Positions 1 to 64,000 of a stretch of 64,000 nucleotides of DNA are shown here, piece by piece. The stretch is from the NCBI GenBank assembly GCA_027858855.1, contig JAQIBV010000054.1, positions 62,001 to 126,000 of the forward strand, in the 5' to 3' direction. Under the pieces are notes generated by a model. The model did not search any database. It was not told where the DNA came from and saw only the letters and a list, made by a program, of their open reading frames with translations. This stretch comes from Spirochaetota bacterium (GTDB lineage Bacteria > Spirochaetota > UBA4802 > JAFGJZ01). The first letter of the stretch is position 1; each line of letters opens with the position of its first letter. Position numbers and translations under genes: made by a program.

Positions 1-2
1 TT

Positions 3-563
3 AAAAAGGGAGTCAAGTATGTTGGCCCGCTTTTAGTTAATGTATTTTTATGGGGTCTTACTATATGGATTCCTTATCTGAATGTTGGGACTACAATTGG
101 TCTATTTTTTGGGTTACCAACAAAAATGTCGCGCGATGAAGAAATCTCGTTTACTGAAATTTTTGATGCCAAGTTTCGCAAGAATATGGGCGAGGTTTTT
201 CTTTCAATGGGTTTTGTTAACCTTGGCGTAATGATCGGATTTCTGTTTTTTATAATTCCAGGATATGTTATTTTTATTGCCTGGTCTTTGGCGACTCTTC
301 TTGTTGCCGATAAAAATTACAATCCGATTGATGCAATAAAAAAGAGTAATGATCTTACATATGGTAAGAAGTGGACAATTTTCTTTGGTGCAGTTGTCCT
401 TTATATTATTGTAATGGTGGCATTGATTCTTCTTGTCACTATATTTGGAAAAATTCATGGCGCTTTGGCTGCAATAGTTGGACTTTTGGGTACTCTGTTC
501 TCTATGAGCATAATGCTTGGGTTTGTTGGAGAACTTTACGGATCACTTGCTAAAGACGCATAA
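3..563 (+). CDS. Integral membrane protein, 3' part (5' end outside the window)
   Basis: The reading frame is open from the first bases of the window, so this is the C-terminal ~186 residues of a longer protein; the ATG at 126 is in frame but is probably internal. The sequence has about four hydrophobic segments separated by short polar loops, including a Gly/Pro-bearing segment (IIPGYVIFIAWSLATLL), and a charged loop with the pattern AIKKSNDLTYGKKW. That layout resembles the YciC/DUF975-like group of multi-pass proteins of unknown function, but I cannot assign a family firmly. It ends with a clear hairpin terminator, so it is the last gene of its transcript. Confidence 0.6.
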   Translation, partial: KKGVKYVGPLLVNVFLWGLTIWIPYLNVGTTIGLFFGLPTKMSRDEEISFTEIFDAKFRKNMGEVFLSMGFVNLGVMIGFLFFIIPGYVIFIAWSLATLLVADKNYNPIDAIKKSNDLTYGKKWTIFFGAVVLYIIVMVALILLVTIFGKIHGALAAIVGLLGTLFSMSIMLGFVGELYGSLAKDA

Positions 564-591
564 TAACCTGTTTTAACAGTTTTTGTATTAT

Positions 592-624
592 AAACAGAGA
601 GGCTTTTGGGTCTCTCTGTTTTAT
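592..624 (+). terminator. Rho-independent terminator after the membrane protein
   Basis: A ten-base inverted repeat (592-601 with 612-621) with a ten-base loop is followed by a short T-rich stretch, 29 bases after the stop codon. Confidence 0.75.
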
Positions 625-812
625 TGGAAATAAAGGACAAATGCAGAGCTAGCAATTGCTTATTAATGATTATATTGTATTATGTCGCATATCTTCGTCT
701 ATTTTCTGTCTTGAATAAATGCTGTGTATTGCTTCTGTATTCCAAAATCTGAAACAAACAGAAAATCCTGTTTAATAAAATCAGACAGTTGGCTTGCTTT
801 AGGGATTAATAC

Positions 813-840
813 TTGACATTAAGCCCGTCCGTGATATATT
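813..840 (+). promoter_or_regulatory. Sigma-70-type promoter for the flaA pair
   Basis: TTGACA at 813-818 and TATATT at 835-840 are separated by 16 bases. The gap 564-993 has no gene. Transcription from here would give a leader of about 145 bases before the first flaA start. The match suggests housekeeping rather than sigma-28 control of this flaA copy. Confidence 0.55.
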
Positions 841-993
841 TTTTTATTGAAGCGTCTTAACCATGGAAATATTTCAATTTTGAGTTTATTTTTCGTGTCA
901 GATTGCCGATTATAAACATAGATAACTATAAAGCTTTGCTGTTATCTTCTGATTATGTTAGTTCAAATCATATTGTTCAAAGGAGTTGATGGG

Positions 994-1758
994 ATGAAAA
1001 GGGAGGTAAAAACATTATTGTTAACTATCCTCGCAGGTTTTCTGATAGTCCTAGTCGGGGATTTTAATATAGGTCTGATTGCGCAGGACGCCCCGGCGGA
1101 TGACATTCCGGCACCGGCAGCACGTGGCGCTGAGAAAAAGAGACTAGATGGCCTTGTAGTAGATTGGATGAATGACTTCGAAGATAGCGAAGATTGGCGT
1201 GCGATGTCAACATGTCCTCTTGGCGATACGAAGATTAGAAAAATGCCTGGTAAACCCAATGAAGTAAAAGAAGACGGTACAGTCGAAGATGTTAAAGTAG
1301 AGCTTACCGACGAAAATGGTGTTACCCATAAGGATGAATATGTACTTGGTGTAAAAACATACTTCGCGGATAGAGGTTTTGACCGTGTTGAAGTTTTCCC
1401 GCCAAATGAATATATTGTACGTGGAAAAGCTAAAGAGGTTCGGGTTTGGGTTCTTGGACGTAAATTCCGTCATACTCTCTATATAAAATTACGTGATTAC
1501 AGAGGAAAAATTCATAAATTAAAAGTTGGTCGCCTTGATTTCTGGGGATGGAAAGAGATGAGTGTTATTGTTCCCGGATGGTTGCCTCAGTCGGCCAAGT
1601 ATGCCATGATGGATAAAAATCTTCATTTTGTCTCCTTCTTTGTTGAAAGTGATAAGTTTGAAGTTCCTGGAACATTTTACTTTTACATGGATAACTTCCG
1701 TATAGTAACTGATCTTTCAGAGTTTACTGGAGATCCTGATATTAAAGACAACTGGTAA
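994..1758 (+). CDS. flaA: Flagellar filament outer layer protein FlaA (first paralogue)
   Basis: FlaA proteins form the sheath around the FlaB core of spirochaete periplasmic flagella. This 254-residue protein has an N-terminal signal segment (hydrophobic residues about 7-29, then AQDAPA) and the family's features: an early acidic 'DFEDSEDW' stretch, a central beta-rich 'VLGRKFRHTLYIKLRDYRG' block with a conserved 'GWKEMSV' turn, and a late 'FYMDNFRI' strand. An in-frame ATG lies at 955, but the start at 994 is preceded by AAGGAG at a good distance and leaves a normal signal peptide. A promoter lies upstream and a second flaA follows after 73 bases. FlaA is practically confined to spirochaetes, so it is the best taxonomic marker in the window. 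Confidence 0.9.
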   Translation: MKREVKTLLLTILAGFLIVLVGDFNIGLIAQDAPADDIPAPAARGAEKKRLDGLVVDWMNDFEDSEDWRAMSTCPLGDTKIRKMPGKPNEVKEDGTVEDVKVELTDENGVTHKDEYVLGVKTYFADRGFDRVEVFPPNEYIVRGKAKEVRVWVLGRKFRHTLYIKLRDYRGKIHKLKVGRLDFWGWKEMSVIVPGWLPQSAKYAMMDKNLHFVSFFVESDKFEVPGTFYFYMDNFRIVTDLSEFTGDPDIKDNW

Positions 1759-1763
1759 GATAG

Positions 1764-1786
1764 AGGGCTAAACGCCCTTTCTCTTT
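1764..1786 (+). terminator. Weak hairpin between the two flaA genes
   Basis: A five-base GC-rich stem (1764-1768 with 1774-1778) is followed by a pyrimidine-rich run. It could partially terminate or stabilise the upstream flaA message, giving unequal amounts of the two sheath proteins. The stem is short, so this is tentative. Confidence 0.35.
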
Positions 1787-1831
1787 AAAATGAATTATTG
1801 ATTTTGCCTTGCAGTGACAAATGGAGGAAAA

Positions 1832-2653
1832 ATGAAACGGCTTTATTTTAAAATTTTAATAATAATATCTTCCCTCTTTCTTTGTGGACTTTGTATAACA
1901 ACTGTCTATTCTCAGTTGATAACAAATGTTCCACCAGATATTTCAGTGGATGAGATTAAGGCTCTTGTTGTGGAGGATTTTGAAAGTTCTCCAGAATGGA
2001 CAGTGGAGACTGAGCCTAAACCCTACACAAAGGGTGCCGGTGATGAGAAAGCCAAGAAAAACCCGGTTCCTGTTTTAGAAGTTAAGATTGTTAATGGCGC
2101 TCCGTCTGATATGAAACCACAGGAATGGCAGGCCAATGACAAGGGAACTAAAAAAGAAAAAGTTTTGGGAGTGAATTTTAGATTCAAATATCCTGGACAT
2201 AATAGTGTTAAACTTACACCACCAAAACCAATTGCTCTTCCGGGACGTGCTAAAGGGCTTTCAATCTGGGTACATGGTCGTGGTAATCGCTACTACCTTG
2301 AAGCGTGGGTAAAAGACTTTCATGGCAGTACCCATATATTAAAGTTCGGATCTGTCGCTTTTGTTGGTTGGAAGCCATTATCTGTAGAAATACCGGAGTA
2401 TGTACCGCAAGAGGTTGATTCATACCCTGCAACAAAGATTTTGACTGTAGAAAAATTTGTTCTACGTGCTGATCCGAGTGAACAAGTACGGAATACTTTC
2501 TTTTTCTTTGATCAACTTAAAGTTCTGACACAGACTTATGAGGTCAATTTTGATGGTGCTGGTTTGGAAGATTCCTTTGAGAGTTCTAAAGATACGGAAG
2601 GTTCTGTGCCGGATACTGGAGCGGGAGCCGGAGCGGGCGATACTGCACCATAG
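1832..2653 (+). CDS. flaA: Flagellar filament outer layer protein FlaA (second paralogue)
   Basis: Second FlaA-family sheath protein, 273 residues from the ATG at 1832, which has GGAGG just upstream; an in-frame GTG at 1814 would place that ribosome site inside the gene. A hydrophobic signal segment covers residues about 5-28. The body shares the first paralogue's architecture: 'VVEDFESSPEW' near the N-terminus, 'KGLSIWVHGRGNRYYLEAWV', the 'GWKPLSVEIP' turn and 'FFFDQLKVL' near the end. It adds a low-complexity Gly/Ala/acidic tail (GAGAGAGD) that the first copy lacks. The two copies differ widely, as FlaA1/FlaA2 pairs do, so they are probably distinct subunits rather than a recent duplication. 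Confidence 0.9.
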   Translation: MKRLYFKILIIISSLFLCGLCITTVYSQLITNVPPDISVDEIKALVVEDFESSPEWTVETEPKPYTKGAGDEKAKKNPVPVLEVKIVNGAPSDMKPQEWQANDKGTKKEKVLGVNFRFKYPGHNSVKLTPPKPIALPGRAKGLSIWVHGRGNRYYLEAWVKDFHGSTHILKFGSVAFVGWKPLSVEIPEYVPQEVDSYPATKILTVEKFVLRADPSEQVRNTFFFFDQLKVLTQTYEVNFDGAGLEDSFESSKDTEGSVPDTGAGAGAGDTAP

Positions 2654-2687
2654 CAGTTTGCGATACTAACTGAGTTACCATATAAAG

Positions 2688-2714
2688 TATCCGCCTGAAA
2701 CAGGCGGATATTTT
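2688..2714 (+). terminator. Rho-independent terminator after the flaA pair
   Basis: A perfect ten-base stem (2688-2697 with 2701-2710) with an AAA loop is followed by TTTT. It lies between the second flaA and greA. Confidence 0.85.
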
Positions 2715-2748
2715 CGTTATTAATGATCCAAAAAAAGGGAGGGGAATT

Positions 2749-5442
2749 ATGGAACAATTTATTGATCGTTTAGAATCCCTGTTGAAAGAGGAATCTTTCG
2801 GCAGAATGGGAGCATCAAGTGTGGGGATTTCCCGATTTAAAGTTCTGGAGGCTTTTTTTAATGAGTCTGTACAGGGGAATGCTTCAGATGAAATTTACAA
2901 GATGTGTGAAGATCATCTTGAAGAGACCCCCTCTTCGGTTACATCACTGTACATTAGTGGTTTAATTGCTTTTCATTCTAATATAATTGATGGGAAAAAC
3001 AATCTTTTGTATCTTGTAAAGACCTTTAATGATCTGCAGAAGTGGGCTGTAGTTGAACATCTTTCAGAAAAGGTTCTGGAATATGGTGAAAATACAGCCG
3101 CTCTTAAGGCGCTGGCGTTAAGCCTTGAAAAATTAAAGCGGCGTAAAGAGGCTGTACCAGTTTGGGAAGAATTGATAAAAATAAATCGTTTTGATGCGGA
3201 TATTGCCCGTAAATTGTCACAGTCCCTTGAAGAGGAAGATCAGACAAAAAGTACTCAGTATTTAAAAATGGCTCTTGAAGGGTATATCAAGAATGCTGAT
3301 GTGCGGGGAATAAATGATATATGGCCTAGGGTTGTTGAAAAATGCTGGGATGATATTCCCTATTTCGAGCGGATTGACAGAATGCTGGCTGATCTTCAAC
3401 GAAAGGATATTTCCATAGCATTGCTTAAGATGTTGTATGAAAAGCATAAGGGTGTCGATATTTCATCGGCGATTTTTTTCCTAAAAAAAGCTCTGCAATA
3501 TGCTCCAAAAGATAATGAGTTTCGCTATGCACTGATAGCACTTTACAAGCTTCAGTACAAAGAACACTCACAGCTTAATCGTTTTATTAAACTGTCTCAT
3601 CTTGACAACACGAATACTCCGGTATTGACCGCAATAAAAGCTTTTGAAAACAATATTATTTTTGATGCAGATAGTTATGTTTTTCATCGTACATGGGGAC
3701 TGGGCAAGATCGTGTCAATAGATGAAGAAAATGTAATCATTAACTTTGACGATAAGCCAGAACATCGTATGTCGGTTAATATGGCTCTTCAGTCTCTGGT
3801 TGCATTGAATAATGATCACCTTTATGTAAAACAATATCTTGAACCTGAAAAAATGCAAGCTCTGTTCAAAGATGATGTTGTAGAGTTTATTAAGGTTGTT
3901 TTAAAATCGTATGATGATACAATTTCTGTTCCTGAGCTTAAACGAGATCTAATTCCTTTGTATGTTTCTACCAAAAACTGGTCACGCTGGTGGACCAAGG
4001 TGCGTGGTTTATTGAAAAAAGATCCTTCCATTGGATTTGCTCCAAATAAAAAGGACCAGCTTGTGTTGCGTGAGAAACCAATCTCATATGCTGATGAACT
4101 GTTGAAAAAATTTACCAATTCTGATTCCTTCAGTCAGTCTCTTGATATAGCATACGAGTTTGCCAATAATGTAGATGTAAAAGAAGGAAGCGAACAGGTC
4201 CTCTATATAATTGACTATTTTACGAAAGCGGCTTCCAGCAAGTCTGATACGAAGCTGATACTATCTTATTTTATTCTTTCTGATCTTGAAAAGTTTGCTC
4301 CCGGTAATTATGATCTGGAACCTGTAAAACAGCAGGTTGTATCGTACATTGTGGAGTCTAATGATTTGCCGCTTATAAGCATGAAAATCAGTTCTTATGA
4401 TAATAAAAAAGACTTTGTTAACCTCATTCGCGAACATAGAAGTAACTGGGTGCAAGTACTTAGTACAATTCTTTTTGAAGTACCAGTTCGTATTCATAAG
4501 TATATCTTTAATCTTCTGATTCTGGAGAAGGAGTATGGTGTTATTAATGAGTTTATTGTACGAATTACTGCTGCGTCAAAAGAGAATGCTGAAGTGTTTT
4601 TATGGGTTGCCCGGAATATACTGCTTAAAAACTGGACTTATGAGTGGCTCGATTATTCTAAAAGTGGTGTGATTCTTTCCTTATTTAGGGCATATAACTC
4701 AATTGATAAGTCTGAAACTAAGGGTAACCGACTGAAAAACATGGCTTATGAGATACTGTTTGAAAATGAGCAGCAACTTTTGCATGAGATTGTTGAAGAA
4801 AGTGATGAGTCGTTCCTTGGAAAATTGTATGACATTGCAGCAAATACTGAGCATATTGATGATAGTGAGCTGGACAAGTTTGAAAAGGCTATTAGATCCA
4901 GATTTCCTGATTTCAAGGCCGAGAAGTCGGGAGCAGTTGTTTCAGACGAGAATGAAGAAGAGAAGATATTTGTTACAGGCCCTGGTCTTGATCGAAAGAA
5001 AAAAGAACTGAACCATATGAGAAATGTCGAAATGGTTCAGTTGCAAAAAGGGTTGGCGAGTACAGTTGATGTTTCAGGTGATTCGCGTGAAAATGTTGAT
5101 TATAACGCTCTTTTAGAGCAGCAGTCCATTTTAAAGAAATCTATTTCGAAATTGGATTCAGAGTTAAAGATTGCTGAAATAATAGATTTGGATGATGTTG
5201 ATAAAGATAAAGTAGATATTGGCTCGGTTGTAACTCTGCGAAACAGTAGTGATGATCAAACAGTTGTAATTACAATTCTTGGACCCTGGGATGTCGATTT
5301 TGAAAAAGGAATACTCTCTTACCGATCTGATGTTGCTTCAACCCTGCGCGGGAAAACAATTGGTGAAGAGGTTACGCTTCATTTAGGCGGGCGAGAATGC
5401 ACTTACATTATTGAGTCCTTATCGGTGTATAGTGTTTCGTGA
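2749..5442 (+). CDS. greA: Long-form transcription elongation factor GreA
   Basis: GreA enters the RNA polymerase secondary channel and stimulates cleavage of backtracked RNA. Here the ~155-residue GreA module is only the C-terminal end of an 897-residue protein (from about residue 745). It has the coiled-coil tip 'SGDSRENVDY', which keeps the acidic Asp and Glu needed for cleavage (D41/E44 in E. coli), and a normal C-terminal globular domain. The N-terminal ~740 residues are mostly helical and TPR-like (e.g. 'LALSLEKLKRRKEAVPVWEELI'), interrupted near residues 305-350 by a small beta-rich block, 'HRTWGLGKIVSIDEENVII'. Long GreA forms are known in spirochaetes and chlamydiae; the role of the extension is unknown. 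A strong GGGAGGGG site precedes the ATG. Confidence 0.88.
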   Translation: MEQFIDRLESLLKEESFGRMGASSVGISRFKVLEAFFNESVQGNASDEIYKMCEDHLEETPSSVTSLYISGLIAFHSNIIDGKNNLLYLVKTFNDLQKWAVVEHLSEKVLEYGENTAALKALALSLEKLKRRKEAVPVWEELIKINRFDADIARKLSQSLEEEDQTKSTQYLKMALEGYIKNADVRGINDIWPRVVEKCWDDIPYFERIDRMLADLQRKDISIALLKMLYEKHKGVDISSAIFFLKKALQYAPKDNEFRYALIALYKLQYKEHSQLNRFIKLSHLDNTNTPVLTAIKAFENNIIFDADSYVFHRTWGLGKIVSIDEENVIINFDDKPEHRMSVNMALQSLVALNNDHLYVKQYLEPEKMQALFKDDVVEFIKVVLKSYDDTISVPELKRDLIPLYVSTKNWSRWWTKVRGLLKKDPSIGFAPNKKDQLVLREKPISYADELLKKFTNSDSFSQSLDIAYEFANNVDVKEGSEQVLYIIDYFTKAASSKSDTKLILSYFILSDLEKFAPGNYDLEPVKQQVVSYIVESNDLPLISMKISSYDNKKDFVNLIREHRSNWVQVLSTILFEVPVRIHKYIFNLLILEKEYGVINEFIVRITAASKENAEVFLWVARNILLKNWTYEWLDYSKSGVILSLFRAYNSIDKSETKGNRLKNMAYEILFENEQQLLHEIVEESDESFLGKLYDIAANTEHIDDSELDKFEKAIRSRFPDFKAEKSGAVVSDENEEEKIFVTGPGLDRKKKELNHMRNVEMVQLQKGLASTVDVSGDSRENVDYNALLEQQSILKKSISKLDSELKIAEIIDLDDVDKDKVDIGSVVTLRNSSDDQTVVITILGPWDVDFEKGILSYRSDVASTLRGKTIGEEVTLHLGGRECTYIIESLSVYSVS

Positions 5443-5596
5443 TGATCTAATTTTTCCTGAGCTTTTGGTAGTCTGTTAGGGATGTGTCCGGTATCGTGTC
5501 GAGTGCGTTAGAGCTTTACTTCTGCTTTAAGAATGAAGCGTTATATATGAAACATCTTGACATATATAACGTCTACTCTACAGTTAATTTTTAAAA

Positions 5597-5680
5597 GCCG
5601 CGATGGCGGAATTGGTAGACGCGCCAGGTTCAGGGTCTGGTGGGCTTATGCCTGTGAGGGTTCAAATCCCTCTCGCGGCA
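5597..5680 (+). tRNA. tRNA-Leu(CAG)
   Basis: An 84-base class II tRNA folds with a seven-base acceptor stem (GCCGCGA with TCGCGGC), an anticodon stem CCAGG/TCTGG around the loop TTCAGGG (anticodon CAG, reading CUG), a long variable arm and a T arm with GGTTCAAAT. The discriminator is A, and CCA is not encoded. It lies 29 bases upstream of pssA. Confidence 0.95.
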
Positions 5681-5709
5681 TTTTAAAAAATCTTATTCCG
5701 GAGTAGTTC

Positions 5710-6453
5710 ATGAATTTAGCTTGGGTTCCGAATACGCTGACAATGGGAAATCTTGTTTTCGGATTTCTATCAATAGTATATGCTTCTAAAGGCGAATTTG
5801 TTCTTTCCGGGTTTTTGATTCTTTTTGCGGCTCTTTTCGATGGTTTTGACGGTCAGGTTGCCCGTATTTTAAAGGTAGAAAGCAAAATAGGCGCAGAGCT
5901 TGATTCTCTTGCTGATTGTATTACCTTCGGAGTTGCTCCGGGATATCTTGCATATAGTGCCTATTTCACCGAGATGGTAATTGTGGTAAATAAGATTCCT
6001 ATACCTGCTGGCGCATTTTTAGCCACCATCTTTCCTGTTTGCGGAGCCTATCGTCTAGCAAGGTTCAATGTTACACATGATACTGCTCACTTTAGTGGTT
6101 TACCCTCTCCGATTGCCGGAATTGCAATAGCACTTGTTCCGATAACTGCAAATGCTTACAAGTTGGCCGATTCCCCTATCTGCATCAATGATTATCTGTA
6201 TCTGTTTGTTCCTGCGTTTGTAATAATTGCATTACTTATGATTACAACTATGCGATTTTCTAAACCTCAGGCAGTGCTATTAACACAACTCCATGGTATA
6301 AAGCTTGGAATTTTTATAATTGTACTTGTATCTCTTCTGTACGCTTTCCGAAAATATATGCTCTTTATTGTTTTCGGACTTCTGTTTCTTTATGTTATTG
6401 CTGCATTTATCAGCTTTCTGATTCAGGTTATCCAGGATTTTCGTGTAAAATAA
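5710..6453 (+). CDS. pssA: CDP-diacylglycerol--serine O-phosphatidyltransferase
   Basis: Makes phosphatidylserine from CDP-diacylglycerol and serine, the first step to phosphatidylethanolamine. The 247-residue membrane protein carries the complete CDP-alcohol phosphotransferase signature: D44, D47-G48, A51-R52, G61, D65 and D69, with the expected spacing and all metal-binding aspartates. The remainder is hydrophobic, with about seven to eight membrane segments. The N-terminal 'PNTLTMGNLVFGF' is typical of PssA rather than PgsA, which makes serine the likely acceptor. A GGAG site precedes the ATG. recX starts seven bases after the stop, so the two are probably co-transcribed. Confidence 0.9.
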   Translation: MNLAWVPNTLTMGNLVFGFLSIVYASKGEFVLSGFLILFAALFDGFDGQVARILKVESKIGAELDSLADCITFGVAPGYLAYSAYFTEMVIVVNKIPIPAGAFLATIFPVCGAYRLARFNVTHDTAHFSGLPSPIAGIAIALVPITANAYKLADSPICINDYLYLFVPAFVIIALLMITTMRFSKPQAVLLTQLHGIKLGIFIIVLVSLLYAFRKYMLFIVFGLLFLYVIAAFISFLIQVIQDFRVK

Positions 6454-6459
6454 AAAACA

Positions 6460-7098
6460 ATGGATTGTGTAAACCGTATAATATTTTCCAGAAATACTAT
6501 GCGTCTCTATTTCGAATCAGGAACGACAATAACTCTGCCCATATCCATAGAATACTCGGCACGTTATTCGTCCGGAGATCAGCTCTCTGAGGACGAGATG
6601 GAAAGGCTTCGGTGTGTTTCAGAGAACTATCTGTGCCGGGAAAGAGCCCTCAGATACATTGCAAATCCCCATTCCGAAAAGCAAATTCGCGATTATCTTG
6701 TTAAAAAAGAGTTTTCAGTCGATGCAATAAATACTGCTATTGTGTTTTTGAAACAGATGAATTATATAGATGATGCTGCGTATGCACGGCGGTATCTGTT
6801 TAATCTTGTGAACAGAAAAGTTGTTGGCAGAATATATGCACAAAATAGATTGAAACAAACTGGTGTCGATAATGACACTATTAACCGGATTCTTGATGAA
6901 GAGGCATTACTCTTTAAAAACAGTGATGCTGTGTTTGCCTTTGCCTGTAAAAAATATGAATCTGTACGCAATAAGAAAAACAGCTATGCGAAGCTGGTTT
7001 ATGCACTTTCAAGCAGAGGTTTTTCGAGTGCAGAAGTGTACAGGGTTATTGAATCGATGAAGAGTGCCGGATACAAATTTGAAAAGTTAACGAGGTAA
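6460..7098 (+). CDS. recX: Regulatory protein RecX
   Basis: RecX binds RecA filaments and limits recombinase activity. This 212-residue protein has the all-helical RecX repeats in its middle and C-terminal parts: 'RALRYIANPHSEKQIRDYL', then 'MNYIDDAAYARRYLFNLVN' and 'GRIYAQNRLKQTGV', which follow the usual R-x-x-S-E and DD-x-x-Y/F-A patterns. The N-terminal ~55 residues are unrelated to this core, as is common. No good ribosome site precedes the ATG, and only six bases separate it from pssA, so translation may depend on coupling. recA is not in the window. alaS follows after five bases; a recX-alaS order is common in bacteria. Confidence 0.85.
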   Translation: MDCVNRIIFSRNTMRLYFESGTTITLPISIEYSARYSSGDQLSEDEMERLRCVSENYLCRERALRYIANPHSEKQIRDYLVKKEFSVDAINTAIVFLKQMNYIDDAAYARRYLFNLVNRKVVGRIYAQNRLKQTGVDNDTINRILDEEALLFKNSDAVFAFACKKYESVRNKKNSYAKLVYALSSRGFSSAEVYRVIESMKSAGYKFEKLTR

Positions 7099-7103
7099 TA
7101 ATT

Positions 7104-9728
7104 GTGCGTGTAAAGGATCTTCGTGTTTCATTTATTGAGTATTTTACTTCAAGAAATCATCGTCATGTTCATTCCAGTCCTCTCATTCCGAAAGATGATC
7201 CGACTCTGCTTTTTACTACAGCCGGAATGGTACAGTTTAAACCTCTTTTTTCGGGAACTGTGGAAGCGGATTATACTTGCGCAACATCAATTCAGAAGTG
7301 TTTGCGCACCAGTGACCTGAAAAATGTTGGGCGAACTAAGCGGCACTGTACATTTTTCGAGATGCTTGGTAATTTTTCATTCGGAGACTATTTTAAGCGC
7401 GAAGCAATTCAGATGGCCTGGGAGTATTCTGTTGATGTTCTGAAATTAGATGAATGGAAGATTTGGGTGTCAGTCTATCAGGATGATGATGAGGCTTTTG
7501 ATATATGGAATAAAGAGGTTGGTGTTCCCGCTGAACGGATAGTCCGGCTGGGGAAAGAAGATAATTTTTGGGGACCAGCCGGAGATTCTGGTGCCTGTGG
7601 GCCCTGTTCAGAACTTTATATCGACAAGGGAGAGGAAAATGGCTGTGGTTCTGCGGATTGCAAGCCCGGCTGTGATTGTGATCGATTCATGGAGTACTGG
7701 AATTTGGTTTTTAACCAATTTAATCAGGACACGTCTGGAAATCTTTTACCTTTACCTAAAACGGGTATCGACACTGGAATGGGACTCGAACGACTTGCGA
7801 CGATTACTCAGAATGTCTCCTCTATTTATGAAACAGATGAATTCAAACAGATGATAGAATTTGTCTGTTCGTCTTTAAAAATAGAATATACCGGAAAAAA
7901 CAGACTGCCTGTTAATGTAATTGTGGAACATGCTCGAGCACTGACCTTTGCTATGGCAGATGGAGCCTATCCATCTAACGAGGGACGGGGATATGTATTG
8001 CGAAGAATTTTGCGTAGGGCACTGCGTTTTGCCCGTACACTGGGAGTTGATGAGCCCTTTATTTACAGTGTTGTGGATGTAGTTGTTGATATCTTTGGTG
8101 AGTTCTATCCGGAAATTATATCTGCTTCGAAAAATGTTAAAAAAGTTCTTGAAGGTGAAGAGCGCCGTTTTCTTGAGACACTGGAAAACGGAATGCAAAA
8201 GATTGAGCAGCTGATAGCACTCGCAAAGAAAAATAAATCTGTTCTGTCGGGTAGTGATGCTTTTCAGTTGTATGATACATTTGGTTTTCCAATAGAGATG
8301 ACTACTGAAATGGCGCAAGAGGAGGGCGTTTCTGTAGATATGGAAGCCTTTCATAATGAGATGGAAAAACAGCGTCAGCGAGGTAAAGAGAGTTGGAAGG
8401 CTGCTGATGGTTCTCATGAAAGGCTGATGGGTGAATTGACTGGAAAAGTCGTAGATACTGTGTTTGCAGGTTACAGTGACTATACGACAGATTCGGTGAT
8501 TACAGCTCTTGCTTCGTCTGATGAAATTGTGAATGAACTTAGTGAAGGTGAAGAGGGATATATTCTGCTTGATAAAACTCCGTTTTACGGTGAATCGGGT
8601 GGCCAGGTTGGAGACCATGGATATATTGAAGGAGAAACTTTTCGAGCTGAGGTTTATGATACAAAGAAAAGTGGTGGAGTGATTATTCATCATGTTAAAA
8701 TAGTCTCTGGCAACTGTCGTTGCAAAGAAGCGGTCCATGCCGGTATTGATCAGATTCGCCGAGCCTTAATTAAGGCGAACCATACTGTTACACATCTGTT
8801 ACAGGCAGCGCTCAGGCAGGTTCTTGGAGATCATGTGAAACAGTCGGGCTCCTTTGTTGAGGCCGAGCGTATGCGATTTGACTTTACCCATTTTGAGGCC
8901 ATGAGTGATAAACAACTTGTTGATGTTGAAAATCTTGTTAACAGAAAGATATGGGAAAACCTTGAGGTTACAACTTTAGAAATGCCGATCAAAGAGGCCC
9001 TTGCTCTTGGCGCAATGGCTGAATTTGGTGAAAAATATGGTTCAACAGTGAGGGTTGTGGCTTCCGGTGATTTCAGTATGGAGCTATGCGGTGGAACTCA
9101 TGTAAGCAGAACTTCTGAGATAGGAATATTTAAGGTAATGAAAGAGTCGTCCCCGGGAGCCGGAATACGGCGAATAGAGGGTATAACTCTTAAAGGGGTT
9201 CTTGATCGCGTGCATTATCTTGAAGATTTGAAAAACAGTATCGTTCAGGTTTCGGGAGCGAATGAGATAAATGTTATTGAAAAGATTTCAACCCTTGTTG
9301 AGGAAAACGCACAGCTACGAAAAGAGATAGCAGGTTTAAAAAAAGCTGATCTTGCATCGGGCATTGATGATATTATTGCTGATGCTGTTAAGATTGGAGA
9401 TGTTTCAGTAATTGTTCAACGGTTTGATGATGCAGATAATGATACACTGCGAAATAGTGCCGATCTAATTCGGCAGAAGTGTGCTGATTCAGTTGTTTTT
9501 GCTGCATCTGTTGCAGGTGGTAAGGTTATACTTCTGTGCGCTGCAACAAAGTCCGCTGTTCAGGCTGGTATTGATTGCGGCGCCATAATTAAGGCAGCAG
9601 CTCCAATCGTTGGCGGTGGAGGCGGTGGCCGGAAAGATATGGCTCAGGCAGGCGGAAAAAATCCAGAAAATACTGATGAGTTGTTGCAGAAGGTTACTGG
9701 TCTTATTGCCGAGCAATTGAAGTCATAG
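7104..9728 (+). CDS. alaS: Alanyl-tRNA synthetase
   Basis: Charges tRNA-Ala and hydrolyses mischarged Ser/Gly-tRNA-Ala. At 874 residues it is full length. It contains the class II catalytic core (for example 'CTFFEMLGNFSFGDYF' and 'TGIDTGMGLERL'), the tRNA-recognition region 'GYVLRRILRRALRFAR', the editing-site zinc ligands 'HTVTH' near residue 560 and 'CGGTH' near 662, a coiled coil around residue 730, and the C-Ala glycine run before 'RKDMAQAGG'. The start codon is GTG. The gene follows recX closely and is the last gene of the transcript before the hairpin at 9735. Confidence 0.96.
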   Translation: MRVKDLRVSFIEYFTSRNHRHVHSSPLIPKDDPTLLFTTAGMVQFKPLFSGTVEADYTCATSIQKCLRTSDLKNVGRTKRHCTFFEMLGNFSFGDYFKREAIQMAWEYSVDVLKLDEWKIWVSVYQDDDEAFDIWNKEVGVPAERIVRLGKEDNFWGPAGDSGACGPCSELYIDKGEENGCGSADCKPGCDCDRFMEYWNLVFNQFNQDTSGNLLPLPKTGIDTGMGLERLATITQNVSSIYETDEFKQMIEFVCSSLKIEYTGKNRLPVNVIVEHARALTFAMADGAYPSNEGRGYVLRRILRRALRFARTLGVDEPFIYSVVDVVVDIFGEFYPEIISASKNVKKVLEGEERRFLETLENGMQKIEQLIALAKKNKSVLSGSDAFQLYDTFGFPIEMTTEMAQEEGVSVDMEAFHNEMEKQRQRGKESWKAADGSHERLMGELTGKVVDTVFAGYSDYTTDSVITALASSDEIVNELSEGEEGYILLDKTPFYGESGGQVGDHGYIEGETFRAEVYDTKKSGGVIIHHVKIVSGNCRCKEAVHAGIDQIRRALIKANHTVTHLLQAALRQVLGDHVKQSGSFVEAERMRFDFTHFEAMSDKQLVDVENLVNRKIWENLEVTTLEMPIKEALALGAMAEFGEKYGSTVRVVASGDFSMELCGGTHVSRTSEIGIFKVMKESSPGAGIRRIEGITLKGVLDRVHYLEDLKNSIVQVSGANEINVIEKISTLVEENAQLRKEIAGLKKADLASGIDDIIADAVKIGDVSVIVQRFDDADNDTLRNSADLIRQKCADSVVFAASVAGGKVILLCAATKSAVQAGIDCGAIIKAAAPIVGGGGGGRKDMAQAGGKNPENTDELLQKVTGLIAEQLKS

Positions 9729-9734
9729 AATTTT

Positions 9735-9772
9735 AAAACTATAATGTTGCGAATTATAAGTATAGTTTTTTA
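9735..9772. terminator. AT-rich bidirectional terminator between convergent genes
   Basis: Nine-base perfect arms (9735-9743 with 9761-9769) with a partly paired loop end in a T run on the plus strand and start with an A-rich stretch that gives T's on the minus strand. It separates alaS from the convergent barrel-protein operon. Confidence 0.6.
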
Positions 9773-9805
9773 TAGGCGTAGTCTCTAAGTTTCTTGGAGT
9801 TAGTT

Positions 9806-10621
9806 TTAAAAGCGTGTTCCGCCTCTAAGATAGGGGCGGAATAATCTGAAGTCTTCTCCATTTAGTAAAATGTGTTTATACTCTACTCCATGTTCGATAA
9901 ATCCGTAACTTATGTTTAAACGTAAGCCCAATCCCAGAATCATGGAAAGGCTGAACGATGTTTCATTCCAGGTGTCTTCAATGTCCTTTATTTTCATTGT
10001 CGTGTATGTTAATCCTGGTGTTATACGTACTCCGGCGGTAAAATAATCGGAGAGTCGTGCGAAATAGAAGATGCCGGTGTGAAGCGAATAGAATCTCAAA
10101 CTGGTCTCTACCTTGTCATGCTTAGGAATGTGAGGATATGATTGCATATCAAATATTGCCTCTAGTTCTATTCCGGGATACGCAAGATCGTAGCCCGCAT
10201 AGATGTTCCAGCTATTACTGTTCCCGATTATATCATTCCAATACGGAGTAATGTATTCGAAACCTGCACCAATTCCGATATAATAGTATTGCTGGCTTAT
10301 AAGACTCCAGCTTTGAATAACCAGAGGCTCCCATCCGCTTCTGGCGAGTTCCTCATTTTTATTGTCGTATGCTGTAATGCGATAATAGTAAACACCGTGG
10401 GTAAGGGGAGCATCGTAATAGTTTACGCGCGTTTTTGTATTAATAATTTGCGATCCACTTTGTATTATCTCGATACGGTATGAGGAGGCTACTGAAATGG
10501 CACGCCATTTAATACGGGGTGTTTTTTCGATATTGGGCCTGCAAAAGAGAGATTGCGTAAGCATAAGTAAACCTATTATCAGAAATAACCTGAAAATAAT
10601 TTTTGGTAGATTAAAAGTCAT
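9806..10621 (-). CDS. Predicted outer-membrane beta-barrel protein with an Fn3-like N-terminal domain
   Basis: 271 residues. A signal segment (residues about 5-26) is followed by an Fn3-like beta sandwich (roughly 34-105, with 'IKWRAISVASSYRIEI' and 'GVYYYRITAYDNKNEEL'). The remainder alternates polar and aromatic residues in short strands ('YYIGIGAGFEYITPYW', 'FTAGVRITPGLTYTTM') and ends in '...LRGGTRF'. A terminal Phe is typical of outer-membrane barrels. It is the third gene of an operon behind an adenylate cyclase and a FecR/Fn3 protein, whose Fn3 repeats it resembles. I do not recognise a named family, and the function is unknown; a surface or adhesin-like role is inference. Confidence 0.6.
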   Translation of the reverse strand: MTFNLPKIIFRLFLIIGLLMLTQSLFCRPNIEKTPRIKWRAISVASSYRIEIIQSGSQIINTKTRVNYYDAPLTHGVYYYRITAYDNKNEELARSGWEPLVIQSWSLISQQYYYIGIGAGFEYITPYWNDIIGNSNSWNIYAGYDLAYPGIELEAIFDMQSYPHIPKHDKVETSLRFYSLHTGIFYFARLSDYFTAGVRITPGLTYTTMKIKDIEDTWNETSFSLSMILGLGLRLNISYGFIEHGVEYKHILLNGEDFRLFRPYLRGGTRF

Positions 10622-10654
10622 TTTGCAGCCGGTTCCGGTTTCATATTCATTTTA

Positions 10655-12736
10655 TTATTCAATGTAAATCTTTGATGGAGAAATAATTTCAATTTCATGT
10701 TTCTTTTTTTCAGGCTCTTTTTGGGGTTCTTTAGAGAAAACCTCTTTGGTAAAGTCACTGGTTGATAATATTACTGAACCACTTTTCTGTATGGACCTGA
10801 CTCTCCAGTAAAAATCACCGGGTTCTACGGAAGAGATGTTGTAGGTATATGAGTTAGACATGGTTGTCGCGCGTTTGATCAGTCGTGATTTTGGAAAAGA
10901 GTCCTGATAAATCTCTATTTCGTAATGTGTAGCATCGGGAACCGGTCGCCACTGAAATGATACAGAAGTTGTTCCAAACGGATATTTAGTATTAACAGGT
11001 GAAATCGCAGTCGGTTTGTTAACTGAGCCGCTTACGGTAAAGTCTGCGGAGTTGCTCGAAACAACTCTTCGGCCCTCTTCGTTCAGTAAAAATACTTTCC
11101 AATAGTAACTGCCTGCACCAAGGTCAGAAAAGGTCGTAAACTGTGACGAAATCTGACGTTCCTTGTATGATGTCGTAAAAAGAGGATCTTTCGAGATTAG
11201 AATAAGATATTTATTACTGTTATTTGTGTCATTCCATGAAAAATTTATTGAGTCACCAGTTTTAAAACGGCTTGAACTAGAAGGAGTCCGGGTTGTAATT
11301 TTACCGACTGATGAAACTTTGAAGGTTCCGGTATCACTACTTGGAGATTCAGTGCCATCGGCAGCAATTGCTATAATATTCCATGAGTATTTTCCCGGAT
11401 CCAGTGATTGTGAATAAGTAAAATAGTTTGTGCTGTTAAGCGTTGTGAAAAGGGTTTGTGTAGATTTTTTTACGGTGATACGGTATCGTTTTGCTTCGGA
11501 TACGCTCTGCCAGTTGAACAGAGTCTGTTTTTTTTGGGTATTCTGTGTAATATTCAGAGGGGTGAAGAGTTTTGGTTTGTTAAGGCCTGGACTTTTTGTC
11601 AAAGAAAATGAGCTGGTAGGGCTTGTGATAACGCGACTACCGTCGGCAAGGTTGTAGTGTGCACGAATACGACAGTAATATGTGCCAGGCTCAAGTCCTG
11701 AAACCGAAATGAAGGTTTCGTGGCTGTTAACCGACTTGTATAGCGAACTCATGGATTTAATTCTTGAGATTTCAACGGTATAGCGAGTAGCTGTAGATGC
11801 ACCGTTCCATTTGAAAGTTATATCGGGCGGTGTTTGCCGGAATGTAAACTGCTGTCCGTTCAATGGACGTAGTATTACAGGGCTAACTTCTCGAACTACA
11901 GCAATTCGGCGAACCTCGCTACGTGATTCGTTCTGAGCGACTCTCCAGTAATAGATACCTTCGGCCAGTTCAGCGGAAGCTGTACCCTCAGAGGCTGTGA
12001 TGGAAAACGACAGGTTTTTGAAGTTTTTATCACGAGAGATATGCAGAGTCTGAGAATTATCTTTGCTGCTGCTCCAGCGAAAGACAACCGTGACAGGTTC
12101 AGTAGAAACCAGGGTTTTGGCCGCGGCCGGTGAAATAAGGTTGATCTGTTTATCATTAATTTCAGCAGCACCGGCTGATACATTAACTGCCTGGGTCGAG
12201 TTAATTTGCGAGGTTTGCCCACCGGTCATAAGCTGCGCTGTTCCGGAAGAGACGTTAAGATTCAGTTCAGATCCGGATTGGTCCCGGTTAAGATTAACAC
12301 CTCCGTCATTAAGAGCAACAACCGTGTCACCCGAGTGGATATTCAAAGAGTTTTCCGTATCGCTTTTTTGAGCGTTAATTGCACCCTTTTCGAAGTCGAT
12401 ATCCAGCCCCTGATCCGATTGTTGAATAATTATCATTGACTCTTCTTCAAGTTCGATTGAAGAGCCGTCACTTAAATTGATAACAGCTAACGATCCTTTT
12501 TCAGTGCGTATTGCGTCGAAATTGTAGACTGGTGAGTTATTACGCAGACCCTCCCAGATTACCTGTTTTGAATAACGACGTTCGGCCACCTTCTGCTTAA
12601 AGGTAATAGTCCCTATTTGCATTGTTGCTGAGTGTTGCAACATTGAGGTATAGTCAAGATAGAGAAGAAAAGATGCGATAGTTATCGCAATCAGATTTAT
12701 TATTGGAAGAGAATATTCTTTAATCAAGTATTTCAT
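10655..12736 (-). CDS. FecR-domain surface protein with Fn3-like repeats
   Basis: 693 residues. An N-terminal membrane segment or uncleaved signal (about 12-30) is followed by a FecR-type beta domain (about 45-190; 'DAIRTEKGSLAVINLSDGSS', 'GDTVVALNDGGVNLNR') and then four to five Fn3-like sandwiches with a recurrent 'F.W......Y.I.IS......GxYYWRV' pattern. The C-terminal tail is Lys/Glu-rich. FecR domains normally relay periplasmic signals to sigma factors, but no sigma factor is nearby. In spirochaetes such proteins sit next to class III cyclases, as here: the start codon lies 17 bases inside the end of the cyclase gene, so translation is probably coupled. The exact role is unknown. Confidence 0.75.
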   Translation of the reverse strand: MKYLIKEYSLPIINLIAITIASFLLYLDYTSMLQHSATMQIGTITFKQKVAERRYSKQVIWEGLRNNSPVYNFDAIRTEKGSLAVINLSDGSSIELEEESMIIIQQSDQGLDIDFEKGAINAQKSDTENSLNIHSGDTVVALNDGGVNLNRDQSGSELNLNVSSGTAQLMTGGQTSQINSTQAVNVSAGAAEINDKQINLISPAAAKTLVSTEPVTVVFRWSSSKDNSQTLHISRDKNFKNLSFSITASEGTASAELAEGIYYWRVAQNESRSEVRRIAVVREVSPVILRPLNGQQFTFRQTPPDITFKWNGASTATRYTVEISRIKSMSSLYKSVNSHETFISVSGLEPGTYYCRIRAHYNLADGSRVITSPTSSFSLTKSPGLNKPKLFTPLNITQNTQKKQTLFNWQSVSEAKRYRITVKKSTQTLFTTLNSTNYFTYSQSLDPGKYSWNIIAIAADGTESPSSDTGTFKVSSVGKITTRTPSSSSRFKTGDSINFSWNDTNNSNKYLILISKDPLFTTSYKERQISSQFTTFSDLGAGSYYWKVFLLNEEGRRVVSSNSADFTVSGSVNKPTAISPVNTKYPFGTTSVSFQWRPVPDATHYEIEIYQDSFPKSRLIKRATTMSNSYTYNISSVEPGDFYWRVRSIQKSGSVILSTSDFTKEVFSKEPQKEPEKKKHEIEIISPSKIYIE

Positions 12737-14633
12737 AAAGCACTTCTTTCTTGTGAAATAGTTTTTCGTGATTTTGTTTAGGTTTTACCCCGGTTTCATC
12801 CAGGATTTGATATTTAGTCTCTTCTTCTAAAAAATCGGATTCTGGAATATCCACATGTTCGATCCCGACTACTTTACGAAGTTCTTCAATAGATTTAATT
12901 CCTGTTGTATCGTCTTTGCGTGAAAGTACTGCATAAATCTGCTGTGGCTTTTTTTTCCCTTTTACCAATATTTTTCGCATGGGGGCTAGTCTGTATGTCT
13001 GATTAACTTTCTGGTAAGCATCCTCTGAAATTAAAATATCGGTTCCGAAGGGCTTGTTAAGAGCCTCGATACGAGATGCAAGGTTGACCGTGTCGCCGAT
13101 AACAGTATACTCCATTTTTTCATCAGATCCTATTTGTCCGGCTACCATCGGGCCGACGTTAATTCCGCAACCAATTTTAATTAGTGGGTTTTTGTCGCCT
13201 CCGCGGTTCTGGTTAAATACCAGCAGAATTTTACGCATGTTTAAAGCACAGTCGATAGCATTTTCAGTATCATTACCATGCGAAAAAGGAACACCCCAAA
13301 GAGCCATTATCGCATCTCCAATAAATTTGTCGACCATTCCATGGGCATCGTTTACGCAGTGAACCATACGGCTCATATATTGGTTTAAGAAATCTACAAC
13401 GGCTTCCGGTTCAAGTTTTTCCGAAATAGAAGTAAAATTCCGTATGTCCGAGAAAAATATAGCAGCATATTTTCGCTCGCCACCGAGTTGAATTTCACCT
13501 TTCATAGCCTGTTCGGCAATTTCTGGATTGGCAAATTTCCCTAAGGCACTCTTGAGTTTTTCGCGTTCAGAAAGTCCAAGAGCCATTTCTCCAAATGATT
13601 CGGTAAGATAACCAATTTCGTCCCGCGTTGTTGGTTTTAGTGTAATGGCAAAGTCACCATTTTTTATCTGGTTGGCTGCAGCAGAAAGTGCTCGTATTGG
13701 ACGGGTCAGTGATTTTGAAAATATATAAAGTAGAATGATTGCTATATTTATTATAATGATTGTTATAATAATGTTACGCCTCTGGATCTTGTATACAGCG
13801 GCGAAGGCACGAGCTTCTTCGACAAAGGTGACTACACCTATATCTGAAAAACCAGTTTTGCGAAAAGAACCAATGAATGCATTTTTATTGGAATCTGTGT
13901 AGGCAATTTTTCCGTTGTCGGCGGTGCTTCCAAGCATTTTCTCTACAAGGGGCATATTTTTGAAATTGGCTTTAGCTGCAACAAGGCTTGAATCGTAATG
14001 AGCGATCAGTTCGCCCGACCCGTTAACAATAAAACTTTGATAAATGGTATCTGATTTCACTGCGTCCAGAAAACGGTTCATTGATATGAATATTAACATG
14101 ATTGATGAGGCGTTTCCAGGCGCGGTGACCTTGTAGGGGGCAATAATTCCGATAACAGGATTGTTAAAATAGAGAGAGCCGTTAAAAACCTTGATTTCGG
14201 TATTAAATCCTCCACGAATTGGATCCTCTTCGGCTGCGATAATATCAGCAGAATTCACCTTGTCTAATCCCATGGAAAGAAGGGATTGTGTATTTGATAT
14301 TTCGTACTTGATTTCCGGTTTTTCAGATAATGTTTGGTGTATTTGTCCGATGTACAGCAGGTCATTGTCTTTAAATATTGGAGTTTCGCTTTTAGTGGAA
14401 ATTGCCTTTTCAAGACGCAGGGCCGAGTTTTCAATTATTGATTCAAAGTCAGTCTTGACTTTAAGGGAAATAAGAGATGCCCGGTCAAGAGTGATCTCTT
14501 CCGCGCGAACAATATTGTCATTTTTGAAATAGTAAGTAGCTAAATAGATCATGCCACCCAGCGATAGCGTGATCAAAAGGGACATAAGAACAATAAGCTT
14601 GAAACTTATTGAGATATTATATTTTCTAGCCAT
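12720..14633 (-). CDS. Membrane-bound class III adenylate cyclase with periplasmic sensor and HAMP domain
   Basis: 637 residues. A membrane segment (about 11-31) is followed by a periplasmic sensor region resembling a Cache domain (33-290), a second membrane segment (about 288-307), HAMP (about 308-360) and a class III cyclase domain (about 375-560). The catalytic set looks complete: two metal Asp residues in 'FFSDIRNFT' and 'KFIGDAIMALWG', the base-specifying Lys of that second motif with the Thr in 'EYTVIGDTVNLASRIE', and the transition-state Asn and Arg of the same segment. The Lys/Thr pair indicates ATP rather than GTP. It heads the operon with the FecR/Fn3 and barrel genes and has an AAGGTG ribosome site. 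An external signal probably sets cAMP output. Confidence 0.85.
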   Translation of the reverse strand: MARKYNISISFKLIVLMSLLITLSLGGMIYLATYYFKNDNIVRAEEITLDRASLISLKVKTDFESIIENSALRLEKAISTKSETPIFKDNDLLYIGQIHQTLSEKPEIKYEISNTQSLLSMGLDKVNSADIIAAEEDPIRGGFNTEIKVFNGSLYFNNPVIGIIAPYKVTAPGNASSIMLIFISMNRFLDAVKSDTIYQSFIVNGSGELIAHYDSSLVAAKANFKNMPLVEKMLGSTADNGKIAYTDSNKNAFIGSFRKTGFSDIGVVTFVEEARAFAAVYKIQRRNIIITIIIINIAIILLYIFSKSLTRPIRALSAAANQIKNGDFAITLKPTTRDEIGYLTESFGEMALGLSEREKLKSALGKFANPEIAEQAMKGEIQLGGERKYAAIFFSDIRNFTSISEKLEPEAVVDFLNQYMSRMVHCVNDAHGMVDKFIGDAIMALWGVPFSHGNDTENAIDCALNMRKILLVFNQNRGGDKNPLIKIGCGINVGPMVAGQIGSDEKMEYTVIGDTVNLASRIEALNKPFGTDILISEDAYQKVNQTYRLAPMRKILVKGKKKPQQIYAVLSRKDDTTGIKSIEELRKVVGIEHVDIPESDFLEEETKYQILDETGVKPKQNHEKLFHKKEVLYEILD

Positions 14634-15046
14634 TATACACCTTGAAGTTTGCTGTTATTAAGATAATAGCGTATTGCCCATAGGCTATTTGTTCAATAAG
14701 TCAATTTTCCGGGCTGATTACAAATAGAATGTTGTCTATCCCCAGCTATTTTCATAGAATTAGGTTTTTAAAACGATTATTATTAAATCGTATTCTAAAA
14801 TATCGGAAAAAAAAAGTAATTTGTACATAATAAATCATTTTTTTTAATAAATTTACAGTTAATTAAGTCATTGAACAATCCATAATATGGTTTGTCAAAC
14901 TTATACGGGGTTAATCGACCTGTTGTAATTTTTCTCTCTTTGTTCGTACTAAAATTATGTTGACCAATGGTCATTAGAAAATAAGTGTTAAAGGCATTCA
15001 GGTTTTTTAAAACACCCCTGACATTGAAAACTGAGAGGAAATATAT
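14634..15046. promoter_or_regulatory. Divergent AT-rich regulatory gap with a small palindrome
   Basis: 413 bases between the divergent cyclase operon and the SH3 lipoprotein, with no credible ORF. It is AT-rich with A and T runs near 14810-14850. A perfect inverted repeat, TGACCAATGGTCA (14961-14973), lies 74 bases before the lipoprotein start and overlaps a possible -35 box (TTGACC). I found no convincing -10 element. Promoters for both directions must lie here, but I cannot place them. Confidence 0.35.
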
Positions 15047-15754
15047 ATGAAGAAAATTTTATGCCTGGTATTAACGGTGCTTCTTGCCGGATGTGCTGGT
15101 GGTAACGAAGAGTCTGTTAAAAAAGATTTCATCGAAGAAAAGGATAGTTTTGCAATCTCTTTGAATGACTATGCTGCTATACGTTTTCAACCACAGATTT
15201 ATTCAAGTCGAACTCACTATATAATGAAGGGTGATACTGTGCAGGTTATGGATCAATCGGCTGAAAAATCGACAATTGCCCGAAAAAGTGAGTACTGGTA
15301 TTATGTAAAACTGCCTTCGGGAATCGCAGGTTGGACATTCGGTACAAATATCAGGATTATTAAAGAGGGAGATGGCTTTTCCATCGACGATTATAAGAAA
15401 CAGGTCGCACAGGAAAATATCGAGCGGATAGTTAAGGAGTTAACCGGAAAGTGGTGGAGTGTCACAGCATCGGGGAACTTTACCAGCCATTCACTAATTC
15501 TTTATGAAGATCAGACCTATCGGTCGGCTCGTGGAGGGGTGGTGAAAAAGGGGGATTACACTCTTGATATGGATAAAAATCTTCTGGTGTTTTCAGACGG
15601 AGCCACTTTCGGCGAAGACTTAACGCTTGTATCTCGCGGAGTTGAAATTCTTATAGAGAAAGAGACAGAAAAATATAAGTATCGTTTCAAAAAGATTTCG
15701 AGCGAGACTGAAGATGAAAAGAAGCCGGAGTCTTTTGAAGTGGATGCAGAATAA
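15047..15754 (+). CDS. Lipoprotein with bacterial SH3 domain
   Basis: 235 residues with a lipoprotein signal ending 'VLLAGC', so Cys16 should be lipidated. Residues about 60-105 form a bacterial SH3 domain ('MKGDTVQVMDQS...YWYYVKLPSGIAGWTFGTNIRI'), usually a peptide or cell-wall binding module. The C-terminal half is a small beta-rich domain ('SHSLILYEDQTYRSARGG', 'GDYTLDMDKNLLVFSDG') resembling lipocalin-like stability domains. The function is unknown; an envelope role is inferred from the lipobox and SH3. The stop codon overlaps the start of the next gene by one base, so the lipoprotein and pseudouridine synthase are translationally linked. Confidence 0.75.
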   Translation: MKKILCLVLTVLLAGCAGGNEESVKKDFIEEKDSFAISLNDYAAIRFQPQIYSSRTHYIMKGDTVQVMDQSAEKSTIARKSEYWYYVKLPSGIAGWTFGTNIRIIKEGDGFSIDDYKKQVAQENIERIVKELTGKWWSVTASGNFTSHSLILYEDQTYRSARGGVVKKGDYTLDMDKNLLVFSDGATFGEDLTLVSRGVEILIEKETEKYKYRFKKISSETEDEKKPESFEVDAE

Positions 15755-16482
15755 TGGGTGATAGGGTTCGTCTTAATAAGTTTTTGGCCAGTTGTGGTCT
15801 TGGTTCTCGACGCAAAGTAGAAGTTCTAATCGAGTCGGGGCATGTTCGTATAAATGGTGAACCGGTAACACTTGCGACTAAGGTTGATGTTGATAGTGAC
15901 ATGGTAACATATAAGGGAAAACCGGTCGTGCCTTCAGGGATTCTTTATTATGTTATGCTTAATAAGCCTAAGGGTTACATTACCAGTGTAGGTGATCCAT
16001 TAGGGCGACCAACCATTGTCGATCTTGTTCACGAAAAGTACTGGAGTGCCGGGGTCTTCCCTGTTGGTAGGCTTGATAAGGATACAGAGGGGCTTTTGTT
16101 GCTTACGAACGATGGTTCTTTGTCTCATGCCTTGATGCACCCTTCAAGTGAGTGTAAGAAAAAGTACATTGTTTCATTGGATAGACCTCTTGAAGAGGCT
16201 GATAAGCTGAAGATCGAAAAGGGGCTTCGGTTACGAGAGTTTAAAACTGGTCCCTGCTCGATAGAATTTATCGGTGAAGAGCGCCACTCGGTCTATATGA
16301 CGATAAGTGAAGGGAAAAAACGGCAGATCAGGGTTTCGTTTAAGAAATTTGATTATAAAGTAAAACGGTTGATTCGCATCTCTGTGGGGCCGCTTGTTCT
16401 GGGACGTCTTAATCGGGGGATGTTTCGTGATTTGCGTCCCTCCGAAGTTAAACGACTGAAGTCCTCTTATTGCAAAGATTGA
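15754..16482 (+). CDS. rRNA pseudouridine synthase, RsuA/RluB family
   Basis: Converts a specific rRNA uridine to pseudouridine. 242 residues: an S4 RNA-binding domain (about 5-60, 'RLNKFLASCGLGSRRKVEVL') and a catalytic domain with the family signature 'GRLDKDTEGLLLLTNDG', in which Asp108 is the nucleophile. 'YVMLNKPKGYITS' and 'EGKKRQIRVSF' are further family blocks. The length and S4 domain fit RluB or RsuA; I cannot separate 23S from 16S specificity by reading. Its ATG overlaps the lipoprotein stop codon. Confidence 0.9.
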   Translation: MGDRVRLNKFLASCGLGSRRKVEVLIESGHVRINGEPVTLATKVDVDSDMVTYKGKPVVPSGILYYVMLNKPKGYITSVGDPLGRPTIVDLVHEKYWSAGVFPVGRLDKDTEGLLLLTNDGSLSHALMHPSSECKKKYIVSLDRPLEEADKLKIEKGLRLREFKTGPCSIEFIGEERHSVYMTISEGKKRQIRVSFKKFDYKVKRLIRISVGPLVLGRLNRGMFRDLRPSEVKRLKSSYCKD

Positions 16483-16664
16483 ATTTTGGTGGTTCAAAAT
16501 CCCTGAATTTCTGCATAGAAAGTTCAAAAAGTCAGACTAAATATAATCAAATGTCTTTCTGGTTAAATGTTTCAAAAAATTCCTTTTCCTGATCATAATC
16601 TTTCAGTCTGAAATAAGAAAATGCTAACTGTTTTTCTGTTTTTTCCGAAAATATAATAGGACCC

Positions 16665-16689
16665 CTCACCAAATGTTAAAATTGGTGAG
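16665..16689. repeat. Perfect inverted repeat upstream of the SPOR protein gene
   Basis: CTCACCAA (16665-16672) and TTGGTGAG (16682-16689) are exact complements around a nine-base AT-rich loop. There is no T run, so it is a poor terminator; it sits 30 bases before the start at 16719, where an operator or mRNA hairpin could act. The rest of 16483-16718 shows nothing else. Confidence 0.5.
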
Positions 16690-16718
16690 TGAAAATTGCG
16701 GAAAACAGGTGATAATGT

Positions 16719-17351
16719 ATGCAGAATATAGATTTTTATTCAGGAAATGTGCATCAGCATAGTATGCCTGATTTTGTGTCACGTGATCCCGAATATTTCT
16801 CACGAATGACCCGCAATCATCAAAAAGAGGGGATTCGGAAGAAGAACAGGGCAACACGTTTTCTTGTTATGGTACTAGCGCTCTGTATTATTTCGTTTAC
16901 ATCCGGTCTTGTGGTTGGTATGAAATTTAATGCCGGGGCGGATAAAGAAATAGTTGATCCTGTAACACGTCAGGCTATGAGTGACATTGGAAACAAAGTT
17001 AACGATATTGTTGGTGAGAATAACGTTGGTGGCGATCTGTCTGCAGACAGTACCGCTGTTCAAACCGATGAGAAAAGCGGTGCGTCTCAACCGGGTATTA
17101 CCTCTTTTCCCAAGCAGGAATATCCCTTTGTAATACGGATTGGCAACAAGTTTTCGGCAAAACAATCTCAGGAGATAGCGGACTATTTAAGTAATAAAGG
17201 GCATACAGTAATTCTCGCACGTCAGGAAGGCTTTTTTCGCATATATGCCGGTCCTTATAAAACCCGGAATCAAGCCGAGTCTAATTTGAATAAAATTAAT
17301 TATTACCGTGACAATAAACTGTTTCATAGTGCTCTTATCTTAAAACGCTGA
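16719..17351 (+). CDS. Membrane-anchored SPOR-domain protein
   Basis: 210 residues: a cytoplasmic N-terminus of about 46 residues, one membrane helix (47-68, 'FLVMVLALCIISFTSGLVVG'), a Ser/Asp/Gly-rich linker, and a C-terminal SPOR-like domain (about 133-210; 'FVIRIGNKFSAKQSQEIADY', 'GFFRIYAGPYKTRNQAESNL'). SPOR domains bind denuded septal peptidoglycan and bring proteins to the division site, so this is probably a division or cell-wall protein facing the periplasm. The next gene follows after nine bases. Confidence 0.8.
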   Translation: MQNIDFYSGNVHQHSMPDFVSRDPEYFSRMTRNHQKEGIRKKNRATRFLVMVLALCIISFTSGLVVGMKFNAGADKEIVDPVTRQAMSDIGNKVNDIVGENNVGGDLSADSTAVQTDEKSGASQPGITSFPKQEYPFVIRIGNKFSAKQSQEIADYLSNKGHTVILARQEGFFRIYAGPYKTRNQAESNLNKINYYRDNKLFHSALILKR

Positions 17352-17360
17352 TGTGAAGAA

Positions 17361-17819
17361 ATGGTTCAAATAGATAAAATTATCGAGTCAGACATAGATG
17401 ATATTATAAAGCTGCTCGAGCCTCATGTGCAAAAGGGTATTGTGCTTCAGCGTAATCATGATGAAATTATGCGGGAGCAGCACTGTTTTTTTATTGCGCG
17501 TATAGATGGCGTGGCGGCGGGTGTTGTATCATTCCACGATTATGATAATCACCTCTATGAGATTCGTTCACTTGTTGTTGCGGATAAATATGCAAAGACT
17601 GGGGTTGGTAAAGCTCTGGTCTCTTATGTTGTTGATCTGTTGCGAGTAAAATCTCAACAGGCACGAATATTTGCCTTAACTTATGTTCCGGAATTTTTTA
17701 CCAAATTAAACTTTGAACCTGTTGACAAAAGTTATTTTCCAGAGAAGATATGGAAGGACTGTGTTAATTGTCCACGTAAAGATTGTTGTACCGAAATTGC
17801 TCTAATAAACAGAGGCTGA
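17361..17819 (+). CDS. ArgA-type GNAT acetyltransferase (N-acetylglutamate synthase-like)
   Basis: 152-residue GNAT enzyme with the acetyl-CoA loop 'KTGVGKALV' after strand 'IRSLVV'. The C-terminal block 'YFPEKIWKDCVNCPRKDCCTEIA' (in parts: FPEKIWKDC, then NCP and C..C..EIA) is characteristic of the stand-alone amino-acid N-acetyltransferases annotated ArgA, which start arginine biosynthesis by acetylating glutamate. The four clustered cysteines in this block are a family feature. No other arginine gene is nearby, so the substrate is inferred from the family. It lies between the SPOR gene (9-base gap) and the PilZ gene (1-base gap). Confidence 0.75.
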   Translation: MVQIDKIIESDIDDIIKLLEPHVQKGIVLQRNHDEIMREQHCFFIARIDGVAAGVVSFHDYDNHLYEIRSLVVADKYAKTGVGKALVSYVVDLLRVKSQQARIFALTYVPEFFTKLNFEPVDKSYFPEKIWKDCVNCPRKDCCTEIALINRG

Positions 17820-17820
17820 C

Positions 17821-18234
17821 ATGTCACGAGCATTTGATAAACGGGATTCGGACCGTCTGGACACCGAGGCATTTTATGTTCAGTATAAGCTAACGAATGA
17901 TGAAAACGTGTTTTCAGTCGAGGTGATGAATGTCAGTCCCGGCGGAATATGCTTTTTGCGTGATTCAGTTCTATATCGCAAGGATGAAATCAAGATTCTT
18001 TTCCCCTTTAAAAGTCGCAAGATGCTATTAAAGGGAGAGGTGGTTAGGGTTGAGGGTCGTGAGGTTGCAGTTCAGTTTAAGGACAAGCAGGAACGAATTG
18101 ATCTTTTTGTGAAAATATTTAATGAAGAGTACCGTGAAATAAGCAACGAAAACAAGCAACATAGTAAGAGTAAACAATCCCTCTTTTATAACCTCAAAGA
18201 ATTCAAAAACAACGATAATGACCCTATCGTATAG
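17821..18234 (+). CDS. PilZ-domain c-di-GMP-binding protein
   Basis: 137 residues with one PilZ domain. Both c-di-GMP motifs are visible: R8-x3-R12 ('RDSDR') and N37-x-S39-x2-G42 ('NVSPGG'), so binding is likely. The domain ends near residue 105; the tail is Lys/Asn-rich and helical. Single-domain PilZ proteins act as c-di-GMP adaptors for motility or envelope functions. It ends its transcript: the stop lies four bases from the convergent ispD stop. Confidence 0.85.
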   Translation: MSRAFDKRDSDRLDTEAFYVQYKLTNDENVFSVEVMNVSPGGICFLRDSVLYRKDEIKILFPFKSRKMLLKGEVVRVEGREVAVQFKDKQERIDLFVKIFNEEYREISNENKQHSKSKQSLFYNLKEFKNNDNDPIV

Positions 18235-18238
18235 ATCC

Positions 18239-18949
18239 TTATAGTTTTTTATTTGCGAGAATCCTTTCAGCCAAAACAAGATCTTCTGCAGATGTGATTT
18301 TAATGTTGCTGATTGAGCCCTCAAGCAGAACCACATTGTAACCGGCCTTTAAAACAAGTATTGTATCATCGCTTGCATCAGATATGCCTTCTTTCAGTGC
18401 GTTTTGGTGTGCATGCGTGATTATACTATGGCGGAAGGCCTGAGGTGTCTGTGCATTGCGTAGCGTCTGCCTCTTGGGTATTGAAACAAGCCTGTTGTTT
18501 TCAGTTATGTATACGGTGTCGGTGGATGGTACAGTGGCTGCGGCTGCACCATGCTCGGTGGCAGTGGCAGTTGCAGATAAGATAATTTTTTCAGTAACAA
18601 AAGGGCGCGCGGCATCATGTATAAGAACGATATCGTTATTGCCTGCATTAAGAGATTCAACTCCGATTCGCGATGAGCTTTGGCGGTTTTCACCACCTTC
18701 AATTACAGAGATTAATTTGTCGATAGAGTACTGTTTGGCATATTCGGTTATTTGTGAACAGTAGTCAGGATGAGAGACCACTGTTATTGAATTAATTTCT
18801 TCGCAGTTTTGAAAGACCTGGATGGTGTAGATGATTAAAGGAATTCCATTAATGAGAAACATCTGTTTCGGAATCCCGACGCCGGTGCGAGAACCTGTCC
18901 CTCCGGCAAGAATGAGTGCATGGTTATGTGTTTTGGTTTTCATTTTCAT
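18239..18949 (-). CDS. ispD: 2-C-methyl-D-erythritol 4-phosphate cytidylyltransferase
   Basis: Third enzyme of the MEP isoprenoid pathway; joins CTP and methylerythritol phosphate. 236 residues with the nucleotidyltransferase loop 'ALILAGGTGSRTGVGIPKQM', the catalytic 'IHDAARPFV' block, a 'STDTVYI' substrate segment and the C-terminal 'IKITSAEDLVLAE'. A TarI-type ribitol-phosphate cytidylyltransferase is a close relative and cannot be excluded. The start is uncertain: ATG codons at 18949 and 18943 both lie inside the end of the upstream gene (overlap about 20-26 bases), so translation is probably coupled to it. Confidence 0.85.
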   Translation of the reverse strand: MKMKTKTHNHALILAGGTGSRTGVGIPKQMFLINGIPLIIYTIQVFQNCEEINSITVVSHPDYCSQITEYAKQYSIDKLISVIEGGENRQSSSRIGVESLNAGNNDIVLIHDAARPFVTEKIILSATATATEHGAAAATVPSTDTVYITENNRLVSIPKRQTLRNAQTPQAFRHSIITHAHQNALKEGISDASDDTILVLKAGYNVVLLEGSISNIKITSAEDLVLAERILANKKL

Positions 18950-19409
18950 TCAGGAGTGCTTCTAGAAGTCGTGCCGAGTCTTCGATAACCTTGCGGCAGA
19001 TAAATTTATGGTGTTTTCTCTCTTTTATCTGTTCTTGTGTCGCATGGTTGGTTATGAGATCTTTGCAGATGCTTGTGGAGTGAATGGCTTCGAACTGTTC
19101 CGTTAGTTTGCGCACTGTGCGGTAACCGTTCAGTTTTGTCTCCATATCGTCGGGAGACGAGTTTCCAAATTTTAGACCTAAAACCATATAGGCTCCGGTA
19201 AGGGCACCGCAGGTGCGGCGCAAACGACCCATGCCCCCGCCAAAGTTCGAAGAGATGAGCGCAGCATGGCGCTCGTTCAGATTAAAAATGTCAGCAAAAG
19301 CCAATACAATTGATTGTGAACAGGCATAACCCCTATCAAAAAGCTCTAGTGCATGATTAACCCGTGGGGAAAGTGTTGATACTGTTTTGGTTGACTCTGT
19401 TGTGTTCAT
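18924..19409 (-). CDS. C_GCAxxG_C_C family redox protein
   Basis: 161 residues. The family is named for its cysteine pattern, which is visible here: C30 ('YACSQSIVLAF'), C67 in 'RTCGALTGAYMVLGL', C115 and C138. The glycine-rich 'SNFGGGMGRLRR' block between the first two is also typical. Members occur mostly in anaerobes and are thought to be redox-active or metal-binding; some are fused to or sit next to redox enzymes, but no biochemical role is settled. It overlaps ispD. I see no functional reason for that pairing. Confidence 0.8.
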   Translation of the reverse strand: MNTTESTKTVSTLSPRVNHALELFDRGYACSQSIVLAFADIFNLNERHAALISSNFGGGMGRLRRTCGALTGAYMVLGLKFGNSSPDDMETKLNGYRTVRKLTEQFEAIHSTSICKDLITNHATQEQIKERKHHKFICRKVIEDSARLLEALLNENENQNT

Positions 19410-19533
19410 TGTATTGGTTCTCTTGTTTGATGTATCTTAGATGATATTAAAGCAACTATCCAGAATTGGAAACTCTAATGTACCTTTTGTGACAGCATGG
19501 CCGGTTTGTTCAAGATATTTTTTAGTAAGAAAT

Positions 19534-19690
19534 TGGGGACGGTGGTGTTTTGAAAGGCAGTGACGAGTAAAATACCAAAAAACAGGGATAAAACAGGGAT
19601 AAAACGGGGACGGTGACGTTTTCGAGTAGTTTGAGGAGTAGAATACGGGAAAACTGCGGTATGAAATAGGGACGGAGATGAAAATCGCGG
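19534..19690. repeat. Degenerate tandem repeats with GGGGACGG cores
   Basis: Within the 401-base gap 19410-19810, three imperfect copies of a ~60-70-base unit begin with GGGGACGGTG (19536), GGGGACGGTG (19607) and GGGACGG (19669). The first two also share GTTTT, GAGTA.AATAC and AAAAC at matching offsets. Between them is an 11-base unit (ACAGGGATAAA) repeated twice at 19582-19603. A similar core occurs at 57966 in another gap. They look like remains of dispersed non-coding repeats of the type seen with REP-associated transposases, but no transposase is present. Confidence 0.5.
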
Positions 19691-19696
19691 AGAAAA

Positions 19697-19724
19697 AAAA
19701 GGAGAGCCTAAGCTCTCCTTTTTT
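19697..19724. terminator. Bidirectional terminator downstream of the GGGtGRT gene
   Basis: A seven-base GC-rich stem (19701-19707 with 19712-19718), extended by flanking A/T pairs, has T runs on both strands. On the minus strand it lies about 90 bases after the GGGtGRT stop and would end that operon. Confidence 0.85.
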
Positions 19725-19810
19725 ATGATTTTTTAGTCAATTGCTGGATACTGATTAAAACGGTTAAAATATCACCAGGTGGTTTTTACAAGTACCGGGT
19801 GTGGATATTC

Positions 19811-20815
19811 TTATTGTTTTGACATGGCCTGTTCAACGGCAACAGCCACTGCGACCGATGCTCCTACCATTGGATTATTACCCATTCCGATAAGCCCCAT
19901 CATCTCTACGTGCGCTGGTACAGAAGAAGATCCCGCAAACTGGGCGTCTCCATGCATGCGACCCATTGTATCGGTAAGTCCATACGAGGCCGGACCAGCA
20001 GCCATGTTGTCGGGGTGAAGTGTACGTCCTGTGCCTCCGCCCGAAGCAACCGAGAAGTATTTACGCCCCTTAAGCAAAGCCTCTTTTTTGTAGGTACCTG
20101 CTACCGGGTGCTGAAAACGGGTCGGGTTGGTCGAGTTACCGGTGATTGAGACATCAACGCCTTCATGATGCATTATCGCAACACCTTCGCGAACATCGTC
20201 GGCTCCGTAACATTTGACTTCTGCCAGATCTCCGTTAGAGTAAGAGGTCTCTTTTACAACGGTAAGTTCGCTTGTTTTATAGTCGAATTTTGTCTGAACA
20301 TGTGTAAACCCGTTGATTCTTGAAATTAGATAGGCTGCGTCCTTTCCAAGTCCGTTCAGAATTACACGTAAGGGATCTTTACGAGCTTTGTTGGCAAAGT
20401 TTGCAACCTTGATGGCGCCTTCAGCCGCTGCGAAAGATTCATGTCCGGCAAGCAGTGCGAAACATTTTGTCTCTTCACGGAGCAACATCGCAGCAAGGTT
20501 TCCATGTCCGATTCCAACCTGGCGGTCGTCGGCTACTGAACCGGGTATACAAAACGCTTGAAGCCCTTCACCAAGAGTTTCTGCGATTTCAGGAGCGGTT
20601 TTTTGACCTTTATTTATGGCAATAGCCGCGCCAAGAATGTAAGCCCAACACGCGTTCTCGAACGCAATAGGCTGTGTGTCTTTTACTATCTGATATACAT
20701 CAAGCCCTTTCTCTTTACATACTTCCTGAGCCTCTTCGATGGACTTCATTCCGTATTTTTCAAGAACAGGAGTGATTTGATTAATTCTTCTGTTATAACT
20801 TTCGAAAAGTGCCAT
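19811..20815 (-). CDS. GGGtGRT family protein (function unknown)
   Basis: 334 residues. It contains the family's namesake sequence GGGTGRT at 259-265 within 'YFSVASGGGTGRTLHPDN', plus well-formed conserved blocks 'VGIGHGNLAAMLLREETKCFALLAGHE' (in parts: VGIGHGNLAAML, CFALLAGHESFAAAEG) and 'GNSTNPTRFQHPVAGTYKKE'. There is no signal peptide or membrane segment, so it should be cytosolic. The family is conserved in anaerobes and nearly always paired with a NifU-like scaffold, as here (17 bases upstream in transcription order). No activity is established to my knowledge; the pairing suggests an iron-sulfur or sulfur-linked role. GGAG lies 11 bases before the start. Confidence 0.88.
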   Translation of the reverse strand: MALFESYNRRINQITPVLEKYGMKSIEEAQEVCKEKGLDVYQIVKDTQPIAFENACWAYILGAAIAINKGQKTAPEIAETLGEGLQAFCIPGSVADDRQVGIGHGNLAAMLLREETKCFALLAGHESFAAAEGAIKVANFANKARKDPLRVILNGLGKDAAYLISRINGFTHVQTKFDYKTSELTVVKETSYSNGDLAEVKCYGADDVREGVAIMHHEGVDVSITGNSTNPTRFQHPVAGTYKKEALLKGRKYFSVASGGGTGRTLHPDNMAAGPASYGLTDTMGRMHGDAQFAGSSSVPAHVEMMGLIGMGNNPMVGASVAVAVAVEQAMSKQ

Positions 20816-20832
20816 TATTTTTAATCTCCTCT

Positions 20833-21525
20833 CTATTCGTGTCTTGGATCAATAGTCTTTACTGCTTCAGTAAAACGTCCGTAAGTTCCACTTGCCTTTT
20901 TTAGTGCTTCGCCAGCCTCTTCGCCCTTTGTAATCATTTCCATCATGCGTCCAAGATGAACAAAAGAGTAACCGATGATTTCATCGTTTGCATCAAGAGC
21001 AAGTTTTGTTACATACCCTTCGGCAACTTCAAGATAGCGAGGGCCTTTGGCAACTGTACCAAAAACTGTACCAGTAACAGAGCGAAGTCCTTTCCCAAGA
21101 TCTTCAAGACCGGCGCCTATTGGAAGTCCGCCTTCAGAAAATGCAGTCTGGGTACGGCCATAGGCCAGTTGAAGAAAAATTTCCCGCATTGCGGTGTTGA
21201 TTGCGTCACATACCAGGTCGGTATTAAGAGCTTCAAGAATTGTTTTGCCCGGAAGAATTTCGGAGGCCATAGCAGCAGAGTGGGTCATTCCGGTACAGCC
21301 CAGGGTTTCGATAAGAGCTTCCTGAATGATTCCTTCTTTGACATTCAGAGTCAGTTTGCATGCTCCCTGCTGAGGAGCGCACCAGCCTACTCCGTGTGAA
21401 AGGCCACAAATGTCCTTAATTTCGCGGGACTGAGTCCATTTTCCTTCTTGTGGTATCGGTGATGGGCCATTGTTTGGACCCTGTTTTACAACGCACATCT
21501 GTTCTACTTCGTCTGAATATTGCAT
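20833..21525 (-). CDS. NifU/IscU-like iron-sulfur scaffold protein paired with GGGtGRT
   Basis: 230 residues. The region from about 50 to 110 aligns by eye with IscU: C56 in 'QQGACKLTL', C77 in 'ETLGCTGMTHSAAMASE' and C106 match the three scaffold cysteines, and 'LPGKTILEAL' matches the IscU 'GKSLDEA' turn. Extra cysteines (C11, C40, C49) and a ~100-residue C-terminal domain ('GPRYLEVAEGYVTKLALD', 'YSFVHLGRMMEMI') are not found in IscU. It should assemble or transfer Fe-S clusters, perhaps specifically to its partner. AAGGAG precedes the ATG. It is first in the operon, behind a 377-base leader region holding a large hairpin. Confidence 0.82.
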   Translation of the reverse strand: MQYSDEVEQMCVVKQGPNNGPSPIPQEGKWTQSREIKDICGLSHGVGWCAPQQGACKLTLNVKEGIIQEALIETLGCTGMTHSAAMASEILPGKTILEALNTDLVCDAINTAMREIFLQLAYGRTQTAFSEGGLPIGAGLEDLGKGLRSVTGTVFGTVAKGPRYLEVAEGYVTKLALDANDEIIGYSFVHLGRMMEMITKGEEAGEALKKASGTYGRFTEAVKTIDPRHE

Positions 21526-21579
21526 TGTTGTTTACTCCTTTTTATGATCTGATTCGTAACTTGTGCCATAATGAATTAT

Positions 21580-21633
21580 CGGATTCCAAAAGCTGGTCGG
21601 TTAGACTCGTCGGCAAACTGCTTTTGGAATCCG
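21580..21633. repeat. Large perfect hairpin in the leader of the NifU-like/GGGtGRT operon
   Basis: CGGATTCCAAAAGC (21580-21593) and its exact complement (21620-21633) enclose a 26-base loop, 55-108 bases upstream of the operon's start on the minus strand. There is no T run. It could be a cis-regulatory RNA structure or a protein site. The surrounding gap (21526-21902) also has a weak minus-strand reading frame (about 21576-21899) without a ribosome site, which I do not call a gene. Confidence 0.6.
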
Positions 21634-21811
21634 TCACCTTCTATGGTGGAGTATCCTGCAGGAATAATAAAATGATCGGCAAAGGTGATGTCCAGAGTCA
21701 TGCAAGATAGGGCTCCAGAGAAGATGTGATTAAATATAACCATGGAGATGACAATAAAGAGGGGGTTATTTGTAAAGCTTTTATTTGATCTTTTGGTTTT
21801 CATGCAAGTAA

Positions 21812-21844
21812 AATATAAAAAGCCGCATGCAGTTGCACGCGGCT
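21812..21844 (-). terminator. Terminator of the cold-shock gene
   Basis: AGCCGC and GCGGCT (21821-21826 with 21839-21844) close an inner TGCA/TGCA stem. On the minus strand the hairpin is followed by a T-rich tail. It lies about 60 bases after the cold-shock stop codon. Confidence 0.8.
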
Positions 21845-21902
21845 CTATTTTGAATAAAGGCTGTTTGATAAAACGGCAACAGCCTGATAGGTTTGTCAAT
21901 TT

Positions 21903-22103
21903 TTAAAGTTCAGTAACCGAAGATGCTCTTTCGCCTTTTTCGCTGTTTTCAACAGTAAATTCTACACGTGCGCCTTCAGCTAGAGTTTTAAAACCTTCTG
22001 AATTGATTCCAGTATGATGTACGAAGATGTCATCTCCGCTATCTTTCTGAATAAAACCAAAACCTTTACTTTCGTTGAACCACTTAACAGTACCTTGTTC
22101 CAT
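21903..22103 (-). CDS. Cold-shock protein (CspA family)
   Basis: A 66-residue single-domain RNA chaperone that binds single-stranded RNA/DNA. It opens '[20 protein letters not shown]', which carries the RNP1-like aromatic surface, followed by RNP2-like 'DIFVHHTGI'. An upstream in-frame ATG would add 11 residues unlike any Csp; the ATG at 22103 has GGAG eight bases upstream and gives the normal length. A gene-free stretch of almost 300 bases upstream could include a long 5' leader, as is usual for cspA-type mRNAs, though no specific fold was identified. Confidence 0.93.
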
Positions 22104-22407
22104 TTGAGGACTCCAATAATATAATTTTAAATACAATAAGGATATGCTTGTAGGTCTTCAAATTGGTATGCCTTTTGCTCGAAGTACTAAACTGGGAGAG
22201 GAAAGCGTGTGAATTATCAGTAACCATGTGCTTATGCATAATGCTTTTGCATTTAAAGACATAAGATATTGGCACTCTGTTTATGTCTAGCATAATAACA
22301 AAAAAAGAATTATTTTTAGTTTTTTTAGACAATTAAATTTAAGTTTGCGCAAAACTAACAGCATTATGTTAGAAATATGATTTTTAAAATACAAGAAGAG
22401 TAAAAAA

Positions 22408-22424
22408 TTGATTTTTATGATCAA
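22408..22424. promoter_or_regulatory. Short palindrome upstream of the DRE-TIM enzyme gene
   Basis: TTGAT and ATCAA are exact complements separated by seven bases. The half-sites match those of FNR-type regulators, but the spacing does not (FNR uses four). It lies four bases from a second, longer palindrome. Confidence 0.4.
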
Positions 22425-22428
22425 AGAA

Positions 22429-22455
22429 TTGACAAAAATAAGCTATATTTGTCAA
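22429..22455. promoter_or_regulatory. 27-base operator-like palindrome before the DRE-TIM enzyme gene
   Basis: TTGACAAA (22429-22436) and TTTGTCAA (22448-22455) are exact complements, and the inner ATA/TAT also pair around a central AGC; only the A/A pair breaks the symmetry. It contains TATATT (22444-22449), a possible -10 box, so a bound regulator would block or position polymerase. It ends 24 bases before the start codon and overlaps the likely transcription start. There is no terminator-like tail. Confidence 0.55.
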
Positions 22456-22479
22456 CTACATGTCCTTAAGGAGGCTAAT

Positions 22480-24294
22480 ATGATAAAAGATCATAAGAAG
22501 TATTTTTTTACCGAACCTGATGAACCAGTCTTGTACCGTGACCAGTTTCCGTTTACCCGTATTCCCCGAATTATATTCGACTCTACAACGGTAATGACGA
22601 ATCCGGCACCAAAGCTGTGGATAACCGATACAACTTTCAGGGATGGACAGCAGTCTCGTCCACCTTATACGCCAAAGCAAATTGCTGATATTTTTACTTT
22701 GCTTCATAAATTAGGAGGTAAGAAGGGGCTTATTCGCCAGTCAGAGTTTTTCATTTACAGTGATCGTGATCGGCAAGCTGTGGAGCTTTGTCTTGAAAAG
22801 GGTTTTGAGTTTCCTGAAGTTACCAGTTGGATACGTGCTGACAAGAAGGATTTTGCATTGGTTAAGTCTTATAATCTAAAAGAGACGGGAATTCTGACTT
22901 CTGTATCTGATTACCATATTTTTTTAAAACTGAAGCGAAATCGTGAGAAGACGATGAACGATTACCTTGAAATAGTAAGCGCTTCGCTTGAAGAGGGGAT
23001 TATTCCCCGATGTCATTTTGAGGATGTAACCAGGGCCGATTTGTACGGATTTTGTATTCCGTTTGCTGAAAAGCTTCTTAAAATGGCTGAAGATGCAAAA
23101 ATGCCGGTAAAGATTCGTCTGTGTGATACCATGGGTTATGGTGTCACTTATCCTGGCGCGGTGTTGCCTCGAAGTGTTCCGAAGATGGTTCATGCTTTTT
23201 ATTCTGAGCTGGGCTACCCCTCAGAGTGGCTTGAGTGGCACGGACACAATGATTTTCACAAGGTGCATGTTAATGCTGCGACAGCCTGGTTGTATGGCTG
23301 TTCGGCGGTGAACGCATCACTTCTGGGATATGGAGAACGAACTGGAAATCCTCCGCTTGAGGCAGCAGTTATCGAGTATATCAGTTTAACAGGTGATGAT
23401 TCAATTGACACAACAGTTATAACAGAGATCGCCCATTATTTTGAGCATACTGTCAAGGCCGAGATTCCAACGAATTTTCCTTTTGTTGGTGCCGATTTTA
23501 ATACTACTCGTGCCGGCATTCATGCTGATGGAATACTTAAGAATCAGGAGATCTACAATATTTTTGATACAGGCTCCCTGCTTAATCGCCCTATTCGTGT
23601 TATGGTTACTGATAAATCGGGATTAGCCGGTATTGCCCAGTGGCTTAATGAGAATATTCCATCCATTATTACTGGTGAGCGTGAGTTGGTTTCAAAACGT
23701 CACCCGGGTATTAAACATATTAATCATTGGGTCTTGCAGCAGTACGAGCAGGGGCGCACAACCAGTATTTCGGCCGAAGAGCTGATGATTCAGGCACGTC
23801 ACTATATTCCATCGCTGTTTGAGTCGGAATTTGATAATGCGCGTAATGAAGCAGTTCGTATTGCCCGTAAAATATCGGAAAAAATTGCTTCGGCGCCTGA
23901 GCTTGAGTCCTTTGATGTAGAGGCGATTGAAGAGTTTCTTGAAAGAATCGTAAAGAAAGAAGGGTCAATCCAGATGCTGGCGATTACCAAACCCGATGGA
24001 TTCCGTTTGACACAGGTTCACACGCAGCATGGAGAGAAGGCTCTCTTTAGAAATCTTATGAATAAGGATTTTAAGAATCATGTCTGGTTTTGTGAAGTGC
24101 TCGAAAAAGGCAAGGCATATTATTCAGACCTCTTTTTTTCAAAGTATACCAAGCGTCTGATAATCACGGCCGCAATACCTCTTAAAGAGGTTTCGGGCGA
24201 GATTCGTGCGGTTATGGATGTTGACTTTATCTTCAATGAGCTTGTAAAGTTGATTACCGATATTCCGGATGAGATTGTAGATGAGAAGGTCTGA
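22480..24294 (+). CDS. DRE-TIM carboxyltransferase-like enzyme (Re-citrate/isopropylmalate synthase group) with C-terminal sensor-like domain
   Basis: 604 residues from the ATG preceded by AAGGAGG; an in-frame ATG at 22408 falls in the upstream palindromes. Residues about 47-345 form a DRE-TIM barrel: 'ITDTTFRDGQQ' (50-57), 'CHFEDVTRADLYGF' and the metal-binding H254-x-H256 in 'EWHGHNDFH'. The family condenses acetyl-CoA with 2-oxoacids or acts as acyl lyase. The sequence resembles the Re-citrate synthase branch of anaerobes more than LeuA, and no leu gene is nearby. Residues about 490-595 are not a LeuA regulatory domain but look like a Cache/PAS-type sensor ('YYSDLFFSKYTKRLIITAAI', 'SGEIRAVMDVDF'). 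There is no signal or membrane segment, so it is cytosolic. Substrate and effector are unproven. Confidence 0.7.
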   Translation: MIKDHKKYFFTEPDEPVLYRDQFPFTRIPRIIFDSTTVMTNPAPKLWITDTTFRDGQQSRPPYTPKQIADIFTLLHKLGGKKGLIRQSEFFIYSDRDRQAVELCLEKGFEFPEVTSWIRADKKDFALVKSYNLKETGILTSVSDYHIFLKLKRNREKTMNDYLEIVSASLEEGIIPRCHFEDVTRADLYGFCIPFAEKLLKMAEDAKMPVKIRLCDTMGYGVTYPGAVLPRSVPKMVHAFYSELGYPSEWLEWHGHNDFHKVHVNAATAWLYGCSAVNASLLGYGERTGNPPLEAAVIEYISLTGDDSIDTTVITEIAHYFEHTVKAEIPTNFPFVGADFNTTRAGIHADGILKNQEIYNIFDTGSLLNRPIRVMVTDKSGLAGIAQWLNENIPSIITGERELVSKRHPGIKHINHWVLQQYEQGRTTSISAEELMIQARHYIPSLFESEFDNARNEAVRIARKISEKIASAPELESFDVEAIEEFLERIVKKEGSIQMLAITKPDGFRLTQVHTQHGEKALFRNLMNKDFKNHVWFCEVLEKGKAYYSDLFFSKYTKRLIITAAIPLKEVSGEIRAVMDVDFIFNELVKLITDIPDEIVDEKV

Positions 24295-24550
24295 ATTCTG
24301 GTTCGAACAATTTGATTCCGGGTTGTTTGTGTATACAGGTCATAAATTAATTACTGGAGAATTGCATAAGTTCTTTACGTCGAGAGGTGATAATCGTATA
24401 TTCAGGATACGAAATATAAGTGGATGGAACTTTAAAAAATTACTTTGATAGAAGTGCTTGCTTAAAGAATCCATATGTAATGTGGGCGAATCTTTGTGGT
24501 TACTGAAATGAGGTTTTACAAAGCGTCTTGATGATAATGATTGAGGGTTT

Positions 24551-25888
24551 ATGATTATGGCAGAAAAAAAGGAAAAATCATTTGTTCTGGATACCAACGT
24601 GCTTTTGCACGATTACAATTCGATCTATAATTTTGAGGAGAACGATATTGTTATTCCAATTACCGTGCTTGAAGAGCTGGACCGGTTCAAGAAGGGGGAC
24701 GATCTGATTAATTTTCACGCTCGGGAATTTACCCGTGAGCTTGACCGGCTTTCTGGCGATCAGTTGTTTAACGGGGGAGTTCCTCTTGGTGAGGGGCTTG
24801 GTAAACTGAGTATCGAAACTGGTAAGGAGTTCTCGGTTCAGATGAAAAACTCTTTTCCCGAGAATACTCCAGATCATCGCATTCTTGCCATAGCAGAGCA
24901 TATTTCCTTAACACAGGCCGAGCGACAGGTTATTCTGGTAACAAAGGATATTAATCTTCGCATGAAAGCAAAATCGATGGGAGTAATGGCGGCTGATTAT
25001 GAAAGTGACAAGGTTCAGAATATTGATGAGCTTTATAAGGGGATACATACTGTTGAAAACTTTGACGATGATTTGATTTCAAAAATATATGAGGGCGATG
25101 AAGGTATTTCGTCCGAATCCGTTTCGATTGAGCCGTCTCCGTCTCCGAATCAGTATTATATTTTAAAGGGCAACAGATCGAGCGCGTTAGTTCATTATGA
25201 CCATCCGAATCAGCTTTTTAACCGTGTGCAAAAACAGAGGATCTATGGTATTGAACCGCGAAACGCGGAACAGACTTTCGCCTTTGATGCGCTTCTTCGT
25301 GAAGATGTGCAGCTGGTTTCTGTTACGGGAAAAGCAGGCACTGGCAAAACCCTTTTGGCCCTGGCCGCGGCAATTTATCAGAGAAAAAGGTTTACCCAGA
25401 TCTTTCTGGCACGCCCGATAGTTCCGCTTTCAAACAGGGATATAGGGTATCTTCCGGGTGATGCTAAAGAAAAAATCGGCCCCTATATGCAGCCACTGTT
25501 CGATAATCTGGATGTAATAAAAAACAGGTTCAGCCCAACCAGCAAAGATTATCAGAAGATTGAAGAGATGGTGAAGAACGAGAAGCTCATCATAACTCCT
25601 TTAGCCTATATAAGGGGAAGAAGCCTTTCAAATGTATACTTCATAGTGGATGAGGCTCAGAATCTTACACCCCATGAGGTTAAAACAATCATAACCCGCG
25701 CCGGAGAGGGCACCAAGATGATCTTTACCGGTGATATAGAACAGATCGATACTCCGTATCTGGATATGAAATCGAATGGCTTGTCATATCTTACCGATAA
25801 AATGATGGGCCAGGATATATTCGCACATATCAATCTGGTAAAAGGTGAACGAAGCTTCCTTGCCGAACTGGCCAGTAATTTGCTGTGA
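24551..25888 (+). CDS. phoH: PhoH-family protein with N-terminal PIN domain
   Basis: 445 residues. A PIN nuclease domain (about 8-150; 'KSFVLDTNVLLHDYNSI', 'VPITVLEELDRFK') precedes a PhoH ATPase domain (about 235-445) with Walker A 'GKAGTGKTLL', 'GYLPGDAKEKIGPYMQPL' and Walker B 'YFIVDEAQNLTPHE'. PIN-PhoH (PhoH2-type) proteins unwind and cut RNA and are linked to RNA turnover. The first ATG (24551) has GAGGG close upstream; the ATG two codons later is also possible. The gene stands alone. The 256-base gap before it shows no other feature. Confidence 0.9.
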   Translation: MIMAEKKEKSFVLDTNVLLHDYNSIYNFEENDIVIPITVLEELDRFKKGDDLINFHAREFTRELDRLSGDQLFNGGVPLGEGLGKLSIETGKEFSVQMKNSFPENTPDHRILAIAEHISLTQAERQVILVTKDINLRMKAKSMGVMAADYESDKVQNIDELYKGIHTVENFDDDLISKIYEGDEGISSESVSIEPSPSPNQYYILKGNRSSALVHYDHPNQLFNRVQKQRIYGIEPRNAEQTFAFDALLREDVQLVSVTGKAGTGKTLLALAAAIYQRKRFTQIFLARPIVPLSNRDIGYLPGDAKEKIGPYMQPLFDNLDVIKNRFSPTSKDYQKIEEMVKNEKLIITPLAYIRGRSLSNVYFIVDEAQNLTPHEVKTIITRAGEGTKMIFTGDIEQIDTPYLDMKSNGLSYLTDKMMGQDIFAHINLVKGERSFLAELASNLL

Positions 25889-26108
25889 AACATTTCCATA
25901 TATACCGACATCTTACGTTTACTACTCGATAAGATATTATAATTATATTAAAGTAAAACAAGATCGTAGTGGTAAGAAAAAAGGAGGCCGAATTGAAAAT
26001 TGGAGTATTTCAACTCGTGACAAACTTTCAATACAAGAAATGTATTAAGGGGGGTGAGGCATTTGCTCGCATCCTTTTTTCTTAAAAACATAGTGGAGCT
26101 ATGTTATC

Positions 26109-27461
26109 TCACATAAACCGCTTAACAAACTGATTCACATTGAATTTTCGTTTGCAGCCGGCCAGGTTCATGAAGCGAATGTAGCCAAAGACAGGGCGTT
26201 CGGACCAGGGGCGGTCGTGCAGGCCCCCAATGCTCCAGGCCACTCCAGCGTAGCCGTTGGGGTCTTCGCCGTCAAGGGAGTAGCGGTCGTTGAGGGTGAT
26301 TGCGGTATTGAAGGCCTCTTCGGGTGAAGCGCTCCACTCCAGAATCTTTTTAGCCCAGTACATTCGTAAATAGCAGTGCATCTTGCCTGTTTGTACCATC
26401 TGCCTTTGAGCAGCGTTCCAGAGTTCGTCGTCGGTTTCGCCGTTTTCGAAACGGTCAAAGCTGTAGTTGTATTCACGCAGATCACCCCGGTGAAAATCAA
26501 GTGTCCGTTTTCCCCAGTCGGGAATGCCCTTGAGTGAGTCGTAGTTGCTGTTATAATAGATAAAGTTTTCTGAAAGTTCGCGGCGAATTACCAGTTGGTC
26601 GTAAAATTTTTCGCTGCCTTCCGTGCTAATTTGAGATTTTATCAGTTCGTTTACAATGTGGTGAACGGAGATCTGCCCAAAGTGGATGTATGGCGAAAGT
26701 TCCGAGAGAACATCGCGGTTAGGGTCACGATCGTCTGTGGCATAGTTGCCAATTTTTTCTGTTAAAAAGATCTTCAACCTTCGTTTTGCTTCAGTAGTAC
26801 CGGGAACGAATGGATGACTGCTTGATCCACGGCTGCTGACTGAAAGTGTTCGTATCAGTGTTTCGGTGTCGGGGAGCGGATTTGGATTGGAGGCGTTGCC
26901 TTTTTTTAAGCGTGGTACAGGTGCAACATAATTGTCGATAATGCGGTTATGTTTAAGTCGCAGGGTGTGTGCCGAATACTCCTGTTTCGGGCTTACGCTA
27001 CGACATGGGATAATGTTGCGCGCATCTGTTTCATATATTGGAATTGTAAGCTCTTGAGCGAGTCGTTTTTTTATAGTACGGATATGTCGCAGGGGGTTAA
27101 AGTCAGTAAACAGAGCCGCGGCATTATGTTCGGTGCAGTATTGGGTGATTGTCCGAACTGGTTCGCCTGTAAGAATTGTCATTGGCAGTAACAGCCTGTT
27201 GGCCTGTTTAACAGTTTCGGTCAGCCCGTCAAGCATGAAGCGGTAATGGCGTTCTTCCCTTTCACCACCATAGTGATGAAGAATGAAAATTATAACCAGA
27301 TCCCGTTTTAATATAGACGCTGCTTTTTGTGCAGCTAAAAGTGTGTAGTTGTTATGAAGTCGTTGTTCGCGTTCCATCCAGCAGATAACCGAACCGCTTC
27401 CAAAAGTTCCGTCCGAAAGTAAAATGGTGCGTGAATCGTTTATAATCTCTTCTGTTTTCAT
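26109..27461 (-). CDS. phr: Class II deoxyribodipyrimidine photolyase
   Basis: Repairs UV-induced cyclobutane pyrimidine dimers using light and FADH. 450 residues: N-terminal Rossmann-like antenna domain and helical FAD domain. The C-terminal blocks 'MHCYLRMYWAKKILEWS', 'TLNDRYSLDGEDPNGYAG' and 'WSIGGLHDRPWSERPVFG' are diagnostic of class II enzymes (the class found in some bacteria, archaea and animals) rather than E. coli-type class I. A photolyase suggests exposure to light in at least part of the life cycle, unlike a strict gut resident. It starts three bases after the phosphopantetheinyl transferase stop. Confidence 0.93.
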   Translation of the reverse strand: MKTEEIINDSRTILLSDGTFGSGSVICWMEREQRLHNNYTLLAAQKAASILKRDLVIIFILHHYGGEREERHYRFMLDGLTETVKQANRLLLPMTILTGEPVRTITQYCTEHNAAALFTDFNPLRHIRTIKKRLAQELTIPIYETDARNIIPCRSVSPKQEYSAHTLRLKHNRIIDNYVAPVPRLKKGNASNPNPLPDTETLIRTLSVSSRGSSSHPFVPGTTEAKRRLKIFLTEKIGNYATDDRDPNRDVLSELSPYIHFGQISVHHIVNELIKSQISTEGSEKFYDQLVIRRELSENFIYYNSNYDSLKGIPDWGKRTLDFHRGDLREYNYSFDRFENGETDDELWNAAQRQMVQTGKMHCYLRMYWAKKILEWSASPEEAFNTAITLNDRYSLDGEDPNGYAGVAWSIGGLHDRPWSERPVFGYIRFMNLAGCKRKFNVNQFVKRFM

Positions 27462-27464
27462 GAT

Positions 27465-28148
27465 TTACCAGATTAGTGAAAACAGATGTTCATTGTCAAG
27501 AGCGATGCTCTGTTTCCTAAGGTCGAGGGGGCTTCCTCTGTAATAGAGTGTATCGTTCAGATACTCGACATCCTTTATTGTTTCGTGAAAACCCCGGCGT
27601 ATGTATTTCAGGTATGCCTCTTTCATTGTCCATGTTGTATAAATTTCAGAACTGTTTAGAGCCTGTTTCCGCTCCCTGTCAGAGAACGAGACCGAGAGTA
27701 TGTGGTTAATGGTGCTGCTGTTAATCGGTTCCATCTTTTCTATGTCGAGCCCTACAGCCGAGTTTATTGCATTCAGGGCGCAACCGGCAAAGTTTCCTGA
27801 GTGGGATATTGAAAAGGATATATTGTGATCTGATTCAAGCAGAGGGGCGCCATCGGGTTCATAGCAGACAGTAACACGAATCGCGTCTGTTTCGCAGGTT
27901 GTGGATATGAGCTTTTTAACACAGATCCGTCCACAGATCCACTCAATCTGTTTTTTCATCGCCTTGAAGTTATTAATTGTTGTAATCTCATTTTCGGTGA
28001 AGATTGAAAGAGCAGGCTCGTCAGCTGGAAAATAGTGTGGGCCGGATGTCCGAAACCCCGGGGCCAGACTCGGAAAGTTATTAGTCACAAATTCTGGAAT
28101 GTTAATGAACAGTAATTTGACGGTATCAATCTGTAAGGTCTGAAACAT
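27465..28148 (-). CDS. 4'-phosphopantetheinyl transferase (Sfp type)
   Basis: Transfers phosphopantetheine from CoA to a Ser of carrier proteins. 227 residues with the Sfp signatures: magnesium-binding 'VGLDIEKM', then 'SFSDRERKQ' and 'TWTMKEAYLKYIRRG' (W-x2-K-E-A-x2-K). Its size fits the Sfp/HetI class that acts on fatty-acid, polyketide or peptide synthases rather than the short AcpS. No synthase cluster is in view, so it may serve the housekeeping acyl carrier protein. GGAG precedes the ATG. The operon with the photolyase has no obvious functional link. Confidence 0.88.
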   Translation of the reverse strand: MFQTLQIDTVKLLFINIPEFVTNNFPSLAPGFRTSGPHYFPADEPALSIFTENEITTINNFKAMKKQIEWICGRICVKKLISTTCETDAIRVTVCYEPDGAPLLESDHNISFSISHSGNFAGCALNAINSAVGLDIEKMEPINSSTINHILSVSFSDRERKQALNSSEIYTTWTMKEAYLKYIRRGFHETIKDVEYLNDTLYYRGSPLDLRKQSIALDNEHLFSLIW

Positions 28149-28267
28149 AATGCTCCTGCTTTTATGTCTTTGGATATTTTGACGATCGTTTATTAATCAG
28201 TCTGTAATAATAAGTAGAAAAAAGAAAGTCATTTTATCATAGACCCGTAATGGTACTCGAAAGGGGA

Positions 28268-28300
28268 GATGTAGAAGAGATGGGGGATCTCTTCTACATC
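28268..28300. terminator. Strong hairpin after the acidic lipoprotein gene
   Basis: A perfect 13-base stem (28268-28280 with 28288-28300) and a seven-base loop lie 23 bases after the lipoprotein stop on the minus strand. The tail there is only pyrimidine-rich (CTCCCCTTT), so termination is likely but may be incomplete. Confidence 0.65.
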
Positions 28301-28322
28301 GTAATTCAAGGAAGATTTACAA

Positions 28323-30179
28323 TTAAGCTTTAGCCGTTTGTCTTTTATGGTAAACAGAAAGACCGGCGCCTATTGAGGCAAAGAAAATAAGAAGTATGAT
28401 AACCAACAACCGGTTGCCCTCGCTTGTACCTAGCAGGTAGGCACTTAATGCAGAACCTTCGTAGGCACCAAGTTTTTTTAACTGAATCTGTTTTAGTTCC
28501 ATTATGACATCTTCATCGCCGTCATTGATCCACGTTATGTAGATTCGCGTGTTTCCTCCGGCAAGGTTGATATTTGAATTTCCGGCTTTGAACATCCTGT
28601 CGCTAGCGTTAATCGAGACCAGATCATTTTCTCCGGTAGAGGAGCTGACTTCCAGTTCAAACTTTTTGAATTTAGATGTCAGTTCTCCGTGATTTTTAAC
28701 CCAGAGTATAACCTTGTATTTCCCTTTTTCAAGGTTCGGAAAGTCAAACGCTATTGCTCCACCTGGTTGATAGGTAAAGGCTCCGTCCCGGGTCCAGTAA
28801 AAGCCGTCGTCAATAGCAGCATATTGAAATGCAGTGCGTACATCGGCTTTCAGGTGTTGATCTAACAGTTGACGATCGCTTGCAGAGGTTTTGTTTAACA
28901 GAATACCTTTTATCTGAATATTGGTATCGTACATACCCTCTTCATAATAATCATTTGTCCATTCAAGAGTCAAATTGTTTGAACCGGCTTTAAGGTGTAC
29001 AAGAGCGGTACCTTTCTGATAGGTGTCTTCTGATGCTGGTATAAGAATTCCGCCCACACTGTTACCTGACTCATCATATACAGTAAGGTTGAAGAATTGA
29101 TAATCTTCAGGTAATGATCCATAAACGTTTTTTGCAATTACACTTAGTGAGTAGTAACCGTTCTCGCCAACATCAGAGATAGAAACATTGAGTCGTTGAT
29201 TTGCTTGTGCGGCATAAATTCCGCTTTGCTCGTCGCTGTAACCAATCTTGTTTCGTATCTCTGCAATTGCATCTTTTACCCGTTCCAGTTGTTTCAGCTG
29301 AGCCTCTTTCGCTTTAGGGTTTTGTAATCTGTCGATACGGGCTATTATCTCTTCGGCTCGTGCTACCAGGTTATTCAGATCTTCAATCAGTTCGGTATAT
29401 TCAGGGTTGTTTGCAAGTTCCTGTTCGGGTACCTGAAACCAGTTGCTGCCGTCTTCAGTGATTACTTCAATTGTGGAATCACCAAGAAGAATTTCCGCTT
29501 CATCTGTAAGTGAGGCCTGCTCCTCTTCTGTATCAGTAGTTGGGTCATCAATGGTACCATCCGGCTCAGAGTCGGCAAGGAGTTCTTCTGTTGTAACAGG
29601 ATCAGCTGGTTCTTCGGATTCAGCTTCAGGCAAAATGTCAGCTTCGTTATCTTCGATATTATCGGCACTGTTATCTGCAAGAGATGTTTCATCTGAAGAG
29701 TCTGTTTCGGTGGCGATCTCTTCTGCAGATTCCTCTGGTTGAGCTGTTTCTGAATCAGATGGTTCTGTAGCAGCTAAATCTTCATTAGTGGTGTCGTCTG
29801 AAGTATCGTTTTCTGTTTCAGTTGCCAATTCTGTTTCTGCTGCCGGTTCGTCTGCGGGTTCATCAGTTGCGGCGGTCTCATCAGTTTCAGGAAACGCCGT
29901 TTCGATCTCTATGATTGTTTCAGCCTCTTCAAGAACAGTCTCTTCATTTATGATAGCTTCATTTTCAGTGGAATCGTTATCCGTTGTGGCCGGAGTTGAC
30001 GTTTCAACTTCGGAACCTTTTGCCGGCTCCTTAACGGTGTCTTGCTCGGCTGTATTGGATGGTGAAGATTCAGGTTCGCCGACTTTTGCTTTTCCTGAAC
30101 CGCTTCCTTCGCAACCGCTGGCAAAAACTAATAGCAGGCCTGTTATGATGGCTATGAGAATAGGTAGTGATTTTTTCAT
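28323..30179 (-). CDS. Acidic lipoprotein with C-terminal membrane helix
   Basis: 618 residues from the ATG preceded by AGGAGG; an in-frame ATG 39 bases upstream lacks one. Order of parts: lipoprotein signal ending 'FASGC' (Cys23); ~200 residues almost entirely Glu, Asp, Thr, Ala and Ser (about 30-235); a helical coiled-coil segment with 'LVARAEEIIARIDRLQNPKA' (about 255-315); two beta-sandwich domains resembling carbohydrate-binding or galactose-binding folds (about 320-570, both with 'R.Y..W.NDG/YEEG'-like endings); and a C-terminal membrane helix 'LLVIILLIFFASIGAGLSVY' followed by 'HKRQ'. Having both a lipid anchor and a C-terminal helix is unusual. I do not recognise the protein; a surface or periplasmic role is inferred. 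Confidence 0.65.
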   Translation of the reverse strand: MKKSLPILIAIITGLLLVFASGCEGSGSGKAKVGEPESSPSNTAEQDTVKEPAKGSEVETSTPATTDNDSTENEAIINEETVLEEAETIIEIETAFPETDETAATDEPADEPAAETELATETENDTSDDTTNEDLAATEPSDSETAQPEESAEEIATETDSSDETSLADNSADNIEDNEADILPEAESEEPADPVTTEELLADSEPDGTIDDPTTDTEEEQASLTDEAEILLGDSTIEVITEDGSNWFQVPEQELANNPEYTELIEDLNNLVARAEEIIARIDRLQNPKAKEAQLKQLERVKDAIAEIRNKIGYSDEQSGIYAAQANQRLNVSISDVGENGYYSLSVIAKNVYGSLPEDYQFFNLTVYDESGNSVGGILIPASEDTYQKGTALVHLKAGSNNLTLEWTNDYYEEGMYDTNIQIKGILLNKTSASDRQLLDQHLKADVRTAFQYAAIDDGFYWTRDGAFTYQPGGAIAFDFPNLEKGKYKVILWVKNHGELTSKFKKFELEVSSSTGENDLVSINASDRMFKAGNSNINLAGGNTRIYITWINDGDEDVIMELKQIQLKKLGAYEGSALSAYLLGTSEGNRLLVIILLIFFASIGAGLSVYHKRQTAKA

Positions 30180-30410
30180 TGTGTGCCTCCTGGTCTGAAT
30201 ATAAAAACAGTAAAACATTTTCTGACATAATCATGGTCTTGATTAAGATAAGTATTTTTACTTCAAAATCATGTTTTCTTCTCTTTCATTTCCCGCTTTT
30301 AATGGGAAAATTAGATTTTTTTTGCTCTTGCCCCGCCTGAACGGGATAACCTAAAACATTTTAAAGTCTAATATTAATATAGCACAATAAGTAAATAAAA
30401 GCAACTAAAA

Positions 30411-30440
30411 AAAAGCCCGTTGGGGCTTTTGAGGGTTTTT
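30411..30440. terminator. Hairpin terminator in a gene-free stretch
   Basis: AAAAGCCC and GGGCTTTT (30411-30418 with 30423-30430) enclose GTTG; T runs lie on both sides, the better one on the minus strand. It sits in the 556-base gap 30180-30735 with no coding gene just upstream on either strand that it would serve, so it may end a small RNA. A weak promoter-like pair (TTGACG at 30522, ATAAAA at 30545) lies between it and nfnA on the plus strand. Nothing else is seen in the gap. Confidence 0.6.
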
Positions 30441-30735
30441 TTTTAGTTTAGCTGGTGATTCCTGATTTTTATTAAGAAAATTATTTTTATAACTGTGTTA
30501 TTATCAATATATCGATCGGTTTTGACGCCAAAAAAAAGGGTTGCATAAAACGTGTGAAATAATCACTTTGAAATTACAGGTAAATTAGTGGTTATCTTCT
30601 ATTAAAAAGTCGGATATTATTTATCGCTTATCCATATTATAGGCAATTTGTAATTATTCGGTTTTATGATATTGTTATGTAAAAAAATGAAGATTAGTCT
30701 GGTGAGGCCTGAAGTTAAATAAACAGGAATTACAT

Positions 30736-31569
30736 ATGTATAAAATTATTGAGAAGTATTCGCTTGCCCCGCAGATAGAATTTGCGCGGATTAAGGCTCC
30801 GATGATATCAAAAAAGGCCGAACCGGGACAGTTTCTTATTGTTGTCGCGTGTGAAAAGAGTGAACGCATTCCTTTAACAATCGCGGATTTTGACCGTGAA
30901 GAGGGCTCTGTTTCTATTGTTTTCCAGAAAATGGGAAAGGGAACACATAAAATTGCAGATTTTAAGGCAGGAGAGTCGTTCCATGCTGTGCTTGGCCCAC
31001 AGGGCAACCCAACTGAAATTGAAGGTGAAAAAAATATTGTTGTAATCGGTGGAGGCATCGGTGTTGCCCCCGTTTACCCTATCGCGCGCAAGTTTCACGA
31101 GAATGGAGTTCATGTTACCTCAATCATAGGGTATCGAGGAAAAGACTTTCTCTTTTGGGATGATAAACTTGCAGCTGTTTCTAATGAAATGAAAATAACC
31201 ACTAATGATGGTTCTGTTGGCCATAAAGGTTTTGTAACTGATGTACTTCAGCAGATGATAGACAACAAGGAGCCAATTGACCGTGTAATTGCCATTGGAC
31301 CTCCGATAATGATGAAGGCTGTTGCTGATGTGACTCGCCCTCATGGTATTGCTACAACTGTAAGTCTGAATTCCCTGATGGTGTGTGGAATGGGAATGTG
31401 TGGTGCATGTCGGGTAACCGTTGGTGGCGAAGTGAAATTCACCTGTATGGACGGGCCGGAGTTTGACGCTCATAAGGTAGATTTTGCTGAGTTGATGCAG
31501 CGACTTGGAATGTATAAAGATTTAGAAAAAGATGCGCATGATGAATATAAGGGAGATAGTAATGAGTGA
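30736..31569 (+). CDS. nfnA: NADH-dependent ferredoxin:NADP oxidoreductase small subunit (NfnA/SudB-like)
   Basis: 277 residues of the PyrK/FNR-like family: FAD-binding beta barrel (about 1-95, 'EPGQFLIVV'), NAD-binding Rossmann part (about 100-210, 'IVVIGGGIGVAPVYPIA'), and a C-terminal [2Fe-2S] motif C-x4-C-x2-C-x11-C beginning 'CGMGMCGAC'. With the glutamate-synthase-like subunit next door it forms NfnAB, which couples NADH and reduced ferredoxin to NADP+ reduction by electron bifurcation or confurcation. In older literature the same pair is called sulfide dehydrogenase. It would supply NADPH in this anaerobe and could exchange electrons with the ferredoxin pool used by nitrogenase. Confidence 0.9.
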   Translation: MYKIIEKYSLAPQIEFARIKAPMISKKAEPGQFLIVVACEKSERIPLTIADFDREEGSVSIVFQKMGKGTHKIADFKAGESFHAVLGPQGNPTEIEGEKNIVVIGGGIGVAPVYPIARKFHENGVHVTSIIGYRGKDFLFWDDKLAAVSNEMKITTNDGSVGHKGFVTDVLQQMIDNKEPIDRVIAIGPPIMMKAVADVTRPHGIATTVSLNSLMVCGMGMCGACRVTVGGEVKFTCMDGPEFDAHKVDFAELMQRLGMYKDLEKDAHDEYKGDSNE

Positions 31570-32956
31570 TCGTTTTACAGCAATTCATATGAAAGAACAG
31601 CCGGCAGAGGATCGCCGCAAAAACTTTTCGGAAGTCCCCTGTGGTTATACAGAGGAAGAGGCGATCCTTGAGGCGAATCGATGTCTTCAGTGTAAAAACG
31701 CACCATGTATTGAAGGGTGTCCTGTTGCGATTGATATCCGCTCTTTTATCGGCCACCTTCAAAAACGAGAATTTGATAAAGCAATTAACAAGATATATGA
31801 AGCTGATATTCTACCCTGTGTAACAGGGCGGGTGTGTCCTCAGGAGAGCCAGTGTCAGGCTCGATGTGTGCTTGATAAAAAGGGTGATGCTGTTTCAATA
31901 GGCAGCCTTGAGCGTTACGTTGCAGACCGCGATCTTGATCGCAGGCGTGAAGCATTGAAAGATGCTCCTGTTGATGTGAGTGGGAAGACAAAGGTTGCGG
32001 TTATTGGTTCAGGCCCAGCCGGAATTGCCTGCGCAGCTGATCTTAACCGTTACGGATATGACGTTACAATCTTTGAGGCTTTCCACAAGGCTGGTGGTGT
32101 ATTAACATATGGAATTCCAGAATTTCGTCTTCCTAAGGCAATTGTAGATGTAGAGATTAATTCGCTTGTTCAGACTGGTGTCAAGCTGGTTCCCAATGCT
32201 CTGACCGGTCGTTCGTTTACAATAGACGAACTAATGGCTGAAGATTACAAGGCTGTCTTTGTCGGTTCGGGAGCGGGGCTTCCCCAGTTTATGAATATTC
32301 CCGGAGAAAATCTGAATAATGTCTACTCGGCAAATGAGTTTTTAACTCGTGTGAACCTGATGAAGGCTCATCGCTATCCTGAATATGATACGCCGGTTAA
32401 ACATGGAAAAAACTGTGCTGTAATTGGTGGTGGTAATGTAGCGCTTGATGTCGCTCGTACTGCGATACGCCTTGGAAGTGAAAAAGTCTATCTGATTTAC
32501 CGACGCTCACAGGAAGAGATGCCAGCCCGGCATGAAGAGATTCGTCATGCTCTTGAAGAGGGGATGGAGCTTTTAGCATTAACAAATCCGGTAGCCTATC
32601 ATGGTGATGAATCTGGTTTTCTTGAAAAAATCGAGTGTGTAAAGATGGAGCTTGGAGAGCCTGATGATTCTGGTCGACGCCGTCCGATAGTTAAAGAGGG
32701 TTCAAACTTCTTTATTGAGGCTGATGTTTGTGTTGTTTCGGTAGGTTCTACTCCGAATCCGTTGATTGCGATGACAACACCTCTTCTTGAAACTACGAAG
32801 TGGGGAACAATCAAAGTTGATGATAACGGTATGACAACCATGCCGGGTGTATTCGCCGGTGGTGATATTGTAACGGGTGCTGCTACAGTTATTACTGCAA
32901 TGGGTGCCGGTCGAACGGCTGCCGCATCCATGCACGAATATATTAAAAAATTATAA
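31562..32956 (+). CDS. nfnB: NfnB / glutamate synthase-like flavoprotein subunit
   Basis: 464 residues; belongs to the NADPH-dependent glutamate synthase small-subunit family. The N-terminal Cys clusters 'CLQCKNAPCIEGCPV' and 'CPQESQCQARC' bind [4Fe-4S] centres; 'VIGSGPAGIACA' binds FAD and 'CAVIGGGNVALDVA' binds NAD(P). The translation start is the ATG at 31562, which has GGGAG upstream and overlaps the last eight bases of nfnA; an in-frame ATG 30 bases earlier is deeper in nfnA. The overlap implies fixed stoichiometry of the heterodimer. No large glutamate synthase subunit is adjacent, which favours NfnB over GltD. Confidence 0.9.
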   Translation: MSDRFTAIHMKEQPAEDRRKNFSEVPCGYTEEEAILEANRCLQCKNAPCIEGCPVAIDIRSFIGHLQKREFDKAINKIYEADILPCVTGRVCPQESQCQARCVLDKKGDAVSIGSLERYVADRDLDRRREALKDAPVDVSGKTKVAVIGSGPAGIACAADLNRYGYDVTIFEAFHKAGGVLTYGIPEFRLPKAIVDVEINSLVQTGVKLVPNALTGRSFTIDELMAEDYKAVFVGSGAGLPQFMNIPGENLNNVYSANEFLTRVNLMKAHRYPEYDTPVKHGKNCAVIGGGNVALDVARTAIRLGSEKVYLIYRRSQEEMPARHEEIRHALEEGMELLALTNPVAYHGDESGFLEKIECVKMELGEPDDSGRRRPIVKEGSNFFIEADVCVVSVGSTPNPLIAMTTPLLETTKWGTIKVDDNGMTTMPGVFAGGDIVTGAATVITAMGAGRTAAASMHEYIKKL

Positions 32957-32990
32957 AGATCTTTTAAAAATTTTTCGAGCTGTTCCATAC

Positions 32991-33018
32991 AAAAAACACC
33001 TAAGTTGGTGTTTTTTGT
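32991..33018 (+). terminator. Terminator after nfnAB
   Basis: A ten-base stem, AAAAAACACC with GGTGTTTTTT (32991-33000 with 33007-33016), has a six-base loop and a built-in T run. It lies 35 bases after the nfnB stop. Confidence 0.88.
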
Positions 33019-33095
33019 TGCTTATAAACCGATATGAGGATCATCTTACAAGAGGGAAATAAATACATAAATGCTGTTTTTGTAAGGAGTCGCAT

Positions 33096-34466
33096 GTGAA
33101 ACGTGAAAGAGTCAGGCACATATTGACAACTGTACCTACAGGTTCCGAGATTACTGTTAAGGGGTGGGTAAGAACCTGCAGAAAGGTTAAAGATCTGCTT
33201 TTTGTGGAGATTAATGACGGTTCGGATATTGAGTCACTTCAGGTTGTTGCCGAAACCTCGCTTGCTGGATATTCGCAGCTCGCTTCTTTAACCACAGGGG
33301 CTTCGCTTGCTGTGAGTGGTACCTTGATGGAGTCGCCGGCTGCTGGTCAACGGGTAGAGCTTCATGCAAAAGATGTCGAAGTTTATGGACCTGCGGACGC
33401 AGCAAGCTACCCCTTGCAGAAAAAGCGTCACTCTTTTGAATTTTTACGTGAGATCGCTCACCTCCGTCCCCGAACCAATACATTTGGAGCTGTTTTTCGT
33501 GTGCGTAACTGCCTTGCGCATGCAGTTCACACCTTTTTTCAGCGAAGGGAGTTTCTTTATGTGACAACACCGATTATTACCGCGAATGATTGCGAGGGCG
33601 CTGGTGAACTGTTTCATGTTACAACTCTTGATCCACTTAAGGGGGCATCTGATTACAGTGATGATTTTTTTGGAAAAAGAGCGTCCCTTACGGTCAGTGG
33701 CCAGTTGGAAGGCGAGCTTTTTGCTACCGCGCTGGATCGAATTTATACCTTTGGACCTACCTTTCGGGCGGAGAACTCGAACACGTCACGACACTTGGCC
33801 GAGTTCTGGATGGTCGAGCCTGAGGCCGCGTTTTCTGACATTAATGACAACATGGATCTTGCTGAAGATTTTTTAAAGTTTATTATAACGGCGGTCCTGG
33901 ATGAGTGCCCGAAAGACATGGCATTCTTTGACAAAAGAATTAAGCCGGGTCTTATCGGTATGCTTGAATCTATACTCTCCTCAAATTTCGAGCGTATGAC
34001 ATACACTAATGCGGTTGACCTGCTTATTCAGTCGAAAGAAAATTTTGAGTATCCTGTAAAGTGGGGCAGTGATCTTAAGTCGGAGCATGAAAGATTTTTG
34101 ACTGAGAAAAAAATCGGAAGGCCTGTTATTCTGACCGACTATCCGCGCACATTGAAGCCATTTTATATGTACTGCAACGATGATAATAAAACTGTGAGAG
34201 GCATGGATGTCCTTGTTTCGGGTATCGGCGAGATAATTGGTGGTAGTGAAAGGGAGTATCGACTGGATCTTCTACTTGACAGAATGAAAGAACTCCATTT
34301 GAATGAAGAGGAGTATGGTTGGTATCTGGATACTCGCAGGTTTGGTACGGTACCGCATTCCGGTTTTGGTCTTGGTTTCGAACGGGCTGTTCAGTTTGTT
34401 ACCGGCATGGAAAACATCCGAGATGTTATTCCCTTTGCCCGTACTCCTAAAAATTTGAAGTTTTAA
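33096..34466 (+). CDS. asnS: Asparaginyl-tRNA synthetase
   Basis: Charges tRNA-Asn. 456 residues: N-terminal OB-fold anticodon-binding domain (about 15-105; '[20 protein letters not shown]') and a class II catalytic domain with '[17 protein letters not shown]', '[20 protein letters not shown]' (motif 2) and '[20 protein letters not shown]' (motif 3). The Asn-type 'EFWMVEPE' after motif 2 fits AsnRS rather than AspRS. The start is GTG, preceded by AAGGAG. Uniquely here, that GTG is embedded in the sequence ATGTGA, an out-of-frame start followed at once by a stop. rpiB follows after eight bases. Confidence 0.94.
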
Positions 34467-34474
34467 GAGGTCTT

Positions 34475-34924
34475 ATGAAAATTGCAATCAGTTCTGATCA
34501 TACCGGAATAGATTTGAAAGCATTAATTATTAAAACATTTTCGAATATTGAATTTGTTGATTGTGGGCCCTCCTCGACTGAATCTGTTGATTACCCTGAT
34601 TATACAGAAAAGGTCGCAAAGGCTGTACAACAGGGTTCCGTTGATGGTGGTATAGCAATATGCGGAACCGGTATCGGTGCATCAATTACTGCTAATAAGT
34701 TTAAAGGAATACGTGCCTCTCTCTGTTTAAATGGCTTTATGGCCGAGATGACACGTAAGCATAATGATTCAAACGTATTAGTATTGGGTGCACGGGTAAC
34801 CGGTGATGAAGTCTCGCTTTATATCGTCGATAAATGGTTGTCAACTGAGTATGAGGGTGGGCGGCATCAACGTCGCATTGACAAGATTTCTGTAATTGAA
34901 AATCGTGAAAACACCGGGGCCTGA
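34475..34924 (+). CDS. rpiB: Ribose-5-phosphate isomerase B
   Basis: Interconverts ribose 5-phosphate and ribulose 5-phosphate in the pentose phosphate pathway. 149 residues with the RpiB/LacAB fold: phosphate-binding 'ISSDHTGIDLK' at the N-terminus, catalytic Cys63 in 'AICGTGIGAS', 'TRKHNDSNVLVLGAR' and 'YEGGRHQRRIDKI'. These are the RpiB positions; the allose variant is not excluded. GAGG precedes the start, and the stop overlaps the next start by one base. Confidence 0.94.
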   Translation: MKIAISSDHTGIDLKALIIKTFSNIEFVDCGPSSTESVDYPDYTEKVAKAVQQGSVDGGIAICGTGIGASITANKFKGIRASLCLNGFMAEMTRKHNDSNVLVLGARVTGDEVSLYIVDKWLSTEYEGGRHQRRIDKISVIENRENTGA

Positions 34925-36576
34925 TGGTACGCAGGATTGTCAGCGTCTCTATTATTGTTCTTCTGTTTAGCTTTTCATTTTTTTGTATTTACTCATCAAA
35001 ACGTGTTACCGGGCGTTATGATTTTTCTCCTCAACGGTTACACTTTCAGCGTGTACGTCCTGTAAAAACCGAGACAGGTTATGAGTATGAGCTTGCTGAA
35101 ACAACTTACGATAAACCGGACTATCTTATAAGTGATTTAACCATCTCGTTTAATAAAAACAATTATCATACAACCGATGATTCGGGAAAATATCGGGCAG
35201 CAGTTTCAAGTTATTCCTGGTTCAAACCTGATGGAGGAGCCGGTGACGGAGCCGGTTACTTTTATAAACGTAATCATCGTTTGGAATTTAATAACAGCTC
35301 TGCTTCATGGTTAGGAAGTACTGATGATCTTGGTTCCTTTACTCTTGAGTTCCGTATTAACCCGGCATCATTGAACGATGGAGCTAAGCTCTTTTCACGT
35401 GTGGGTTATAACTCCGGTACGCGAAACGGAATTCTCATTACACTTCAGGATCGAAGAATTCACTTTGCGTTGTATGATATGTTTAAAGATGATAATAATG
35501 TACGTCATACCTATGAATTTTCGTCTGCTAAACTACTTAAAAAAAAGCAGTGGTATCATGTAGCGCTCTCGTATGACCGGATTTCCGGTAAGATGGAATT
35601 TTTTATTGATGCTGAGAGCCAGGTTATGTTTTATGCTACTGATAATGGTTTGGATTCCGGAACCCTGCACATACCATCATTTCATAAACACGACATGCCG
35701 GGTATTCTGCTTGGTAAAGATTATTTTGGTTATATTGATGAATTCAGGCTTAGTTATCGACGTTATGAAGATCTTAAAAAGATAACAGCTATAGCTGATA
35801 AAAAACACATCGATGTTGGTGTTACCGGACGTATCCCCGTGAACAGTGAAGGGGTTATTACCAGCCCGGTTTATGAGTTTCCTCATACTGGAACAATGAT
35901 TAAGGATTTTTTCTGGAAACAGGCTCTTGAAAAAGAGACCTTTATCTGGTTTGAAGTTCGACTTTCTGATGACAAATTTGATCAGTATCATCAGAATCCA
36001 CGCTGGTACCGCATAGAGAATCACCAACGAAATATATATCTTATGAAAACCGGAGACCTTTTTTTGCGTGGTAAATATGTTCAGTGGCGAGCCCATCTTA
36101 TTCCGTCGCCTGATGGGAAACGCTCACCGCTTCTGCAGTCTATTAGTATGGATTACGAAGTGGATACTCCTCCAATTGCTCCACTTTTCCCTGAATGTAT
36201 TGAACAGGGGGATGGTTATCTTGTTTTACGATGGAGAAAAAATGTTGATTACGATTTTTACGGGTATAAGATCTATTATGGTGTTAAGAGCGGCAACTAT
36301 GAGGGTGTTTTGCAGTATGACGGATCGAAGCCGATTATAAATGATAACGAGGATTTTGTAGAGATACGAATTGATAATCGTCTTATTGAGGAGAATCGTT
36401 TAAAAGACGGGAGTGGAATGTTAAGTTATCCATTGTTGAAGAACAATGTACTTTACTATTTTGCTTTGACAGCTTATGATAATTACCGGGTTGGTACAGA
36501 ATATAATCATGAGTCGGAATTTTCGAAAGAGATAACTGGTCGTCCGTTTGGTGGTAGTGAAATACGGGCAAAATAA
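34924..36576 (+). CDS. Exported LamG-domain and Fn3-domain protein
   Basis: 550 residues. An N-terminal signal or anchor (about 4-24, 'IVSVSIIVLLFSFSFFCIY') is followed by a concanavalin-like LamG domain (about 110-285: 'GSFTLEFRINPASLNDGAK', 'KKKQWYHVALSYDRISGKME', 'GYIDEFRLSYRRYED'), a beta-rich middle segment and an Fn3-like domain near 415-540 ('GDGYLVLRWRKNVDYDFYGY'). LamG domains bind carbohydrate or protein, so this is probably a surface or periplasmic binding protein; no enzyme motif is visible. It is joined to rpiB by a one-base stop/start overlap. The ligand is unknown. Confidence 0.7.
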   Translation: MVRRIVSVSIIVLLFSFSFFCIYSSKRVTGRYDFSPQRLHFQRVRPVKTETGYEYELAETTYDKPDYLISDLTISFNKNNYHTTDDSGKYRAAVSSYSWFKPDGGAGDGAGYFYKRNHRLEFNNSSASWLGSTDDLGSFTLEFRINPASLNDGAKLFSRVGYNSGTRNGILITLQDRRIHFALYDMFKDDNNVRHTYEFSSAKLLKKKQWYHVALSYDRISGKMEFFIDAESQVMFYATDNGLDSGTLHIPSFHKHDMPGILLGKDYFGYIDEFRLSYRRYEDLKKITAIADKKHIDVGVTGRIPVNSEGVITSPVYEFPHTGTMIKDFFWKQALEKETFIWFEVRLSDDKFDQYHQNPRWYRIENHQRNIYLMKTGDLFLRGKYVQWRAHLIPSPDGKRSPLLQSISMDYEVDTPPIAPLFPECIEQGDGYLVLRWRKNVDYDFYGYKIYYGVKSGNYEGVLQYDGSKPIINDNEDFVEIRIDNRLIEENRLKDGSGMLSYPLLKNNVLYYFALTAYDNYRVGTEYNHESEFSKEITGRPFGGSEIRAK

Positions 36577-36594
36577 AAAGTAAATGGAAATGGT

Positions 36595-36795
36595 ATGGAA
36601 GAAAACAAACTGCGTGATCTTATATCCGATCTTGAAATAGTTAACAGAAATCTACAAATTGTTTCAAAAATTGAGCGGCTTGAAATTGATGAGGCAGGTC
36701 TTGTTCGTGAAGCAACAGATTTAACTAAGCGTGCGATTCAGACTCTTGCAGAGGAAGAGGTGCGTATGGAGATTTACAAGCTGAGTGATAATTAA
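36595..36795 (+). CDS. Small helical protein of unknown function
   Basis: 66 residues, strongly charged and almost entirely helical, with a heptad-like leucine/isoleucine pattern ('LRDLISDLEIVNRNLQIVSK', 'LTKRAIQTLAEEEV'), so it probably forms a coiled coil. There is no signal peptide. It starts 18 bases after the LamG protein in the same direction; the ribosome site is poor. I recognise no family. Composition and position favour a real gene. Confidence 0.5.
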   Translation: MEENKLRDLISDLEIVNRNLQIVSKIERLEIDEAGLVREATDLTKRAIQTLAEEEVRMEIYKLSDN

Positions 36796-36810
36796 GAAGA
36801 TATAAGTAAA

Positions 36811-36846
36811 ATGGTAAATATAGGCAAAATGGTAAATATAGGCAAA
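36811..36846. repeat. Perfect 18-base tandem duplication
   Basis: The unit ATGGTAAATATAGGCAAA occurs twice head to tail (36811-36828 and 36829-36846), with a partial copy just before. It lies between the convergent small helical protein and the GAF/SpoIIE gene, so it affects no coding sequence. It looks like a recent slippage or duplication. Confidence 0.8.
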
Positions 36847-36871
36847 ACAAACTTTAATCAGTGTTTGGAAG

Positions 36872-38122
36872 CTATTTTCGTTTTATGCACATTAGAGTGA
36901 CGTCTTCAAAAGTTTTAAGGTTTTGAGAAAAGAGTGAAGTCTGTTGAGTTATAGAATCAAGAATGTCACTGCTTGAGCGTGCAGGGTCGATCAGTTTTGC
37001 CAGTCTTTTTAGCCCAAAGGATTCCCCGTGTTTGTTTTTTAATAGCGTTACACCTTCAGTAAAGATCAGCGCTGTATCACCGGGATTGAATTCAAGACGT
37101 GATCGTTTTATAGAACCTGAGATAAGGTCTGAATTTGCTTTAATAAGTTTCACACTATTATTCTTTACCAATAACAGGTTTATTGTTCCAGATGCAGTAT
37201 ATTCCAGTGAATTATTGGCCGTGAATAGTTGTCCGTAAAATATTGAGTTCTCTTTGGGGACTGCTATGTCTTTAAGGCTTGAGTGAAAGTATCGAATGAC
37301 CTCCGCGCAGTTACGGCAAACCCGTCCAAAGGCTGTAATTTTGCCAGCAATGTAGGATGCTGTTATGGCGCCGGGAAGAGAGATAACCCCAGCATCGGCC
37401 AACATAATGGCGATATGATCCTCTTCGCTTCGGCTAGTAAAGATGTCTCCACAAAACTCACCAGCAGGTTTTGAAATCATTGTGATATTCATGCCGTCAC
37501 GATCAATTGTGATTGGTTTAAGAAATGGCTCGAAAAGCTTTTGTGCCGAACTAATTTCATGTTGCATTTTTGTCCGCTCAATTGAGCGTTCAAAAATTAT
37601 AGCATTCTGAACAGCCATTACTGCCTGTTCAGCAAACAGTGTAAAAAGTTTCATGTCGTCTTCGTTAAAATCATCCCTATCGATAGGGTTAACACCCTCG
37701 ATTACACCGATCAGTTTCCCTTTAAAAAGAAGGGGGGCGCATATGATCGCATTTGTTTTAAATCCGGTAATTTTATCAAAGTTTGGGTTAAATCGAGGAT
37801 CAGGATAGACATCATTGACAATAAGCGTCTCTTTGTTAGCAGCGCACCAACCGGCAATTCCCTGAGAAGTCTTAAATCGGTATTGTTCTGTGAGAAGATC
37901 CGATTTTTCACCAATTACGGCCTTGAAAACAAGTTCGTCTGTCATTTCGTCAAAGAATAGAAGTGAACTTGCTTCTGTATGCAGAATATCCTTGATGGCC
38001 TCCATTACAGTGTTGAGCAGTTTACCTATATCAAGGGTTGCATTAATGAGCTTTGTTATTTCTATAAGTTTCTGGAGGTTGTTGTAGTCTTTTTTCAGGG
38101 TGTCAAAAGAGTAATCACTCAT
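36872..38122 (-). CDS. GAF-domain protein with degenerate SpoIIE/PP2C-like phosphatase domain
   Basis: 416 residues: a short coiled coil, a GAF domain (about 22-175; 'LLNTVMEAIKDILHTEASSL', 'FKTNAIICAPLLFKGKLIGV'), a signalling helix ('RTKMQHEISSAQKLFEPFLK') and a SpoIIE-type domain (about 205-416). RsbU-like phosphatases reset anti-sigma antagonists. Here the metal motifs are altered: 'FCGDIFTS' in place of GGDxxD, 'ADAGVISLPGA' in place of DxSGKGxPA, and 'FEDVTLMCI' for the final DDxTL. Some aspartates remain, so weak activity is possible. The start overlaps the upstream glycosyltransferase stop by four bases (ATGA). Confidence 0.75.
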   Translation of the reverse strand: MSDYSFDTLKKDYNNLQKLIEITKLINATLDIGKLLNTVMEAIKDILHTEASSLLFFDEMTDELVFKAVIGEKSDLLTEQYRFKTSQGIAGWCAANKETLIVNDVYPDPRFNPNFDKITGFKTNAIICAPLLFKGKLIGVIEGVNPIDRDDFNEDDMKLFTLFAEQAVMAVQNAIIFERSIERTKMQHEISSAQKLFEPFLKPITIDRDGMNITMISKPAGEFCGDIFTSRSEEDHIAIMLADAGVISLPGAITASYIAGKITAFGRVCRNCAEVIRYFHSSLKDIAVPKENSIFYGQLFTANNSLEYTASGTINLLLVKNNSVKLIKANSDLISGSIKRSRLEFNPGDTALIFTEGVTLLKNKHGESFGLKRLAKLIDPARSSSDILDSITQQTSLFSQNLKTFEDVTLMCIKRK

Positions 38123-38952
38123 CGCAGATACCGTCTGTTACTGATAAAAAGGCTGCCAATGAAAGTAGTAATGTAGAAAAACAGAATGCGGATTAATCTT
38201 CCGTATCTCCATGGTTTTGTAATCGTACGATAAAACCAGTCCAGTCCGCGTTCCATAAAATAGGCTGGCGCTTTACGGTTTTCTCCTGAAATTATATCAA
38301 GACTGCCACCAATGCCTATAATCACAGAGTTTTGCAGACTCATTCTGAGTTTTGCGATCCACTTGTCCTCTTTCGGGAAGCCCATTCCTACAAAAACAAG
38401 GTCGGCTTCAGATTTTCGTATTGCTTCAATGACCGATTGTTCCCGTTGATTATTAAAATAACCACCATGCCGGCCGACTATGCGTATTTTTGGAAAAGAC
38501 TTGAGAATATTGGCGTATGCTCTTTCTGTTGTTTCAGGTCTTGCCCCAACAAGAAAGATTGTGTACTCTTTGATTTCAGACATGCGTATTAATTCCATCA
38601 GAAAGCTGATAAAGTGAATGCGCTCTTTGAGGGGTTGGCGTACAATTCGGGAAAGTTTGCGTACACCGGCACCCGATGCAAATTTCAGAGAGGCTTTGCC
38701 GTAAATAATGTTTAAATCAATATTAGCGCGGTACCGGATAAGTTTATAGGGATTAAGCGAGATTACATGGTGAACGCCACCGTGCTCAATCATTTGCATA
38801 ACCTTGACAATGGCCTGTTTTGAAGAGACATTATCTACACCGATTCCTTTGATGTTGGAAACAGTGATATCTTCAAGGTCGACCTGGTTATATTCCAGAA
38901 TTAAATCGCGGTTTTCTTTCCAGGAATCGTAATATACGTCTTCTGTACTCAT
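38119..38952 (-). CDS. WecG/TagA/CpsF-family glycosyltransferase
   Basis: 277 residues. The family (GT26) adds N-acetylmannosamine or related sugars to lipid-linked intermediates of teichoic acid, common antigen or capsule. Recognisable blocks are 'KQAIVKVMQMIEHGGVHHVI', 'FLVGARPETTERAYANILKS', 'ADLVFVGMGFPKEDKWI', 'IGIGGSLDIISGENRKAP' and the C-terminal 'RGLDWFYRTITKPWRYGRL'. In the segment that normally reads P-D-G-x-G and holds the proposed catalytic Asp, this protein has 'FASGAGVRK', with Ser. The C-terminal ~25 residues are hydrophobic and basic, fitting membrane association. It heads a two-gene unit with the GAF protein. Confidence 0.82.
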   Translation of the reverse strand: MSTEDVYYDSWKENRDLILEYNQVDLEDITVSNIKGIGVDNVSSKQAIVKVMQMIEHGGVHHVISLNPYKLIRYRANIDLNIIYGKASLKFASGAGVRKLSRIVRQPLKERIHFISFLMELIRMSEIKEYTIFLVGARPETTERAYANILKSFPKIRIVGRHGGYFNNQREQSVIEAIRKSEADLVFVGMGFPKEDKWIAKLRMSLQNSVIIGIGGSLDIISGENRKAPAYFMERGLDWFYRTITKPWRYGRLIRILFFYITTFIGSLFISNRRYLR

Positions 38953-39114
38953 TGATACCTCGTATGTTGGTTAGTAATCGGTACAATAAATTTTATACTT
39001 GCTTTATAAAAGTTTGGTGTCAACTATAAATTACTCTGAAGAGAAGAGCTTTCAGATGTACATGTAAATATTTAAAATCTGATTTATCATAAACTATTAT
39101 TAGTAGAGGTTACC

Positions 39115-39954
39115 ATGAATTATACAGAGAAAATTTCACGGTATATTGCGCTTAATCTTGGTGAAAATTTGACCATTGAACGCGCCGTCTGTTACCAGAA
39201 ACAAATGGACTTTATTCGTAAAACACTGGATGCATATAAGCCGGAGTCGGTTCTGAAGGCCGGTCTGGGTGATGGAGCTATTTTAAGTGCATTGGCTGAA
39301 ACAGGCGTTAGGGTCGCAGTTGTTGAACCAAATATTGATATAATTAAACAATATTGTGAGAAGAATTCAGAAAAGCCTTTTTTTAATAAGATACAGTTTA
39401 TTAATGGTGATTTGAATTCGTTACCGGTAGACTATTATGCCTTTAAAATGATTATCTGTGTTGATTATCTTGACTTCCAAAATACAGCTTCCGTGTTTGA
39501 TGAGTTTAAAAGGGCCATCGATTTTGAAGGAATACTTGTGTTGGGTGGTATTGTTCTGCATAAGGATGATATTGAAGGCGTTTATGATGATTTCTATCAT
39601 ATGATAATGCCTATGCACAATGATTTTTATCTTCCTGCCGATTTAACAACAGTACTGGGATTAAAACACTTTTCATTTGTTCAAAACGAGTTTTTTGACA
39701 CAACAGTTGAAATAGAAACGTATAAAAATTTTGCAGCCAAATATGGATCCGAGTTTTCATTCACAGAACATAAGAAGGTCGATGAATTCATTGAAGAAAA
39801 CCGTGTACAATTGGCGTCTCTATATGACTATGATGGTTCGCAGGTGTCAGAGCACTATCTTCTTTCTTTGTACAGAAGTGAGAAGCCCGAAAAAGATGAT
39901 TACGAAAAAGAGGTAGAGGATTATAAACGGAAAACCGGTCGGGCCGGTAGTTGA
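39115..39954 (+). CDS. Class I SAM-dependent methyltransferase-like protein
   Basis: 279 residues. The Rossmann-type core shows 'PESVLKAGLGDGAILSALAE' (motif I, G-x-G-x-G-like), 'VAVVEPNIDIIKQYC' (acidic residue at the end of strand 2), 'QFINGDLNSLPVDYYAF' and 'MIICVDYLDF' (motif post-II to IV). The C-terminal ~100 residues are charged and helical with no clear match. Substrate unknown. AGAGG precedes the ATG. hydE follows in the same direction after 132 bases; no functional link is evident. Confidence 0.65.
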   Translation: MNYTEKISRYIALNLGENLTIERAVCYQKQMDFIRKTLDAYKPESVLKAGLGDGAILSALAETGVRVAVVEPNIDIIKQYCEKNSEKPFFNKIQFINGDLNSLPVDYYAFKMIICVDYLDFQNTASVFDEFKRAIDFEGILVLGGIVLHKDDIEGVYDDFYHMIMPMHNDFYLPADLTTVLGLKHFSFVQNEFFDTTVEIETYKNFAAKYGSEFSFTEHKKVDEFIEENRVQLASLYDYDGSQVSEHYLLSLYRSEKPEKDDYEKEVEDYKRKTGRAGS

Positions 39955-40086
39955 GATCTGTCTGGTTAGGAATTCGATAGTAAAAAGCCTTGATTTCGGA
40001 AATTTTTGAAGTTACCTATTGACAACAAAATTACGGCTTTGAATATAACCAGATAAGTGATATTATAGATGTTTGGCTGGGTTTAA

Positions 40087-41166
40087 ATGCTGTTAAAATA
40101 TGAATCCCGGGATGAAATCGCCTCTCTTTTATCTGAGCAGGATCCTGGAAAAATTGAGATAATACGTAGTGCAGCGCATGAAGTCCTGGTTCGAGAATGT
40201 GGCGATGGGGTGTTTTATAGGGGACTGATAGAATTTTCAAATAATTGTAGAAGTGATTGCTATTATTGTGGTATCCGTTGTTCAAATGGAGATGTTAACC
40301 GTTTTGATTTAACAAAAGATGAGATAGTCGAGTCGGCGCTTTGGTGTGCCGAGAATGGATATGGCTCGGTTGTGCTACAGTCCGGTGAAAACAGTAGCGA
40401 ATCTTTTATTAGTTTTGTATGTGATACAGTCAGTACGATCAAGAAACGTTCTGTCAGTGACAGATTGCCTGATGGTCTTGGAATTACTCTGTGTGTTGGA
40501 GAACAGTCAGAAGAGGATTACAAACGTTTTTTTGAAGCTGGTGCCCATCGTTATCTGCTTCGGATAGAGACGACGAATCCGGATCTGTTCCGTTCGATAC
40601 ACCCGGAAGATCAGACTTTAGAGCACCGTATTGAATGTTTGAAGCGGTTAAGGCGTACTGGATTTCAGGTTGGTACCGGCGTTATGTTCGGCCTTCCCGG
40701 ACAAAATTATGAAATGCTTGCTGATGACATACTTTTTTTTAAGGCTATGGATATCGACATGATAGGAATGGGGCCCTATATTCCGCATAGTGCAACGCCA
40801 CTTATAACAAGGAAGAGGCAGTTTAAGATTGTAGGTGATGCTCTTTTGACAGTGTCCCTGTTAATGATCGCAGCTTGCCGGCTGGTTTTGAAAGATATTA
40901 ATATTGCAGCAACGACAGCCCTGCAGACAATTGATCCTCAAGGTCGTGAAAAGGGGCTCAGCTTTGGAGCAAATGTGATTATGCCTCAGCTTACACCAGT
41001 GGATTACCGAAAGAGCTATTTGTTGTATGATAATAAACCGTGTCTGGAAGATACAAAAGAAGATTGTCGAAACTGTCTGTCAAGGCGTATTGAGGGTGTT
41101 AACAGAGTTATACGCTATAATGAGTGGGGTGATTCTCCACATTTTATGAGGAGAAGGAGAATTTAG
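40087..41166 (+). CDS. hydE: [FeFe]-hydrogenase H-cluster radical SAM maturase HydE
   Basis: Builds part of the diiron subcluster of [FeFe]-hydrogenase. 359 residues: radical SAM motif C54-x3-C58-x2-C61 ('NNCRSDCYYCGIR'), followed by a TIM barrel with 'SVVLQSGENSS', 'LLRIETTNPDLFRSIHP' and 'GTGVMFGLPGQ'. Near the C-terminus C319-x7-C327-x2-C330 matches the spacing of the accessory cluster in Thermotoga HydE, which separates it from BioB or PylB. hydF, hydG and the hydrogenase are not nearby, so they must lie elsewhere. The stop is one base from the nadA start. Confidence 0.9.
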   Translation: MLLKYESRDEIASLLSEQDPGKIEIIRSAAHEVLVRECGDGVFYRGLIEFSNNCRSDCYYCGIRCSNGDVNRFDLTKDEIVESALWCAENGYGSVVLQSGENSSESFISFVCDTVSTIKKRSVSDRLPDGLGITLCVGEQSEEDYKRFFEAGAHRYLLRIETTNPDLFRSIHPEDQTLEHRIECLKRLRRTGFQVGTGVMFGLPGQNYEMLADDILFFKAMDIDMIGMGPYIPHSATPLITRKRQFKIVGDALLTVSLLMIAACRLVLKDINIAATTALQTIDPQGREKGLSFGANVIMPQLTPVDYRKSYLLYDNKPCLEDTKEDCRNCLSRRIEGVNRVIRYNEWGDSPHFMRRRRI

Positions 41167-41167
41167 T

Positions 41168-42238
41168 TTGGAAAAGATTATTGAACAGATCAAAGAGTAC
41201 AAAAATATATTAGGGAATTCAGTTGTTATTCCGGCTCATCACTATCAGCGACCTGAAGTTGTGGCTTTGAGTGATTTTGCCGGAGATTCTTATATGCTTG
41301 CTGTTGAAGCTGCTAAACAGACCTCGGACTTTATACTGTTTTGCGGTGTTCGTTTCATGGCCGAAGGAGCCAGTGTACTTGCTTCTGAGAACCAGCATGT
41401 TGTTATTCCGGAGCTGCTGGCTGGTTGTCCCATGGCAGATATGATAAATGAGTCACACGCACGCAAGGCCTTCGAAGAGATTAGCCGAGTAAGTAAAAGA
41501 ATAATCGCACCTGTTGTTTACATGAACTCTTATGCTGATGTTAAAAGTTTTTGTGGTGAACATGATGGCGCTGTATGTACCAGCTCTAACGCACTGAAGA
41601 TTTCGTCGCATTTTATTGCGAAGGGAGAGTCTCTGTTTTTCTTTCCTGACTACAATCTGGGAATTAATACGGCGGATTCTTTGGGGTTAAAAGAAAATGA
41701 GGTAGCCCGTATCGGGCGCGATCTTAAAGTTGAAGATAAAGAGTCGTATGACGATGTGAAGATGTTTTTGTGGGATGGTTTTTGCCATGTACATAAGGTT
41801 TTTACTGTAGGGGATGTTGAAGCTGCTCGTGAGAAATATGACAATATTTCCATTATTGTTCATCCCGAATGCAACAGAGATGTTGTCAAATCTTCTGATA
41901 TTAGTGGCTCAACGGCTCAGATTTTAAATCAGATCCGTGATTCAAAACCGGGAAGTGTTTGGGGAGTTGGGACTGATTACAATTTTATAGATCGACTAGC
42001 TCGTGAGTACGGGCCTGGAACTGAACACAACAAGACGATAGTTCCATTACGTATTTCACCATGCGTAAACATGGAAAAGACGACATTGCAGAAACTTGCC
42101 TTCTCTCTCGAATCAATAATCGAATTTCGGGAAGGACGCGGTGAGCTAAAAAGTGAGATTCGTGTACAGCAAAAGTACAAGGATGGCGCTCGGAAAGCTC
42201 TGAATTCCATGATTGAAATCGTAGAAAATAAGAGGTAA
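41168..42238 (+). CDS. nadA: Quinolinate synthase
   Basis: Condenses iminoaspartate and dihydroxyacetone phosphate to quinolinate for NAD synthesis, using an oxygen-sensitive [4Fe-4S] cluster. 356 residues with the three cluster cysteines in 'LLAGCPMADM', 'WDGFCHVHKVF' and 'ISPCVNMEK', plus 'VIPAHHYQRPEV' and 'VHPECNRDVV' active-site blocks. The start is TTG, with an AAGGAG run before it that lies inside the end of hydE; the genes are one base apart. nadB and nadC are not adjacent. Confidence 0.94.
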   Translation: MEKIIEQIKEYKNILGNSVVIPAHHYQRPEVVALSDFAGDSYMLAVEAAKQTSDFILFCGVRFMAEGASVLASENQHVVIPELLAGCPMADMINESHARKAFEEISRVSKRIIAPVVYMNSYADVKSFCGEHDGAVCTSSNALKISSHFIAKGESLFFFPDYNLGINTADSLGLKENEVARIGRDLKVEDKESYDDVKMFLWDGFCHVHKVFTVGDVEAAREKYDNISIIVHPECNRDVVKSSDISGSTAQILNQIRDSKPGSVWGVGTDYNFIDRLAREYGPGTEHNKTIVPLRISPCVNMEKTTLQKLAFSLESIIEFREGRGELKSEIRVQQKYKDGARKALNSMIEIVENKR

Positions 42239-42261
42239 AAATTTTAGATAGCTACCTCTTA
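42229..42261. terminator. Bidirectional terminator between nadA and the MFS transporter
   Basis: TAAGAGGTA and TACCTCTTA (42229-42237 with 42253-42261) pair perfectly over nine bases. The left arm includes the nadA stop codon. The two flanking genes converge here. Confidence 0.6.
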
Positions 42262-42269
42262 AGCCTTCC

Positions 42270-43571
42270 TTATACTGATTCATGCGGTCCAATTGCATTG
42301 TCATCTTCAATCGAAGTTGTTGCCCTCTTTTTGCTTTTAACAGGAATGTCTCGTATAAAGATGATGGTTAGTATAATTGTGATGACTGAGATAACAGTTG
42401 GGGTCATCCAGAACATGAAGTAGTTGGTTACACCGTCTTTTGAGTAGTAGTCGGATAGGAAACCGGCCGTAAGTGTACCAAATATACCTGAAAATCCGAA
42501 AAATATCATATTAATAAGCTGGTGTACTCCCGCCCTGTTTGTATCATTACAGAGGGTATCGACATAGATTGTCGCTGTCGCGTAAAAGAAAGTATAAATA
42601 AAACCGTTACATAACAGAGCAATTATGGTGCTGATCTGGTCTCCTGATGTCATGAAGAGCCCATAGCGCAATACCTGAAAAGAGAGCCCGATTATAAAGC
42701 TCTTTTTAAAGCCGATACCCTTGAATCCAATACGCAGGTTCTTCCGGTTTATTAGGAAGCCCCCCAGAAAGAAGCCTAACAGTGGAATGGATATTATTTC
42801 AAATGCCTGACCCAGTGTTTGCATTGCAAGATTGTTTCCATATGAATAGCCAAGATATTCCAGATAGGGGCCGGTGCCGAAATAGTAGAAACGATCCATT
42901 GTGCTTGATAAAAAGAATATAACAATTAGACTTAATAGTTCGGGACGTGCGACTGTGCGGAAAGCGTCCATTGGTATAATGTCTTTCAAGCTTTTAGGTT
43001 TGTATGGCGGTAGTGGGATGTCGGGTAAAAAGAGTGAAAGTATGCTGATTCCGACACCCATGATCGCCGCCAGTATAAACATATTTGAAACCGGTCCTTT
43101 AAACTGATTTACATAAATCTGACCGAAGACAAGCCCTGATGCTACCCAGCCTAAGGTACCAAAGACTCGAATAGTTCCGAAATGTTCCCTTCCCGTTTTT
43201 AGGTTTTTAAAAGTGACTGCATTAACAAGTCCCATGGTTGGCGCGAAAATAGCCATATAGAGCAGATAAGAAATTAATACAGAAGCAAATGTAGTTTGAT
43301 ATGCAGTGAACACGCTGAAAATTGCAGCAACCAGGTGCAATAAAGCAAGTAGGTGTCGAGCCTTAATTATTCGATCGACAAAGAAGCTAGCTGCAAGTGG
43401 TGAGAAAATCCCTGAAACGACGGTCATTGCAATGATTATCGAAGCCTGTGTTCCACCAAAGCCCAGCGTTTTTGTTAGATAGGTGCTCATTATCGGGCGA
43501 TAGGCTCCCTGTATTCCTACCTGTAAAAACATTATGGCAGCTAACAGAGAGAAGAGAGAATATTTTTTCAT
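42270..43571 (-). CDS. Major facilitator superfamily transporter
   Basis: 433 residues with 12 predicted membrane helices, split by a longer central loop ('LPPYKPKSLKDIIPMDAFRT'). The N-terminal half ('LQVGIQGAYRPIMSTYLTKT', 'FGTIRVFGTLGWVASG') resembles the nucleoside:proton symporter/LacY-like MFS branch, in which the G-x-x-R-x-W/F-G-S/T block is conserved. The substrate cannot be read from sequence. It stands alone, convergent with nadA. Confidence 0.75.
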   Translation of the reverse strand: MKKYSLFSLLAAIMFLQVGIQGAYRPIMSTYLTKTLGFGGTQASIIIAMTVVSGIFSPLAASFFVDRIIKARHLLALLHLVAAIFSVFTAYQTTFASVLISYLLYMAIFAPTMGLVNAVTFKNLKTGREHFGTIRVFGTLGWVASGLVFGQIYVNQFKGPVSNMFILAAIMGVGISILSLFLPDIPLPPYKPKSLKDIIPMDAFRTVARPELLSLIVIFFLSSTMDRFYYFGTGPYLEYLGYSYGNNLAMQTLGQAFEIISIPLLGFFLGGFLINRKNLRIGFKGIGFKKSFIIGLSFQVLRYGLFMTSGDQISTIIALLCNGFIYTFFYATATIYVDTLCNDTNRAGVHQLINMIFFGFSGIFGTLTAGFLSDYYSKDGVTNYFMFWMTPTVISVITIILTIIFIRDIPVKSKKRATTSIEDDNAIGPHESV

Positions 43572-43759
43572 TATAAAATTGTTCCATAAAGAGAAGATTT
43601 TGTGTTTATCTGTGGAATTATATCTTGGAATAAATAGGGGCGTGCCAGTTTAAATATGTTTGAAAACATAAGGCTTGCCGTTTTTTGTTTTTCCCAGTTC
43701 AGGACTGAATTGTTTGAGTGTTGCGAAAGTTCAAGAATGCTTTAGGAAAAAGAGCCTAT

Positions 43760-43833
43760 TCGGGGTGACTGGATTTGAACCAGCGGCCCCTTCGTCCCGA
43801 ACGAAGTGCGCTACCGGACAGCGCTACACCCCG
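43760..43833 (-). tRNA. tRNA-Pro(CGG)
   Basis: 74 bases: acceptor CGGGGTG paired with CACCCCG plus discriminator A; D arm with GCGC/GCGC; anticodon stem CTTCG/CGAAG around TTCGGGA (anticodon CGG, reading CCG); T arm CTGG-TTCAAAT-CCAG. CCA is not encoded. It lies in the gap 43572-44047, upstream of the MFS gene on the same strand. Confidence 0.95.
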
Positions 43834-43967
43834 AATCAGATACTATTTCGTATATCAGAATAATATGTGTCAAGAGCAATTATTGAGCTGACAGGCTGAA
43901 AAACACTCGAATTCAATGCTGATGGATTTCCTTGATTGACATTCATTTAATTATGATTGAAAATGAC

Positions 43968-43989
43968 AAAAACCGGTCGGACGGTTTTT
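43968..43989. promoter_or_regulatory. GC-core hairpin or operator before the symporter operon
   Basis: AAAAACCG and CGGTTTTT (43968-43975 with 43982-43989) enclose GTCGGA. It looks like a terminator with a T run on both strands, yet no gene end needs it; it ends 58 bases before the symporter operon start, fitting an attenuator or a TetR-type operator (such sites often have ACCG/CGGT halves). I cannot decide between these. Confidence 0.5.
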
Positions 43990-44047
43990 CTATTATGAGA
44001 AAGTAATTTTGCTTACTTGTGTATAATTAAAATTTCTGGGAGGTGTT

Positions 44048-44233
44048 ATGCTAGGTTTTCAGGATTGGGGAGTAACATTGGCTTATGTGGGTACGATTGT
44101 ATCTGCAATTATCTGTGTTGTGTATGGAATTATTAATTGGAACAAGCCTCGTGAAGATGAGACCACAGAAATCACGGAAGAACTTGAGTGGGAGAATCAT
44201 GATCCTGAGCTCAGAGAAGGAGATGAACGATGA
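44048..44233 (+). CDS. Small accessory protein of a sodium:solute symporter
   Basis: 61 residues: one membrane helix (about 9-29, 'VTLAYVGTIVSAIICVVYGI') and an acidic cytosolic tail ('REDETTEITEELEWENHD'). Small single-helix proteins of this kind precede SSS-family symporters in many anaerobes and are presumed subunits. GGGAGG lies just upstream, and the TGA stop overlaps the symporter ATG in ATGA, so the two are co-translated. Confidence 0.8.
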   Translation: MLGFQDWGVTLAYVGTIVSAIICVVYGIINWNKPREDETTEITEELEWENHDPELREGDER

Positions 44234-45828
44234 AAATGCTATTTTTGGGTGTTATTGTAGTACTCTATCTTTCAGTTATCGCCCTTCTGGGTTATAAGGG
44301 ATTTAAGAAAACGAAAAATGCCTCTGATTACCTGTTGGCTGGTCGAAAAATTCATCCTATGATTATGGCGATTTCGTATGGCGCAACTTTTATCAGTACC
44401 TCTGCAATTATTGGTTTTGGTGGAGCTGCAGCCGTGTTCGGTATGGGTGTATTGTGGTTAACAGTATTAAATATTTTTGTGGGTATATTTATTGCTTTCG
44501 TTTTTTTCGGGCTTAGAACAAGAAAAATGGGGCATAACCTTGATGCTCACACTTTTCCCGAATTGTTAGGTCGGCGTTTTGATTCTCAGTTCTTACAATC
44601 GGCAGGGGGATTGTTGATTTTTCTTGCGATGCCGTTGTATGCGGCTGCGATTATTATCGGTGGAGCCCATTTTATGGCTACAACGCTGACTATACCCTAT
44701 GAAGTTGCGCTTATTGTTTTTGTTGGTATTGTAGCGGTTTATGTCATTATGGGGGGGATGCGTGGTGTGATGTATACCGACGCATTTCAGGGAACCATCA
44801 TGTTTGTGAGTATGATTATTTTGCTTGTTAGTATTTATGCGTCCACAGGCGGTATTGTTGCTGCTCATACAAAATTAACAGAACTTGCTCCGGAGGCTGT
44901 AAAGATCTGGGGTGGAGCCGGACATCAGGGGTGGACTGCGATGCCAGTTTTCTGGTCGCCATTATGGCAGCAGCTTGTAACTACAATTGTTCTTGGTGTT
45001 GGTATTGGAGTATTGGCACAGCCGCAGCTGGTTGTACGATTTATGACCGTAAAGAGCGGACATGAGTTAAACCGTGCAGTTTTAGCCGGTGGTGTCTTTA
45101 TTATGATGATGACAGGGGTTGCCTTTGTTGTTGGTGCGCTTGCGAATGTCTACTTCTTTGAGAATGTCGGATCAATAGCATTGATTGCTGCAGATAAGAA
45201 GACTGACACAATTATCCCCTTATTTATAAAAAGTGCAATGCCTTGGTGGTTTACTTCTCTTTTTCTGATTACTCTTCTTGCTGCGGCCATGTCTACTCTT
45301 TCAAGTCAGTTTCATACAATGGGTTCGGCTTTTGGTCGGGATTTTATTGAAAACGGGTTAAAGATTAAGGTCAAGGATTCAATGACAATAAGTAAGCTTG
45401 CTATGATAGTGGCTATTCTGCTGGCTACAATGCTGGCCTTTGGTTTGCCTCTTTTCTACAGCGAGGGAACGGCAATAATTGCCACAGGTACAGCGATCTT
45501 CTTTGGGCTGTGTGCATCCGCTTTTTTGCCGATGTTTATTGGAGCACTCTATTTCAAGAGAATGTCTGCAACTGCTGCTCTTGCCAGTTTTTGGTTCGGA
45601 TTAGGTGTGAGTCTGTTTTCACTGGTTTTTATTCACATAAAGGAGTCTAAACCGATTGGTTTGTGTAACCTTCTTTTTGGTGTGGATACTCTGATACCTG
45701 CGATGCAGTATCTTGACCCTTTGATTCTTGCTCTACCAATATCAGCATTGGTAGCGATTGTAGTAACTCTTTTTACGGAAAAACCATCTGATACTGTTGT
45801 TGACCGCGCATTTAAAAGCATTGGTTAA
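44230..45828 (+). CDS. Sodium:solute symporter (SSS family)
   Basis: 532 residues with about 13 membrane helices and the LeuT-like SSS fold. Family blocks visible are 'SDYLLAGRKIHPMIMAISYG', 'TFISTSAIIGFGGAAAVFG' (sodium-site region), 'GGMRGVMYTDAFQGTIM' and 'LAAAMSTLSSQFHTMGSAFG'. Substrates of this family include sugars, amino acids and short organic acids; which one is used here cannot be told from sequence. It forms a two-gene operon with the small accessory protein. A strong 12-base hairpin follows. Confidence 0.87.
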   Translation: MKMLFLGVIVVLYLSVIALLGYKGFKKTKNASDYLLAGRKIHPMIMAISYGATFISTSAIIGFGGAAAVFGMGVLWLTVLNIFVGIFIAFVFFGLRTRKMGHNLDAHTFPELLGRRFDSQFLQSAGGLLIFLAMPLYAAAIIIGGAHFMATTLTIPYEVALIVFVGIVAVYVIMGGMRGVMYTDAFQGTIMFVSMIILLVSIYASTGGIVAAHTKLTELAPEAVKIWGGAGHQGWTAMPVFWSPLWQQLVTTIVLGVGIGVLAQPQLVVRFMTVKSGHELNRAVLAGGVFIMMMTGVAFVVGALANVYFFENVGSIALIAADKKTDTIIPLFIKSAMPWWFTSLFLITLLAAAMSTLSSQFHTMGSAFGRDFIENGLKIKVKDSMTISKLAMIVAILLATMLAFGLPLFYSEGTAIIATGTAIFFGLCASAFLPMFIGALYFKRMSATAALASFWFGLGVSLFSLVFIHIKESKPIGLCNLLFGVDTLIPAMQYLDPLILALPISALVAIVVTLFTEKPSDTVVDRAFKSIG

Positions 45829-45842
45829 GGAAATAAATCAGG

Positions 45843-45875
45843 AGTACTCTGTTCTACCAAAAGGAACAGAGTACT
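45843..45875 (+). terminator. Terminator hairpin after the symporter
   Basis: Twelve-base perfect arms (45843-45854 with 45864-45875) enclose a nine-base loop. The following bases are only moderately T-rich. Confidence 0.65.
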
Positions 45876-45922
45876 TGTTAGTCTGAAGTGAAATTTAGGA
45901 AATTCGGTTGTAGGGGGTAGGA

Positions 45923-46945
45923 ATGAAGAAAATTTTAATAATTGGCGGAACCGGAACTATTAGCACTGCTGTAACGAACTTGTCCGCAGAAAAAGGTGAT
46001 ACTGTTTACTTGTTAAATCGAGGACAGCGAAAATTAGATACCACAAAAGATAATATTATAAATCTTACGTGTGACATTAATTCTGAGAATGAAGTTAGCA
46101 AACTGATTAATGATTTGCACTTAGATGTTGTTGCTGATTTCATATCATTTGTTCCACAGCATCTTGAGCGAAACTATAAGTTGTTCAAGAATAAAGTGTC
46201 TCAGTATATCTTTATCAGTTCTGCTTCTGCTTATCAAAAACCTCTTTCTGATTATAGGGTTACAGAAGGGACACCTCTTTCAAACCCCTTTTGGGAGTAT
46301 TCCCGAAATAAGATTGCTTGTGAAGAGTATTTAATGCAACTTTATAGAGAAAGCGGTTTTCCCGTTACTATTGTTCGCCCAAGCCATACCTATGATGAGC
46401 GGTCGATACCTCTTGGTGTACATGGAGAAAAGGGAAGCTGGCAGGTCGCAAAGCGAATGATTGAAGGAAAACCTGTTATTATACATGGGGATGGTACTTC
46501 TCTATGGACAATGACCCATAATAGTGATTTTGCTCGTGGTTTTATTGGCCTGTTTGGAAACATTCATGCAATCGGTGAATCAGTACACATTACCTCAGAT
46601 GAGACTGTAACATGGAATCAGGTGTATCACGCAATAGCTAAGGCTTTGGGTGTTAAGCTTGATGCTGTTCATATTGCTTCTGACTTTTTAGCGGCTGTTG
46701 GTGATTATGATTTTGAAGGAAGCCTTCTTGGTGATAAAGCATATAGTGTCGCGTTTGATAACAGTAAAATCAAGAGATTGGTTCCGGAATTTATAGCGAC
46801 GAAGCGGTTTGATGAGGGCATAAAAGAGACTGTGGACTATGTCTTAGCTCATCCTGAATATCAGCATGAAGATAATGAGTTTGATGATTGGTGTGATCGT
46901 ATTATTAAAGTTTACATGAACGCGATTAATGATTTGAATTCCTGA
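45923..46945 (+). CDS. NAD-dependent epimerase/dehydratase-like SDR protein
   Basis: 340 residues of the extended short-chain dehydrogenase family. Nucleotide-binding 'ILIIGGTGTISTAVTNL' starts the protein; 'YIFISSASAYQ' is followed by the catalytic-region 'YSRNKIACEEYL' (Y-x3-K). 'VTIVRPSHTYDERSI' and 'DEGIKETVDYVLAHPEYQ' resemble sugar-nucleotide epimerases and related reductases of the isoflavone-reductase/NAD-epimerase group. The substrate is unknown. The last 20 bases overlap the end of the convergent AraC-type gene. Confidence 0.75.
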   Translation: MKKILIIGGTGTISTAVTNLSAEKGDTVYLLNRGQRKLDTTKDNIINLTCDINSENEVSKLINDLHLDVVADFISFVPQHLERNYKLFKNKVSQYIFISSASAYQKPLSDYRVTEGTPLSNPFWEYSRNKIACEEYLMQLYRESGFPVTIVRPSHTYDERSIPLGVHGEKGSWQVAKRMIEGKPVIIHGDGTSLWTMTHNSDFARGFIGLFGNIHAIGESVHITSDETVTWNQVYHAIAKALGVKLDAVHIASDFLAAVGDYDFEGSLLGDKAYSVAFDNSKIKRLVPEFIATKRFDEGIKETVDYVLAHPEYQHEDNEFDDWCDRIIKVYMNAINDLNS

Positions 46946-48029
46946 ATTCTTTTGGAGAAATGCCTTCAACGGTTTTAAATATTTTATTGAAGTGCGTCAC
47001 AGTGTTATAACCAACAGAATAGGCTATATCAATTATTTTAGTGTTACTGTTTGATAACATCTCTTTGGCTTGGTCGATTCTGAGTTTATTGATGTATTGT
47101 TTGAAACTCAGGTGTGAGGTCTCTTTGATTAAAGCGGGAATAATATAAATTGAAATATTGGTCTGTTTCGAGACGTAGTCAATCGTCAGTTTTGGATCAG
47201 TAAAATGTTTATCCAGGTAATCAATTAGTTTCATTATAAGTCGTTCTTTTTCATTGTCAAGCTCAAGGTTCTTGTGAACAAGGATTATTTTTTCAGCCTT
47301 TGTTACCGTTTTTCTTAGGCGGATGAAGTAGATAAAACCAAAAAATAGTAGGTATGCAACCGACAGTTTTAAAAAGTTTTTTATAATAATTAAGGATCTC
47401 TTTTTTTCAACAGTTATTGACGCAATTTCGATCTCACCCTTATGAAGTTGGGTGTCTGTACTGACAAGAATTTCCAGAGCATACAGGGACTCTGGTTGTA
47501 TCTCTCGGATTCGTTTTTTCTTTATCCGGTTTCTTGTGAGCCACCATTCAGGTATTTTAAAGTCTGAAAAGGATATGCTGTTTTTATGCATGCCCTTCTC
47601 TGTGTTGGACATGGCGCTAAAGTAGGTGGTTATGTATTGATGGCTGTCATTTGGTTCATGATAGATAGAGATATCTGTTATAAGATTGATCATTATTGAA
47701 TGAACTGAGATTGAATCAAGATTGATTACTAGTTGATCGTAATCAGAAATTTCAAATGGAATTTTGTTGTTTGACTCGAGCTTAATCCCGACATATGGAA
47801 ATGCAAACCCAGTTTTCAACTCGTATCGTAGTAATATCATCTCATTATTGGTTTCGAGCCTTACTATTTCAGAGTTACCGCTGTCGTATGCGTCAGTTAC
47901 ACCTGACAGGGTAAATTGAGAATTTGGGAATATATGCTTTTTGTTATTTCGGTAATCTGGAATGGTAAGTAGAAATAAAAATACAGGAAACAAAAGAATC
48001 GGGATCAGTATTGATTTTCCAAGTTTCAT
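46926..48029 (-). CDS. Membrane-anchored AraC-type transcriptional regulator
   Basis: 367 residues: an N-terminal membrane segment (about 7-23), a periplasmic region of ~180 residues rich in beta strands, a second membrane segment (about 215-237, 'LSVAYLLFFGFIYFIRLRK'), and a C-terminal AraC DNA-binding domain (about 265-367; 'HFTDPKLTIDYVSKQTNISI', 'IIDIAYSVGYNTVTHFNKIF', 'GISPKEFR'). This one-piece receptor-regulator arrangement lets an external ligand control transcription directly. The convergent SDR gene and the secreted protein 561 bases upstream are the natural candidates for targets; that is inference. Confidence 0.82.
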   Translation of the reverse strand: MKLGKSILIPILLFPVFLFLLTIPDYRNNKKHIFPNSQFTLSGVTDAYDSGNSEIVRLETNNEMILLRYELKTGFAFPYVGIKLESNNKIPFEISDYDQLVINLDSISVHSIMINLITDISIYHEPNDSHQYITTYFSAMSNTEKGMHKNSISFSDFKIPEWWLTRNRIKKKRIREIQPESLYALEILVSTDTQLHKGEIEIASITVEKKRSLIIIKNFLKLSVAYLLFFGFIYFIRLRKTVTKAEKIILVHKNLELDNEKERLIMKLIDYLDKHFTDPKLTIDYVSKQTNISIYIIPALIKETSHLSFKQYINKLRIDQAKEMLSNSNTKIIDIAYSVGYNTVTHFNKIFKTVEGISPKEFRNSNH

Positions 48030-48590
48030 TATTTCGTATATCCATTTAGCATTCTTATCATTAAATGTAGTTAAACATTATTACCTTTGATGACAAGAAG
48101 AATTTATTGAGTTTACCTCTTAAATTGACCTGCATTCTGAAATTCAGATATTTTTTAAGGTCAGAAATTATTTCAGCCAACTTGCAAAAATTATGGGAAC
48201 GCTTTCATTCCGAGTCGATGCACAAGGATGTCCCCAAAAACGTCAGGGGCTCTGTTTGAAAATGTAACATGGTTTGTGACGTTGCAAAAGTCCTTAATTA
48301 TTTGGGGTTGTCATTCTTGAAAAAGAACAAGTTTATTCAAAAAAAGAAGAATTATTTTTTAGAATAAATAACCATTTTCAAAAAAACAACAAGATTTAAT
48401 TATGCTAAAAAGTTTATAATGAAGCGTCACTCGCAAGTATATTCCCTTATGCAAGCGATTTCATTTTAGATCTCTTTTTGCTTGTAACGAGAATGATATA
48501 TAAAGAATGGGTGGCTTCGTTTATCGCAGAGATCATTCATTCGTTTAGCATGCTTTCTGCAAAAAAAAAGGAGTTTTAAGAGGGTTGTTT
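48030..48590. promoter_or_regulatory. Long regulatory gap between the AraC-type gene and the secreted-protein gene
   Basis: 561 bases between divergent genes. I see no convincing ORF. TATAAT at 48415-48420, without a clear -35 box, would start a ~165-base leader to the secreted protein, a pattern expected for activator-dependent promoters. A CTTG/CAAG repeat lies near 48318-48333. A fragment at about 48228-48252 (GTCCCCAAAAACGTCAGGGG) is reminiscent of the GGGGACGG repeats elsewhere in the window. AT content is very high before 48420. Confidence 0.35.
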
Positions 48591-49187
48591 ATGAAAAAAA
48601 TTACTACGTTTTCAACATTTGCTGTTTTTTTTCTTTTATTCACTTCAATTCTTGCCGCACCAAAAACAGGTGGGGTTCCTGATTCTATTCAGGGTGCATT
48701 TTATGATCCATCATACAAACCGATTTATTTAACTGGTGTTTCTGCCAAACCGGATACCTGGCAAACTTACAAGGTCGCGATAAAAAAAAGTAGTGTCGTT
48801 TATGATGGTAAAGGTGGTTCGTTTAAAGGTTTTACTATGTTGAGAATTAAGTCTAATACCGAAAAACCCGGTGTTGTTCTCGCTGTTTACTTTGCTAATG
48901 TTGCCGTTATTGATGCTTCAGGTAAAAAAGTTATGGATTTTTCTTTTAAAGATGGTGAAAACCATGGCCCATACGTTTCCTGGGGTTCTCAGGGTTCAGG
49001 TACAGGAAAGATCGAAACAATAAAAGGTAAAAAAGCATTTACTCTTTTTGGAACAACCGGTACCCAGTATGGCTCAACCGGACTTGAAGTTCAGTGGGTT
49101 ATGCCTAAAAGTCCGACTGGTGGTTCATGGGATTTTTCAAAGCCTGGTTACACACTGTCTTTTGATTACTATATTTCTACGAAATAG
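48591..49187 (+). CDS. Secreted protein of unknown function
   Basis: 198 residues from the ATG at 48591 (GAGGG upstream; a TTG six bases earlier is in frame but less likely). A clear signal peptide ends near 'SILAAPKT'. The mature part is rich in Gly, Ser, Thr and aromatic residues and has the strand pattern of a beta sandwich ('GFTMLRIKSN', 'GVVLAVYFANVAVIDASGKK', 'TLSFDYYIS'), with no cysteines. I recognise no family. It has its own promoter region and strong terminator, so it is a single-gene unit next to an extracellular-sensing AraC regulator. Confidence 0.65.
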   Translation: MKKITTFSTFAVFFLLFTSILAAPKTGGVPDSIQGAFYDPSYKPIYLTGVSAKPDTWQTYKVAIKKSSVVYDGKGGSFKGFTMLRIKSNTEKPGVVLAVYFANVAVIDASGKKVMDFSFKDGENHGPYVSWGSQGSGTGKIETIKGKKAFTLFGTTGTQYGSTGLEVQWVMPKSPTGGSWDFSKPGYTLSFDYYISTK

Positions 49188-49204
49188 AACTAGATGTCTA
49201 TTTC

Positions 49205-49232
49205 AGGCGTTCTGACAAGGAACGCCTTTTTT
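49205..49232 (+). terminator. Terminator after the secreted-protein gene
   Basis: AGGCGTTC and GAACGCCT (49205-49212 with 49220-49227) with a seven-base loop are followed by TTTTT. Confidence 0.9.
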
Positions 49233-49235
49233 CTA

Positions 49236-49266
49236 AAATTTGTTATCATGATATGGCAACAAATTT
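49236..49266. repeat. Inverted repeat upstream of gpsA
   Basis: AAATTTGTT (49236-49244) and AACAAATTT (49258-49266) are exact complements with a 13-base spacer, 80 bases before the gpsA start. It may be an operator; no regulator is identifiable. Confidence 0.45.
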
Positions 49267-49345
49267 CCCCATTTTATTCTTGCCTATAAACACACCTGAT
49301 ATTAGCCTTCATTTAATAATAGAATAAAGCTTATTTGGGGGAACA

Positions 49346-50374
49346 ATGTATAATATCGCTGTTGTTGGTGCGGGGGCATTCGGTACTTCTCTTGCAATGT
49401 ATTGCAAAGGCCTGGGTTATAATGTTAAAGTCTGGTGTTTTGAGAAAGACTTGCCGGCAATTGTGGCTGAAAAGGGTGAAAATACGGTATATCTGCCGGG
49501 CTACACATTCCCTAAGTCGGTTAAGTTTGTGAACGACCCAGAAGAAGCTGTAAAAGAAGCTGATCTGGTTCTTTTTGTTCCACCTTCTGCTCATTTAAGA
49601 CAAACAGCTGGATTATTTAAAAATATTATTACTGATAAACAATTGATCTTAACTGCTACAAAGGGCATTGAACACGGTACATGTATGTTAATGTCTCAGA
49701 TTATGGAAGAGGTTTTTCCGGAATATGTATCGAATATGGCATTTTTATCAGGACCTTCGTTTGCTAAGGATGTTGCGGCAGGTTATCCCACAGATTTATC
49801 ATGCGCTTCATTTAATATGGAAGTTGCTCATAAGATTCAGAAAATGTTACATTCTTCGATTATTCGTATTTACACCAATGATGATGTAGTTGGTGTCGAA
49901 TTGGGTGGCTCAGTGAAAAATGTACTGGCTATTGCCTGTGGTGTCAGTGATGGGCTTGGTCTTGGGCTGTCTGCTCGTGCGGCATTAATGACTCGTGGAC
50001 TTGCGGAGATTACCCGTCTTGGTTCGGCAATGGGGGCGAATCCTTTGACTTTTCAAGGTCTTTCAGGGGTCGGTGATCTAATTCTGACATGTACCGGAGA
50101 TCTTTCACGTAACAGGACTTTGGGGAAAAAGCTTGCTGAGGGTAAAACTGCTGAAGAAATTGTTAATTCTCAAAAATCAGTTGCAGAAGGTTATGTGACA
50201 GCAAAGCCGGTTGTAGAGTTGGCAAAACGGCATAATATTGAGATGCCCATTTCCGAGGCGGTATATAAGGTCTGTTATGAGGGTGCTGATTTGAAGAAAA
50301 GTGTTATGAAACTTATGAATCGGTCGGAGAAAGATGAGTTTGAGGGTATTAATTCACCTATATCTGAAGAATAA
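49346..50374 (+). CDS. gpsA: Glycerol-3-phosphate dehydrogenase [NAD(P)+]
   Basis: Reduces dihydroxyacetone phosphate to sn-glycerol 3-phosphate, the backbone for phospholipids such as those headed by PssA. 342 residues: Rossmann start 'IAVVGAGAFGTSLAMYC', 'LVLFVPPSAHLR', 'GPSFAKDVAAGYPT', the conserved Lys in 'LGGSVKNVLAIACG' and 'LSGVGDLILTCTGDLSRN'. The length and motifs are standard. A GGGGG run precedes the ATG. The end overlaps the convergent gene by 17 bases. Confidence 0.95.
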   Translation: MYNIAVVGAGAFGTSLAMYCKGLGYNVKVWCFEKDLPAIVAEKGENTVYLPGYTFPKSVKFVNDPEEAVKEADLVLFVPPSAHLRQTAGLFKNIITDKQLILTATKGIEHGTCMLMSQIMEEVFPEYVSNMAFLSGPSFAKDVAAGYPTDLSCASFNMEVAHKIQKMLHSSIIRIYTNDDVVGVELGGSVKNVLAIACGVSDGLGLGLSARAALMTRGLAEITRLGSAMGANPLTFQGLSGVGDLILTCTGDLSRNRTLGKKLAEGKTAEEIVNSQKSVAEGYVTAKPVVELAKRHNIEMPISEAVYKVCYEGADLKKSVMKLMNRSEKDEFEGINSPISEE

Positions 50375-50846
50375 AGTTCCGATTTTCAAAGTTCTGCTTG
50401 ATAGTTATCGTGTTTTCATCTGAGTTTCCCCAAATGAAGGAAAAGGTTTGGTTCCCTTTTTTTTGACCGGCAAAAACGGAATAAAAAACAACAAAACTAC
50501 CATTATCATTACTGAATGTGTCGCCAAGAAGCTCCTCAAGAATTTGTTCACAATAACAGTCAAAAGCAAGAGTTGACATTAATGAAAATGTGTATTTGTG
50601 AAGTCGGTCAATGTCACCATATTTTTCATAACTTATTTCATTAAGATAAATATGAACAGTTTTCCAAGTTTCTGCAGGTTTTTGATATTGAGTTGTGGAA
50701 AATCTGTATCTGCTTTTCTTTAATTTTGGTATGTATTTATTGAGACAGAGTACAATGAACTTAGTTTTAGAGATATTAGCTTGTGTACAGTACTTCTCTA
50801 AACGTTCATAACGGCTGTACTCCATAGTGATGGTTGTTTCTATCAT
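50358..50846 (-). CDS. Small protein with ribbon-helix-helix-like N-terminus
   Basis: 162 residues. The first ~50 residues fit a ribbon-helix-helix DNA-binding fold: a short strand (IETTITM), helix 'SRYERLEKYCTQANIS' and helix 'KTKFIVLCLNKYIPKL'. The remainder is of mixed strand and helix with no recognised domain ('YCEQILEELLGDTFSNDNG', 'SFVVFYSVFAGQKKGNQTFS'). It could be a repressor or a single-gene orphan; no toxin or partner gene is adjacent. GGAGG precedes the start. Its end overlaps gpsA on the other strand. Confidence 0.55.
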   Translation of the reverse strand: MIETTITMEYSRYERLEKYCTQANISKTKFIVLCLNKYIPKLKKSRYRFSTTQYQKPAETWKTVHIYLNEISYEKYGDIDRLHKYTFSLMSTLAFDCYCEQILEELLGDTFSNDNGSFVVFYSVFAGQKKGNQTFSFIWGNSDENTITIKQNFENRNFILQI

Positions 50847-50936
50847 GTCATTCCTCCTTTTTGTTGCTCATAATTAACAACGAAAAAAAAGGAGAAATGG
50901 GTGAAAAATATTTATTTTTTTAAAAGACTTAGGATA

Positions 50937-52352
50937 TCAGTAATCCTGAATATGCAGGTGATCGGACTCAAGGTGAAAAGAAATCCCAGGTTCAGAAATC
51001 AGATTAATATATTGCCATTTTCCACTAAAAAAGCGCACCATCATTGATATTCCAAGAATAACTAAAAAGCCGATAAAATATATCCAGACAATAAGAGGCG
51101 AAACTTTAAGAATTTTTATCAGAATGAAAGTACCTGAGGCCATTACCCAGTGAAGTGCGGTAGAGATATACATAGCCCATTTAGTATCCCCTGTCCCTCT
51201 TAGAGCTCCTGCGAAAACCAGTTGAGTCGCATCAGCCAGTGTGTAAATAGATGCAAGCCGTAACATCCATATGGCGAGGGTAGTAAGATAATCATCCTGA
51301 GAACCAAGTCCTCCTGTGAACAGTTGAACAAGATGACCTGCTCCAAATATAAAGAGTATCATCATAATGAAGGCATAGCAGAAGCCGGTTTGTAAAGCCA
51401 GATAAGTTGCTCGTTTAACACCTGCAATATTATTGGCTCCCTTTTGCTGTGCGGTAACTGCCGTAACTGCTACACCAAGTCCAATCATCGGAATGAAGGC
51501 AAGCATGTCATAATTAAAGGTTATGGTCACTGCTGCTGCTACATCTTCACTCATCGAGTGCATTAATTGTAAAAAAATGTTAAACGCAAATGTATTAAAA
51601 AACATTTCACCACCGGATGGCAGGCCGTAACGCAAAAGTCGTTTCATGAGAACAGAGTTTAGTTTCCATATTTTGAGTTCATGATTTGTTCGGTAGAGCT
51701 TATGACGGATGTAGGCAAAAAACAGAATTATTGCAATTGCAAAACTTCCTCCGATTGTACCGATTGCTGCGCCACGCAGTCCCATTGCTGGCACAGGGCC
51801 ATATCCATAAATTAGTAGATAGTTTAACGGAATGTTAATACACATGCCTATGCCATTGGCGATCATAACCATTTTAGTTTCGCCGATACCAAGAAAGAAG
51901 CCTGCAAGAGCGTTACGGATTAGCAGTGGAAGAGCCCCAATCATCAGAAATGCAAAATAGGTGTATTCCAGATTAATCTGGTTTTGCGTGTGACCGGCAA
52001 GTATGAAAATGTATTTTACAACAGGTATAAGTAACAGTATAATCGGAAAGACCATAATTGCCAGATAGATACTCTGTGTTGTTGATTGAAGACACTGCGT
52101 TTTTTTGTTTGCTCCATAAAACTGTCCAACCAAAGCATTAACATAACTGATAACGCCAATGAACAGAGAGCTGAAGGTGAAGGCGGTTAATCCACCGCTC
52201 ATAGCGGCTGAAATGTAGTTTTTACCCAGTTGTGCCAGAAAAAGGCGATCAGCAAACATCATAATTGTCTCTGAGGCCTGAGAAATTATCATGGGCAGCG
52301 CGACCTTTAGCAGAAGACGCAACGTTGGTTCAGGAATATGATTTTCTTTCAT
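50937..52352 (-). CDS. MATE family efflux transporter
   Basis: 471 residues with 12 membrane helices in two similar halves, the MATE pattern. Each half starts with an 'ALPMIISQASETIMMFADRL' or 'GLPSGGEMFFNTFAFNIFLQ' helix, and 'LVGQFYGANKKTQ' and 'AVTAQQKGANN' are the paired A-Q-x2-G-A-x-N/R-like signatures. MATE pumps export cationic drugs or metabolites using sodium or protons. The substrate is unknown. It stands alone and is divergent from the NicO gene. Confidence 0.9.
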   Translation of the reverse strand: MKENHIPEPTLRLLLKVALPMIISQASETIMMFADRLFLAQLGKNYISAAMSGGLTAFTFSSLFIGVISYVNALVGQFYGANKKTQCLQSTTQSIYLAIMVFPIILLLIPVVKYIFILAGHTQNQINLEYTYFAFLMIGALPLLIRNALAGFFLGIGETKMVMIANGIGMCINIPLNYLLIYGYGPVPAMGLRGAAIGTIGGSFAIAIILFFAYIRHKLYRTNHELKIWKLNSVLMKRLLRYGLPSGGEMFFNTFAFNIFLQLMHSMSEDVAAAVTITFNYDMLAFIPMIGLGVAVTAVTAQQKGANNIAGVKRATYLALQTGFCYAFIMMILFIFGAGHLVQLFTGGLGSQDDYLTTLAIWMLRLASIYTLADATQLVFAGALRGTGDTKWAMYISTALHWVMASGTFILIKILKVSPLIVWIYFIGFLVILGISMMVRFFSGKWQYINLISEPGISFHLESDHLHIQDY

Positions 52353-52488
52353 TGAGCATTAGTAAAATATTTACTTTATATGGATAGTATAAAATTATTT
52401 GAATGGTCTATTTAGTGAAGTAATTGGTTGACTCATAATTCTGTAAAGACTATAAATGATAAAAAATATTTTGGAATTGAGGTTTTCT

Positions 52489-53229
52489 ATGGGCTTTTTT
52501 ATGGATCTTCTTCGTTATATGGATAGTCTGCTTAACGGTGCAATCAGGGGTTTGATGGAGGGGTACAGTGTAACTGCCCTCAGCCTGCTTTTTGCTGTAT
52601 CATTTGCATATGGAATTGTTCATTCAATCGGCCCAGGGCATGGAAAAGCTCTGGTTGTTTCTTTTTTTCTTAAAGAGGATCATCCATGGAGAAAGTCGAT
52701 TTTTCTTGCAGCTTTGATATCGCTTATTCATACTGGTACTGCACTAATTCTGGCCTATCTGTTTCATTTCGTATTAACCAGTGTTCGGGGAATGTTTAAA
52801 ATTCAGCTGCAGGGTTACTTTATGGTTGTAAGTGGGATTATGGTCGTTGTTACAGGAACGTTTTTTTTGTTATTCAAAATGCTTCATAAACACAAAAAAG
52901 ATGATTTGCGAAATTCGAACCGTAATGTCATTTTAATAGGTATTTCCGCCGGGATTGTGCCCTGTCCGGCAGCCTTAATGATTATGATGATTACCCTGTC
53001 TAATGGTATTGCCTTGGCTGGGCTAATGTCTGTTGTTGCTATATCTTTGGGAATGTTTGTTCTTTTATCAGTTGTTGGTTCTGTTGCAATTAAATCTCGT
53101 AGTGGTATGCTTTTTCTTTCTGATAAAGCTTCCAATAGAACCGAGATCGTATCTACTATTGTAGAATATGCTTCTATTGTGTTAATAATATCTATCGGTC
53201 TGGTTATGGCTCTGAAAATTCTGGTTTAG
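52489..53229 (+). CDS. NicO/RcnA-type nickel-cobalt transporter
   Basis: 246 residues from the ATG preceded by TTGAGG; an in-frame ATG 33 bases upstream lacks a ribosome site. About six membrane helices with the NicO hallmark 'GIVHSIGPGHGKALVVSFFL', 'ALISLIHTGTALILAYLF' and 'GISAGIVPCPAALMIMMI'. The family moves Ni or Co, as uptake or efflux. The DUF1007 gene follows after six bases, a common pairing for metal uptake. [FeFe]-hydrogenase does not need Ni, but cobalamin enzymes or other Ni enzymes would. Confidence 0.85.
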   Translation: MGFFMDLLRYMDSLLNGAIRGLMEGYSVTALSLLFAVSFAYGIVHSIGPGHGKALVVSFFLKEDHPWRKSIFLAALISLIHTGTALILAYLFHFVLTSVRGMFKIQLQGYFMVVSGIMVVVTGTFFLLFKMLHKHKKDDLRNSNRNVILIGISAGIVPCPAALMIMMITLSNGIALAGLMSVVAISLGMFVLLSVVGSVAIKSRSGMLFLSDKASNRTEIVSTIVEYASIVLIISIGLVMALKILV

Positions 53230-53235
53230 AGGTAA

Positions 53236-53805
53236 ATGTATAATATGGTAAATCTAATAAAGAAGACCTTCCTGTTAATAATACTTGTTTCTTCTACTCT
53301 CTACTCACATCCTCATCTATTTATTAAGCCGACCCTGGAACTTGTAATCTCAGATAATAAAATTGAAGGGCTAAAGGTTTCATGGGAGTGGGATCGGTGG
53401 TGGAGTGCTGAAGTTGTCTCAGAATGTGATTTGGATAAAAGCGGATCATTTGATGATAAAGAGATCAAAATGATTTATGAAGAGTTTTTCAGCGCCATTA
53501 AGAATTTTAACTATTTTACGGATCTATATATTAATAGTAAAAAAATCAAGATTAGTTTAGTTTCAGGCTTTTCGGCTTCTATTGGTAAGGACAATATTGT
53601 AACTTATGTATTTACAATACCAATTTCGCATGTGGCTACATCCGGAGCAAAAGTTAAAGTAAACTTTAATGATGAAACAATTTATACTGCTTTTGACAGG
53701 AGTATAAAATTAAAACCTAATAGTCTTTATATCTTTAATAACTATAAGGTAGCCGAGAGTGGCTATTATGGTGCCGAAGTAACTTTCGAAATAAAGTCAA
53801 AGTAG
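53236..53805 (+). CDS. DUF1007 family periplasmic protein
   Basis: 189 residues with a signal peptide ending near 'STLYSHPHLF'. The mature N-terminus H-P-H, right after the predicted cut, is the family's likely metal site. The 'VSWEWDRWWSAEVVSECDLD' block is also conserved. DUF1007 proteins accompany NicO-type transporters and are proposed metal-binding partners; none is biochemically settled to my knowledge. An alternative ATG three codons in is possible. The 610-residue Tim44/TerB gene follows after nine bases. Confidence 0.85.
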   Translation: MYNMVNLIKKTFLLIILVSSTLYSHPHLFIKPTLELVISDNKIEGLKVSWEWDRWWSAEVVSECDLDKSGSFDDKEIKMIYEEFFSAIKNFNYFTDLYINSKKIKISLVSGFSASIGKDNIVTYVFTIPISHVATSGAKVKVNFNDETIYTAFDRSIKLKPNSLYIFNNYKVAESGYYGAEVTFEIKSK

Positions 53806-53814
53806 TGGAGTAAA

Positions 53815-55647
53815 ATGAATAAACAAAAAAGAAAAATAATTTGGTTGTTGCTCTATTTAACGGTTCTTTTCGCTGTGTCGTATCTGTTTGCAAGGGCCGG
53901 AGGAGCCGGGGGCAGCAGTAGCGGAGGTTCCTCTTCTTCGGGCAATGGCGATGGTGCTATAATTATATATATTATTATTCAGTTGATACGCTTTTTACTT
54001 ATAACTCTACCCTTCCCATTTAACATAATCAGTGTTGCACTGCTTATTGGGTGCGTTCTTTTTGTTTTATCTAAAAGCAAGGGAAAAGTTCAGGAGAGAT
54101 CTGTTTATAATGATATTCCTTATGACAAACCAGCATCAAAAAATCCAAAAGGCTATTCTACTTTTGCAGCCAATAATCCTGAATTTGACAGGAGTGCTTT
54201 TCTTGAAAGTGTGCGCTCATCTTTTTTGCAGATCCAGGATGCCTGGATGCAAAAAGATTTAAGAAGTGTTCGCAAGTTTTTATCTGATGGAGTATACCAG
54301 AGGTTTATAACACAGTTTAAAATGATGGATATTCTGCAACAGACTAATAAACTTTCTGATATAAAGGTTAAACAGGTTAGCATCGATAAGGTCGAGACAG
54401 ATGGAGATTTTGACATTCTGCATGTTGCTATCTCCGCGTCACTGTTTGATACATTTATATGCGGTTTAGATTCATCTTTTAACAGTGGTGGATATGAGGA
54501 GTTTATAGAGTATTGGTCGTTTATTCGCCGTCGTGGTGTAACCAACAATGGAATGTTTGATACACAGCGCTGTCCTAATTGTGATGGTGTTCTTGAAGAT
54601 GGTCTTGGAGAGGTTTGTGTGTGTCCATACTGTAACAGTTTGCTAAATAGCGGGGAGTACGATTGGGTTCTTTCAGAGATAACACAGGCTGTTGATTATG
54701 TTGCCCAGAACCCGCGACTTGCATCAAACAGCTCACTGCGATCTCAGGTTGAAAGGCTTGTAAATGAAAATAGTGATTTTTCGGTGCAGCTGGTCGAAGA
54801 TAAAGCGAGCAATGGATATCTTCAGATCATTACGGCTCAGACTCTGGGTAACCCTGCAGTTATGCGACGTTTTGTGTCTGATGACTATTATGAGAAGGTG
54901 AAGAAATCTTTTGATAAGAACAGTGTTGCTTATAACCGGATCTATTTAAATGATGTTTCTCTACTTGCAATACTGGATGAAGAGCAGTGGAATAAACTTT
55001 TTATATCCGTAAAGGCTTCGTTTCAACGTATACATGTTAACGACAAAAACATCAAGGCTATTGATCCTTTTGTTATTTCGGAAACAAGCATCGTTGTGAT
55101 GAAACGGCAAAAGAATGCGGCTTTACCAAAGGGGTCTCTCTATTCGCACAACTGTCCTAATTGTGGTGGAAAACTTGAAGATACCTTAGAAACAACATGC
55201 CCCTATTGTGGGACTGTTTTAAACAGCTCTTCAATTGAATGGATTATTGATGATATCTACACTCGCGATGAATATGCGCAGTATCAGGCAGAAAATAAAA
55301 AACAGCTGGATTACAGTGTTGATGTCAAATTACTTGAATCGATGTATGATGTTCGTGATTATGCTTATAATAATGTTCTGGTAATTGTTGCAGCTGATCA
55401 TAAAATTGAAGAGGGTGAAAAACAATTTATTCAGAAGATTGCAAAAAAATGGGGTTATAATCCAAAAAAAATTGCTGGTCTTTTGCGTCTTGCTTTTTCA
55501 GATCAGCTGCAAATTAAGATGCCCGCCGACTTGAATCAACGTAAGAAAATCATCAGGCTTATGGAAAATGCGGCAAAATCTGACGGGACAGTCTCTGCCG
55601 AAGAGCAGAAAATAATTGAAGATGTAAAAAACTATTATTTAGTCTGA
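53815..55647 (+). CDS. Tim44-like protein with two zinc ribbons and a TerB domain
   Basis: 610 residues. Two N-terminal membrane segments (about 9-27 and 46-85) flank a Gly/Ser stretch ('AGGAGGSSSGGSSSSGNG'). Two Tim44-like domains (about 120-245 and 300-440) each end in a zinc ribbon: 'CPNCDGVLEDGLGEVCVCPYC' in two parts (CPNC, CPYC) and 'CPNCGGKLEDTLETTCPYCG' (CPNC, CPYC). A TerB-like helical domain covers about 505-610 ('VIVAADHKIEEGEKQFIQKI', 'AAKSDGTVSAEEQKIIEDV'). Such proteins occur in many bacteria; the function is unknown, with membrane-associated metal or stress roles suspected from TerB. It ends an operon with the NicO pair. Confidence 0.8.
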   Translation: MNKQKRKIIWLLLYLTVLFAVSYLFARAGGAGGSSSGGSSSSGNGDGAIIIYIIIQLIRFLLITLPFPFNIISVALLIGCVLFVLSKSKGKVQERSVYNDIPYDKPASKNPKGYSTFAANNPEFDRSAFLESVRSSFLQIQDAWMQKDLRSVRKFLSDGVYQRFITQFKMMDILQQTNKLSDIKVKQVSIDKVETDGDFDILHVAISASLFDTFICGLDSSFNSGGYEEFIEYWSFIRRRGVTNNGMFDTQRCPNCDGVLEDGLGEVCVCPYCNSLLNSGEYDWVLSEITQAVDYVAQNPRLASNSSLRSQVERLVNENSDFSVQLVEDKASNGYLQIITAQTLGNPAVMRRFVSDDYYEKVKKSFDKNSVAYNRIYLNDVSLLAILDEEQWNKLFISVKASFQRIHVNDKNIKAIDPFVISETSIVVMKRQKNAALPKGSLYSHNCPNCGGKLEDTLETTCPYCGTVLNSSSIEWIIDDIYTRDEYAQYQAENKKQLDYSVDVKLLESMYDVRDYAYNNVLVIVAADHKIEEGEKQFIQKIAKKWGYNPKKIAGLLRLAFSDQLQIKMPADLNQRKKIIRLMENAAKSDGTVSAEEQKIIEDVKNYYLV

Positions 55648-55659
55648 TAGTGAAGTAAA

Positions 55660-55683
55660 AGGCCGGTGCAGGGGCATCGGCCT
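55660..55683 (-). terminator. Terminator of the pyrophosphatase gene
   Basis: AGGCCG and CGGCCT (55660-55665 with 55678-55683) close a stem that includes an inner TGC/GCA. On the minus strand the hairpin is followed by TTTTAC. Both flanking genes converge here, so it may act both ways. Confidence 0.7.
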
Positions 55684-55691
55684 GAAATAAG

Positions 55692-57752
55692 TCATACAAT
55701 CATTGGTGCAATGATAAGTGCAATTACTGATAGCAGCTTGATTAATATGTTAAGCGCAGGGCCGGATGTGTCTTTAAAAGGATCACCAACTGTATCTCCG
55801 ACAACTGCAGCGTCGTGCGCGGCTCCTTTTCGACCTCCATGTGCTCCATCTTCTATGCTTTTTTTTGCATTGTCCCAAGCTCCACCGGCATTTGATTGAA
55901 ACAGAGCCATTAAAACTCCTGTAACTGTCGCACCGGCAAGAAGCCCGCCAAGCATTTCAGCTCCGCCCAGAAATCCCACTGCAACAGGCGTAACCAAGGC
56001 AATAACGGTTGGAAGAACCATTTTCTTAATTGCAGCATCAGTAGAAATTGATACGCACCTAGCATAGTCGGCTTTAGCCGTACCTTCCAGCAGTCCTGGT
56101 ATCTCTTTAAACTGCCTTCGTACTTCGTGAATCATCTCCACGGCAGCTCCACCAACAGCATCCATCGATAGTGCGGTAAACAGAAAAGGTAGAACACCAC
56201 CTATAAATACTCCGGCCATTACAAGCGGGGTTGAAATGTCTATTGATTCAACTCCAGCTATTTTCATGAACGAAGCGAAGAAGGCAAGAGCGGTTAATGC
56301 GGCTGATCCGATAGCAAAACCTTTTCCAATTGCTGCGGTAGTGTTGCCAACCGCATCAAGTTTATCTGTTCGGGCACGCACCTCTTTAGGAAGGTTACTC
56401 ATCTCTGCGATTCCGCCAGCATTATCGGCTATTGGCCCGTAGGCATCCACTGCAAGTTGTATTCCGGTTGTTGCGAGCATTCCCAGGGCAGCAATGGCGA
56501 TTCCATATATACCAGCCAAATGAAAAGACATAACAATGGTAAAGGCAATAATCAGAATAGGAAAAACTGTAGAGTACATTCCGACCGATAAACCCTTGAT
56601 TATGTTTGTTGCAGCACCCATCTCGCTTGCTTGTGCAATCTGCTTTACCCACCGTCGACCTTTCGAGGTAAACCATTCTGTTAAAAGGCCAATGGCTACT
56701 CCTGAGATCAGCCCAAGAACAGTAGTTATGCCAAGTCGTACTACCATTTCGTTTGCACTAATATTTATACCATTTAGAACAGTATCTACTGCAAAAAAGT
56801 AAATTACACCGATAGAAGCTGCTGCAGTTAAAAATGCGGCAGCGAAAGTTCCTCTATTTAAAGCATTTTGAGGATCACCATTTTCGGTTGTGCGAACCAG
56901 AAAGGTACAGGCTATAGACATGATTATACCAACTGTAGCAATAAATAGCGGAATTATTACATATTCTATTTTATCAGTAAATGTCGCCATTCCCAGAATC
57001 ATAGCAGAGATAATAGAGCCTGCATACGATTCGAAGAGGTCCGCACCCATTCCTGCTACATCACCAACGTTATCTCCAACATTGTCGGCGATGGTTGCAG
57101 GGTTTCGTGGGTCATCTTCAGGAATCCCGGCTTCAATTTTGCCGGCAAGGTCTGCACCAACATCGGCAGCCTTGGTATAAATTCCTCCTCCAACACGTGC
57201 AAAAAGTGCAATTGATGATGCGCCTAACGAAAACCCGGAAAGAATGGGCAGAACTGTAGTTTGAATTGATAGTGAATTAAAACCGAATAATCGTGTATAT
57301 AATATAAATAAAAACGAGATCCCGAAAAGGGCCAATCCGACTACGTTCATTCCCATTACAGACCCACCGGTAAAGGCAACCGAAAGAGCCTTGTTAAGAG
57401 AGGTCCGTGCGGCAGCAGCAGTTCTTACGTTGCTTAGTGTCGCGACTCTCATCCCCAAAAAACCGGATAGTGCAGACAGAAAAGCTCCAACAATAAATGA
57501 TAAAGCAGTCAAAACCAGGTTCCCATTTGAGTAATACCCTAAAATAAGTAATAAGGAAATAATTATTACAAATAGAAAGAGCTTGGAATATTCGGTTTTA
57601 AGAAAGGCCATAGCTCCTTCACGAATAAATCCGGCAATCTCGCGCATTTTATCTGTGCCGGTATCGCATCGTTTAACTTTGGCACTTTGCAGTAGTGCAA
57701 AAGCAATGGCTAAAAGAGCTCCGACAGGTACGAGATAAATAAGTTTTTCCAT
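55692..57752 (-). CDS. hppA: Membrane-bound ion-pumping pyrophosphatase (K+-dependent type)
   Basis: Couples hydrolysis of pyrophosphate to pumping of H+ or Na+, conserving energy from biosynthetic pyrophosphate. 686 residues and about 16 membrane helices. Pyrophosphate- and Mg-binding Asp-rich blocks are visible: '[20 protein letters not shown]', '[20 protein letters not shown]' and '[12 protein letters not shown]'-like C-terminal region '[20 protein letters not shown]'. The motif '[20 protein letters not shown]' has Ala where K+-independent enzymes have Lys, placing it in the K+-dependent class that includes the Na+ pumps. GAGGAA precedes the start. It stands alone. Confidence 0.94.
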
Positions 57753-58130
57753 AGCAGTTTCCTCTTAAAATTGCAATAACTTGCGTATTTACCAGTATTG
57801 TGTAACAGTTAATCTAATATCTGGTTGTCATAGGTCTGCTAACTAAATATCAACAAGTTGAAAGTGTTATAGTAGCACCAGATTGATGCACCGTCAACTT
57901 CTTTTGATCAATTGGGGGTATCTTAAAAACTATCTTTCTGAATATTAGATAATTTTTTTAGAATTAGGGACGGGGATAACAAAGGAGGCGGGATCGGTTT
58001 GCCACAGTTAAAAAAATTGTTGAAAACCTTCACAGTAAGATCTACATCAAATATTCATAAAAAGAGGGGACCGCTTTTAAAATTCAATTTCCTGCTGATA
58101 ATGTTTGAAAATATATGATGTGATCTGCTA
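57753..58130. other. Gene-free gap with a repeat fragment
   Basis: 378 bases upstream of hppA and downstream of nifA on the minus strand. A GGGACGGGGAT fragment at 57966-57976 resembles the cores of the repeats at 19534-19690. GGGGACCG at 58067 is a weaker relative. No clear terminator for nifA or promoter for hppA was found. Confidence 0.35.
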
Positions 58131-59678
58131 TCAGTGGCGTTTTTTGAATTTTGTTATGTCTATATTGTATTTTTTTATGCGTAATCCCATCTTGCGCACT
58201 GTGAGGCCCAGGTTCTTTGCTGCCGTAGACGCATTGCCATGGCTTTGAGTCAGTTCCTGAATTAGAATCTCATATTCCATGTTGTCAATTTGGCTTTGAA
58301 GCGGACCGATGAAATGTTTCTTCGTCGTGCCTGACTCCTGAATCGATAGAGGCAGGTTGTGGATGCGGATCGTTTTGTTTTGGCTCAGAATTAGGGCTCG
58401 CTCGATACAGTTTTCAAGTTCGCGTACATTTCCGGGCCATGAATAATTTACAAGCAAATCCATTGCCGCCCGAGATATAGAAACAGTATCCCTGCCCAGT
58501 TTTTTACTCAATGATTTAATAAAAAAATCTGTAAGAAGTGGGATGTCTGTTTTACGTTCACGCAGTGCCGGCACCGTTATCGGAAAAACATTCAACCGGT
58601 AATAGAGATCCTCTCTGAAAAGTCCCTGTTTTACAAGATTCATTAAATCTCGGTTTGTTGCAGCAATTATTCTAACATCTACGCTGTAGGTACGAGTTCC
58701 TCCTATTCGTTCAAACTGTTTTTCTTGCAGCACCCTGAGTAATTTGGTCTGCGCATTCATGGTTAACTCGCCAACTTCATCTAAAAAAAGTGTACCCTGG
58801 TCGGCCTGCTGAAATTTCCCGATTCGCGTTGAAACTGCACCGGTAAAGGCTCCTTTCTCAAAACCGAAAAGTTCGCTCTCTATTAAATTTTCTGGTAGAG
58901 CACCACAGTTAAACTTAATACACGGTTTATCTTTACGTGGAGACTGGAAGTGTATGGCCTCCGCCACACGCTCTTTACCAACGCCATTTTCACCTAAAAT
59001 TAGCACTGTAGTTGGTGTGCTTACAACTTTACTAATTAAATCAAGTACATGCCGCATAGCTTGAGAGCTGCCAATGATTTTAGTCTGTTGTTTTTTTTCA
59101 GCCAACTCTTCATATAGTCTTCTGTTTTCAGCAATTAGAAGCATGTTCTCTTCATGAACAGTCTGGTGCAGGCGAATGACCCGTGAGATCATGGTTGCGA
59201 TTATAGATAAGAGTTGTGTGTCTGATTCGAGTTGAGTTGTATCAGTGAAGAATTTATTAGCGCTTATTGTTCCGATAGTATGATTGGTTGAGGGTATGGG
59301 AACACAGATAAAACAGATCGGCTCGTTTTCATACTCATCTCTGAATTTTGTTTTGTCGACCAACAGATCACTTTCGCGAATATTTTCTATGATAATTGGT
59401 AAGCCGCTTTCAACGACACGACCGGTTACACCTTCGCCGGGCAAATATCTTCCTTTTGCCTGAGCTTCGGTTGAAAGGCCGAAGCTGTCTTCAATGAAAA
59501 TTTCACCGGATTGTCGGTTAAAAATTGTTATCATTCCTCGGATCATGCCTAATTGTTCAGACATCAGTTTAAGAACCGGCTTCATTGCTTTTTGTACATC
59601 GTTACTTTTTGAAAGTGTATTGCTGATTTCATAAAGAAAAGAGACAATGCTTTTTTCTTCAACATGTTGATGTAGCAT
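58131..59678 (-). CDS. nifA: NifA, sigma-54-dependent activator of nitrogen fixation genes
   Basis: 515 residues: GAF domain (about 18-170), AAA+ domain (about 205-440) with Walker A '[10 protein letters not shown]', the sigma-54-contact loop 'GAFTGA' in '[14 protein letters not shown]' and Walker B '[11 protein letters not shown]', then a Fis-type helix-turn-helix at the end ('[20 protein letters not shown]'). The interdomain region has no cysteine cluster of the kind found in oxygen-sensing NifA, so redox control, if any, lies elsewhere; no nifL is adjacent. GGAGG lies before the ATG, which falls inside the last 20 bases of nifV. As the last gene of the nif operon it probably forms a feedback loop. 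Confidence 0.88.
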
Positions 59679-60828
59679 TTTTACCTCCGTTCGCTATTTC
59701 GGTGCACCACTGCAATATTATTGAGGCATCAATTTCATTGCCGGGTTGAGTGCAGAGCTTATTAATTCGTTTTTTAATTATTGTGATAGTTTCATTAGTC
59801 AGAGAAATTCCTTTTTGCTGGGCCAACCTTTTTATTGAGCCATTGCTGCTATAAGGTCCTAATAAAAATTTATTGCATTCAATATAATCAGGATCGGTAT
59901 AGGGTTGATAGCTGTTAGGGTTTTTCAGAAGTGCTGATACGTGAATACCTGCTTCATGAATATACAGGTGGTTGCCAATTAATGGTGAAAAGGGTGAAAC
60001 AGGAATACCGCAATAACGGGATACCAATTCAGCGACAGGTTTCAACTCTGTATAGTTAAGAGCCGTTGAAAAGGTATTAGTAATTTTCATCATGGCAGCC
60101 ATATCGGTTAAAGATGTGTTGCCAGCCCTTTCACCAATACCATTCACAGTGACTGAAACAGAATCGGCGCCACCCTCAAGAGCACTTAATGAGTTTGCAG
60201 CAGCTAGACCGCAGTCGTTATGTGCGTGAAAATCCAGTTCTCCAGGCATAAGAGGCCGTAAATTTTGCAGTATTTCCAGGCTTTGTCCTGGAGTCGCACA
60301 GCCGCAGGAATCGGCAAGGCGAATACGGAAAATATCCATATCCGAAAGCTCGGCAACAGTGCTACAAATTAATGAAATAGGTGTACGGAAAACATCCTGT
60401 AGTCCGATGCTCACCTTTCGGTTTGCTTTAAGAACAGGGGCAATATTATTCTGAAGAATTGATAACTGTTCACTGAGTGTTTTGTTAAATGTCTTTTGCA
60501 GAATATCAGAACAGAAAAGAGAGATATGAATGATCTCCGCGTTGGTAAGCAGGGCGGCTTTGACATCATCTATGTGATTGCGACACCAAGCTGAAATGCG
60601 AGTGTTGACTGGTTTTTCACGGCAGAGCCTGTTAATAAAATCTATCTCTTCGTTTCCCATCGCTGGTATTCCAGCTTCTAATTCATCTATATTGCACCTG
60701 AAGAGTGATTGAGCGATTTCAAATTTTCCAGAATACGAAAAATTGATACAAGCAGCCTGAGCCCCATCGCGGAGAGTTGTGTCAACAAGTCGTATTTTTC
60801 TATTATCAGATTTTGTATAAAGGTCCAT
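59659..60828 (-). CDS. nifV: Homocitrate synthase NifV
   Basis: Condenses acetyl-CoA and 2-oxoglutarate to homocitrate, the organic part of FeMo-cofactor. 389 residues: DRE-TIM barrel with 'IRLVDTTLRDGAQAA', 'DELEAGIPAMGNEEIDF', 'LADSCGCATPGQSLE', metal-binding 'FHAHNDCGLAAANSL' and 'VNGIGERAGNTSL'. The loop reads RDGAQ instead of the more usual RDGEQ; R and D are kept. 'SPLIGNHLYIHEAGIHVS' fits NifV. Its position between the nif ferredoxin and nifA supports NifV over LeuA. It follows the ferredoxin after 60 bases holding a perfect hairpin. Confidence 0.92.
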   Translation of the reverse strand: MDLYTKSDNRKIRLVDTTLRDGAQAACINFSYSGKFEIAQSLFRCNIDELEAGIPAMGNEEIDFINRLCREKPVNTRISAWCRNHIDDVKAALLTNAEIIHISLFCSDILQKTFNKTLSEQLSILQNNIAPVLKANRKVSIGLQDVFRTPISLICSTVAELSDMDIFRIRLADSCGCATPGQSLEILQNLRPLMPGELDFHAHNDCGLAAANSLSALEGGADSVSVTVNGIGERAGNTSLTDMAAMMKITNTFSTALNYTELKPVAELVSRYCGIPVSPFSPLIGNHLYIHEAGIHVSALLKNPNSYQPYTDPDYIECNKFLLGPYSSNGSIKRLAQQKGISLTNETITIIKKRINKLCTQPGNEIDASIILQWCTEIANGGKNATSTC

Positions 60829-60843
60829 TCTCTTACCGTTTAA

Positions 60844-60870
60844 TGTACGTAACCGATACGGTTACGTACA
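60844..60870. repeat. Perfect hairpin inside the nif operon, between ferredoxin and nifV
   Basis: TGTACGTAACC (60844-60854) and GGTTACGTACA (60860-60870) pair over 11 bases around GATAC, with no T run. It ends 16 bases before the nifV start on the minus strand, so it could stabilise the upstream message, be an RNA processing site or bind a regulator. Confidence 0.65.
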
Positions 60871-60888
60871 GATCTGAATTTTGTGAAA

Positions 60889-61197
60889 TCAGTTCAAAAG
60901 AAATTCTGTTGCAACAGAATCTTCTTCCAGAGCATCCAGAATTGTATCAAGATCGTCTTCTGATTCGAAACCACCGTACCAGACCCCTTCTGGATATATA
61001 ACCATTGCCGGGCCTCGATCACAGACATTCAGACAGCCGGTCATTGAGACCATGGTCGATTCCATTCCACGGTCTGACAGCTCCTCCTGTAAATATTGTA
61101 CAAAACTGATAGAATTCTTTTTTGCACAAACACCTTGTGGCTCTCCTGAAGCTCTGAAAGACCCACATACAAAAATATGTTTTTCCGGTTTAGTCAT
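60889..61197 (-). CDS. Thioredoxin-fold [2Fe-2S] ferredoxin of the nif operon
   Basis: 102 residues of the thioredoxin-like ferredoxin family (as in Clostridium pasteurianum and Azotobacter FdII). Cluster cysteines are C11, C24, C55 and C59 ('FVCGSF', 'GVCAKK', 'TGCLNVCDRG'); 'GPAMVIYPEGVWYGG' is the typical C-terminal block. A homologue is encoded in the nif region of several diazotrophs and is thought to interact with nitrogenase or serve its assembly. GGAGG lies before the ATG. It sits between nifB and nifV. Confidence 0.9.
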   Translation of the reverse strand: MTKPEKHIFVCGSFRASGEPQGVCAKKNSISFVQYLQEELSDRGMESTMVSMTGCLNVCDRGPAMVIYPEGVWYGGFESEDDLDTILDALEEDSVATEFLLN

Positions 61198-61235
61198 ACG
61201 TCCTCCTTTGTAGAAGTTTATTTATCTTATTTTTT

Positions 61236-62501
61236 TCACATACATCCCTGGCCATTTCCTGAGCAAGAGGCTCCGCATTTAAATGCACCGGATGGTTGAA
61301 AACGTTTTAAAGATTCTCCGCTATAGTGTGACTGCAATATATCTTGTATCATACCCTCAACAATCTGGACAGATATTCCCTGTGTCTCAAGAACTGTGCA
61401 TGGAGATTCACCAGCACCACTAACGAAAATATCCGAGCAGTCATTTAGAATTTCTGCAAGGTTTTCCCATCGCCCTTCTGTTCCCTCTGCTGGTGCAGAT
61501 CTTTTATCGGTAAGTTTTACCTGTCCTTCTGTATCAGTTGAATAGATAAGAAACTCCTCAGTTTCTCCTAAATGTTTGTTAATAAGCAGACCCTCTTCAG
61601 TCGCAATTGCTGATAGAGTCTTCTCTTTTTCGGGATTATCTGATAATTCAGCAATTGAACTTAGAAGCAAAGAGGTGTCAGTTGAATTTGAAGATGTAAG
61701 CAGACCGGCTGCATCGGCACGGCATCTTCCGCAATGTGTCATTTGTATAATATATTGTTCAGCATCACCACGAGCTTTCAGCAGATCAATTTTGCTTGGA
61801 GGTGTTGTATCTGCAAAATGGGTTCCTGCAACAGGAATTAACCCCATGCAGTTTTGAATTGTGGCCCCTAATTCTCCGGTGACACGTGCAATTTCTTTTA
61901 CATGGTGATCGTTAACACCTGGAATAACAACTGTGTTAATCTTAACCGTGATATCATTTGCTACTGCTCTTTTAAGGCCTTCCAGCTGATTTTCAATTAG
62001 TTGTTGAGCTGCTACGATACCGCGCAAAGACTGTTTATCATAGCGGATCCACTCGTAAATTTCTGCTCCGATGGCTGGATCAACGGCATTAATAGTTATA
62101 GTCAGATGTGTTAAACCTGAATTAGCAATTTCGTCAATGTACTGAGGTAGCTCAAGTCCGTTAGTTGATACACAGAAGAGTATTTCCGGAAATTCATTAC
62201 GAATTAGCTCGATTGTTTCTATGGTTTTTTCACCATTTGCAAAGGCATCTCCTGGGCCTGCGATGCCAATAGTGGATATATATGGCATTTTTTCCATCAT
62301 TATGCGTGTGTACAGAAGAGCCTGATGTGGCGTAAGTATCGCAGATGTCACACCCGGACGTGATTCGTTCACACAATCAAAGGCGCGATTGCAGAAACCA
62401 CACTGGATATTGCATAAAGGTGCTACCGGCAGATGGAGCCGTCCGGTTTTCTCGAGAGAGTTTTTTTCAAAACATGGATGTGATTTTTTTTGTGTGGTCA
62501 T
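61236..62501 (-). CDS. nifB: NifB, FeMo-cofactor core synthase with C-terminal NifX-like domain
   Basis: Radical SAM enzyme that makes NifB-co, the 8Fe-9S-C core of nitrogenase cofactor. 421 residues: SAM cluster C30-x3-C34-x2-C37 in 'PLCNIQCGFCNRAF', 'GIAGPGDAFANGEKT' (SAM-binding), and additional cluster ligands in 'QNCMGLIPVAGTHF' and 'THCGRCRADAAG'. From about residue 300 a NifX/NafY-like cofactor-binding domain follows ('VSGAGESPCTVLETQGISVQ'). The tail 'CGASCSGNGQGC' is Cys-rich. The start has GGAGG and is nine bases from the nifN stop. Confidence 0.95.
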   Translation of the reverse strand: MTTQKKSHPCFEKNSLEKTGRLHLPVAPLCNIQCGFCNRAFDCVNESRPGVTSAILTPHQALLYTRIMMEKMPYISTIGIAGPGDAFANGEKTIETIELIRNEFPEILFCVSTNGLELPQYIDEIANSGLTHLTITINAVDPAIGAEIYEWIRYDKQSLRGIVAAQQLIENQLEGLKRAVANDITVKINTVVIPGVNDHHVKEIARVTGELGATIQNCMGLIPVAGTHFADTTPPSKIDLLKARGDAEQYIIQMTHCGRCRADAAGLLTSSNSTDTSLLLSSIAELSDNPEKEKTLSAIATEEGLLINKHLGETEEFLIYSTDTEGQVKLTDKRSAPAEGTEGRWENLAEILNDCSDIFVSGAGESPCTVLETQGISVQIVEGMIQDILQSHYSGESLKRFQPSGAFKCGASCSGNGQGCM

Positions 62502-62510
62502 ACTTCCTCC

Positions 62511-63842
62511 TTACATTGTACCATAATTGATAGACATAGAGTTCTGCCTTTGTTCTATTAGAGCATTGGTTATTTGATCAAAAAGATTATGTGTTCCCTT
62601 GTATCCGATGAAATTCTGTCGTGCTGCTCCAACCCTGTCGTGTATGGGAAATCCGCATCTTATAAGTGGAATTTCGGCATTGCGGGCAATTTTGTTGCCA
62701 CGGCTGCTTCCGACAAGGATGTCTGCTCTATTATGAATAACCCACTCTTCGACATCTTCATAGTCACAATCTTCGAGGATATCTGTACGTGCAAAAGCTT
62801 CCTTGGTCTTTAATCCAATTAAACTGTCTTTCGGGCCTCCAGTAGCGGCGCATACAACGTCTATTCCAATTTCGGCCAAAAATATACTAACTGAAAAGAC
62901 AAGGTTTTCATCTCCGAAAACGACTGCGCGTTTACCATACAGATATTTATGAGCATCCACGTAGCCATCAATAAGCCGCTCTCTTTCACGCATAAATTGT
63001 TTTGGTATTTCCATTCCGGAAAGAGTGGCGAGTGTGTCGTAAAATGTGTCACAAAGTTCAATACCAATCGGATAAGCTGTTCTATAAGAAGGTATGCCGA
63101 ATTTTCCAAAAAGAGATTGTCCGGCTGAAATTTCATCTTTTTGGCAAAAACTAAAATCAATACTTGCCTGTGCATTTCCGCAGTTATTAATTATCTGTAT
63201 AGGGGTTCCACCCGGAGGAATTGGATGGTACTGATTCCAGTTTCCTCCATCAAGTGTGTCCGAGTAGTCAGGGAAAAGAATTGTTTTTAGTGAAAAACTG
63301 GCTGCTATTTCTTTGAGCGATCGAATTTCCGCAGGCGAAAAAAGGCCGCTGAAAATATTAATCATACGATCTACTGGTTCTGTTTGAATAGCCGTCTGGT
63401 TTATAACATCGTGTAATGTTTTGAAGAAACCGGTAACATGCGTGCCCCGGTAGCTTGGGGTTGAGGTATAAAGAATTACAGGAGTTTTGCTTTCACCTCT
63501 TCGTTTATGAAACTCTTTGAGGATCATCGAGATATCATCACCAATAGTTTCTGACAGGCAGGTTGTAGCAACACCAATTACATCAGGGCTATATGTGTTG
63601 ATGACATTTATGATGCTCTGTATCATGTTTTCCTGTCCGCCGAAAACAGCTGTGTGTTCTGTAAAACTTGAAGAAGCAATATCTATCGGTTCACGGAAAT
63701 GACCGATTAAGTATCGACGGATATAGGTTGCACACCCCTGAGATCCGTGTAAAACTGAGACACAGTTTTGGATTCCCTTGTATACCAGCGAAGCTCCGAG
63801 AGGCGCGCACAGATGACATGCATTTTTTGTTACGTCTTTCAT
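62511..63842 (-). CDS. nifN: NifN, beta subunit of the FeMo-cofactor scaffold NifEN
   Basis: 443 residues of the NifK-like family. The start is the ATG at 63842, behind GGGAGG and overlapping the upstream stop codon in ATGA; a longer in-frame start 48 bases upstream would read through the nifE end. Cluster and fold blocks: 'NACHLCAPLGASLVYKGIQN', 'VLHGSQGCATYIRRYL' (P-cluster-like Cys), 'IGVATTCLSETIGDDI' and 'GRAVVFGDE'-like 'GKRAVVFGDENLVFS'. It is shorter than NifK (~520) and lies directly before nifB, both fitting NifN. 'GKFGIPSYRTAYPIGIELCD' is the NifN/K Cys region. Confidence 0.88.
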   Translation of the reverse strand: MKDVTKNACHLCAPLGASLVYKGIQNCVSVLHGSQGCATYIRRYLIGHFREPIDIASSSFTEHTAVFGGQENMIQSIINVINTYSPDVIGVATTCLSETIGDDISMILKEFHKRRGESKTPVILYTSTPSYRGTHVTGFFKTLHDVINQTAIQTEPVDRMINIFSGLFSPAEIRSLKEIAASFSLKTILFPDYSDTLDGGNWNQYHPIPPGGTPIQIINNCGNAQASIDFSFCQKDEISAGQSLFGKFGIPSYRTAYPIGIELCDTFYDTLATLSGMEIPKQFMRERERLIDGYVDAHKYLYGKRAVVFGDENLVFSVSIFLAEIGIDVVCAATGGPKDSLIGLKTKEAFARTDILEDCDYEDVEEWVIHNRADILVGSSRGNKIARNAEIPLIRCGFPIHDRVGAARQNFIGYKGTHNLFDQITNALIEQRQNSMSINYGTM

Positions 63843-64000
63843 TTTGTACCTCCCGATTGTTTTTTCGTGAAGCGCCATACAGGCGAGCATAATGAGGAAG
63901 CAATCTCTTTTGCAAAGTTAAGGTTTCCTTCGAAACCAGCTAACGGAATCTGTCTTTCATGGTTGTGATCACAAAATCCAATACCCAGTTTCATGGCCAT
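63839..64000 (-). CDS. nifE: NifE-like protein, C-terminal end only
   Basis: The minus-strand frame is open to the right edge and gives the last 53 residues. The block 'CDHNHERQIPLAGFEGNLNF' followed by 'AKEIASSLCSPVWRF' matches the C-terminal end of NifE/NifD-type proteins ('...HER...GF.G...FA+E......SPVW'). Directly preceding nifN with an ATGA overlap supports NifE. The ATG that happens to lie at the window edge is probably internal. Confidence 0.8.
   Translation of the reverse strand: MAMKLGIGFCDHNHERQIPLAGFEGNLNFAKEIASSLCSPVWRFTKKQSGGTK

Follow-up and report, generated by a model that had tools for sequence, protein, structure and literature searches.

The window analysed here is a 64,000-nucleotide stretch of a Spirochaetota genome, and its gene of interest, read on the reverse strand from an ATG at 30179 to a stop codon at 28323, encodes a protein whose features are listed in Table 1. 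Its lipobox reads F-A-S-G-C23 with Glu at +2, and the signal peptide and lipobox Cys that mark a bacterial lipoprotein are kept in the complete orthologues. The region following the Cys (residues 24 to 233) consists of 34% Asp+Glu and 15% Thr and has a net charge of -67. The AlphaFold2 model showed disorder to about residue 233, two coiled-coil helices (261–312), beta-sandwiches at approximately 317–430 and 446–571, a short helix at 577–584 and a long helix at 587–617; its overall confidence is modest (pLDDT 63.5) because the stalk is disordered. Hydropathy peaks at residues 591–609 (mean 2.75), directly before H611-K-R-Q614. The preliminary description of the protein, with a lipobox Cys, an acidic stretch of about 200 residues, a coiled coil, two beta sandwiches and a C-terminal membrane helix ending in HKRQ, was borne out by these data.

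Table 1. Features of the lipoprotein gene (positions in the window)
Feature	Position	Strand	Basis
Whole gene: dual-anchored CBM60-like lipoprotein, 618 aa	28323..30179	-	ORF and orthologues
Lipoprotein signal peptide, residues 1–22	30114..30179	-	Sequence; kept in orthologues
Lipobox Cys23 codon	30111..30113	-	Sequence
Acidic Glu/Asp/Thr-rich disordered stalk, residues 24–233, starting with conserved G-[EG]-P-x-x-S-P	29481..30110	-	Composition, AlphaFold2, orthologues
Coiled-coil hairpin, residues 261–312	29244..29399	-	AlphaFold2
CBM60/CBM36-like beta-sandwich 1, residues 317–430, with W-T-N-D...Y-D-x-N	28890..29231	-	Pfam PF16841; Foldseek CBM36 1w0n
CBM60-like beta-sandwich 2, residues 446–571; Y-D-x-N part gone in window genus	28467..28844	-	Alignment, AlphaFold2 model
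C-terminal tail module, residues 575–618: GSALSAYLLGTSEGNR + helix + HKRQTAKA	28326..28457	-	Tail profiles

In a first search, relatives of the window protein were found in 15 of 59 genomes, and those with names are Spirochaetota metagenome-assembled genomes (MAGs), Leptospiraceae included. Orthologues with only 23–52% identity keep the same architecture, so the layout is not a product of chance. Members of the family keep the lipobox, a hydrophilic stalk of variable sequence and a tail of the form S-x-L-x-A-Y-L-L...G-N-[RK]-helix-K/R, the exceptions being the homologue in G029 and two incomplete copies at contig edges in G023; the motif G-[EG]-P-x-x-S-P after the lipobox is degenerate in a few members. 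The preliminary description had made its reading depend on the presence of the C-terminal helix in orthologues. The helix is indeed kept in orthologues, but two homologues lack it: the one in G029 (24% identity, with a different N-terminus, in one of the 15 matching genomes) and a single-domain CBM60-like homologue (L033), which has neither helix nor tail.

The CBM60 Pfam model PF16841 matched all 13 family members, with 3.3e-12 as the best value; the window copy taken alone scored 2.2e-5, under the Pfam cut-off, and Foldseek aligned the window sandwich with CBM36 1w0n (TMt 0.71). The presumed calcium site, N-D...Y-D-x-N, is retained only in domain 1 of the window protein, whereas most other members have it in both domains. 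Two such domains, carried on the acidic stalk, might bind glycans. Considered as a key to the protein's function, the CBM60-like domain was set aside as a detail of the ectodomain, given that the match is weak and the tail is independent of CBM60. Elsewhere in the window, at 34924–36576, lies a gene for an exported protein that has a Laminin_G_3 domain and lacks the tail module.

A C-terminal module on unrelated lipoproteins

Searching 393 Spirochaetota genomes with the family profile gave additional matches to the tail alone, at the ends of other ORFs, and a profile of the tail (A2) extended the list. The tail comprises the last ~44 residues and consists of [LI]-x-[AG]-[YF]-[LI], a short linker, a helix and K/R. 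Among 1797 distinct ORFs, 53 matched the tail profile with at least 14 bits at the C-terminus. In the window's Spirochaetota order, at least six families with unrelated ectodomains carry it at their extreme C-terminus (CBM60, LamG/DUF5018, LruC, Big/OmpL47, collagen-like and a tandem family), and the ectodomains of different families show no mutual match except between LruC and the G003 protein and between the collagen-like protein and the G004 neighbour. The helix-plus-K/R tails that the preliminary description suggested seeking on other exported proteins therefore exist. The genome containing the window (G000) encodes a second tailed lipoprotein, a 1430-aa protein of the Big/OmpL47 family. 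All complete tailed proteins but one have a signal peptide and a lipobox Cys, and several others are truncated by contig ends; the exception (L115 1271–2512, G034:C118) is LruC-like and has a signal peptide without a lipobox Cys. In-frame stops were seen in two tailed lipoprotein genes, shortly after the lipobox region in G002 (L155, ~1290) and at the expected lipobox Cys in G209 (L211, ~2466), and may reflect decay or assembly error.

Of the 53 tails, 49 have [LI]-x-[AG]-[YF]-[LI] ahead of the helix; the same holds for 10 of 106 other C-terminal helices, six of these 10 being visibly missed tails, so that the background is about 4 in 100. The tail is a shared module on unrelated lipoproteins. 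Like general tripartite CTERM signals, it joins a motif, a helix and a basic end at the extreme C-terminus of unrelated proteins. No conserved Cys was found across the 53 tails, a residue that is invariant in MYXO-CTERM, and an NCBIfam search for a known CTERM model returned only a sub-threshold LPXTG match to one tailed protein. The tail is probably a signal, of a class that is apparently new.

A PrsW-type protease linked to the tail

The preliminary description had named a sortase or an exosortase as the enzyme to look for, and this expectation failed. Sortase (PF04203) and exosortase (PF09721) are absent from G000 but were detected in controls, and the best score there for rhombosortase (TIGR03902) was 41.9 bits against a cut-off of 84, with only sub-threshold general rhomboids; all three were rejected as partners of the tail. 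Comparison of the flanks of tailed genes revealed a single recurrent neighbour, a protein of ~680 aa that begins with a PrsW protease and ends with a cyclic-nucleotide (cNMP)-binding domain. In the window's order this protein matches PF13367 and carries the cNMP domain, while its middle is PilZ-like by TIGR02266 (3e-6 to 7e-6, under the TIGR02266 cut-off); a model placed a beta domain at 340–416 and a CRP-like fold in the C-terminal part. We refer to it as PrsW-PilZ(-cNMP); the cNMP domain is usually part of the fusion. The first Glu of motif 1, FxxxEN, the His and HxxxD are conserved in the copies examined. In the window's order, however, motif 1 is EKxGA rather than the EExxK of Bacillus subtilis PrsW, and activity is therefore not assured. 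The [DN]xSxxG part of the PilZ-like domain is degenerate in the order, and LIC_20173 of Leptospira interrogans is classed among the proteins without the arginines (PMC12943098); c-di-GMP was accordingly rejected as the ligand of this domain, and a cyclic nucleotide is the likelier ligand in the order.

Tail and protease occur in the same genomes. With profile A2, which was built before the protease was recognised and gives the only count free of adjacency circularity, the protease was present in 25 of 25 tail-positive genomes among the 59. Full-length protease copies were counted in 28 of the 59 genomes, one of them (G003) being a contig-edge fragment, and in each of the three protease genomes without an A2 tail a divergent tailed lipoprotein adjoins the protease. 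The final count in the order (46 genomes) was 28 with both, none discordant and 18 with neither (p=4e-13, a value that ignores relatedness); profile A6 contains a few tails found by adjacency, which makes this last step partly circular. Across the 393 Spirochaetota genomes, 39 have both, one the tail only, 14 the protease only and 339 neither. The match holds within one genus (g5 of family f4; three genomes with both, two with neither) as well as between genera of several families, and two further families, f11 and f34, show the same pairing with weaker tails. Nearly all genomes surveyed are MAGs, and the genome-wide lists come from profile searches.

The two genes are also often neighbours: of the order's 37 protease genes, 26 directly adjoin a tailed lipoprotein gene, in convergent and same-strand layouts. 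The single protease copy of G000 (G000:C20) adjoins the gene for the 1430-aa tailed protein. The window gene lies elsewhere, and its product is presumed to be a second client of this protease. When partner families are mapped on a tree of 60 proteases, 15 label changes are needed, compared with 33 for shuffled labels. The LamG-partner proteases of two families in the order cluster together, and in G038, which has both kinds, the CBM60-partner copy falls outside that cluster. Dedicated enzyme–substrate pairs would look like this, although adjacency would also agree with a partnership in docking or sensing. Single helices that end in K/R are common, and the helix is missing in some homologues (G029 and L033), so the tail might be thought an ordinary membrane anchor that is associated with the protease through shared gene islands only. 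This is most improbable, given that the motif precedes 49 of 53 tail helices and about 4 in 100 other C-terminal helices, that the linkage persists across families, including the further families of the phylum, and that the protease clades are partner-specific.

No tailed neighbour was found for 23 of the 60 PrsW-PilZ copies in the tree. Among the Leptospirales-like copies of family f34 (L199–L203; 584–599 aa), which lack a tailed neighbour, the genes have a FliG-like and a short Hpt-like gene as neighbours; from this context a second role of the PrsW-PilZ family is possible. The link to flagella envisaged in the preliminary description was dropped, since such FliG-like neighbours occur only at these copies and the window family gave no support for it.

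Proposed processing of tailed lipoproteins

We infer the cleavage of the tailed lipoproteins, together with its site and regulation, their destination and their glycan binding. Our main reading, to which we assign a probability of roughly two in three, is that the final ~44 residues act as a signal for C-terminal processing (sorting) and are cut by PrsW-PilZ(-cNMP), which would free the lipoprotein from the inner membrane. The window protein would cross the inner membrane through Sec, receive its lipid at Cys23 and stay fixed in that membrane by lipid and helix together, with [LI]-x-[AG]-[YF]-[LI] at the outer face and the K/R in the cytoplasm, so that the two anchors would be a transient state. 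PrsW-PilZ(-cNMP), encoded elsewhere in the same genome, would recognise the tail and cut at or near its outer end. In B. subtilis, PrsW cleaves its substrate on the membrane's outer side, in agreement with the proposed site near the outer face. Anchored by lipid alone, the protein could then be passed further, the likeliest destination being the outer membrane or the surface, where its paired CBM60-like domains might reach glycans. A cyclic nucleotide or another second messenger may control the cut, as the protease carries cytoplasmic sensor domains. More tentatively, adhesin-like lipoproteins, with LruC as one client, might be parked in the doubly anchored state and freed on demand by a cyclic-nucleotide-gated intramembrane protease.

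The preliminary description offered two explanations of the C-terminus, a span of the periplasm and a sorting signal, of which the second is better supported by a mobile module on unrelated lipoproteins that is coupled to one intramembrane protease family. A permanent tether, with the lipid in the outer membrane, the uncut helix in the inner membrane, the stalk across the periplasm and PrsW handling something else, would suit the topology (K/R inside), the long and always present stalk and the localisation by others of the tailed LruC to the inner leaflet of the outer membrane (PMC5406399). It found no positive support, and it leaves unexplained both the common motif before the helix on unrelated ectodomains and the close linkage to one intramembrane protease, in the same genomes and often in neighbouring genes; we regard it as improbable.

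It is also unlikely, if a little less so, that the uncut helix docks on PrsW-PilZ-cNMP and reports the state of the envelope or of glycans, and that the protease has a different substrate, for example an anti-sigma factor. The cytoplasmic sensor domains and the adjacency, which fits any partnership, would agree with this, and PrsW proteins fused to PilZ or cyclic-nucleotide domains have been described as likely signaling peptidases, with no substrate given (Zhang et al., 2012; PMC3482391). However, the tail resembles known tripartite signals that are cleaved, and no anti-sigma gene recurs beside the protease copies, bar a STAS-like neighbour in two genomes. With only ~5–15 cytoplasmic residues after the helix, a protein signal sent inward by the cut tail fragment is unlikely as well. 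In the two genomes mentioned, G013 (L142 6007–6357) and G026 (L143 2911–3246), a small STAS (anti-anti-sigma)-like gene precedes an orphan PrsW-cNMP gene, the sole hint of a sigma-factor link.

Among known systems, the proposed one is closest in kind to MYXO-CTERM and the myxosortase MrtX (PMC11980579), in which a tripartite C-terminal signal common to many Sec-exported surface proteins is paired with a glutamic-type intramembrane protease whose CPBP family is distantly related to PrsW. It differs in that the lipid is already at the N-terminus, the protease belongs to PrsW and is fused to PilZ-like and cNMP domains, and dedicated protease paralogues flank a few substrates rather than dozens. 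GlyGly-CTERM and rhombosortase (PMC3237569) likewise combine a short motif, a helix and a basic end with an intramembrane protease, but motif and protease are others; the tripartite tail of PEP-CTERM works alike, its partner exosortase being lacking in G000. The partner protease shares the PrsW fold and most motifs with B. subtilis PrsW, which cuts an anti-sigma factor, and with its PrsW-PilZ relative LIC_20173 (PMC12943098). Second-messenger-gated proteolytic release of an envelope adhesin is known from LapA/LapD/LapG, where a periplasmic cysteine protease acts and the adhesin is retained in the outer membrane; the proteins are unrelated and the analogy is functional only. If the proposal is true, a PrsW protease would, to our knowledge, be paired for the first time with a C-terminal sorting signal, and the signal would be tied to second-messenger domains as well. 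The linkage of tail and protease suggests an undescribed system that releases or sorts spirochaete surface proteins, and bears on how spirochaetes select the lipoproteins that leave the inner membrane; it offers a concrete signal, an enzyme and a cultured test case.

The LruC pair of Leptospira

Plasmid records, among them L. interrogans chromosome II, were searched at the protein level and yielded a PrsW-PilZ gene 44 bp downstream of a gene for an LruC-domain lipoprotein, whose C-terminus is ...DEDSELMGFLLRSMKKNAILIAILLIGAGAAVAYILKRRTLSQA; against profile A6 this tail alone reached only E=0.0012 (scaled to a search of 3500 proteins). The pair is taken to be LIC20172–LIC_20173 from the LruC and PrsW-PilZ annotations and the numbering rather than from a one-to-one match of locus tags. 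LIC20172 is LruC, an outer-membrane lipoprotein (PMC5406399), and LIC_20173 is a predicted active protease whose substrate is not known and for which RsiW has been proposed (PMC12943098). LruC resembles the window protein in its lipobox, long low-complexity stalk, ectodomain and kind of tail, and differs in having an LruC-domain rather than a CBM60-like ectodomain. In the literature searched, no paper names both LruC and PrsW or links LIC_20173 to its neighbour, and none describes the LruC tail as a signal; relative to it, the tail, its link to PrsW-PilZ and the membership of LruC are new. Our reading predicts LruC, which is being studied as an antigen in leptospirosis and equine uveitis, as a substrate of the adjacent orphan protease LIC_20173, in place of an anti-sigma factor or in addition to one.
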